Of a stretch of DNA of 36,338 bases, positions 1-36,338 are shown piece by piece; within the stretch, counting starts at the first letter, position 1, and each line of letters begins with the position of its first letter. The stretch spans positions 91,800 to 128,137 of the forward strand of contig JAJZQI010000007.1 in the NCBI GenBank assembly GCA_021851875.1. The letters are read 5' to 3'. Under the pieces are notes generated by a model, which was not told the DNA's origin, ran no database searches, and worked only from the letters and a program-made list of their open reading frames with translations. Source of the DNA: Pseudomonadota bacterium (GTDB taxonomy: Bacteria; Pseudomonadota; Gammaproteobacteria; Burkholderiales; JAJZQI01). Position numbers and translations under genes: made by a program.

Positions 1-35
1 TCACTGTCCAGCTCGATCCCTTTATAGAGGGCCAT
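1..35 (-). CDS. N-terminus of an unknown protein (cut by window edge)
   Basis: Only the first 11 codons are visible, reading MALYKGIELDS. The start is an ATG at 35-33 preceded by a good ribosome binding site (GGAG, about 8 bases upstream) in the minus-strand sequence. A plausible promoter lies just upstream at 80-107. This is too little sequence to name a family. The start site and reading direction are reasonably supported; the function is unknown. Confidence 0.5.
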   Translation of the reverse strand, partial: MALYKGIELDS

Positions 36-79
36 GGTTTATTCTCCGGAATTTAAAACCATACTGATAACATGGATTT

Positions 80-107
80 AGCATACCAGTCCGCCGGAAA
101 AAAACAA
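80..107 (-). promoter_or_regulatory. Candidate sigma-70 promoter of the truncated edge gene
   Basis: On the minus strand, TTGTTT (102-107) is followed after 16 bases by TATGCT (80-85), both close to the sigma-70 consensus. The start codon at 35 lies about 40 bases beyond the expected start site. The rest of 36-243 shows no gene or convincing terminator; the open frame at 72-269 has no family features and is treated as chance. Confidence 0.35.
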
Positions 108-243
108 ACTATTCATTCGGCATGCGGGCGGATCAGGGCAGAACAGAAAATACCGGAACAGCGGGGGTTAGAGGTATTGTCCGGGCGCTATCAGCCCAAG
201 TGGACGACAGGGCGCGGGCGAAAAGCGCAGAAGCGTTCCGGAT

Positions 244-594
244 TTACAGCGAAATGCCGACCAGCTTGAGTATGCGCACCAGCAGCCAATAGGCCAGGGC
301 GGTACCGATGCCGGACAACAGCAGGCTAAGCCAGAAATTCAAGCCATGCCGCAGCAATAGCGGCAGCAGCAGGAACAGGGTGAGCGAAGGCAATACCAGC
401 CAGAAGATGCTGTAGGACAGGTTGGCGACGGTTTCGCTATTGCCGGTGTCAAGGTAGAGCCAGACAAAAGCCAGCAGCGACGTCAGCGGCAGCGAGGCCA
501 GTGCGGCGCCCCAGAAACTGCTGCGCTTGGCGAGTTCAGCCACGGCGACCAGGGTGGCGGCCGAGAGCAGGATTTTCAGGGCATACTGCCCCAT
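244..594 (-). CDS. DUF3147 family small membrane protein
   Basis: This 116-residue protein is almost entirely hydrophobic, with four likely membrane segments (roughly residues 5-20, 27-48, 60-84 and 88-110). Composition, length and the small-residue-rich second segment (FWGAALASLPLTSLLAF) fit the DUF3147 family, whose role is unknown. Its ATG (594-592) shares one base with the purT stop (TGATG), so it is probably translated by coupling from purT. It is the last gene of the minus-strand run. The family call comes from memory of the pattern and is moderately sure; a membrane location is near certain. Confidence 0.7.
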   Translation of the reverse strand: MGQYALKILLSAATLVAVAELAKRSSFWGAALASLPLTSLLAFVWLYLDTGNSETVANLSYSIFWLVLPSLTLFLLLPLLLRHGLNFWLSLLLSGIGTALAYWLLVRILKLVGISL

Positions 595-1790
595 CAGCCG
601 GCCTTGACCGTGATGCCGGCCGCCGCACGTTTGGCGCGCTGCCGCGCTGTTTCGGTGTCTGCTGCGCGTGCCAGCGCCACGCCCATGCGGCGCTTTTCAA
701 ACGCCACCGGTTTGCCGAACAGGCGAATATCGGTGCCCTCGATACGCAGCGCGGCATCCACGCCCTCGAAGCGCACGCCTGCCGCTTCCACGCCGCCGTA
801 AATGACCGCACTGGCGCCGGGGCGGGCCAGGCCGGTGTCCACCGGCAGGCCGAGAATGGCGCGGGCGTGCAGCTCAAACTCGCTCTGGAACTGGGTCGCC
901 AGCGTCACCAGGCCGGTGTCGTGCGGGCGCGGGCTGACTTCGGAAAACCACACTGCATCCCCGCGTACAAACAGTTCTACGCCGAAAATGCCCAGCCCGC
1001 CCAGTGCGGCCGTGATCTTGCCGGCGATGTCGCGGGCCGTTTGCAGGGCAGCAGGCGACATGGCCTGCGGCTGCCAGCTTTCCACGTAGTCGCCGTTGAC
1101 CTGCACGTGGCCGATGGGCTCGCAGAAATGGGTGATTGGCTGACCGTCTGCAGCCAGAGCGCGCACGGTGAGCTGGGTGATTTCGTAATCGAAGTCGATG
1201 GCGCCCTCCACGATGACCTTGCCCTGGTCCACCCGGCTGCCGCTGGCGGCATAGTCCCACGCGGTGGCGATATCCTCTGCGCGGGTAACGCGCGACTGGC
1301 CCTTGCCGGAAGAGGACATGACCGGTTTGATGAAGCAGGGGTAGCCCAGTCTGTCGGCCGCTGCCTGCAATTCGGCCAGCGAGGTGGCAAAGGCGTAGGG
1401 CGAGGTGGGGAGATGCAGCTCTTCCGCCGCCAGGCGGCGGATGCCCTCGCGGTTCATGGTGAGAAAGGCGGCGCGGGCGGTGGGGATGACGGTGGCCAGT
1501 CCTTCCTGTTCGATTGCCAGCAGGGTTTCGGTGGCAATGGCCTCGATTTCCGGCACGATGTAGTGCGGCTTTTCCTGCTCGATCAGGGCGCGTAATGCTA
1601 CGCCGTCGCTCATGGCGATCACATGGCTGCGGTGCGCCACCTGCATGGCCGGAGCGTTGGCATAGCGATCCACGGCAATCACTTCCACGCCGAGGCGTTG
1701 CAAAGAGATCACCACTTCCTTGCCCAGTTCGCCGCTGCCCAGCAGCATGACGCGGGTGGCGGATGGTGAGAGCGGGGTACCGAGTTTCAT
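594..1790 (-). CDS. purT: Formate-dependent phosphoribosylglycinamide formyltransferase (GAR transformylase 2)
   Basis: PurT makes formyl-GAR from GAR, formate and ATP in cytoplasmic purine synthesis, the folate-independent alternative to PurN. The 398-residue protein has the usual length and ATP-grasp layout. The N-terminal nucleotide-like fold begins with [12 protein letters not shown] (about residues 14-25). The glycine-rich ATP loop [11 protein letters not shown] lies near residue 160, and the metal-binding end has [21 protein letters not shown]. The ATG overlaps the stop of the upstream AAA ATPase gene by 4 bases (ATGA), and there is no good ribosome binding site in front of it, so expression probably depends on reinitiation. 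DUF3147 follows with a 1-base overlap. Confidence 0.96.
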
Positions 1791-2995
1791 ATTTTGCTTT
1801 GCTTGGATTTGGGAGCGGGCATTTCTGGCATGATGCGTTTCATGAACTGGTCAAATAATGGGACAGTAAAAGCGGTGTCTCCATGAGCAGGGCTATAGAT
1901 CATCCCTTTTCGAATAAGGCCATTTCGCAGAGGAGCAACGCTTTCCGACTTTACGCCGAGTAAAGAGGCAATATCTCCAGAACGCTGTGGGTCTGAGCCG
2001 AGTTCAGCTAGTGCTCTTAAGTAATCCTTCTCCCGCGGCGTCAAGCGGTCGAACCGTACGCGAAAGAAGCTTTGGTCTAACTTCCGGATAGATTCTTGGG
2101 TGGCTTGGTGAACTATTTCCAGAGATATTGGGCTTGATACTGCAAGATTCCAGCATTGATAGCCCCATTCCTGTAGAAAATAAGGATACCCTTTTGTCAG
2201 TTTCACAATTTCATGCAGAGCGTCGTCTGCAAAGTAAATCCCCTCTGTTTTGACGGGTTCTTGCAATGCCTTGTATGCGGCTTGCTCCGGTAGTGGCCCT
2301 ACTTCTGGATAATCGAATAATCGCTCTGCATAAGACTTTGAATGACCTGCGTTGGCAACCAATTGCGGTAGTCCGGCGCCCAGAAGAATGATGGGCAACT
2401 GTTTCTGGGAAACCTTGTGCATGGCCATGATTAACGAACTCAGCTCTTTTTCTGCAAGATATTGGAGCTCGTCAATAATGACTGCTATTGCCGTGTTTCT
2501 ATCGAGTGCAGCTTCTCCAAGGGCGATAAACATCTCAGCTAAGTCAACTTCGAGATCGCCGCTGTCAGCAGTGCCTGTTTCTGGGTCAATGTCTAGCCCG
2601 ATTTCAATATCACTGATTTTGATTTTTACACCGTTAAGAAAGCTTTTTAGGACAGCGAGACCACGCTTTACTTTGGTGCTGACATTTTGGCCTCTGTCTA
2701 GCCTAATCAGGACTTGCCGCAAATAGGGGAGTAGTAGCAAAGGTAACGGCTTATCTTCCCGAGCTTCAATCATGAGCGCTTCGTAGCCTTGTCGTTCGGC
2801 CAGTTCTTGAACGCGATTGAGTAAGACTGTTTTTCCTACGCCACGTAAGCCGATCATAAGCATGCTCTTTTCAGGGCGTCTTGCTTTTATTCGCGCTAGT
2901 GCTATTTCGGCATGTTCGATAATTGTTTCGCGTCCGGCTAGCTCTGGTGGCTGAGTGCCGGCTCCGGGAGAGAATGGATTTTTGAGGCGCTCCAT
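1787..2995 (-). CDS. Orphan AAA/STAND-type ATPase with C-terminal winged helix
   Basis: The 402-residue protein has a clear Walker A, GLRGVGKT (residues 49-56), and Walker B, AVIIDE (about 171-176). A sensor-like strand follows ([10 protein letters not shown], about 206-215), and a predicted winged-helix region near 315-390 starts with [15 protein letters not shown]. This is the layout of Orc1/Cdc6-like or STAND-like AAA_16 ATPases. The cellular role is unknown, and no partner gene such as a nuclease, toxin or transposase is adjacent. Base composition differs from the flanks: 26 of 60 bases are G or C at 2401-2460 against 38 of 60 in purT at 1321-1380, which suggests horizontal acquisition. 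AGGAG lies about 8 bases before the ATG. The stop overlaps the purT start. DNA binding through the C-terminus is an inference. Confidence 0.88.
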
Positions 2996-3008
2996 GCGAT
3001 ATAGGCTC

Positions 3009-3058
3009 CTTACTCAATATTACCAATCTTACTAAATTTCACGGTAAGATCAAGTAAG
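3009..3058 (-). promoter_or_regulatory. Promoter with nested inverted repeats upstream of the AAA ATPase
   Basis: An inner perfect pair, ATCTTAC (3026-3032) and GTAAGAT (3044-3050), lies inside an outer pair, CTTACT (3009-3014) and AGTAAG (3053-3058). On the minus strand TTGATC (3048-3053) and TAAGAT (3026-3031) with a 16-base spacer make a plausible sigma-70 promoter. The inner arms therefore fall on the -10 and next to the -35, as expected of a repressor operator. The expected leader before the ATPase start is about 24 bases. Autoregulation by the ATPase winged helix is a guess. Confidence 0.5.
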
Positions 3059-3105
3059 GTTTGTATAGGAAAAGATGCCTGATTGCTTGCCGTTGCCGAG
3101 CTGCA

Positions 3106-4188
3106 TCAGAAAATTCCCAGTAAGGTCAGCGCGACAAAGGCGAGAAACAGGGCCAGGTGGCTCATGCCCTCAATGGCGTTGGTTTCGCCGTCGTGCAGGT
3201 TGTTCATGGCGGCCAGCAGGGTGACCAGCAGCATGCCCGCCTGGGCCGGGGTAATGGCCATGACGATGCGCTCGCCGGTAAACAGGGCAATGGCTTCGAT
3301 CACTGGCAGGGTCAGCAGCACGGTGGCCAGCGAGGCGCCGAGTGCGATGTTGACGGTGGTTTGCAGGCGGTTTTCACGCGCGGCGTTTAGCGCGGTAAGC
3401 ACTTCCGGGCTGGCCGAGATCAGTGCTACCAGCACGGCTGGAATGGCTTTGGGGGCAGAGGTGCCGGCCAGCAGGGCGTCCAGCAGTACGGAGAGGATTT
3501 CCGACAGCACGCCGACGCAGATGACGGCGCCGATCATCAGCGCCACATGGTACCAGTTGGGACTGCCATGCGCGTCGTGCGCCTCGTCTTCCGTGGCGTG
3601 ACTGTATTCGAAGAATGTGCGATGCTCAACCGTCTGCAGGCGCAGGAAGGCCAGATACAGGATGGCCATGATGCCGATGGAAAAGGCGGAATACACGACC
3701 CACTGCGCATCCGGCACAAAATCCGGAATGAACATGCCGACACCGACAGCGACCAGCAGCATGGCGATGTAGGCGCTGGCGGAGTTGAGGTTGTATTTCT
3801 GCACGCCATGCTGCAGGCCGCCGATGATGGCGGCAACACCGAGAATGCCATTGATGTCGATCATCAGGGCGGCAAATACGGTATCGCGTGCCAGCGTGGG
3901 GCTGTGGCTGCCGGACATGAGCACAACCAGAATCACGACCTCGACCGACACGGCGGCGACGGTGAGAATCAGTGTGCCATAGGGCTCGCCGAGGCGCATG
4001 GCCAGCACTTCGGCATGGTGGGCAATGCGAAAGGCCAGGCCGAACACGGCCAGCAGAATCAGGCTGAATAACCCGCCCAGCAGCAGGCCGCCGCTGTCTA
4101 CGGCCGCATGTTCCAGCGCGAAGCCGGCGGGAATCATGCCCAGGGCGAACAGCACGGGCCATTCGGGTTTAAGGTAGTTCAGCTTCAT
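3106..4188 (-). CDS. chaA: Calcium/sodium:proton antiporter of the ChaA type
   Basis: This 360-residue inner-membrane protein has about eleven hydrophobic segments and the two alpha-repeat signatures of cation/proton exchangers: [19 protein letters not shown] (about residues 71-89) and [16 protein letters not shown] in the second half, each with the conserved acidic residue. An acidic and histidine-rich stretch ([11 protein letters not shown]) lies between the halves. The length matches ChaA of about 366 residues, which exports calcium and sodium in exchange for protons. The start overlaps the lipA stop by 4 bases, so the two are probably co-transcribed, although no functional link is known. 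Confidence 0.9.
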
Positions 4189-5111
4189 GCGGCGACTCCG
4201 GCGGCTTGCTGATCGGCGTGGTAGGAGCTGCGCACCATGGGGCCGCAGGCAGCGTGTTTGAAACCCATCGCCAGCGCCGCCTGCTCAAAGGCGGCAAACT
4301 GTTCCGGCGTGACATAGCGGGTGACGGGCAAATGATGCTCGCCCGGCTGCAGATACTGGCCTATGGTGAGCATGTCCACATCGTGTGCGCGCAGGTCTCG
4401 CATCACCTGCAGCACTTCCTCGTCGGTCTCGCCCAGCCCGACCATGATGCCGGATTTGGTGGGAATATGCGGATGGCGCGTCTTGAATTCCTGCAGCAGT
4501 TGCAGCGAATGGGCGTAATCGGCGCCGGGGCGGGCCGCCTTGTACAGGCGCGGCACGGTTTCCAGATTGTGGTTCATTACGTCGGGCAGGCCGTTGGCAA
4601 GAATACCCAGTGCCACGTCCAGCCGGCTGCGGAAATCCGGTACCAGCACTTCAATTTTGCACTGCGGCGCGGCCTGGCGGGTGGCGTTGATGCAGTCGAC
4701 AAAATGCTGTGCCCCGCCGTCGCGCAGGTCATCGCGGTCCACGCTGGTGATCACCACGTATTTCAGCCGCATGGCGGCAATGGTGTCGGCCAGCTGGCGC
4801 GGCTCGTTCTCGTCCGGCGGCAGCGGCTTGCCGTGGCCCACGTCGCAGAAGGGGCAGCGGCGGGTGCACAGATCGCCCAGAATCATGAAGGTGGCGGTGC
4901 CGTGGCGGAAGCATTCGCCCAGATTGGGGCAGGAGGCTTCTTCGCACACGGTGTGCAGCTTGTGCTCGCGCAGGATGGCTTTGAGCTCCAGCACTTCCGG
5001 GCTGTTGGGCGATTTGGCGCGAATCCAGCCGGGCTTTTTCAGCGGCTCCTGCGGCACGATTTTGATGGGGATGCGCGCGGTCTTGGATTGGCCTTTGTGT
5101 TCCAGTGCCAT
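4185..5111 (-). CDS. lipA: Lipoyl synthase
   Basis: LipA is a radical SAM enzyme that inserts two sulfurs into octanoyl chains on lipoyl domains. Both cluster motifs are present: the auxiliary cluster cysteines C56, C61 and C67 ([12 protein letters not shown]) and the SAM cluster cysteines C82, C86 and C89 (CTRRCPFC). The C-terminal RSSYHAD carries the serine that ligates the auxiliary cluster. The length of 308 residues is normal. Its usual partner lipB lies at 6808-7404, but the two are separated by the TlpA gene and an oppositely oriented outer-membrane gene, so lipA uses its own promoter (5133-5152). Confidence 0.98.
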
Positions 5112-5132
5112 GTGGCTAAAACCCGGTGATGG

Positions 5133-5152
5133 TGTTGAATTTCAACAGTATA
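5133..5152 (-). promoter_or_regulatory. lipA -10 box abutting a palindrome
   Basis: On the minus strand a TATACT box (5147-5152) is followed at once by the 15-base palindrome TGTTGAA-T-TTCAACA (5133-5147), which covers the expected transcription start. The lipA ATG is about 22 bases further. No good -35 hexamer is seen. The position fits a repressor operator; the protein that binds it is unknown. Confidence 0.45.
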
Positions 5153-5194
5153 ACCCATGCGTCAAGGAATTCGAGGGTCGCCGCCCGGCTGGGG

Positions 5195-5240
5195 CTGCGA
5201 CACTATGTCGCAGGAGCGAGGCGCGTGCGGCTGCTAGAAT
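5195..5240 (+). promoter_or_regulatory. Activator-type palindrome and -10 box upstream of the outer-membrane gene
   Basis: CTGCGACA (5195-5202) and TGTCGCAG (5206-5213) form a perfect 8-base inverted repeat around CTA. A TAGAAT box follows at 5235-5240 with no recognisable -35. If transcription starts near 5247, the palindrome is centred at about -43, the usual place for class II activators of the CRP/FNR kind. I do not recognise the motif as the site of a known regulator. Confidence 0.45.
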
Positions 5241-5276
5241 GCACCCATTTTAAACTCTTCGCCGCCGAGGATCTGC

Positions 5277-6287
5277 ATGTTTACCCGTTCCCATACTTCA
5301 CTGGTTTTTCTGCTTGCCCTGCCTGCTCTGGCAGCGCCCGCATCGGCATTTGCCTGTGCCAGCTGTGGTTCTACCCTGAGTTCCGACTGGGAATCGCAGG
5401 GTTTCAGTACCCATTCGGGCCTGCGCATGGATATCCGCTATGATTACCTTGACCAGAATCAGTTGCGTAGCGGAACCGGCACGATTTCCCCGCAGGCGGC
5501 CAGCCAGGTGGTTACACCAAGTGGTGATCTGCAGGAAGTGGAAAAATATACCAACAACCGCTATCTGACTCTGGGGCTGGATTACAGTTTTAACCCGGAT
5601 TGGGGCGTCAACGTCCAGTTGCCCTATATCGACCGTAGCCATGCCACGCTCGGCACCAATTCCGATGGCAGCAACCCGGCAGACGGCGCCTACGACTCGC
5701 ACACCCGCAACATCGGCGATGTGAAAGTGGTGGGGCGCTACCAGGGCTTTTTGCCGCGGCATAATCTGGGCCTGCTGTTGGGGCTGAAGCTGGCCACCGG
5801 CGGTCATACCCAGACCGGCATTTCGACCGATCCGGCTTCTGTGGGCGCCATGACAGCGATTGACCGCGGGCTTCAGCCAGGCACGGGCACGACCGATGCG
5901 ATCGTGGGGCTGTATTACTTCGATGCCATCAACCGCGACTGGGAATATTTCGCCCAAGGCACCTACCAGACGGCACTCAATTCCAGCGACAACTACAAGC
6001 CGGGCGATGCCTATTCCCTTCATGCCGGCCTGCGTTACATGGGCTTTGACAGCGTGGTGCCGCAACTGCAGCTCAATACCCGCTATGCACGGCATGACAG
6101 CGGCAGCAATGCCGATACGGTGAGCACGGGCGGCACGCTGGTGTATCTGAGCCCGGGCGTGGTGGTGCCGTTGAACAAGCGGGTGTCGCTGTATGGTTTT
6201 GTGCAGTTGCCGGTGTATCAGGATGTCAACGGTGTGCAGCTGACGCCGCGCAGTATCGTGTCAGTGGGTACCCGCCTGGCATTCTGA
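5277..6287 (+). CDS. Predicted outer-membrane beta-barrel protein with N-terminal CxxC
   Basis: The 336-residue product starts with a signal peptide (hydrophobic run at residues 9-21, likely cut after ASAFA). It is immediately followed by CASCG (C27, C30) and STLSSDW. The remainder alternates polar and aromatic strands such as RYLTLGLDYSF, LGLLLGLKLATGG and SLHAGLRYMGF and ends in phenylalanine (VGTRLAF), as outer-membrane barrels do. It may belong to the broad PF13557-like transporter/porin group; no substrate can be named. A CxxC at the mature N-terminus is odd for a barrel and suggests a metal or redox site. The convergent TlpA-like gene overlaps its 3' end by 27 bases. GAGG lies 6 bases before the ATG. 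Confidence 0.75.
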   Translation: MFTRSHTSLVFLLALPALAAPASAFACASCGSTLSSDWESQGFSTHSGLRMDIRYDYLDQNQLRSGTGTISPQAASQVVTPSGDLQEVEKYTNNRYLTLGLDYSFNPDWGVNVQLPYIDRSHATLGTNSDGSNPADGAYDSHTRNIGDVKVVGRYQGFLPRHNLGLLLGLKLATGGHTQTGISTDPASVGAMTAIDRGLQPGTGTTDAIVGLYYFDAINRDWEYFAQGTYQTALNSSDNYKPGDAYSLHAGLRYMGFDSVVPQLQLNTRYARHDSGSNADTVSTGGTLVYLSPGVVVPLNKRVSLYGFVQLPVYQDVNGVQLTPRSIVSVGTRLAF

Positions 6288-6803
6288 TGCCTTGCCTTGC
6301 AGCAGCGGAGCAAGCTGCTGCTCCAGCAGGGCTTCGTTGAGTTCCTGGTAGTCTGCGTTGAGGTCGCACAGCACCCGCCCGTGCTTGTCTACCACATAGG
6401 TCATGGGCACGCGCCAGATGCGCCCGAACTGACGCACTGCATCATTGCTTTGCGCCATGGCGGCAGGGTAGTTGAAGTGCTGCATGATGGCGCGCACCTT
6501 TTCCAGGTCGCTGACATCGTCAATGCTGATGCCGATCAGTCTCAGACCGTCCCGCTGGTGTTTGTTGTAATAGCTTTGCAGGACGGGCATTTCGGTCTGG
6601 CAATAGCTGCACCAGCTGGCCCAGAAGTTCACCAGCAGAATCCCTTGTTGCGTCTTTGCACCGTTCCATGCTGCGCTGAAGTCCTTCCCATCAAGGGTTT
6701 GCAGATGCAGAGTCGACAGGGTTGTGCCGATGGGGCCGGCAGCCCAGCCGGGCAGGGGCAGCAGGCTGGCGCTCAGGAACAGAATACGGGCAAGCGAGTG
6801 CAT
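6261..6803 (-). CDS. TlpA/ResA-like periplasmic thioredoxin-fold protein
   Basis: This 180-residue protein has a signal peptide (residues 1-21, ending GWAA) and a thioredoxin fold with the active site WASWCSYC (about residues 61-68). The cis-proline strand is VPMTYVVDKHGRV. The TlpA/AhpC-TSA type usually reduces disulfides or delivers reducing power in the periplasm, for example in cytochrome c or copper site maturation. It starts 4 bases after the lipB stop, so it belongs to the lipB transcript. Its 3' end overlaps the convergent CxxC outer-membrane gene, which makes that protein an attractive but unproven substrate. Confidence 0.9.
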   Translation of the reverse strand: MHSLARILFLSASLLPLPGWAAGPIGTTLSTLHLQTLDGKDFSAAWNGAKTQQGILLVNFWASWCSYCQTEMPVLQSYYNKHQRDGLRLIGISIDDVSDLEKVRAIMQHFNYPAAMAQSNDAVRQFGRIWRVPMTYVVDKHGRVLCDLNADYQELNEALLEQQLAPLLQGKASECQAGTH

Positions 6804-6807
6804 GAGG

Positions 6808-7404
6808 CTATAGCAGGACAGTCAGTTCGGCCAGCAGCTGCTCGCCCAGGGTATCGACGGGAGTGGTGACACCCTGATCGCGTGTTTGCGTCACGGCCAG
6901 CCCCTTGTAGCCGCAGGGATTGATCTGCTGGAACGGCGTGAGGTCCATGTCCACATTGAGACTCAGGCCGTGGTAACTGCGGCCGTTCCGGATGCGCAGA
7001 CCCAGGGAGGCGATTTTGGCCGCGCCGACGTACACGCCCGGCGCCTTGTCGCGCCGCTGGGCCGTCACGCCGTGACGCGCCAGCAGGCGGATGATGGCTT
7101 CTTCCATGGAGGCGACCAGTTGCCGCACGCCGATGCCCAGGCGTTTCAGGTCCACCAGCACGTACACGACGATCTGGCCGGGGCCGTGGTAGGTGATCTG
7201 GCCGCCGCGATCGATGTTGACGATGGGGATGTCGCTGGCCAGCGGCAGGTGTTCCGGTTTGCCATTCAACCCCACGGTATAGGTGGGCGGGTGCTCAAGC
7301 AGCCACAGTTCGTCGGGGGTGTCGGGGGTGCGGCTGGCGGTGAAATCCTGCATGGCCTGCCAGGTGGGCAGGTAATCCACCCGGCCCAGCTGTTTTACAA
7401 CCAT
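6808..7404 (-). CDS. lipB: Octanoyl-ACP:protein octanoyltransferase
   Basis: LipB moves octanoate from acyl carrier protein to lipoyl domains, giving the substrate of LipA. The catalytic lysine sits in [11 protein letters not shown] and the nucleophilic cysteine in [13 protein letters not shown]; the [14 protein letters not shown] signature is also present. I chose the ATG at 7404 (MVVKQLGR), giving 198 residues and starting 5 bases after the ybeD stop. An alternative GTG at 7431 would overlap ybeD. It is downstream of ybeD, a very common arrangement, and just upstream of the TlpA-like gene. Confidence 0.96.
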
Positions 7405-7409
7405 GGGTG

Positions 7410-7676
7410 TCACAGAACGACCTTCACCCACGGGTGGCTGGACAGGTCGCGGTAGAGGTTGTCCAGTTGTTCCTTGGAGGTGGCGCGCACGGTGCAGGTC
7501 AGGGAAAGATAGGTGCCCTTGCTGGATGGACGCATTTCCATGTTGTGGCCGTCGTAGTCGGGGGCGTGCTGGCGGATGACGATCAGTATGCCCTGGGCAA
7601 AATCGTCCCGCGCCTCGCCCATGATCTTGATGGGGAAGTCCACCGGGAATTCAATCAGTGTTTCCTGTTCGCTCAC
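7410..7676 (-). CDS. ybeD: YbeD/DUF493 family protein
   Basis: This 88-residue soluble protein has the family core [27 protein letters not shown] and the C-terminal region [21 protein letters not shown]493 has an ACT-like ferredoxin fold of unknown role, and its gene nearly always precedes lipB, as here. The start overlaps the stop of the aminotransferase gene by 4 bases, which indicates translational coupling. A regulatory role in lipoate metabolism is often suggested but not visible in the sequence. Confidence 0.92.
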
Positions 7677-8527
7677 GTATTCTTTCCGCGCATGACGGTG
7701 CGCTTGAAATCCTGATAATAGCCGTACATGACTTCATATATGGGGCCGGGTTTGCCGTTTGCAACCGGCTGGCCGTCCAGCCGGGTGATCGGCAGGACTT
7801 CCTTGGTTGAAGAGGTTAGCCAGAGTTCGTCGGCGCTGCGTACTTCTTCCTCCGAAATTTCCCGCACTTCATGGCGAATAGCATGCTGTTGCGCCAGTTC
7901 CAGCACCACGTCGTAGGTGATGCCGGGCAACACGCGGTGGTCTTTCGGCGGGGCCAGCAGCACGCCATCCCTCACCACGAAAATATTGCTGGCCGCGCCT
8001 TCCGTCAGGTAACCCTCGCGCAGCAGCAGGGTTTCGCTAGCGCCGGCGTCGACGGCCAGCTGGCGCAGCAGCACATTGGCCAACAAGGCAGTGGACTTGA
8101 TATCGCACCGCAGCCAGCGGTTGTCCAGGGCCGTGACGGCGCTGACGCCTGTTTCGCGTTGCCGGGCGGGTGGTGTGGTCAGCGGGTTGCTCATGACGAA
8201 CACCGTCTGCGGCGTATCCTTGGGGAAAGCATGGTCGCGTGGCGCCACTCCGCGGGTGACCTGCAGGTACACCGACTGGTCTTCCCACGGATTCAGCATG
8301 ATGACGTGTTCGATGATGGTTTGCCATTGCGCCGGCGTGTATGGATTGGGCAGACGAATGCTGTCGAGGCTGTGTTGCAGGCGCTGCAGATGCTCATCCA
8401 GACGAAAGGCGCGGCGTGAATACACGGGAATCACTTCGTACACGCCATCGCCGAAGATGAATCCGCGGTCGAGCACCGGAATGCGCGCTTCGGCCAGCGG
8501 CATGTATTCGCCATTGAGATAGATCAT
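7673..8527 (-). CDS. dat: D-amino acid aminotransferase (class IV PLP enzyme)
   Basis: The 284-residue product is a class IV aminotransferase. Visible features are LDRGFIFGDGVYEVIPVY near residues 19-36, the PLP lysine in CDIKSTALLANVL (about residue 145), EGYLTEGAASNIF and the late SSTKEVLPITRLDG. The tyrosine in GVYEV and the short N-terminus fit D-alanine aminotransferases rather than the branched-chain IlvE group, but specificity cannot be proved by reading. Such enzymes interconvert D-Ala and D-Glu, both peptidoglycan precursors, which fits its place between the carboxypeptidase gene and ybeD-lipB. Confidence 0.88.
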   Translation of the reverse strand: MIYLNGEYMPLAEARIPVLDRGFIFGDGVYEVIPVYSRRAFRLDEHLQRLQHSLDSIRLPNPYTPAQWQTIIEHVIMLNPWEDQSVYLQVTRGVAPRDHAFPKDTPQTVFVMSNPLTTPPARQRETGVSAVTALDNRWLRCDIKSTALLANVLLRQLAVDAGASETLLLREGYLTEGAASNIFVVRDGVLLAPPKDHRVLPGITYDVVLELAQQHAIRHEVREISEEEVRSADELWLTSSTKEVLPITRLDGQPVANGKPGPIYEVMYGYYQDFKRTVMRGKNT

Positions 8528-8540
8528 AGGGACTGCCCGG

Positions 8541-9689
8541 TTATTTGAACCACAGGCGGATCGTATCGATCGCCCGGCCGAAAATGCCGGCTACGCTGAC
8601 GTCTTCCAGCGCCAGCAGCGGACGCTGGGCAATCACCTTGTCGCCCAGCAGCAGATTGACCTGGCCGACCGGCTGGTTCTTGCTGATCGGGGCCAGCAGC
8701 GGCTGCCTGGTGATCATCTGGACCTTCAGCTGGCTTAATTGCCCTTTCGGTACGGAAACATAGACATCCTGGCTGAAACCGGCTTTCAGCTTGCTGGAGG
8801 AGCCTTTCCACACCGGCAGCTGGGTGACCGCCTGGCCGGCGGCATACAGTTTGCCGGTGTCGAAGGCCTCGAAGCCGTAGTTGATCAGCTTGTGGCTTTC
8901 CACTGAACGGGCCGAATCGGACTCGGCGCCGACGACTACGCCGATGAGACGGCGACCATTGCGCTTGGCCGAGGTGACCTGACAGAAGCCGGCCGCTTCA
9001 GTGTGGCCGGTTTTCATGCCGTCAACGTAGGGATCCTGCCACAACAGACGGTTGCGGTTGGCTTGGCTGATATTGTTGTAGCGGTATTCCTTGATGGAGT
9101 AGAGCGGGTAATACTGTGGGAAGTCGCGCACCAGCGCGGCAGCCAGCTTCGACAGGTCGCGCACGGAAGTGTAGTGCTGCGGGTTCGGCAGACCGGTCGC
9201 ATCCATGTAGCGGGTATTGCTCATGCCCAGTTTGGCCGCCTGCAGAGTCATCATTTGCACGAACTGCGGCTCGCTGCCGCCAATGGCCTCGGCCAGGGCG
9301 ATGGTGGCATCGTTGCCGGACTGGACGATCATGCCATGGATCAGTTCGTCCACCGTCACCGGTTTGCCCGGCTGGATGAACATGCGCGAACCCTCGACAC
9401 GCCAGGCGTGTTCCGAAACAGGGATGACCTGGTCGGGTGTCAGCCGTTTTTGCACCAGTGCGGTAAACGTCAGATAGGCCGTCATCAGCTTGGTCAGCGA
9501 GGCCGGCTGAATGTGTTCGTCGGGATTCTGTTGCGCCAGAATCTGGCCGCTGTTGTAGTCCAGCAGCAGCCAGGCGCGTGCAGCCAGTTGGGGCGGCGGC
9601 AGCTGGGGCAGGGCAATCGGGGCGGCCGAAGCGCTCAGGCTGGTGAATAGCAGGAATAGGGTGGTGACGGCAGCAAATAGTCGTTTCAT
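8541..9689 (-). CDS. dacC: D-alanyl-D-alanine carboxypeptidase (PBP5/6 type)
   Basis: This 382-residue periplasmic enzyme removes the terminal D-Ala from peptidoglycan stem peptides. It has a signal peptide (residues 1-22) and all three active-site motifs: SLTK (in PASLTKLMTAY, near residue 64), SGN (IVQSGNDATIALAEAIGG) and KTG (DGMKTGHTEAAGFC). A C-terminal PBP5-like beta domain follows. The last residues, VAGIFGRAIDTIRLWFK, form the amphipathic helix that anchors such enzymes to the outer face of the inner membrane. The closest named type (dacA or dacC) cannot be distinguished. It lies 15 bases downstream of rlpA. Confidence 0.93.
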   Translation of the reverse strand: MKRLFAAVTTLFLLFTSLSASAAPIALPQLPPPQLAARAWLLLDYNSGQILAQQNPDEHIQPASLTKLMTAYLTFTALVQKRLTPDQVIPVSEHAWRVEGSRMFIQPGKPVTVDELIHGMIVQSGNDATIALAEAIGGSEPQFVQMMTLQAAKLGMSNTRYMDATGLPNPQHYTSVRDLSKLAAALVRDFPQYYPLYSIKEYRYNNISQANRNRLLWQDPYVDGMKTGHTEAAGFCQVTSAKRNGRRLIGVVVGAESDSARSVESHKLINYGFEAFDTGKLYAAGQAVTQLPVWKGSSSKLKAGFSQDVYVSVPKGQLSQLKVQMITRQPLLAPISKNQPVGQVNLLLGDKVIAQRPLLALEDVSVAGIFGRAIDTIRLWFK

Positions 9690-9704
9690 GGGTTTTCTTG
9701 TGGG

Positions 9705-10637
9705 TTACTGGATCACGATAACAGGCGAGATGGACAACGCCGTGCGAATGCGTTCGGCCATCTGTTCCGCGCTCTGACGGTCGCTGTAAGGGCCGATGCG
9801 CACCTTATGCAGGCCGTTCTGGGAAATGACCGTGACAGCCTGGGAAAGTTCGCTCAGGGAATTCCGCACCTTGTCGCGCAGCTTGTTGGCGGATGTGACG
9901 CCGCCGAAAGCGCCCAGTTGCAGCATGATGCCGGCAGCGGACGGCTCGGTTGCCGCATAGCTGTCATCGTGACTGTCCAACGCGACGGCAGCCGGCACCG
10001 CAGCGGGGGCGGGCGAGATTTGTGCAGCCATGCTGTCGGGTGCCACCGTGACGTCTGGCTGAACACGCTCGACGATGACCTCGCCGCTGCCCTTGCTCAC
10101 CAGCCCCAGTTTATAGGCGGCAGTATAGGACAGGTCGATCAGCCGGCTGCGGTGGAATGGACCGCGGTCATTGATGCGGACGATAACCGATGTGCCGGTG
10201 GCGGTGTTGGTGACACGGGCATAGCTGGGGATCGGCAGCGTGCGGTGGGCGGCGGTCATGGCATACATATTGTATGGCTCGCCCGAGGCGGTGCGCTTGC
10301 CGTTGAACTTGCGGCCATACCAGGAGGCGATGCCGCGCGCGCGATAGCGGGTGCTGATCGTGTCTGGCACGTAGGTCTGACCCATGACTTCATACGGCCG
10401 GTTGGAGAATTTCTGCAGCGGCTCGTCTTTCGGCACGGCGTCCGGTATGGCGGCGATATTTTCCGGCGGATCGTCGCCCGGGCCGTCATCCTGGTAGTAG
10501 CCGCCCCCTTTGATGGGTTTGCCGGTTGATGTGTTGCCGGCAGGCGGGCTGCTGGTGTGGACCGGCGTCGAGCCGCAGCCGGCCAGCAGCAGGGCGAGCG
10601 TAACGGGGATGAGCAGCAACGGCAGACGGATTCTCAT
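9705..10637 (-). CDS. rlpA: RlpA-type septal ring lipoprotein with SPOR domain
   Basis: The 310-residue protein has a lipobox LLAGC (lipidated C21) and a low-complexity linker. A double-psi beta-barrel follows (about 107-190: RGIASWYGRKFNGKRTASGE, then VRINDRGPFHRSRLIDLSYTAA), and a SPOR domain closes the protein (about 235-310, beginning IMLQLGAFGGV). RlpA proteins are outer-membrane lipoproteins that bind denuded glycan strands at division sites; some cleave them as lytic transglycosylases. The aspartate and histidine used for cleavage are present in NDRGPFH. The start overlaps the end of rodA by 4 bases, as expected within the wall operon. Confidence 0.95.
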   Translation of the reverse strand: MRIRLPLLLIPVTLALLLAGCGSTPVHTSSPPAGNTSTGKPIKGGGYYQDDGPGDDPPENIAAIPDAVPKDEPLQKFSNRPYEVMGQTYVPDTISTRYRARGIASWYGRKFNGKRTASGEPYNMYAMTAAHRTLPIPSYARVTNTATGTSVIVRINDRGPFHRSRLIDLSYTAAYKLGLVSKGSGEVIVERVQPDVTVAPDSMAAQISPAPAAVPAAVALDSHDDSYAATEPSAAGIMLQLGAFGGVTSANKLRDKVRNSLSELSQAVTVISQNGLHKVRIGPYSDRQSAEQMAERIRTALSISPVIVIQ

Positions 10638-11728
10638 GTTTTGACCAGCTTTCGATGCGTCTGAATGCTCATCAGGATACCAAAACCGAGCAACAAACTC
10701 ACCAGCGATGTGCCGCCATAACTCACCATCGGCAGTGGAACGCCCACCACCGGCAGGATGCCGGATACCATGCCCATGTTGACGAAGGCGTAGGTGAAGA
10801 AGGTCATGGTAATGCTGCCGGCCAGCAGTCGGCCGCCCAGGCTGGTGGCGTTCGACGCGATGACCAGGCCGCGGATGATAATAATCAAAAACAGTGTCAG
10901 CAGCAGAATATTGCCGATCAGGCCGAATTCCTCGCCGAACACCGCAAAAATGAAGTCGGTGGTGGCTTCGGGCAGGAAATCGAGGTGGGTTTGCGTGCCG
11001 TGCAGCCAGCCTTTGCCGACGACCCCGCCCGAGCCGATGGCAATGGTTGCCTGAATGGTGTGATAGCCGGTGCCGAGCGGATCCTGCATGGGGTCGATCA
11101 GGGTCAGGACGCGTTGGCGCTGGTAGTCGTGCAGGTGCGACCAGATCACCGGCAGGCTGGCGGCAAATGCGACAGCCAGGCCCCCCATGATGCGCCAGCT
11201 CAGACCGGCGAAGAACAAGACGTAAAAGCCCGAGGCCGTGACCAGCAGCGCGGTACCCAGGTCGGGCTGCTTGGCTATCAGAGCGGCCGGCACAGCCAGC
11301 AACAGCGCTGCAATGATGAAGTCCTTCAGCCGGATGTCGCCCTCGCGGCGCTCAAAATACCAGGCCAGCATCAGCGGCAGAGCCGTGCGCATGATTTCCG
11401 ACGGCTGAATGTGCATCGGACCGATATCCAGCCAGCGGCGCGCGCCGTGGCTGATATGGCCGAACAGGGCGACGCCGACCAGCAGCACCACTCCCACGAC
11501 ATACAACGGCACGGCAAACTGCAGCAGACGCTGCGGGTTGACGCTGGCGACGGCCCACATGATTGTCAGCGCAACGGCGATATTGCTGGCCTGCGAAATA
11601 ACGTTGGCAGATTTCTGGCCGGAGGCGGAGAACAGTATAAACAGACCGATCAGCATCAGCAGGCTGATCGAGGTCAGCAGGAACGTGTCGATGTGCGAAA
11701 AAGCCAGGCGCAGCCAGCGGTTAATCAT
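10634..11728 (-). CDS. rodA: RodA peptidoglycan glycosyltransferase (elongasome SEDS protein)
   Basis: RodA polymerises lipid II during side-wall growth together with PBP2. The 364-residue polytopic protein carries SEDS signatures: KQPDLGTALLVTASGFYVLFFAGL, the large-loop GWLHGTQTHLDFLPEATTDFIFAVFGEEFG and the C-terminal PLPMVSYGGTSLVSLLLGFGILMSI. The loop aspartate WLHGTQTHLD is at the position of the essential acidic residue. It overlaps mrdA upstream by 8 bases and rlpA downstream by 4, so these genes are translated as a chain. Confidence 0.97.
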   Translation of the reverse strand: MINRWLRLAFSHIDTFLLTSISLLMLIGLFILFSASGQKSANVISQASNIAVALTIMWAVASVNPQRLLQFAVPLYVVGVVLLVGVALFGHISHGARRWLDIGPMHIQPSEIMRTALPLMLAWYFERREGDIRLKDFIIAALLLAVPAALIAKQPDLGTALLVTASGFYVLFFAGLSWRIMGGLAVAFAASLPVIWSHLHDYQRQRVLTLIDPMQDPLGTGYHTIQATIAIGSGGVVGKGWLHGTQTHLDFLPEATTDFIFAVFGEEFGLIGNILLLTLFLIIIIRGLVIASNATSLGGRLLAGSITMTFFTYAFVNMGMVSGILPVVGVPLPMVSYGGTSLVSLLLGFGILMSIQTHRKLVKT

Positions 11729-13658
11729 GCTCGTCTCCCGAGTCGGCGGCCGTGTCGCTGGCGGCCGCGGCGGAATGGATGTCCGGCGGCGGATTGGCTT
11801 TGTCCGGTTCCTTGCCCAGCAGATAGTAATCCATCACCTTGCGCACGATTGGAGCGGCCGTCGAGCCGCCGTGGCCGCCGTTCTCTACCAGGATACCGAC
11901 GGCAATGATGGGTTTGTCAGCCGGAGCAAAAGCGATATAGAGCGCATGGTCGCGGTGGCGCTCCTGTAGCTTGCCGGCTTCGTATTTCTCACCCTGCTTG
12001 ATGCCGACCACCTGCGCCGTACCGGTTTTGCCGGCCACTTCATACGGCGCGCCGGCCCAGGCCGAACTGGCCGTGCCGCCCGGCTTGTTGACGTCGATCA
12101 TGGCGCTGCGAACCAATTCCCAGTTGGCGTCGCTGATGGCGACCTTGGGCAGCGGCTGCGGCGCAATCTGCTTGATCTTGAGGGTGCGGCTGTCCTGAAT
12201 GGCGCTGACCAGATGCGGTTTGAACGGCTGGCCGTGGTTGGCCAGGGTGGCGGTGGCGAACGCCAATTGCAGCGGGGTGGCCAGCACATAACCCTGGCCG
12301 ATGCCGGCGATGACCGTCTCGCCGGCAAACCATTTCTGCTTGTAGCGCCGCCATTTCCATTCGGGCGAGGGCAGCAGACCCGGCAACTCGCCGTCGATGT
12401 CGATGCCGGTTTTGCTGCCAAAACCGAACTGGCCGATGAAATTGTGGATGTTGTCTATCCCCATGTCGTTGGCCAGACGGTAGTAGTAAGTGTCGCACGA
12501 CACCACGAGAGACCTGTGCAGATCCACCATGCCGTGGCCGCCTGCCTTCCAGTCGCGATAGCGGTGGCTGCTGCCCGGCAGCGAGAAAAAGCCCGGATCG
12601 CTGATGGCCTGGTTCGGGTTGACCTTGTTCAGCTCCAGTCCGGCAATGGCCATGAATGGCTTGAAGGTCGAGCCGGGCGGATACACGCCGCGCAACGCGC
12701 GGTTATTGAGCGGTTTGTCGATGGAGGTGTTCAGTTCGTTCCAGGTGGCGCTGTCGATGCCGTCGACAAACAGGTTGGGGTCGAAGGTGGGCTGGCTGAC
12801 GAAGGCGAGTATTTCGCCGTTGGTCGGGTTGATGGCCACCAGTGCGCCGCGGTAATTGCCGAAGGCATCCTCGGCAATTTTCTGCAGCTTGCTGTCCAGC
12901 GTGAGGAACAGGTTGTTGCCGGAAATCGGCGGAATGCGCGACAGTGTGCGGACAGCCTTGCCGCCGGCATCGGTTTCCACCTGGGCGTAACCCGTCGTGC
13001 CGTGCAGTTCGGCTTCGTGGCTTTGCTCGATGCCGATTTTGCCGATATGCAGGGTGCCGCGGTAATTGGTCAGCTCGCCGGCTTTATCCAGGTTCTGCAT
13101 ATCGGCATCGTTGATCCGGCCAATGTAGCCGATGGCGTGGGCGGCCAGATTTTTCAGCGGGTAATCGCGGAACAGGCGGGCATGCACCTCGACGCCGGGG
13201 AAGCGGTAGCGATTGGCGGCGAAGCGCGCCAATTCCTCTTCCGTCAGCCGCGTGCGGATCGGCAGTGTTTCAAAATCGTGGCTTTCGCTCAATGATTTAT
13301 GAAACTGTTTGCGGTCCTTGGCGGTGATTTCCACGATTTTGCTTAATTCGCTGATCGTCTGGTCAAGATTGCTGACCTTGCTGGGTGTGATTTCCAGGGT
13401 GTAAGCAGAATAATTGTGCGCCAGAATAATACCGTTGCGGTCGTACAGCACCCCACGGTTGGGAGGGACCGGCACGACCGAGATGCGGTTGTTTTCCGCC
13501 AGAGTGAGGTAATGGTCGTGCTGCAGGATTTGCAGGTAGATGAAGCGGCTCGCCAGCACCAGCAACAGCACCAGCACAAAACTGCCGGCAACGGCCAGGC
13601 GGAAGCGAAAACGATGCAGTTCCCGCTGGTGGTCGCGAAGCTGCTTGCCGATTCTCAT
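11721..13658 (-). CDS. mrdA: Penicillin-binding protein 2, elongation transpeptidase
   Basis: PBP2 cross-links new side-wall peptidoglycan. The 645-residue protein has a cytoplasmic tail, one membrane helix (about residues 24-46) and the non-catalytic pedestal domain (about 60-240). The transpeptidase domain has SxxK in PPGSTFKPFMAI (near residue 332), an SxD-type second motif in VVSCDTYYYRLAND and KTGTAQVVG. SCD in place of the textbook SxN is normal for PBP2 proteins. An acidic, alanine-rich tail follows the catalytic domain. It overlaps mreD by 4 bases and rodA by 8. Confidence 0.97.
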   Translation of the reverse strand: MRIGKQLRDHQRELHRFRFRLAVAGSFVLVLLLVLASRFIYLQILQHDHYLTLAENNRISVVPVPPNRGVLYDRNGIILAHNYSAYTLEITPSKVSNLDQTISELSKIVEITAKDRKQFHKSLSESHDFETLPIRTRLTEEELARFAANRYRFPGVEVHARLFRDYPLKNLAAHAIGYIGRINDADMQNLDKAGELTNYRGTLHIGKIGIEQSHEAELHGTTGYAQVETDAGGKAVRTLSRIPPISGNNLFLTLDSKLQKIAEDAFGNYRGALVAINPTNGEILAFVSQPTFDPNLFVDGIDSATWNELNTSIDKPLNNRALRGVYPPGSTFKPFMAIAGLELNKVNPNQAISDPGFFSLPGSSHRYRDWKAGGHGMVDLHRSLVVSCDTYYYRLANDMGIDNIHNFIGQFGFGSKTGIDIDGELPGLLPSPEWKWRRYKQKWFAGETVIAGIGQGYVLATPLQLAFATATLANHGQPFKPHLVSAIQDSRTLKIKQIAPQPLPKVAISDANWELVRSAMIDVNKPGGTASSAWAGAPYEVAGKTGTAQVVGIKQGEKYEAGKLQERHRDHALYIAFAPADKPIIAVGILVENGGHGGSTAAPIVRKVMDYYLLGKEPDKANPPPDIHSAAAASDTAADSGDEHD

Positions 13659-14173
13659 TCAGGATCGGGGATGGTTGCGCGGCGTTGCGGCAGCTGCAGC
13701 AGGTTGGAGATCGGTGGCCACAGCAAGGCGCTGGTGAAGCTGCCAAGGAAGTAGCTCCAGCCGACAAAAGCGTTGCCGGCAAAGAGATGCAGCAGGATGT
13801 TCAAGCCGTCGCCGGCCAGGAAAATGGGAACAAGCTGAAATGCCTGCTGCCACAAGTTGAACATGAGCAGGCGGCGGCGCAACTGGATGGTCAGGAAAGC
13901 AATCGCGACATAGACCATGGCATGTTGACCGAACAGGCTGCCATGGCTGACATCCACCAGCAGGCCGAGCACCCAGGCGAGGGTCATGCCGCCCCGTTCC
14001 GGTTGGTAGATGATCCAGTGGATCAGCACCAGCGCCAGGATATCGGGCATTAACGGGAGCAGGCCGGATGGTTTCGGCAGCATGCCGATCAGCAGGGCGA
14101 TAAGCAGGCTCAGCACGATCAGGCGGGTGCGTGCGGGGCGAAGCAGGGCTGGATTGGTGGGGCTTTGCGGCAT
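13655..14173 (-). CDS. mreD: Rod shape-determining protein MreD
   Basis: This 172-residue inner-membrane protein has five or so membrane helices and the weakly conserved MreD pattern, with LVLIHWIIYQPERGGMTLAWVLGLLVDVSHGSLFGQHAMVY in the middle. MreD links MreC to MreB and the elongation complex. Identification rests on hydrophobic profile, this motif and its position: it starts 1 base after mreC and overlaps mrdA by 4 bases. Confidence 0.94.
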   Translation of the reverse strand: MPQSPTNPALLRPARTRLIVLSLLIALLIGMLPKPSGLLPLMPDILALVLIHWIIYQPERGGMTLAWVLGLLVDVSHGSLFGQHAMVYVAIAFLTIQLRRRLLMFNLWQQAFQLVPIFLAGDGLNILLHLFAGNAFVGWSYFLGSFTSALLWPPISNLLQLPQRRATIPDPE

Positions 14174-14174
14174 A

Positions 14175-15065
14175 TCAGGGCTGCGCCGGTCTGGCGGCGT
14201 GCGACAGTGTTGCCCCCGGCTTGGAGGGACGCAATTGCGGCTGATCCGGTCCGACCACCAGCACCTGGCGGTAGCGGTTGGGGCCGGCTACCGGGCGGCA
14301 GGTGATGCGGGCGAAAGCGTAAGCGGCGTTGCGCTCGACGCGGGTGACGATGGCCACCGGGATGCCGCGCGGATAAACCCCGTCGATACCCGAGGTGACG
14401 AACCAGTCGCCTTCCTTGATGGCAGTGTTGACCGGCATGAAGGGAATTTCCAGTTCGTTGTCGCCGCCGTGACCCACCACAATGCCCCGTATGCCGGACT
14501 GCAGGGATTCGACCGGGGTCGTCTGATCCTTGTCGGTGATGAGCGTGACTTCGCTGTCGAGCGGCATGGCCCGGGTCACCTGGCCGATGATGCCGGTATT
14601 GTCCATGACCGCGTCGCCGTCGCTAACGTTGTGAACGGTGCCTTTGTCGATCAGTACGCGCTGCACGAAGGGGTCCTGGCCGGTGTGGATGATTTCCGCC
14701 GCGATGCTGGGCGAGTGCAGGGTTTCGCGAATCTGCAGCAGGGTGCGCAGATGGCGGTTTTCCATTTCCAGCGCGGCCATACGGGTCAGTTTGGCGGCCT
14801 GCAGCAGCTCGCGGGAACGCAAGTCCTGGTTTTCCTTCACGATTTCACCGTGGGTCACGAAGAAATGGCTGATCGTGGGATAAAAGCGGAAAGGCTCGGT
14901 GACGGCTTCCTCGAGCGGGTGCATAAGGAATGAAATGGCTTGGCGAACAGGGTTGAGATAGGAAAAATAGGCGTCAGTCAGCATCATGGCGATCGACAGC
15001 AGGCTGAAGATGACCAGTTTTGCCAGCGGACTTGGACCGCGATTGAAGAATGGAGTGGCTTCCAT
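14175..15065 (-). CDS. mreC: Rod shape-determining protein MreC
   Basis: The 296-residue protein has a short cytoplasmic start, one membrane helix (about residues 14-33) and a periplasmic coiled coil (about 70-110: ENQDLRSRELLQAAKLTRMAA). The twin beta-barrel domain follows (about 115-275: AEIIHTGQDPFVQRVLIDKG, then GVYPRGIPVAIVT). MreC scaffolds PBP2 in the periplasm and activates it. The last 20 or so residues are proline- and alanine-rich. mreD follows after one base. The 124-base gap to mreB holds no gene and no clear terminator. Confidence 0.96.
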   Translation of the reverse strand: MEATPFFNRGPSPLAKLVIFSLLSIAMMLTDAYFSYLNPVRQAISFLMHPLEEAVTEPFRFYPTISHFFVTHGEIVKENQDLRSRELLQAAKLTRMAALEMENRHLRTLLQIRETLHSPSIAAEIIHTGQDPFVQRVLIDKGTVHNVSDGDAVMDNTGIIGQVTRAMPLDSEVTLITDKDQTTPVESLQSGIRGIVVGHGGDNELEIPFMPVNTAIKEGDWFVTSGIDGVYPRGIPVAIVTRVERNAAYAFARITCRPVAGPNRYRQVLVVGPDQPQLRPSKPGATLSHAARPAQP

Positions 15066-15189
15066 GCTACCTGTCAGCCTGTAACAGCCTGTTCATGCGG
15101 TAATGCTCGTGCGTCTTTTCTGTCGGGGGTTAAACAAGCAGGCCGGAGGGTGCGGTCGGCCGGGATAGGTGGTCGCACGGCGGGCGGAT

Positions 15190-16519
<1,330 letters not shown>

Positions 16520-16807
16520 ATGTCTTTGTCGCTGGATGATGTAAAGCGCATTGCCCGTCTTGCCCGGGTAGGTGTCAGCGAGGCCGAAGCGGCCCATTAC
16601 CAGGAGCAGCTCAATAATATTTTCGGTCTGATCGCACAGATGCAGTCGGTCGATACCAGTGGGGTCGCGCCGATGGCGCACGCCCAGGATCTGTCGCAAC
16701 GTTTGCGTGACGATGCGGCGCGCGAGCCCAATCAGCGCGACAAATTCCAGAAAATCGCGCCGGCCGTCGAAGCCGGTCTGTATCTGGTTCCCAAAGTGAT
16801 CGAATAG
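16520..16807 (+). CDS. gatC: Aspartyl/glutamyl-tRNA amidotransferase subunit C
   Basis: The 95-residue protein begins [27 protein letters not shown] and contains the [21 protein letters not shown] motif of GatC. GatC is the small subunit that wraps around and stabilises GatA in the complex converting Glu-tRNA(Gln) and Asp-tRNA(Asn) to the amides. The C-terminal [20 protein letters not shown] is conserved. gatA follows after 34 bases. A purine-rich GCAGGGG lies in front of the ATG. Confidence 0.96.
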
Positions 16808-16841
16808 TGATCAAGTAAACATCGAGTAAAGAAGCCGCATC

Positions 16842-18293
16842 ATGCTGAATGCCAACTTGGCAGAATTGTCTGCCCTGCTGCGCGAGAAAAAGCTTTCCAG
16901 TGTCGAAATGGCGCAGGAATTTCTCGCCCGTATCGAAAAATTGAATCCGTCCATCAACGCCTTTGTTACATTGGACAAGGGCATGACGCTGGCCGAGGCG
17001 CGTGCCGCCGATGCGCGTCTGGCTGCCGGCGAATCCGGCCCTCTGCTGGGCGTGCCGCTGGCGCACAAGGATATTTTCTGTGCCGACGGCTGGCGTACCA
17101 CCTGCGGCTCGAAAATGCTGGAAAACTTCATCGCCCCGTATGACGCACACGTTATCGCCCAGTTCAAGAAGGCCGGCAGCGTCAGTCTGGGCAAGCTCAA
17201 TATGGACGAATTCGCCATGGGTTCGTCCAACGAAACGTCCTATTACGGCAAGGTGAAAAATCCCTGGGATGTGAAGGCCGTGCCCGGCGGCAGTTCCGGC
17301 GGTTCCGCCGCGGCCGTGGCGGCCCGCATGGCGCCGGCCGCCACCGGTACCGACACCGGCGGTTCCATTCGCCAGCCGGCTGCGCTGTGCGGTATTTCAG
17401 GTCTGAAGCCCACCTACGGCGTGGTATCCCGCTACGGCATGATTGCCTTTGCATCCAGTCTCGACCAGGCCGGCCCGATGGCGAAAAGCGCCGAAGACCT
17501 GGGCTTGATGCTCAATGCCATGGCCGGTTTCGACGAGCGCGATTCCACCAGCCTGGAACGGAAATCAGAAGATTACTGCCGCGATCTGGCCAAGCCTTTG
17601 GCCGGTCTGAGGATCGGTCTGCCGAAAGAATATTTTGCCGAGGGCTTGTCGGCTGACGTGGCCAAGGCGGTGGAAGCGGCCATTGCGGAATACTGCAAGC
17701 TGGGCGCGCAAACCGTGGAAGTGTCCCTGCCCAATACCAATCTGTCGATCCCGGTGTACTACGTGCTGGCTCCGGCCGAGGCGTCATCCAACCTGTCGCG
17801 CTTCGATGGGGTGCGCTACGGCTACCGTGCGCCGGAGTATGGCGACCTTAACGACATGTACGAAAAAACCCGTGCACAGGGCTTTGGCGATGAGGTCAAG
17901 CGCCGCATCATGATCGGGACTTATGTTCTGAGTCATGGCTATTACGACGCCTATTACATCCAGGCGCAGAAGCTGCGCCGCCTGATCGCGCAGGATTTCG
18001 TCGAAGCCTTCAAGCAGTGCGACGTCATCATGGGGCCGACTTCCCCGTCCACCGCCTTCAATTTCGGCGAGAAAGGCGACGACCCGGTGGCCATGTACCT
18101 GTCCGACATCTACACCATTGCCACCAACCTGGCCGGCCTGCCCGGCATGAGCATTCCCTGCGGTTTCGGCGACAACGGCCGGCCCGTGGGCCTGCAGATC
18201 ATCGGCAATTATTTTGCCGAGGCCAGAATGCTTAACGTGGCTCACCAGCTACAGCAGGCCACCGACTGGCATTTGCGCGCCCCATCTATCTAG
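16842..18293 (+). CDS. gatA: Aspartyl/glutamyl-tRNA amidotransferase subunit A
   Basis: GatA is the amidase that releases ammonia from glutamine for the transamidation reaction. The catalytic triad of the amidase signature family is seen as K76 (AHKDIFC), cis-S151 ([10 protein letters not shown]) and nucleophile S175 ([13 protein letters not shown]), with the spacing of known GatA proteins (75 and 24 residues). At 483 residues it is full length. The unusual point is the neighbour: a 107-residue gene follows 9 bases later, between gatA and gatB. Confidence 0.98.
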
Positions 18294-18302
18294 GAGAATG
18301 CC

Positions 18303-18626
18303 ATGCTGCACGATTTGCCCAAGCGCTTCAGTGACGACCAGCTGGTTCGGATCGTCGATGCGGCAACCATTTACATGTGCGCCTGTCCTGCCGCCGTGGC
18401 GCATGAAGTGATGCGTCTGCGCGAGGTTTATGAATATCAGCAGAATTGTCTCAGTGAGGGAGCGCTGATGGAGCAAGTGCATAGGCGTATTGCCGAGGCC
18501 ACCGAACGTGCGCATGTCGAGATGGAACACTGCCTGGATGACGTTTTGCGCATGGAAGGCTGGGACAGGGACACGCTGTCGATGCCAGATGGGCTGCGAG
18601 AATTGCGTAACAAGACACTCGATTAG
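18303..18626 (+). CDS. Uncharacterised 107-residue protein inserted between gatA and gatB
   Basis: I do not recognise a family. The product is a small, soluble, probably all-helical acidic protein with four cysteines: a CAC pair near residue 27, then ENEYQQNC-like context near 49 and MEHC near 77. There is no signal peptide or membrane segment. AGGAG stands 8 bases before the ATG and only 9 bases separate it from the gatA stop. It is therefore translated from the gatCAB message, and gatB starts 48 bases after it. Codon use resembles its neighbours. The position suggests, but does not show, a role linked to the amidotransferase or simply shared expression. Confidence 0.8.
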   Translation: MLHDLPKRFSDDQLVRIVDAATIYMCACPAAVAHEVMRLREVYEYQQNCLSEGALMEQVHRRIAEATERAHVEMEHCLDDVLRMEGWDRDTLSMPDGLRELRNKTLD

Positions 18627-18674
18627 CGATCAGGGTGCCGCGCACCCGTTTATTTATCTACAAGGTTTTGAATC

Positions 18675-20102
18675 ATGCAATGGGAAACCGTGATCGGGCT
18701 GGAAGTGCACGTGCAGCTCAATACCGCATCGAAAATCTTTTCCGCCAGCTCGACGGCTTTCGGCGCTGCGCCGAACACCCAGGCCAGCGCGGTGGACATC
18801 GCCCTGCCGGGCGTGCTGCCGGTGCTCAACCGCGGTGCGGTGGAGCGGGCGATCAAGCTGGGGTTGGCGTTGAACGCGACAATCAATCCGACCTCGATTT
18901 TCGCGCGCAAGAACTACTTCTACCCCGATCTGCCGAAAGGCTATCAGATCAGCCAGTTCGAATTGCCGGTGGTGGAAAAAGGCGCGCTGACGATTCAGGT
19001 GGGTGATGAGGAAAAAACCATCCGTGTGACCCGTGCGCACCTTGAAGAAGATGCCGGCAAGTCGCTGCATGAGGACTTCCACGGTATGACCGGTATCGAT
19101 TTGAACCGCGCCGGCACGCCGCTGCTGGAGGTGGTGTCGGAGCCGGATATGCGCTCCTCCGCCGAGGCCGTGGCCTACGCGAAGACCTTGCATGCGCTGG
19201 TGACTTATCTGGGTATTTGCGACGGCAACATGCAGGAAGGTTCGTTCCGCGTCGATGCCAACGTTTCTGTGCGTCCGGTGGGGCAAAAGGAATTCGGCAC
19301 CCGCCGCGAAATCAAGAACCTCAATTCCTTCCGTTTTTTGCAGCAGGCGATTGATTACGAGGTGCGCTGGCAGATCGAGCAGATTGAGGACGGCCACAAA
19401 ATCCAGCAGGCGACTGTGCTGTTCAACCCGGATACCGGCGAAACCCGCATGATGCGCACCAAGGAAGACGCGCATGACTATCGCTATTTCCCCGATCCGG
19501 ATCTGCTGCCGCTGGCGATTTCGGCTGACTGGATTGAGCGGGTGAAGACAGAGCTGCCGGAGCTGCCGGCGGTGAAGAAGGCCCGTTATATGGATCAGCA
19601 TGGCCTGTCGGCTTACGATGCCGGCCTGCTGTCCGCCAGCCGGGCCATGGCCGATTACTTCGAAGTCATGCTGCCGCAGGTGAATGACGCCAAGCTGTGT
19701 GCCAACTGGTTGACCGGCGAGCTGTCCGCCACCCTCAACCGCGAAGCGCTGGAACTGGCCGACAGCAGGGTGGGCGCCGCATCGCTGGCGGCTTTGCTCG
19801 CGCGCATCAAGGACGGCACCATCTCCGGCAAGATCGCCAAGGAAGTGTTCGCCGCCATGTGGGCGGGCGAGGGTGAAGCCGATGCCATCATCGAGGCCAA
19901 GGGCCTCAAGCAGATGTCCGATTCCGGCGAGTTGGAAAAGATCATCGACGAGGTGCTGGCGGCCAACGCCAAATCGGTTGATGAATTCCGCTCCGGCAAG
20001 GAAAAGGCCTTCAATGCGCTGGTCGGCCAGGTGATGAAAGCCACGCGCGGGAAGGCCAATCCGACTCAGGTGAACGATCTGCTGAAAGCCAAACTGGGCT
20101 GA
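18675..20102 (+). CDS. gatB: Aspartyl/glutamyl-tRNA amidotransferase subunit B
   Basis: GatB binds the misacylated tRNA and activates it with ATP for amidation. The 475-residue protein starts [21 protein letters not shown] and has the kinase-like core with [50 protein letters not shown] and [12 protein letters not shown]. The C-terminal helical and YqeY-like tail (about 330-475) is complete. The operon ends with the hairpin at 20126-20142. Confidence 0.98.
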
Positions 20103-20119
20103 GCGGGACGTGAGCCACG

Positions 20120-20148
20120 AAAAAAGGGAGCCGCCGGCTCCCTTTTTT
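20120..20148. terminator. Bidirectional intrinsic terminator between gatB and the DUF4124 gene
   Basis: GGGAGCC (20126-20132) and GGCTCCC (20136-20142) form a 7-base-pair GC stem around GCC. It is preceded by six A and followed by six T, so it can stop transcription from either side. It serves the convergent gatB and pyrE-DUF4124 units. Confidence 0.92.
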
Positions 20149-20166
20149 ATTGCGGTTTATCGCAGA

Positions 20167-20784
20167 TTACTTGTTCACCGCTGCTTGGCCCGTCAACTCA
20201 ATGTAGCGTTGCTTATCCTTGTCGTAGCGGGCGCGCATGTCGGTTTTTTCCTTGTTTTTTTGCGCCAGCATGGACTGCAGGTTGCTCATTTCAGTCTGGC
20301 TGTCTTTGATGTCGTTTTGCAGGTCGGAGGGCACAGCCTTGTGTGTCTGGGTGAAGCGGCTGGCCTGCTTGTTGTAGTCATCCAGACGCATCTGCACCGA
20401 CTTCATGCGCGTCTGGATGCTGCCGATGGCCAGGTCGACCTGCTGCAGATTGCGGTCGCGCGTCAGGTCGATTTCCTTCGGGTTGGAGTAGGTGTTCAGC
20501 AGCGCCTGGTCGTGCCGTTTCTGCTCCACGGCGGCCTGTGCGGCCTGTTTCTGTTTGGCGGCGTCTTCTTCCTTGGCCTTCAGTTGTTCCGGCGTGAGCG
20601 GACCGTTGACCTTTTTGATGACCCGGCCGTCGGAGTCCAGTTCCGAGCGCGGGCGGTCGGCATATTGCGGCGGGATCGAATCACCGAAGTGAGTCACGCC
20701 TTTTTCGTCCACCCATTTGTAAATCGTCGCATGCACAGGATTTGCTAGTGCCAGGGCCGCAACCATGAAAAGCAGTTTGCGCAT
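20167..20784 (-). CDS. DUF4124 domain secreted coiled-coil protein
   Basis: The 205-residue protein has a signal peptide (residues 1-19, ending PVHA) followed by the DUF4124 motif IYKWVDEKGVTHFGDSIPPQ (about 21-40). The rest is charged, alanine- and glutamine-rich and predicted to form long coiled coils (about 65-195). DUF4124 proteins are common periplasmic proteins of unknown role in beta- and gammaproteobacteria. It follows pyrE by 24 bases with GAGGAG ahead of the ATG, so it is probably on the pyrE transcript. Confidence 0.87.
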   Translation of the reverse strand: MRKLLFMVAALALANPVHATIYKWVDEKGVTHFGDSIPPQYADRPRSELDSDGRVIKKVNGPLTPEQLKAKEEDAAKQKQAAQAAVEQKRHDQALLNTYSNPKEIDLTRDRNLQQVDLAIGSIQTRMKSVQMRLDDYNKQASRFTQTHKAVPSDLQNDIKDSQTEMSNLQSMLAQKNKEKTDMRARYDKDKQRYIELTGQAAVNK

Positions 20785-20808
20785 TGAATTTGTCTCCTCA
20801 AACTCCGC

Positions 20809-21447
20809 TCAAATTCCGTATTGCTGCCGATAGGCAGCCACTTTGTCCTTGTATTCGCCCAATTGCGGCGTTTGTTTCAAATATTCCAGCAAATCGGCCA
20901 GATTGGCAATGGCAATGACCGGGATGCCGTAATCGGCCATCACTTCCTGCACCGCCGATTTGTCGCCCTGCCCGCGCTCCTGCCGGTCCAGCGCGATGAC
21001 CACGGCGGCCGGCGTGGCGCCCTGCGCGCGGATGATGTCGACCGATTCGCGGATGGACGTGCCGGCGGAAATAACATCGTCGATGATCAGGATGCGGCCC
21101 TTGAGCGGCGCACCGACGATGGTGCCGCCCTCGCCGTGGTCTTTCGCCTCTTTCCTGTTGTAGGAAAACGGCGTATCCCGTCCCATGGCTGACAGCGCCA
21201 CGGCCGCGCTGGCGGCCAGCGGGATGCCTTTGTAAGCGGGGCCGAACAGGCCGTCGAACTCAATATTCGCGGCGAGGATGGCTTTGGCGTAAAATTGGGC
21301 CAGTTGCGCCAGGCTGCCGCCGGTGTTGAACAGGCCGGCGTTGAAGAAATAGGGAGACAGGCGGCCGGCCTTGGTCTTGAATTCGCCAAAACACAGCACG
21401 TGTTGATCGATGGCGAAGCGAATGAAATCCTGCGAAAAATTGGACAT
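20809..21447 (-). CDS. pyrE: Orotate phosphoribosyltransferase
   Basis: PyrE makes orotidine monophosphate from orotate and PRPP in pyrimidine synthesis. The PRPP-binding motif [15 protein letters not shown] (about residues 116-130) and the N-terminal [19 protein letters not shown] are present. I placed the start at the ATG at 21447 ([13 protein letters not shown]), giving 212 residues; a longer open frame in the same phase runs antisense through xth and is not coding. AGGA lies 8 bases upstream. A TATAAT box on the minus strand at 21481-21486 lies within the first codons of the divergent xth gene. Confidence 0.97.
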
Positions 21448-21474
21448 GGGCAAATCCTGCCTGGAAAGAACAAT

Positions 21475-22254
21475 GTGCGTATTATAACGGCGAATCTGAA
21501 CGGTATCCGCTCGGCCAGCAAAAAGGGCTTTTTCAACTGGCTGGCGGCGCAGGATGCCGATGTGGTCTGCGTGCAGGAACTGAAAGCCCAGCAGCCCGAT
21601 ATGAGCGATGAAATGCTGGCGCCGGATGGTTATAAAGGCTACTTCCATTACGCCGAGAAAAAAGGCTACAGCGGCGTCGGGCTGTATTGCCGGCGCGAAC
21701 CGGACAAGGTGGTCGAAGGCATCGGGCATCCGGGTTTCGATGCCGAGGGGCGCTACGTGCGCGCCGATTTCGGCAATCTCAGCGTGGTGTCGGTCTACGT
21801 GCCGTCCGGTTCCAGTTCGCCCGAGCGGCAACAGGCCAAGTTCGAGTTCATGGATGAGTTCTATCCGCACCTGGCCGAACTGATCGCTGCGGGGCGCGAG
21901 GTGATCATTTGCGGCGACTGGAATATCGCACACCACGAAATCGACCTGAAAAACTGGAAGGGCAACCTGAAAAACTCCGGTTTCCTGCCGGAAGAACGCG
22001 CCTGGCTGACCAAGGTGTTCGGCGAACTGGGCTGGGTCGACGTGTACCGCAGGCTGTATCCGAAAACCGAAGGGGAAGCCTATACCTGGTGGTCCAATCG
22101 CGGGCAGGCCTGGGCCAGGAATGTGGGGTGGCGGATCGACTACCAGATTGCCACGCCGGGCGTGGGCGGGACTGCCCAGTCGGCCAGCGTATACAAGGAC
22201 GAGCGGTTTTCCGATCATGCGCCGTTGCTGGTGAATTACGATCATGCCTTTTGA
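21475..22254 (+). CDS. xth: Exodeoxyribonuclease III
   Basis: ExoIII is the major AP endonuclease and 3' repair enzyme. Motifs in order are [18 protein letters not shown] (metal-binding Glu), [18 protein letters not shown] (Asp and Asn), [15 protein letters not shown] and the C-terminal SDHAPLLV with the catalytic histidine. The start is the GTG at 21475 (VRIITANL), giving the normal 259 residues, with GGAAAG upstream; an in-frame upstream extension would lie inside pyrE. Only 27 bases separate the xth and pyrE start codons. Confidence 0.96.
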
Positions 22255-22268
22255 TGCGCTGAATTTTT

Positions 22269-22302
22269 GCCTCCCGCCGCCGCTATGCGGCTTAACATTC
22301 GC
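22269..22302 (+). repeat. Short hairpin-bearing element related to the repeat at the right edge
   Basis: After xth, GCCTCCCG (22269-22276) is followed by the hairpin GCCGC-TAT-GCGGC (22279-22291) and TTAACATTCGC. The same blocks, GCCTCCCG, GCCGCTACG and CTTAACATTTGC, occur in that order on the minus strand at 36213-36259. There is no T run, so it is not a normal terminator. It may be a degenerate REP-like element. Confidence 0.45.
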
Positions 22303-22337
22303 GCTGCTCGTGGATTATTCCCAAACATGATAAATTC

Positions 22338-23711
22338 ATGAAACCGATGACCTATCCTTGGCTCAATGCGCTCAAGGTCTACACCCATCCGCGGGTGATC
22401 GGCATGCTGTTCCTCGGCTTTTCCTCCGGCTTACCCTTGCTGTTGGTGCTGGGCACGCTGTCGTTCTGGCTGCGCGAGGCCGGTGTCGACCGTTCGACCA
22501 TCGGGCACTTGTCCTGGATCGGCTTGGCCTACGGCTTCAAATGGGTGTGGGCGCCGCTGGTGGACAGTCTGAAGTTGCCGTTGTTGCACCGCTGGCTGGG
22601 GCGGCGGCGGTCCTGGCTGTTTCTGGCGCAAATGGCGATCGTGTTCGGCTTGTGGAATCTGGCGCAGGTCGATCCGGCGCAGGATCTGGACAAGCTGGTG
22701 CAGTTTGCCCTGCTGGTGGCTTTTGCCTCGGCCACGCAGGATATCGCCATGGATGCCTATCGTATCGAAGCGGTCGAGGTGGAGAAACAGGGCGCCATGG
22801 CAGCCACTTACCAGGCGGGTTACCGCATTGCCATGATCACCGCCGGTGCCGGCGCGCTGTGGATTGCCGCGGCGGCGGACGGCAGCGTGGAGGGTTATCA
22901 GCAGTCTTCCTGGCAGATGGCCTATACGGTCATGGCCCTGCTGATGGCGGTGGGTTGGCTGACCACCCTGTTGATACGTGAGCCGGCCGCTTCGGCGGAC
23001 AGACCGCTGGAGACGGAAGAACGCCGGGTCGAGCATGCACTGGCGGATCGGTTGGGGACCGGTCGCCGGGTGCGTCTGATGGCATGGCTCGATACGGCCA
23101 TCATCAACCCCTTTGTGGATTTTTTCCGGCGCTACGGCTGGCAGGCGCTGGTGTTGCTGGCGCTCATCGCCATTTACCGCATTTCCGATGTGGTGATGGG
23201 GGTGATGAGCAACCCGTTTTATGTCGACATGGGTTTTACCAAGGACGAGGTGGCGACTGTCTCCAAGGTCTACGGCGTGATCATGACCATCGTCGGGGCG
23301 ACCGTCGGCGGTGTGCTGACGGCGCGCTGGGGCGTGATGCGCACCTTGTTCTGGGGCGCGGTGCTGTCGGCCGCTACCAATCTGCTGTTTGTCTGGCTGG
23401 CCGGTGTCGGACACAATGTCAACGCGCTGATTTTTACCGTGTCGGCCGATAATCTGTCCGCCGGCATTGCCTCCAGCGCTTTTGTCGCCTTTTTGTCCGG
23501 CTTGACCAACCGGGCCTATTCGGCCACCCAGTACGCCCTGTTCAGTTCGGTCATGCTGCTGCTGCCCAAGTTCATCGCCGGGTTTTCCGGCGATTTCGTC
23601 GACGCTTACGGCTATGCCAACTTTTTTACCTTTACCGCACTGATCGGACTGCCGGTGCTGCTGCTGGTCTGGCTGGCGGGGCGGGGGTTCGGGGAGAAGT
23701 CGGATGACTGA
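22338..23711 (+). CDS. ampG: AmpG-type muropeptide permease (MFS)
   Basis: The 457-residue inner-membrane protein has twelve or more hydrophobic segments and AmpG signatures: MLFLGFSSGLPLLLVLGTLSFWL, the loop WIGLAYGFKWVWAPLVDS, FASATQDIAMDAYRIE and FYVDMGFTKDEVATVSKVYG. AmpG imports GlcNAc-anhydroMurNAc peptides released by wall turnover, which feeds the recycling ligase Mpl encoded at 28374-29726. The start region has no strong ribosome binding site; the ATG at 22347 is an alternative. The gene overlaps the next membrane protein by 8 bases. Confidence 0.93.
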   Translation: MKPMTYPWLNALKVYTHPRVIGMLFLGFSSGLPLLLVLGTLSFWLREAGVDRSTIGHLSWIGLAYGFKWVWAPLVDSLKLPLLHRWLGRRRSWLFLAQMAIVFGLWNLAQVDPAQDLDKLVQFALLVAFASATQDIAMDAYRIEAVEVEKQGAMAATYQAGYRIAMITAGAGALWIAAAADGSVEGYQQSSWQMAYTVMALLMAVGWLTTLLIREPAASADRPLETEERRVEHALADRLGTGRRVRLMAWLDTAIINPFVDFFRRYGWQALVLLALIAIYRISDVVMGVMSNPFYVDMGFTKDEVATVSKVYGVIMTIVGATVGGVLTARWGVMRTLFWGAVLSAATNLLFVWLAGVGHNVNALIFTVSADNLSAGIASSAFVAFLSGLTNRAYSATQYALFSSVMLLLPKFIAGFSGDFVDAYGYANFFTFTALIGLPVLLLVWLAGRGFGEKSDD

Positions 23712-24363
23712 CGGCAGTCTGCTGGCGATCTTTCTCGTTGGCCTGCTGGGCGGTGTGCACTGTCTCGGCATGTGCGGCGGCATCGTCGCGGCCGTTAGCG
23801 GTTCGATGCCGGCGGAGCGCCGCATGGGCTTGCAGTTGGCCTACAATGCCGGCCGTATCACCAGCTATACCATCGCCGGACTGCTGGCCGGGGCGATCGG
23901 CGCCAGCAGTATCTGGCTGGAGGGTTTTTTCCCGGCGCAAAAAATGCTGTATCTTCTGGCGAACCTGATGCTGGTAGTGCTGGGCTTGTATCTGGCCGGT
24001 ATCTGGCAGGGGGTGTTGTGGCTGGAGCGTCTGGGCAGCCATTTGTGGCGGCATATGCAGCCGCTGGCCAAGGGTTTCTTTCCCGTGACCAATGCGTCGC
24101 GGGCATTCGTTGTGGGAGCCGTATGGGGCTGGCTGCCGTGCGGACTGGTTTACAGCGTGCTGGTAACGGCGCTCGCCAGCGGCCATGCGCTGGACGGCGC
24201 ACGCGTCATGCTGGTGTTCGGTCTGGGTACGCTGCCCAATCTGATGGCCATGGGCCTGCTGGCGGCCGGTTTGCAAAAACTGCGGCAGCAAAAGCAAACC
24301 CGCCTGCTGGCGGGTTTGCTGGTGGGCGCCTACGGCCTGTGGGGCCTGTCGCATCTTATTTGA
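23704..24363 (+). CDS. TauE/SafE-like (DsbD transmembrane-like) membrane protein with CxxxC
   Basis: This 219-residue protein has six membrane helices. The first carries GGVHCLGMCGGIVAAVSG (a CxxxC pair, about residues 19-23) and a central one carries VWGWLPCGLVYSVL. This is the pattern of the sulfite exporter TauE/SafE group related to the DsbD/CcdA core, members of which are often linked to copper or thiol handling for cytochrome oxidase assembly. No oxidase genes are nearby, so the substrate is open. GGGGAG precedes the ATG inside the ampG end. The 3' end overlaps the convergent DUF4426 gene by 8 bases. Confidence 0.82.
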   Translation: MTDGSLLAIFLVGLLGGVHCLGMCGGIVAAVSGSMPAERRMGLQLAYNAGRITSYTIAGLLAGAIGASSIWLEGFFPAQKMLYLLANLMLVVLGLYLAGIWQGVLWLERLGSHLWRHMQPLAKGFFPVTNASRAFVVGAVWGWLPCGLVYSVLVTALASGHALDGARVMLVFGLGTLPNLMAMGLLAAGLQKLRQQKQTRLLAGLLVGAYGLWGLSHLI

Positions 24364-24796
24364 AGAACTGTTGGCTGAACTCGGTTTTGAGCGTGTGCTT
24401 CGTGCCTTCAGGCACGGCATCGACGGTGATCCTGAGCGTGTCCGGCGGCGCTACGCGGAATTGGCCGATGTAGTACACGGCAGAGCCTTCCTGAATTTCC
24501 TTCATGTCGATCGAGATCAGCTGGCCCGGCAGGGTGACGGCGCTGGCGTTCAGCTTGGCCTTGACCGGCGTGCCCATGCCGCCCAGCGGGTTGCTCTTCA
24601 GCACGGAAATGGTCAACAGGCCGCGTGTCTGGCTGCGTTCGATGTTGTAGACCTTGGCGACTTCCGGCGCGAGGTCGCTGGTCGGCATGGCGTTGTAGTG
24701 CACTTCATAGCCGGCGAACTTCTGCGACTGCTCGGCCATCGCCGGGGCAGCCGGCAACAGGCCGAGCAGCAGAGCGGCAATAAGCAGACGTTTCAT
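24356..24796 (-). CDS. DUF4426 family periplasmic protein
   Basis: The 146-residue protein has a signal peptide (residues 1-21, ending APAMA). It then shows the DUF4426 pattern: F-GYEVHYNAMPTSDLAPEVAKVYNIERSQ (about 27-56) and SVLKSNPLGGMGTPVKAKLN. The role is unknown; the gene typically sits beside metW-metX in gammaproteobacteria such as Pseudomonas, as it does here. AAGGAGGG precedes the ATG. It appears to have its own promoter (24832-24859), so the link to methionine genes may be positional rather than strictly operonic. Confidence 0.9.
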   Translation of the reverse strand: MKRLLIAALLLGLLPAAPAMAEQSQKFAGYEVHYNAMPTSDLAPEVAKVYNIERSQTRGLLTISVLKSNPLGGMGTPVKAKLNASAVTLPGQLISIDMKEIQEGSAVYYIGQFRVAPPDTLRITVDAVPEGTKHTLKTEFSQQFFK

Positions 24797-24831
24797 GATG
24801 CCCTCCTTCTCTGGCGTTATTGTGTATTACT

Positions 24832-24859
24832 ACTATAGTCCGCCGGGAAGGTAATGCAA
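24832..24859 (-). promoter_or_regulatory. Candidate promoter of the DUF4426 gene
   Basis: On the minus strand, TTGCAT (24854-24859) and TATAGT (24832-24837) are separated by 16 bases. The site lies in the 71-base gap after metW, about 30 bases before the expected ribosome binding site of the DUF4426 gene. Confidence 0.5.
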
Positions 24860-24867
24860 AACCTGAA

Positions 24868-25461
24868 TCAGCCGAGTTTTTCGAAGCGGTAAACCGCCAG
24901 GCTGCCGAGCAGGTTGGGGGCGAAACCGATGGTCTGTCTGCCCGTCATGACGACCCGTTCGATGATGCGGATACCGCGGCTGCTGCAGAATTCCTCGAAA
25001 TCGTTGAGCGTGCACAGGTGCACGTTGGGCGTGTCGAACCACTGATACGGCAGCGAGCGGGAAACCGGCATGCGGCCAGCGATAACTTGCATGCGGTGGC
25101 GCCAGTAGCCGAAATTGGGGAAGGTGACGATGCCTTCGCGGCCCACGCGCAGCATTTCGGCCATGATGCTGTCGACGTTGCGCATGGTTTGCAGCGTGTG
25201 CGACAGGATCACGTAGTCGAATGAACCGGATTCGAAGGCCGACAGGCCGGCTTCCAGATCGGTCTGGATGACGTTGACGCCGTTCTGCACACAGGCCAGC
25301 ACGCTGTCGTCGCTGATTTCCACGCCGTAGCCGCGAATCTGCCGGTGTTGCTGCAGATGATTGAGCAGGGCGCCGTCGCCGCAGCCCAGGTCGAGCACGC
25401 GGCTGCTGGATTTGATGCGGTCGGCGATAAGGGCGAATTCGGGGCGGATGCTCGGGCTCAT
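24868..25461 (-). CDS. metW: MetW, methyltransferase-like partner of MetX
   Basis: The 197-residue protein has a class I SAM-binding core: [17 protein letters not shown] (motif I, about residues 18-34), [13 protein letters not shown] and [18 protein letters not shown]. Further signatures are [14 protein letters not shown] and [23 protein letters not shown]. MetW accompanies MetX and is needed for full acyltransferase activity in some bacteria. Its start overlaps the metX stop by 4 bases, so the two are made together. Confidence 0.95.
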
Positions 25462-26588
25462 ACGGTCACCTTGTCCATGTAGGCGCGCACCAGGCCGTGA
25501 TAATACGGTTCGACCATCAAAAAGGCGTCATGCCCGTGGCTGGAGGTCACCTCGGCGTAGCTGACGGGACGCTGGTTGTCGAGCAGCGCCTTGACGATTT
25601 CCTTCGAGCGTTCCGGCGAAAAACGCCAGTCGGTGGTGAAGGAGACGACCAGAAATTCCGCCCGTGCCGGTTTCAGCGCAAGACTCAAGTCGCCGTGCTC
25701 GTGGTGGTGGGTCGGGTCGAAATAATCCAGCGCCTTGGTCATCAGCAGGTAGGTGTTGGCGTCGAAACTCTCGGCAAACTTGTCGCCCTGGTAGCGCAGG
25801 TAGGATTCGATCTCGAATTCCACGTCGTAGCCGTAGTTGAACGCGCCGTGACGCAAAATGCGGCCGAATTTGCTGCCCATCACATCGTCCGACAGGTAGG
25901 TGATGTGCCCCAGCATGCGTGCCAGACGCAGACCACGTTTCGGGGTGGTGTCGTGGGCGTAATAGTCGCCGCCGTAAAAATCCGGATCGGTCAGAATGGC
26001 TTGCCGCGCGACGTCGTTAAAAGCGATGTTCTGCGCCGTCAGCTTGGGCGCGGCGGCGATCACCAACGCATGGCGCACACGCTCGGGATATTGGATGGTC
26101 CACTGCAATGCCTGCATGCCGCCCAGGCTGCCGCCCACCACGGCGGCAAATTGCCGGATGCCGAGTGTGTCGGCCAGACGGGCCTGGCTGGTCACCCAGT
26201 CTTCCACTGTCACCAGCGGAAAACGGGCGCCATAGGGTTTGCCGCTGGCAGGGTCGATGCTCGATGGGCCGGTCGAGCCATGGCAGCCGCCGAGGTTGTT
26301 GAGGCCGATGACAAAAAAACGATTGGTGTCGATCGGCTTGCCGGGGCCGACCATGTTGTCCCACCAGCCGGCCCGCTTGTCGTTTTCGCTGTAGCGCCCG
26401 GCGATATGGTGATTGCCCGACAGGGCATGGCAGATGAGAATGGCATTGCTGCGGTCGGCATTCAGCTTGCCGTAGGTTTCGTAGACCAGGTCGTGCGCGG
26501 GCATGACCGTGCCGCTTTTGAGCGTGAGCGGGGTGTCGAAGTGGGCGGTCTGGGGGGCGACAATCCCTACGGATGCGGCGTCGAGCAT
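25458..26588 (-). CDS. metX: Homoserine O-acyltransferase (probably succinyl-specific in this lineage)
   Basis: MetX acylates homoserine, the first committed step to methionine. The 376-residue alpha/beta hydrolase has the nucleophile elbow [14 protein letters not shown] (Ser near residue 144), the acid region [11 protein letters not shown] and the catalytic histidine in [18 protein letters not shown]. The start [21 protein letters not shown] agrees with betaproteobacterial MetX. Betaproteobacterial enzymes are often succinyltransferases (MetXS); I cannot decide acyl specificity by reading. A TATAAT box (minus strand, 26628-26633) lies inside the divergent gene. Confidence 0.95.
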
Positions 26589-26633
26589 GTTGAGCGTATC
26601 GTATATAATAAAGCCATGATTCGTCGCATTATA
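26589..26633. promoter_or_regulatory. Overlapping divergent promoters of metX and the 158-residue gene
   Basis: The start codons of the two genes are 27 bases apart. On the plus strand a TATAAT box (26604-26609) would start transcription at or next to the ATG at 26616, suggesting a leaderless message. On the minus strand a TATAAT box (26628-26633) would give metX a leader of about 33 bases. Neither has a clear -35. Confidence 0.45.
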
Positions 26634-27092
26634 GCCTTATTTGGGCCCAAGCCCACAGTACTGCGTGACCGTTTCCTGCAGCGTTTCGACGGTCGCATGA
26701 TCATCATGCACGAGGGGCTCAGCATCGGCTGGGTCAGCGAACTGCTGAAGGAGGCGGGCGGGGGCGGGATATTCCGTTTCGACGTGCGCCAGTCGTCCGG
26801 CAGTCGGCCGCCGCCGATCGAATGGCTGGCGCACCGCTGGGTGGCGCAACAGAATCTGCCCTTGCCGCTGTTGCTGCGTGTGCAGGGCGATGAGCTGCAG
26901 TTGCGTCATCTGACCCGCCACGGCAGTCCCGTGCACCCGTCTGAAATCAACTGGATGCTGCCGGAGATGGATGCGGGCCGCGTGCACTTGTATTTGCGCC
27001 GCTCCGGCGAGGGGTTTCTGCCGGAGCGGGGGATTCCCGTTTCCGATAACGCCGTGCGTTTCGAGGTGGATGGCGAATATTTTGATCTGTGA
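26616..27092 (+). CDS. Uncharacterised 158-residue protein divergent from metX
   Basis: I do not recognise the family. The product starts [20 protein letters not shown] and is soluble, rich in Arg, Leu and Pro, with a possible beta-rich middle ([20 protein letters not shown]) and an end [11 protein letters not shown]. There is no signal peptide, membrane segment or known motif. A longer frame in the same phase starts at 25497 but lies antisense to metX and is not credible. The start at 26616 has no ribosome binding site; a TATAAT box 7 bases upstream suggests a leaderless transcript. Composition matches the surroundings. The C-terminus is followed by the AT-rich leader of the DUF599 gene. Confidence 0.65.
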
Positions 27093-27195
27093 GAAATAAT
27101 TTGTGAACTTTTGTATCATATTAACGTCATTTTAATTTGGGGGCGCGTATTCTTTCCCCATAAACAGTGGCAAGCGGTAACGTTGATCCTCAGTG

Positions 27196-27280
27196 GTTCA
27201 GAATGCGGCTGAACGCCATTCCTGGCCGGTCTTTAATGTGGCGGCAGCTGATTTCTGCCGACTGACCCAGTTGATATCAA
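27196..27280 (+). promoter_or_regulatory. Structured leader in front of the DUF599 gene
   Basis: The 199-base gap before DUF599 opens with an AT-rich stretch (27093-27145). It then contains hairpin GTTCAG-7-CTGAAC (27196-27214), hairpin CGGCAG-7-CTGCCG (27242-27260) and the palindrome TTGATATCAA (27271-27280) just before the ribosome binding site. The two hairpins share stem and loop size. It matches no riboswitch I know. Confidence 0.3.
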
Positions 27281-27291
27281 GAAAGGTTTAT

Positions 27292-27981
27292 ATGCAGGTG
27301 CAGGACTGGTGGCATATTTTGGCAAACGATATATACAGTGTGATCGCATCGCTGCTTTTGCTGGCCGTTTATCACATTTATCTGTTTCGCAAAGTGAGAA
27401 AAAATCCGGCCTATACCGTACAGGCCGTCAATGCCATGGCCCGCACCCTGTGGGTCGAAAACATCATGCGGGAAGGCAAGGACATTCTGGCGGTGCAAAC
27501 CCTGCGCAACTCGACCATGGCCGCCACTTTCCTGGCTTCGACCGCGGTGCTGCTGATCATCGGGGTGTTGACGCTGACCGGTCGTGGCGATGAAATCAGC
27601 CAGTCCTGGAAATCGCTCAACTTGTTCGGCGCGCTCAATATGGAGCTGTTCCTGACCAAGCTGCTGGTGATGCTGCTGGACCTGTTTGCGTCTTTCTTCG
27701 CCTTTTCCATGTCGATCCGCCTTTACAATCACGTGGGTTTCATGATCAATGTGCCGCTCAAGCTCAACCACAAGGTGATCGACCCGCATCATGTGGCGAC
27801 CCATCTCAATCGCGCCGGCAAGTACTACAGCATCGGCATGCGTACCTATTACTTTCTGGTGCCGATGGTTTTCTGGCTGTTCGGTCCGCATCTGATGGTG
27901 CTGTCGACGGTTGCGCTGGTCTTCGTGCTGTATAACGTTGATCGCGCGCCCAAGAGCTTCCGCGAGGAAGTGGTTGCTTAG
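27292..27981 (+). CDS. DUF599 family integral membrane protein
   Basis: The 229-residue protein has about four membrane segments (roughly 10-25, 76-98, 125-150 and 185-210). Typical DUF599 features are seen: an early IYSVIASLLLLAVYHIYLF, WVENIMREGKDILAVQTLRNSTMAATFLAST and a C-terminal GMRTYYFLVPMVFWLFGPHLMV. Its function is unknown. I set the start at the ATG at 27292, which is preceded by AGAAAGG; an upstream in-frame start at 27193 would fall in the structured leader. A bidirectional terminator follows at 28019-28045. Confidence 0.9.
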   Translation: MQVQDWWHILANDIYSVIASLLLLAVYHIYLFRKVRKNPAYTVQAVNAMARTLWVENIMREGKDILAVQTLRNSTMAATFLASTAVLLIIGVLTLTGRGDEISQSWKSLNLFGALNMELFLTKLLVMLLDLFASFFAFSMSIRLYNHVGFMINVPLKLNHKVIDPHHVATHLNRAGKYYSIGMRTYYFLVPMVFWLFGPHLMVLSTVALVFVLYNVDRAPKSFREEVVA

Positions 27982-28018
27982 GAGGGTCGTAGGCGTGCGA
28001 AGGCGCGCCAGGCAATAA

Positions 28019-28045
28019 AAAGCGCCCCGCATTGCGGGGCGCTTT
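28019..28045. terminator. Bidirectional intrinsic terminator between DUF599 and yjfB
   Basis: AAAGCGCCCCGC (28019-28030) pairs perfectly with GCGGGGCGCTTT (28034-28045) around an ATT loop. A/T flanks on both sides make it usable by both convergent genes. Confidence 0.88.
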
Positions 28046-28065
28046 GATTTGGCATGTCGGGCGGG

Positions 28066-28260
28066 TCAGGCCTTGACGCTGATGTTGTGGCCGAGCGAAC
28101 CGAACGGTGCGGTCTTCTGCGGTTCCGGCAGAGAATTGATCAAGCTCATGGCAGTAGCGGCCTGAGTGTACAAGGCTTTGTTCAGCACCTGAGCGCTGAT
28201 CTGGTCGAACTGCTGGCTGTTTACCACGCTGCTTACGGCGCTTGATTGCGAAATATCCAT
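28066..28260 (-). CDS. YjfB-family putative motility protein
   Basis: The 64-residue protein starts MDISQSSAVSSVV at 28260, with GGAG seven bases upstream; a longer start at 28314 has no such site. The S/A/Q-rich N-terminus, LNKALYTQAATAMSLINSLP core and short tail fit the YjfB (PF14070) family of small proteins associated with flagellar motility. It has no signal peptide. The gene is isolated, divergent from mpl. Motility is consistent with the chemotaxis transducer encoded at 32497-33672. Confidence 0.78.
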   Translation of the reverse strand: MDISQSSAVSSVVNSQQFDQISAQVLNKALYTQAATAMSLINSLPEPQKTAPFGSLGHNISVKA

Positions 28261-28279
28261 GATGTTTCTCCACTGTCTC

Positions 28280-28345
28280 GCTTCAAGTGAAGCATTTATA
28301 TTTCCCTGTGTCAAGAAAATATTGCAGGGAAATCCCTGTTAGAAT
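28280..28345. promoter_or_regulatory. Inverted-repeat-rich control region between yjfB and mpl
   Basis: Reading the plus strand, GCTTCA-AG-TGAAGC lies at 28280-28293. ATTTCCCTG (28300-28308) and CAGGGAAAT (28325-28333) form a perfect 9-base inverted repeat 16 bases apart, and the right arm also pairs with TCCCTG (28333-28338). A minus-strand TTGACA (28309-28314) could serve yjfB. A plus-strand TAGAAT (28340-28345) could be the -10 of mpl, without a -35. The TTTCCCTG units look like an operator group. Confidence 0.42.
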
Positions 28346-28373
28346 TGCGCTTTTGCCAAATCCAGACGTATTC

Positions 28374-29726
28374 ATGCATATTCATATTCTCGGAATTTGC
28401 GGCACTTTCATGGGCGGGGTCGCAGTCCTGGCCCAGCAGGCAGGGCACAGCGTGACCGGTTGCGACGCCAATGTCTATCCTCCCATGAGCACACAGCTCG
28501 AAGCGCAGGGCATTCGCCTGACCGAGGGCTTTGATCCGGCGCAGGTCAAGCTGCAGCCGGATTTGTTCGTGATCGGCAATGTGGTGTCGCGCGGCAATCC
28601 GCTGATGGAAGAAATCCTCAATCGCGGTTTGCCTTACGTGTCGGGGCCGCAGTGGCTGGCGGAAAACATTCTGCGCGACAAATGGGTGCTGGCGGTGGCG
28701 GGCACGCACGGCAAAACCACCACGACCTCCATGCTCAGCTGGATTTTGCAGTACGCTAACCTCAACCCCGGGTTCCTGGTCGGCGGCGTGCCGCAGAATT
28801 TCGGTGTGTCGGCACGCCATAGCGATTCGCCGTTCTTTGTGGTGGAGGCGGACGAATACGACACGGCCTTCTTCGACAAGCGTTCGAAATTCGTGCATTA
28901 CCATCCCCGCACCGCGATTCTGAATAATCTTGAATACGACCATGCGGACATTTTCCCCGATCTTTCCGCCATCGAGACGCAGTTCCATCATCTGGTGCGT
29001 ACCATTCCCGGCAATGGCTTGATCGTGGCAAACGGTTCCGAGGACAGCCTGCAGCGTGTGCTGGCGCGCGGTGCATGGACGCCGGTGGAATATTTCGGCG
29101 GCACGGCCGGCTGGCAAGCGGCCAATGTGAGCAATGAGGGCTTTGCCGTGCTGTTTGGGGGTGTCGAGCAGGGACGGGTGCAGTGGGATCTGCTCGGCGA
29201 ACACAATCGCAACAACGCGCTCGCCGCCATCGCCGCCGCCCGCCATGCCGGGGTGCCCGCCGCTGTGGCATGCGAGGCGTTGAGCAGGTTCGAGAATGTG
29301 AAGCGCCGCATGGAAGTGCGCGGCACGGTCAATGGCGTGACCGTGTACGACGATTTTGCCCACCATCCCACCGCCATCGCCACGACGCTGGCCGGTTTGC
29401 GGGCAAAAGCGGGTAGCGCCCGCATCCTCGCCGTGCTGGAGCCGCGTTCCAATACCATGCGGTTGGGCGTGATGAAGGATCAGCTGGCGCTCAGTCTGGC
29501 CGAGGCCGATGCCGTTTATTGCTACGCCGCGCCCAGCCTGGGCTGGGATGCCGCCGGGGCGCTGGCGGCACTGGCCGGTAAGGCCGTGGTGGCGCATGAC
29601 ATCGACCAGCTGGCGCAGCAGGTGGCGGCTGCGGCGCAGCCGGGCGACCAGCTGCTGGTGATGAGCAATGGCGGTTTCGGCGGCATTCATGCCAAGCTGC
29701 TGAGCTTGCTGGCGGGGGCTCTATGA
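28374..29726 (+). CDS. mpl: UDP-MurNAc:L-Ala-gamma-D-Glu-meso-DAP ligase (peptidoglycan recycling)
   Basis: Mpl joins recycled tripeptide to UDP-MurNAc, bypassing three Mur ligase steps. The 450-residue protein begins MHIHILGICGTFMGGVAVLA. It has the ATP loop AGTHGKTTTTSMLSW (about 108-122), the Mpl-type VVEADEYDTAFFDKRSKFVHY and the C-terminal VYDDFAHHPTAIATTLAGLR. I chose the ATG at 28374; an upstream in-frame ATG at 28287 would run through the inverted repeats. It complements AmpG encoded at 22338-23711. Its stop overlaps the ribonuclease start by 4 bases. Confidence 0.96.
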   Translation: MHIHILGICGTFMGGVAVLAQQAGHSVTGCDANVYPPMSTQLEAQGIRLTEGFDPAQVKLQPDLFVIGNVVSRGNPLMEEILNRGLPYVSGPQWLAENILRDKWVLAVAGTHGKTTTTSMLSWILQYANLNPGFLVGGVPQNFGVSARHSDSPFFVVEADEYDTAFFDKRSKFVHYHPRTAILNNLEYDHADIFPDLSAIETQFHHLVRTIPGNGLIVANGSEDSLQRVLARGAWTPVEYFGGTAGWQAANVSNEGFAVLFGGVEQGRVQWDLLGEHNRNNALAAIAAARHAGVPAAVACEALSRFENVKRRMEVRGTVNGVTVYDDFAHHPTAIATTLAGLRAKAGSARILAVLEPRSNTMRLGVMKDQLALSLAEADAVYCYAAPSLGWDAAGALAALAGKAVVAHDIDQLAQQVAAAAQPGDQLLVMSNGGFGGIHAKLLSLLAGAL

Positions 29727-31582
29727 GCCAGTTTGTATTGTATGAAGAAGACGGCGGTTTCAAGGCCGCCACGGTGATGACCGACGCGGACAGTTCGCTG
29801 CAGGTGGAAACGCCCCACGGCAAGCGCTCCAAGATCAAGTCCAGTGCCGTCCTGCTGCGTTTCAAGTCGCCCGGCGCGGCTGAGCTGATGACTGCGGCGC
29901 AGACAGTGGCCGAGGCAGCCGATGCGGATTTCCTCTGGGAAGTGTCCGGTCAGGAAGAATTCGGTTTCATCGATCTGGCGCGCGACTACTTCGGCCAGGA
30001 GCCGAGTGCGCCGGAAGCCGCCGGTATTCTGCTGAAACTGCATGCCTCGCCGATGCACTTTTACAAAAAAGGCAAGGGCCGTTACAAGCCGGCGCCAGCC
30101 GAATCGCTGGCGGCGGCCAAGGCCGGCGTGGAGAAAAAACGCCTGCAGGCCGAGCAGATGGCCGGCTGGGTCAGCCAGCTGGTCGGCGGTCAGTTGCCTG
30201 ACGCGCTGGCCGGCAAATTGTCGATGCTGCTGTATCGGCCGGACCGCAATACCCTGGAAGTGAAGGCGCTGGAAGAAGCCTGCCAGCAGACCGGCCTGAC
30301 GGCGCGGCAGCTGCTGGAAAAATGCGGCGCCATTCCCTCGCCGCACGACTACCACCTGAATGCCTTCTTGTTCGAGCACTTCCCCGGCGGCACGGATTTT
30401 CCCGCCGAGCTGCCGCACGAGGCGCCGGGCGACTTGCCGCTGGCCGATGCGCAGGCATTCAGTATCGACGACGCTTCAACTACCGAAATCGACGATGCCT
30501 TCTCGCTGGTCAAGCGGGCCAACGGCAGCTGGCGTTTGGGCATCCATATCGCCGTGCCGGCGCTGGGCATCCTGCCCGCAAGCCCGATGGACAAGATCGG
30601 CGTAAAGCGTCTTTCGACGGTGTACATGCCGGGCAACAAGATCACCATGTTGCCCGAGTCGCTGATTCAGGATTACACGCTGCAGGAAGGCAGGGTGTGC
30701 CCGGCGCTGTCGCTCTATGTCGATTTTGATCCGGCGAGCGGGGTGGTGTCGGCCGCCGAGTCGCGGGCGGAAAGAATCGAAATCGCCGCCAACCTGCGAC
30801 ATGAAAACCTAGACCGGATTTTTACCGAAGCAACTGCCCAGGCAAGAAGTGTCGACACGCCTTTTGGCGCGGAACTGGCCGAACTGTGGCATTTCGCCGG
30901 CCGGCTGGAAGCGGGCCGCATGGCGCAGGGCGCGGGCACCATTCAGGCGGTCGATTACAGTTTTCGTTTCGACGCGAATGGTCATATCGCCATCGTGCCG
31001 CGCGTGCGCGGCAACCCGGTCGACAAGGTGGTGTCGGAGCTGATGATTCTGGCCAACTCGCAATGGGCCAAGGGCCTGGCCGAAGCGGATGTGCCGGCGA
31101 TTTTCCGCAGCCAGCAGGGCGGCAAGGTGCGCATGTCGACCAATCCGGGCAAGCATCAGGGACTGGGCGTGAGCCATTATTTCTGGGCCACGTCGCCTTT
31201 GCGCCGCTATGTCGACCTGGTCAACCAGCGCCAGCTGCTGGCCTGGCTGGGCGGCACACCGTTGCCCTATGCGGCCAACAGCACCGATCTGTTTTCCATC
31301 ATCCGCGACTTCGATGTGGCGTACGATGCCTACAATCAGTTTCAGCGCGGCATGGAGCGCTACTGGTGCTTGCGTTATATCGCGCAGGAAAACATGGACG
31401 AACTGACCGGGGTGGTGCTGAAGGAAAATCTGCTGCGGGTGGACGGCATGCCGTTGGTAACCCGCGTTCCCGGCATGCCCGAGCAGGCGCCGGGTACACG
31501 GGTGCGGATAAAGGTGGGGCCGATGGATCTGCTCGAGCGCGAGCTCGAGCTGCAATTTATTGCCGCCGTGCCGGCTGCCTAG
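29723..31582 (+). CDS. RNB-domain ribonuclease (RNase II/R family)
   Basis: The 619-residue protein is a 3' to 5' exoribonuclease of the RNB family. The catalytic acidic cluster is seen in SIDDASTTEIDDAFSL (about residues 248-263), followed by MLPESLIQDYTLQEGRVCPALSLYVDF, SELMILANSQWAKGLAE and the conserved SHYFWATSPLRRYVDLVNQRQLLAWLGG. The N-terminal 240 residues are lineage-specific and not a clear cold-shock pair. The C-terminus looks like a shortened S1/OB fold. The length is close to RNase II, but the N-terminal difference is a reason not to name it rnb. It overlaps mpl by 4 bases and is probably co-translated. Confidence 0.92.
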   Translation: MSQFVLYEEDGGFKAATVMTDADSSLQVETPHGKRSKIKSSAVLLRFKSPGAAELMTAAQTVAEAADADFLWEVSGQEEFGFIDLARDYFGQEPSAPEAAGILLKLHASPMHFYKKGKGRYKPAPAESLAAAKAGVEKKRLQAEQMAGWVSQLVGGQLPDALAGKLSMLLYRPDRNTLEVKALEEACQQTGLTARQLLEKCGAIPSPHDYHLNAFLFEHFPGGTDFPAELPHEAPGDLPLADAQAFSIDDASTTEIDDAFSLVKRANGSWRLGIHIAVPALGILPASPMDKIGVKRLSTVYMPGNKITMLPESLIQDYTLQEGRVCPALSLYVDFDPASGVVSAAESRAERIEIAANLRHENLDRIFTEATAQARSVDTPFGAELAELWHFAGRLEAGRMAQGAGTIQAVDYSFRFDANGHIAIVPRVRGNPVDKVVSELMILANSQWAKGLAEADVPAIFRSQQGGKVRMSTNPGKHQGLGVSHYFWATSPLRRYVDLVNQRQLLAWLGGTPLPYAANSTDLFSIIRDFDVAYDAYNQFQRGMERYWCLRYIAQENMDELTGVVLKENLLRVDGMPLVTRVPGMPEQAPGTRVRIKVGPMDLLERELELQFIAAVPAA

Positions 31583-31603
31583 TATTTGGCATACAATGCA
31601 TTC

Positions 31604-32485
31604 ATGTTGATGACACGCGACTTTTCATCTATTGGCTCTCCCCGCTTGCTGATGGCGTTGCTGGCATCCGCTCTGCTGCACGCGGCGGTGATTCTCGGGC
31701 TCGGTTTCAAGGCGCCGGAGTTGCTGAAAACGCCTAATGACAAGGGGGCGCTCGAGCTGGTGCTGGTTAACAGCAAGCACGCCCGCGCGCCGAATAAGGC
31801 GGATGCCTTGGCCCAGGCCAACCTGGACGGCGGCGGGAACACCGATGAGGAGCGTCATGCCAAGACGCCTTTGCCTTATGAGCAGCAAGCGGATCAAGGT
31901 AGTGAGCTTGATCAAAAGAAAGCGGCGGTGCGTCAGCTTGACCAGCAGGCGCAGCAGCTGCTGAGTCAGATCAAAACATCCACGCCCGTTCCTGTGGAAT
32001 CGCCGCGCCCGACCCCGTCGCGCGACGGCACGGTGCCCGATGGGGCGGATCTGGTGCGGCGCAGTCTGGAGCTGGCCAGGCTGGAAGGGCAGATAGCCAA
32101 AGAGTGGGACACTTATCAGAAGCGCCCAAAACGGCAGTTCGTCGGTGCCAGAACGAGTGAATACGCTTTTGCCCGTTATGTTGAAGATTGGCGGGCCAAG
32201 GTCGAGCGGGTGGGTAATCTGAACTATCCGCAAGCGGCACGCGATCAGAAGCTGTACGGCAGCCTCAAGCTGACCGTTTCGATTCGCGCCGACGGGAGTC
32301 TGGAGGGGGTGACGATAGACCGGTCTTCCGGTTATAAGGTGCTGGACGATGCCGCCGTCAACATCGTCCGGCTGGCGGCGCCCTATTCGGCCTTTCCGGA
32401 CGACATGCGCAGCAAGGTTGATATTCTCGGCATCACCCGAACCTGGACATTTACCCGCGCCGACCAGTGGGCCAGCGGGGACTGA
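31604..32485 (+). CDS. TonB-family energy transducer-like protein
   Basis: The 293-residue protein has a cytoplasmic start, one membrane helix (about residues 13-32) and a long, charged periplasmic spacer rich in Lys, Gln and Pro (about 35-195). A TonB C-terminal domain ends it (about 205-285: VGNLNYPQAARDQKLYGSLKLTVSIRADGSL, then the SSGYKVLDDAAVNIV motif). TonB-family proteins pass energy from the ExbBD motor to outer-membrane receptors. Neither exbBD nor a receptor is nearby. The start is uncertain (ATG at 31604 or 31610), with no good ribosome binding site at either. It is convergent with the chemotaxis gene, 11 bases apart. Confidence 0.88.
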   Translation: MLMTRDFSSIGSPRLLMALLASALLHAAVILGLGFKAPELLKTPNDKGALELVLVNSKHARAPNKADALAQANLDGGGNTDEERHAKTPLPYEQQADQGSELDQKKAAVRQLDQQAQQLLSQIKTSTPVPVESPRPTPSRDGTVPDGADLVRRSLELARLEGQIAKEWDTYQKRPKRQFVGARTSEYAFARYVEDWRAKVERVGNLNYPQAARDQKLYGSLKLTVSIRADGSLEGVTIDRSSGYKVLDDAAVNIVRLAAPYSAFPDDMRSKVDILGITRTWTFTRADQWASGD

Positions 32486-32496
32486 GCCGGGTCCGG

Positions 32497-33672
32497 TCAG
32501 AACAGCTCGACTCCGCCTTTTCCCTCATCGGCGGCCCTTTCGGTGGAGGCTTGCTGAATCCAGCGGTCGCGGATGATTATGATTTCCTGCTGCAGGTTGC
32601 TCAGCAGGCCCGGGTCGGCCGTGCTGTCATCCCGTAGTTTGGCCAGGTCGTACATCATGCCGCGCAACTGCACCAGGTCTCTTTGCGCTGTTTCCATGGC
32701 TTGTTGCGCGATGTCCTCGAATTGCAGAACCCGTACGGCATTGTTCAGGGAAGCGGTGACTTCTGTGCCGATGTCCATGATTTCACCAATTTTGAGCGAG
32801 AAGAAGACGTTTAACGCTTCGCGCGCCTCGATCAGCTGCTGCAAGCGGTTTTTGCCGACATCCAGAATGGACAGGTCGAGCGATGCCATTTCCTGTACCG
32901 TGTCGCGCGCCCGCCCCATCGCATCCTTCGCGCCATGCACACGCTGAAAAATCTGTTCGTTGAATTCCGCCGCTCGTGTGGACAGTTTGCGCACTTCGTC
33001 GGCCACCACGGCAAATCCGCGCCCGGCTTCGCCGGCGCGGGCGGCCTCGATGGCGGCGTTCAGCGCGAGCAGATTGGTCTGGCTGGTGAGTGAGCGGATG
33101 TTCTCCAGCAAGGCGAACACGCTGTCCATTTCCGTCACCATGTCGCTCATGCTGGTGGACATATCCCGACTTTGCATGCGCATGCGGGTCAGAATGCCGA
33201 TGAATTCCTCCATCAGCTTGCCCATGTCTTCGGCCAGTTGGCGCACATTGCCGCTTTCGCCGCCGCCGGTGGACATTTCTTCGATCATGTTGGTGATGAT
33301 CAGATCGTTCTGCTCAACCAGCTGTCCCATTGAGGCAAAGTCGTCGATCAGTTGCTGGGTGGAGGTGCGCACCTGATTTTGTACCAGAATGATGCGGTCG
33401 GACACTTCCACCATCTGTTCCATGTAGATTTTGTCGATTTCCGCGTAGGCGTGCATGCAGCTCAAGGGCGTATTGCTTTGGCTGTGTGCCGACTCTGCCT
33501 GGCCGCGCCGGCTGTCCCGTCGGCCGCGCACGATGGACGCCAGGCTGGTGGCCAGCAGCAGCGCCGCAAGAATGAGACGAGGAATGGGGGGAGTGGCGAG
33601 GATTTCGCAAAGCAGCAGGGCAAGTGCAAGCAGCATAGAAGCTGTATTCAGAAGATATTTTAGATTGCTCAC
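32497..33672 (-). CDS. Short methyl-accepting chemotaxis transducer without a periplasmic sensor domain
   Basis: The 391-residue protein has two adjacent membrane helices (about 9-27 and 31-50) with only a few residues between them. A cytoplasmic coiled coil follows, then the signalling tip [21 protein letters not shown] (about 195-215) and [11 protein letters not shown]. The return arm ends with [19 protein letters not shown], a motif seen in short transducers, and lacks a CheR-tethering pentapeptide. With no ligand domain between the helices it may sense an intracellular or membrane state. The start is a GTG at 33672. It is transcribed away from marR, sharing a 206-base control region. Confidence 0.93.
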
Positions 33673-33751
33673 TCAGACGCCTTCTGACTTGCCTTGAATT
33701 GTTATTCGTTTTTCATTGTAGACGAAAAATCATGGCCGTCGACCCGATGTG

Positions 33752-33766
33752 TTTCACTACGTGAAA
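33752..33766. promoter_or_regulatory. Palindrome in the control region of the chemotaxis gene and marR
   Basis: TTTCAC (33752-33757) and GTGAAA (33761-33766) are perfect inverted arms around TAC. The site is about 85 bases upstream of the chemotaxis start and 40 upstream of the marR -35. It differs from the marR palindromes, so a second regulator may act here. Confidence 0.3.
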
Positions 33767-33804
33767 TGATCGATGTTGCAACAAAAATACCGTTCGATTT
33801 TTTC

Positions 33805-33847
33805 TTGCCGTACGGCGGTAATGCGGCTATATTGTACTAATTAGTAC
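33805..33847 (+). promoter_or_regulatory. marR promoter with overlapping palindromic operator
   Basis: TTGCCG (33805-33810) and TATATT (33828-33833) are spaced by 17 bases, a good sigma-70 promoter. The perfect 14-base palindrome GTACTAATTAGTAC (33834-33847) follows directly and covers the expected start site. A second overlapping palindrome, TTAGTACTAA, lies at 33841-33850. This is a typical layout for a self-repressing MarR operator, about 30 bases before the marR ATG. Confidence 0.75.
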
Positions 33848-33878
33848 TAAATATTGTCTGCTTTTTGGATGTATATAT

Positions 33879-34337
33879 ATGAATAAACCGGGATTTCTGC
33901 CTGTTTTGCGGGCGCTGGCGGAATGCTATCAGTCGTTCGAGCATTACTCTGCCCGGCATATCCGGCAATTCGGCCTGACCCCGCCGCAGTTCGATATTGT
34001 CGCCACGCTGGGCAACACGGATGGCATGACGTTCCGCCAGCTGGGCGAGCGCACGCTGATCACCAAGGGCACGCTGACCGGGGTGGTGGATCGACTGGAA
34101 AAGCAGGGTCTGGTCGTGCGCCGGGAAAATCCGTCCGATGGCCGCAGTCAGCGCGTGTGCCTCACGGTTGCGGGGCAGACCCTGTTCGAGCGGGTTTTTC
34201 CGGCTCATCTGGCGTATCTCGCAACGGTATTCGAGGGGCGCTTGAATGCGCAGGAACTGCAAACACTGGGCCGCCTGCTGCATGGGTTGCGCGAGAGTTT
34301 CGGTCAGGCCAACGGATTGGAGGATGAGCATGAATGA
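33879..34337 (+). CDS. MarR family transcriptional regulator
   Basis: The 152-residue protein has the MarR winged helix: GLTPPQFDIVATLGNTDGMTFRQLGERTLITKGTLTGVVDRLEKQGLVVRRENPSDGRSQRVCLT (about residues 30-95), including the wing arginines and DGRS tip. N- and C-terminal helices for dimerisation flank it. It probably represses its own operon by binding the palindromes at 33834-33850. The ligand is unknown. The gene overlaps the cytochrome b561 gene by 8 bases. Confidence 0.94.
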   Translation: MNKPGFLPVLRALAECYQSFEHYSARHIRQFGLTPPQFDIVATLGNTDGMTFRQLGERTLITKGTLTGVVDRLEKQGLVVRRENPSDGRSQRVCLTVAGQTLFERVFPAHLAYLATVFEGRLNAQELQTLGRLLHGLRESFGQANGLEDEHE

Positions 34338-34872
34338 GCACTATGGCGCAGTGGCGCGCGGCTTTCACTGGGCAATGGCGTTGCTGGTGCTGCTGGCGCT
34401 GGCGCTGGGTGAGGTGATGACCGAGCTGCCGGTTTCGCCACAGCGGCTGGAGATATACAGCTACCACAAATGGGTGGGTGTGACTGTGCTGGGGCTGGTG
34501 CTGGTGCGCTTGCTGTGGCGTTTGGCGCACCGCCCGCCCGCCTTGCCGGCCGGCGTGCCGCTGTGGGAGCAGCGGGTGGCGCACGTGACGCATTGGGTGC
34601 TTTATCTATTGATGTTCCTGGTGCCGTTGAGCGGCTGGCTGATGAGCTCGGCCAAAGGCTTTCCGGTCGTCTACCTCGGTATCTGGCAATTGCCGGACAT
34701 GCTGGGGAAGGACAAGGCTCTGGGGCACCTGTTGGAAAACGTCCACGCGGTGCTGGCGAACGGTCTGTTGACACTGGTTGGCTTGCATGTGGCGGCAGCC
34801 CTGAAACATCATTTTATCGATCGGGATGAGGTTCTTGCACGCATGGTGCCGCATTTGCGGCGGAAAGGTTGA
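34330..34872 (+). CDS. Cytochrome b561 family membrane protein
   Basis: The 180-residue protein has four membrane helices and the b561-type histidines: H13 (ARGFHWAMALLV), H46 (YSYHKWVGV), and histidines in ENVHAVLANGLL and GLHVAAALKHHF, able to bind two hemes. It ends with IDRDEVLARMVP as other members do. I chose the ATG at 34330 because GGAGG is 6 bases upstream; the ATG at 34324 is too close. Pairing with yceI resembles the yceJ-yceI pair of E. coli, where the b561 homologue probably moves electrons from quinol. Confidence 0.93.
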   Translation: MNEHYGAVARGFHWAMALLVLLALALGEVMTELPVSPQRLEIYSYHKWVGVTVLGLVLVRLLWRLAHRPPALPAGVPLWEQRVAHVTHWVLYLLMFLVPLSGWLMSSAKGFPVVYLGIWQLPDMLGKDKALGHLLENVHAVLANGLLTLVGLHVAAALKHHFIDRDEVLARMVPHLRRKG

Positions 34873-34874
34873 AG

Positions 34875-35423
34875 ATGAAGAAACTGCTTTGGCTGCTGTT
34901 ATTGTCGGTTTTGCCGGCGCAGGCACAACAGCTGGTGGTGCCGGAGAAAAGCAAAATCAGCTTTGTCTACCGGCAGATGAATGTGCCGGCTGAGGGCGTA
35001 TTCGGCAAATTTCAGGCGACCGCCCGCTTTGATCCGGTTGCGCCGAATGCGGCCCAGGCGAGTCTGGTGATCAGTCCTGCCAGCATCGATACCAGCAGTG
35101 ATGAAGGCAATGAAATTGCCGTCGGGCAAGACTGGTTTGATGCGAAACGCTACCCGGAGGTGAGGTTTGTCGCCACCAGGGTGGCGCCGGCCGGCACGGG
35201 CCGTTATGCCCTGTGGGGCAATTTGACCGTGAAGGGCCGGACGCGGCCGGTAAGCGCCTACTTTACGGCAAAGCGTGAGGGGAGCGATGGCTGGCGGCTG
35301 GACGGCAGTGTGCCGCTGAAACGTTTGGATTTTGCGCTGGGTGAGGGTGACTGGAAAGACACCGCCACTCTGGCAAATACGGTGGAAGTGAAGTTCAGTA
35401 TGCTGCTGACCGGGCAGCCTTAA
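34875..35423 (+). CDS. YceI family periplasmic protein (first copy)
   Basis: The 182-residue protein has a signal peptide (residues 1-17, ending QAQA) and a YceI lipocalin-like fold: ISFVYRQMNVPAEGVFGKFQATARFDP, SPASIDTSSDEGNEIAVGQDWFDAKRYPEVRFVATRV and GNLTVKGRTRPVSAYFTA. The family binds isoprenoid chains such as quinones. It is a member of the variant group with a long VGQDWF loop. It starts 2 bases after the b561 stop, so co-expression is certain in practice. Confidence 0.92.
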   Translation: MKKLLWLLLLSVLPAQAQQLVVPEKSKISFVYRQMNVPAEGVFGKFQATARFDPVAPNAAQASLVISPASIDTSSDEGNEIAVGQDWFDAKRYPEVRFVATRVAPAGTGRYALWGNLTVKGRTRPVSAYFTAKREGSDGWRLDGSVPLKRLDFALGEGDWKDTATLANTVEVKFSMLLTGQP

Positions 35424-35442
35424 CTCTTTAGGAGAAAGTTAA

Positions 35443-36009
35443 ATGAAAATCCGTAATGCACTCGTAGCTGTTCTGTTTGTCGCTGCACCCGCTTTTGCCC
35501 AAAGCGATACCTATGTGATCGACGGTTCGCACACGCTGCCGCAGTTCACCATCAATCACCTGGGTTTTTCCATTCAGCATGGCCGGTTTGATACCACCAG
35601 CGGAAAAATTGTACTGGATACCGTCGCCAAAACCGGCAGCGTGGATATTTCCATCGATACCGCTTCCATCAGCACCGGCTGGGCAGCGCGTGACGAACAT
35701 CTGAAGACCAAGGATTTCTTCAACGTGGAGAAATTCCCCGCCATGACCTACAAATCCAGCAAACTGAATTTCGACGGCGACAAACTGGTCAGCGTGGAGG
35801 GTGAACTGACCCTGCTGGGTGTGAGCAAGCCGGTGACCCTGAAAGTGAGCAACTTCCACTGCGGTCAGAACCCGATCAACAAAAAACCGGAATGCGGCGC
35901 CCAGGCGGATGCGGTGATCAAGCGCTCCGAATTCGGCATGTCGGCCTATGTGCCGGCGGTGGGGGATGAGGTGACCTTGTCGATCCCGGTGGAAGCGGTC
36001 AAGCAATAA
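35443..36009 (+). CDS. yceI: YceI family periplasmic protein (second copy)
   Basis: The 188-residue protein has a signal peptide (residues 1-19, ending APAFA) and the standard YceI pattern: YVIDGSHTLPQFTINHLGFS, IDTASISTGWAARDEHLKTKDFFNVEKFP and GELTLLGVSKPVTLKV, with two cysteines near 144 and 155. It is closer to classical YceI than the upstream copy, and the two are too different to be a recent duplication. AGGAGAA lies before the ATG, 19 bases after the first copy. A quinone or polyprenol-binding role is known for the family, not shown here. Confidence 0.93.
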   Translation: MKIRNALVAVLFVAAPAFAQSDTYVIDGSHTLPQFTINHLGFSIQHGRFDTTSGKIVLDTVAKTGSVDISIDTASISTGWAARDEHLKTKDFFNVEKFPAMTYKSSKLNFDGDKLVSVEGELTLLGVSKPVTLKVSNFHCGQNPINKKPECGAQADAVIKRSEFGMSAYVPAVGDEVTLSIPVEAVKQ

Positions 36010-36087
36010 GCAGAGACTGAGAGGACAGGGCTGGGGATTGAGAGAAGAATCGCTTGACTGAGTTTGGCGTGAGCGGTGAAATTTTTA

Positions 36088-36122
36088 CAGTCCTCAGTCC
36101 TCAGTCCTCAGTCCTCAGTCCT
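36088..36122 (+). repeat. Five tandem copies of the heptamer CAGTCCT
   Basis: The 7-base unit CAGTCCT is repeated five times without a mismatch, immediately followed by TTTT and the first copy of the 76-base repeat. The reverse strand reads as AGGACTG units and contains the stop codon of the duplicated gene tail. No terminator hairpin is visible between yceI and this array. Confidence 0.92.
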
Positions 36123-36197
36123 TTTTCTTGGCGCGGGGATGTGCCGCGTCGTAAATTTTAGCTAAATGCTGACAACACGCCGCAGGCTTGTTGCGTC
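36115..36197 (-). pseudogene. Duplicated 3' fragment of the gene entering from the right edge
   Basis: Read on the minus strand this fragment encodes the same tail as the edge gene, ending CCQHLAKIYDAAHPRAKKK, then Asp and a TGA (36117-36115). Within 76 bases there is one difference from the other copy, a synonymous Leu codon (TTA for TTG). There is no start codon or ribosome binding site of its own. It lies in frame with the other copy (141 bases = 47 codons), separated by its TAG stop. Confidence 0.65.
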
Positions 36198-36338
36198 GTA
36201 GGCTAACATTTGCGAAGCAAATGTTAAGCGTAGCGGCCGGAGACAAAATCCCGGGAGGCTATTTTTTCTTGGCGCGGGGATGTGCCGCGTCGTAAATTTT
36301 AGCCAAATGCTGACAACACGCCGCAGGCTTGTTGCGTC
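36122..36338. repeat. Direct repeat pair of at least 76 bases, period 141
   Basis: Copy 1 (36122-36197) and copy 2 (36263-36338) are identical except for one base. The 65 bases between them contain a perfect hairpin, TAACATTTGC-GAA-GCAAATGTTA (36204-36226), and the blocks GCGTAGCGGC and CGGGAGGC. Copy 2 reaches the window end, so the repeat may be longer and further copies may follow. Confidence 0.92.
36259..36338 (-). CDS. C-terminus of an unknown protein (cut by window edge)
   Basis: The last 25 codons of a minus-strand gene are visible, finishing CCQHLAKIYDAAHPRAKKK with a TAG at 36261-36259. The basic tail and amphipathic HLAKIYDAA look like real coding sequence. The duplicate at 36115-36197 keeps the same peptide with one silent change. 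I do not recognise the family from this fragment. Confidence 0.55.
   Translation of the reverse strand, partial: RNKPAACCQHLAKIYDAAHPRAKKK

Follow-up and report, generated by a model that had tools for sequence, protein, structure and literature searches.

Dispersed hairpin elements with duplicated 3' gene ends in Burkholderiales: a candidate small mobile element

Introduction

Small palindromes are common in bacteria, and to our knowledge the way in which most of them move is not known. Integron cassettes combine a folded attC hairpin with a coding piece, form tandem arrays, follow a circle-like unit logic and have ends of the RYYYAAC/GTTRRRY type. The element described here shares the folded hairpin, the coding piece, the tandem arrangement and the circle-like logic, whereas its ends are not of that type. 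Rickettsia palindromic elements, for which in-frame insertion in coding genes is the rule, are likewise short palindromes; in the present family, in-frame insertion was noticed in one case (recG, L004), which is an occasional observation rather than a systematic count, and the tail-duplicated copies, unlike the Rickettsia elements, sit past stop codons together with a second gene end. Integrative islands that rebuild the 3' end of their target gene leave a gene end on both sides and keep the function of the gene. Here, too, the gene 3' end is found on both sides, and the end that is brought in would preserve gene function; however, the unit is only about 140 bp long and contains no gene, and its repeated part is target specific while its hairpin is constant.

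In the REP/RAYT system, the palindrome follows directly on GTAG or GGAG, and a Y1 (RAYT) transposase gene is often flanked by the palindromes. REP elements consist of a short palindrome, are associated with RAYT transposases and in many cases carry GTAG before the hairpin (PMC2817692). Our element resembles them in its short conserved palindrome and in stretches like TAAGCGNAGCGC, which also occur in enterobacterial REPs (PMC2817692); before its hairpin stands GNAG, with a variable second base. It differs in showing no Y1 transposase association, at most 10 pattern matches per sampled genome, head-to-tail units with gene tails and site-specific arms. The enterobacterial RU-1 and RU-2 elements are MITE-like, with stable stem-loops and TA target duplications, and they are able to fuse to the 3' ends of genes (PMC2759123). 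Small size, stable stem-loops and fusion to gene 3' ends are shared with the present element, whereas TA duplications belong to RU-1/RU-2, and a copy of the host gene's own tail is not among the features given in the part of that description on which we draw (PMC2759123). MITEs of DNA transposons have terminal inverted repeats and a short fixed target duplication; the inverted ends of our element are short (TTTCGG/CCAAAA type), their outer letters follow the target, and the flank repeats are 30-110 bp of gene. Literature searches over open-licence papers listed none with a title or opening abstract lines on an element of this kind.

The window analysed (the whole stretch, 36,338 nt) ends, in the reading that we consider reasonably probable though far from certain, in a tandem array of a small non-autonomous, probably mobile element with a spare 3' gene end. 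This reading builds on a dispersed family with a conserved structure and a position past stop codons, on the duplication of gene tails, on the complementarity of the arm, on relatives with empty sites and on tail differences like those between orthologues.

The array behind xerC

The window closes at the right end of contig C11, which belongs to a draft genome of 2.68 Mb (G000). A 76-nt direct repeat occupies positions 36122-36197 and 36263-36338, with an offset of 141 nt and a single difference, which is a silent Leu TTA/TTG change; the 65-nt spacer between the copies (36198-36262) includes a 10-bp hairpin, TAACATTTGC-GAA-GCAAATGTTA (36204-36226). An earlier note on this DNA had described a tail duplicated 141 bases apart with one silent difference, and a 65-base spacer with a perfect 10-bp hairpin and GAA loop, and both descriptions hold. 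Read on the minus strand, the last codons are AAG AAA AAA TAG in the right-hand copy and AAG AAA AAG GAC TGA in the left-hand copy. The features are as follows, the caret marking the presumed point of insertion; the GA^MAA site at outer hairpin A is putatively assigned from a rule drawn from other loci.

36088-36121, plus strand: simple repeat of the 7-mer CTCAGTC on the far border of the array, with a similar, longer run in the sister genome G001
36122-36172, minus strand: final copy of the 3' tail of xerC, on the native side, continuing to TGA at 36115-36117, with the same end in G001
36173-36193, plus strand: outer hairpin A, CAACACGCCGCAGGCTTGTTG, left of the core and after the GA of the putative GA^MAA site
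36191-36246, plus strand: conserved core, TTG-C-GTC ... AGGCTAAC-stem-GTTAAGCGTAGCGGCCGGA-GAC-AA, defined by core comparison and covariation
36198-36262, no strand: 65-nt spacer, with most of the core and the post-stop flank
36204-36226, no strand: inner 10-bp hairpin with GAA loop, which is helix 2 of the covariation analysis
36263-36338, minus strand: next xerC tail copy with stop TAG and the start of the next unit, which carries on in contig C42

Each array unit consists of the xerC 3' tail and the conserved hairpin. The earlier note had read the repeat as the last 25 codons of a gene at the window's edge; the repeat is real, but only 17 of these codons are xerC codons, the remaining 8 falling in the non-coding part of the unit, and xerC itself (TIGR02224) sits outside the window on contig C42, which terminates in the same repeat. 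In G001, xerC is followed on a single contig by two elements, of which one is divergent, by a single copy of the tail, by 7-bp repeats in a row and by yceI in reverse orientation; the YceI of the window belongs to PF04264, and the last tail copy ends alike in both genomes (AAGAAAAAGG). The G001 contig, on which xerC, the array and yceI are linked, makes it most likely that C42 and C11 carry opposite ends of a single tandem array built from 141-bp units. It also shows that the duplication is not an assembly artefact, which the earlier note had named as something that would refute its reading. Arrays of the element also explain some contig breaks at gene ends, namely C11/C42 in G000 and C8/C136 in G001. 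The CTCAGTC repeat adjoining the array reaches a much greater length in the sister species G001.

The direct match across the window element (68 nt) scores 65.5, compared with a maximum of 12.5 in 30 shuffles. The window stretch matched none of the plasmid sequences searched, and among viral contigs there was one matching stretch.

Structure of the core

The core alignment comprises 34 of 37 picked sequences; L019 was omitted as doubtful, and L057 and L119 were omitted because their ends fit poorly. The core stems co-vary. In the 34 distinct cores, 91.6% of cells are paired (at most 35.7% in slid controls), and there are 90 double changes compared with 31.1 in shuffles, none of 500 shuffles being as high. 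Folding the window stretch as a single sequence is only mildly better than folding its shuffles (z -1.6 and -1.5), and the structural case rests on covariation. Among 181 cores, the basal triplets of P1 are GGC/GCC in 66, AGT/ACT in 36, GGT/ACC in 14, GTC/GAC in 5 and GAC/GTC in 4. The palindrome is preceded by GNAG with a variable second base, G11 being invariant and G8 and A10 nearly so in the 34 cores, and the core ends are TTKC-GGC and GCC-AMAA. Rfam covariance models gave no match at E<=1 in six loci (L001, L002, L003, L052, L064 and L068).

Wobble pairs bear on the strand that folds. T.G exceeds C.A at the third P1 pair (20 vs 6), as does the corresponding class in the inner stem (75 vs 47), and over all three P1 pairs T.G/G.T is found 23 times and A.C/C.A 13 times, whereas the first P1 pair alone runs in the opposite direction (1 vs 7). 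These counts hint that the written strand is the one that folds, and the hint is weak because the first P1 pair points the opposite way.

A dispersed family

The hairpin is a dispersed, order-specific family. In G000, eight exact matches to GTTAAGCGNAGCGGCC occur at six places (C11 and C42 being counted once), and serS of the same genome has a near copy of the element (L017). The family pattern, GGCNAACN{6,24}GTTAAGCGNAGCGG, matches in 30 of 399 sampled genomes of the order and in 20 of 159 genera, with at most 10 matches in any sampled genome, and the reversed pattern has no match in the same 399 genomes. When 369 genomes of the class were sampled, only the source genome matched (none of 365 from other orders). 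At least 117 element stretches lie in named genomes; among the matches listed, the named records include members of Sulfuritalea, Methylophilus, Methylotenera, Cupriavidus, Burkholderia and Curvibacter.

The family extends beyond the search pattern, since divergent cores sit behind xerC in two genomes: that of G115 (L342) represents a different core subfamily, ..GGAGACTCATG-stem-CGTGATGTCGTAGCCAAAATCC, and that of G001 (L331) is an extra divergent element. In the families f21 and f44 (L079-L099 and L068 near 1740), many copies are of a short form, GAAAAC-NNN-GTTTCGG-core, embedded in another dispersed repeat, GGCGAGGGAGCGA/ACCGCGCAACGC, of which L068 also has a stretch without the element. One core copy (L004:1485-1565, G000:C27:22521) lies in frame within recG, identified by TIGR00643 and other RecG models, and by eye adds about 25 residues.

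Position at gene ends and duplicated tails

Copies lie behind the stop codons of xerC, ftsW, serS, alaC, gapA, glmS, smpB, trpE, argF and other genes, and the same genes (serS, alaC, smpB, xerC, ftsW) are hit in different families. NCBIfam models name element loci as xerC, alanine transaminase, serS, GAPDH, glmS, ornithine carbamoyltransferase, ftsW, trpE, smpB, oxidative damage protection protein, metK, folE2, ccmE, pyruvate kinase, ribonucleotide reductase alpha subunit, acetate-CoA ligase and transketolase (a fragment below cut-off); at the transketolase, pyruvate kinase and acetate-CoA ligase loci, the flank repeat is not above background. L059 gave a VWA domain alone, and no family was matched at L100.

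A direct repeat across the element (score >=16) is present at 50 of the 184 copies with enough flank, a score that shuffle maxima reached at none of the 184 (30 shuffles each). These copies are not independent, some being array members and some regions having been picked for holding arrays; with arrays collapsed the count is 43/170, and in the named loci, which were not hand-selected, it is 22/107, compared with 20 of 3000 random positions in the same loci. The remaining 134 copies have no flank repeat at this score, and many of them are the short form within other repeats. Wherever the gene was readable, the duplicated piece is the host gene's 3' end, and in most arrays with gene tails the unit is 119-145 bp long, with a tail of the last 30-110 bp of the gene. 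The suggestion that the spacer be sought elsewhere, at gene 3' ends with duplications, was therefore a fruitful one: the hairpin family is dispersed, and a good part of it lies behind stop codons with a repeated tail.

These findings bear on a simpler account of the window, namely that of a minisatellite made by slippage behind xerC, the hairpin being an ordinary terminator. In its favour, the tandem units are nearly identical, and the adjoining 7-bp repeat also varies in length between species; nonetheless, the same core is found after many unrelated genes, spread over 20 of the 159 genera sampled, and it comes with stems that co-vary and with duplicated gene tails. We regard this account as very improbable. 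Slippage as the full explanation, which the earlier note had offered as its second option, is refuted by the spread of the core, and it may, like recombination, still set array length.

In the orientation test (173 copies), the element of tail-duplicated copies lies in the sense of the gene in 33 cases and antisense in 4. Three of the latter (L052, L186 and L242) are judged to be spurious frames because their known gene is in sense; L129 is the fourth. The xerC copies are truly antisense to the gene and, being at contig ends, lie outside this test.

In G082 and G161 (alaC) and in G113 (serS), a short second match to the gene tail is found, and further divergent copies of the element are probably present there. 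The element also lies behind glmS at L040, L058, L070, L072 and L075 (the family was checked for L070). The end of glmS is also the attachment site of Tn7.

The arm and the proposed target site

Immediately to the left of the core, many copies have a stretch that reads as the reverse complement of a gene piece starting with GAAAA or GACAA. An arm score of at least 10 is found at 30 of 87 gene-end copies, compared with 3 of 427 when arms are swapped between loci. The swapped-arm control was used in place of per-locus shuffles, whose null is weak at score 9, a value reached in 44 observed cases and by 34 of 180 shuffle maxima; at score 11, the per-locus comparison is 22 vs 3. The end letters of the element tend to track the target, GAAAA going with ..TTTC and AAAA and GACAA with ..TTGC and ACAA, with exceptions. 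The arm often matches the proximal (present) tail better than the distal one (15 vs 4.5 at L186), and it is equally good on w and w' in L064 (second copy), L100 and L068. At many sites, the resulting order is W, inverted W, W. The arm of the xerC copy in the window has no match to an upstream w (score 6.5).

Comparison with relatives

Across 46 loci, mismatches between the two tails number 60, 44 and 204 at codon positions 1, 2 and 3, respectively, counts that retain weak or doubtful loci (L044, L107, L125, L129, and L193 twice); in trpE (L147), all 10 tail differences are at third positions. The tails thus differ in the manner of orthologues rather than by local decay, as a decaying duplicate would spread its mismatches more evenly.

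For serS, G152 provides an empty site. The distal tail and downstream sequence of G024 match it at 23-27 of 30 bases, and the proximal tail at 22/30, 19/30 and 11/24, while the gene body matches at 24-29/30 except for its last 30 bases (22/30), so that divergence seems to start up to 30 nt ahead of the site. Against the more distant empty G070, the proximal tail of G024 (23/30, 19/30, 16/24) is hardly poorer than the gene body (20-27 of 30), and the contrast is small. For alaC, the contrast is modest. Compared with the empty G226, G123 matches at 20/30 and 20/30 in the proximal tail, at 22/30 and 27/30 in the distal tail and at 20-28/30 in the gene body; against G196, the proximal values are the same (20/30, 20/30) and the distal ones 22/30 and 25/30. 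For gapA, there are three units in G030 and two in G283, single matches in each of G075, G117 and G156, and empty sites in G253, G223, G192, G392 and G341. The gene bodies of G283 and G030 agree at 28-30/30, and their proximal tails are identical at the start (30/30 for the first 30 bases), after which the values fall to 24/30 and 26/30; by eye, the last tail and downstream sequence of G283 resemble those of G030, and the post-stop flank starts like the native downstream sequence. Among 19 genomes compared at xerC, tail copies occur in G000, G001 and G115, the last being from another family and carrying a different core, and no tail copy is visible within the 260 bases displayed for the other 16.

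Judged from these alignments, the downstream tail looks native at gapA, serS and alaC, and the tail in use, being more divergent, is probably foreign. A sharp insertion boundary is disfavoured by the G070 comparison at serS and by the first 30 bases at gapA. The earlier proposal of a mobile hairpin that copies 3' ends stands as far as the dispersed family with repeated tails is concerned, but it is too simple, because the two tails differ like orthologues and the native one is seemingly displaced downstream; the second tail is often no plain copy. Its further proposal, read-through to a protein with a repeated tail, finds no support, as the proximal tail ends at its own stop in the loci read.

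The same comparisons can be read without any dedicated mobility. The hairpin family would provoke template switching during replication, leading to tandem inversion duplications in which the tail is duplicated locally, and homologous recombination would then move the structures between species, with the gene body and second tail as homology arms. The order W, inverted W, W found at many sites resembles the tandem inversion duplication concept, which makes host template switching a candidate; array units are homogenised within one genome, no enzyme association was found for Y1 transposase, reverse transcriptase or integron integrase, the gapA post-stop flank opens like native downstream sequence (by eye), and the serS divergence begins ahead of the site. 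However, one conserved core at many unrelated genes and a GA^MAA site with end letters that track the target are left unexplained, and at alaC and gapA the divergence climbs at or just past the site rather than in the gene body. We hold this explanation to be rather unlikely.

A model of the unit and its spread

In the reading that we prefer, that of a small mobile element, a unit would consist of the conserved structured hairpin (core) and the last 30-110 bp of a host gene including the stop codon. It would insert at GA^AAA or GA^CAA near the gene 3' end, in the last codons, and give the order gene body, GA, unit (MAA-w, tail, stop, arm complementary to w, core), MAA-w', native tail and native downstream sequence. 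The gene would be read through the brought-in tail and end at its stop, the native tail remaining unused downstream, and the gene would survive insertion because the unit supplies its own tail and stop. The element thus seems to enter genes without harm, bringing a replacement gene end along. The reversed xerC element would fit this scheme by analogy.

The element is probably mobile. Spread may for the most part resemble homing, the unit passing as an insert from a gene of one species into the same gene of another. This would explain both the hits on serS, alaC, smpB, ftsW and xerC in different families and the orthologue-like tail differences. The arm may pair either with the target or, within a circle or an array, with the w of the unit itself. 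Tandem copies may arise from repeated insertion or from recombination between units, and host template switching at hairpins may generate new gene-specific units. Whether all of this amounts to a new class of mobile element, a minimal homing unit that combines a structured hairpin and a spare coding 3' end with a guide-like arm that is the complement of target gene sequence, and that would enter essential genes harmlessly and swap their C-terminal codons between species, is a suggestion that we put forward only tentatively. The findings suggest a little-noticed route for the exchange of C-terminal codons between species in genes such as ftsW, serS and gapA. As each site leaves a readable record (site, arm, divergent tail and displaced native tail), the mode of entry is open to testing.

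Candidate mobilisers

No association with a candidate enzyme was found when 30 genomes with the element were compared with 30 without it: Y1 transposase is present in 19 vs 21, reverse transcriptase in 10 vs 11 and integron integrase in 22 vs 19. The 'without' genomes lack only an exact pattern match (G082 and G113 have the extra tail match at alaC and serS, respectively), and the tests are weakened because this set may hold divergent elements. In the case of reverse transcriptase, a former partner or one outside the genome may have been involved. Y1 transposase is absent from G021 and G149, which have 8 pattern matches each, and the core was found at none of 20 Y1 loci.

Reverse transcriptase matters to one further explanation, RNA-based retrohoming, in which the hairpin at the mRNA 3' end would carry an arm (the complement of w) that guides insertion at w, the tail and hairpin RNA being reverse-transcribed at a nick in the target. 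In its favour, the element shares the sense of the gene in 33 tail-duplicated copies (vs 4 antisense, 3 of them judged spurious), and there is a wobble excess at the third P1 pair (20 vs 6) and in the inner stem (75 vs 47); the strand bias is nonetheless weaker across the three P1 pairs (23 vs 13), the xerC copies are antisense, and no reverse transcriptase was found in G000, G001, G021 and G283, in addition to the lack of association. We regard retrohoming as quite improbable.

The core was also considered as an attC site and rejected, as its ends are TTKC-GGC/GCC-AMAA rather than RYYYAAC and GTTRRRY pairing over 45-150 nt. Among eight regions near integrases, attC-like sites unlike the core were found in four (L324, L325, L327 and L329), and the scan gave none in L322, L323, L326 and L328, L322 being without repeats of 30 nt or more. 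Integron integrase (TIGR02249) is present in 41 of 60 chosen genomes of the order at E<=1e-60 and seems to be unusually common there.
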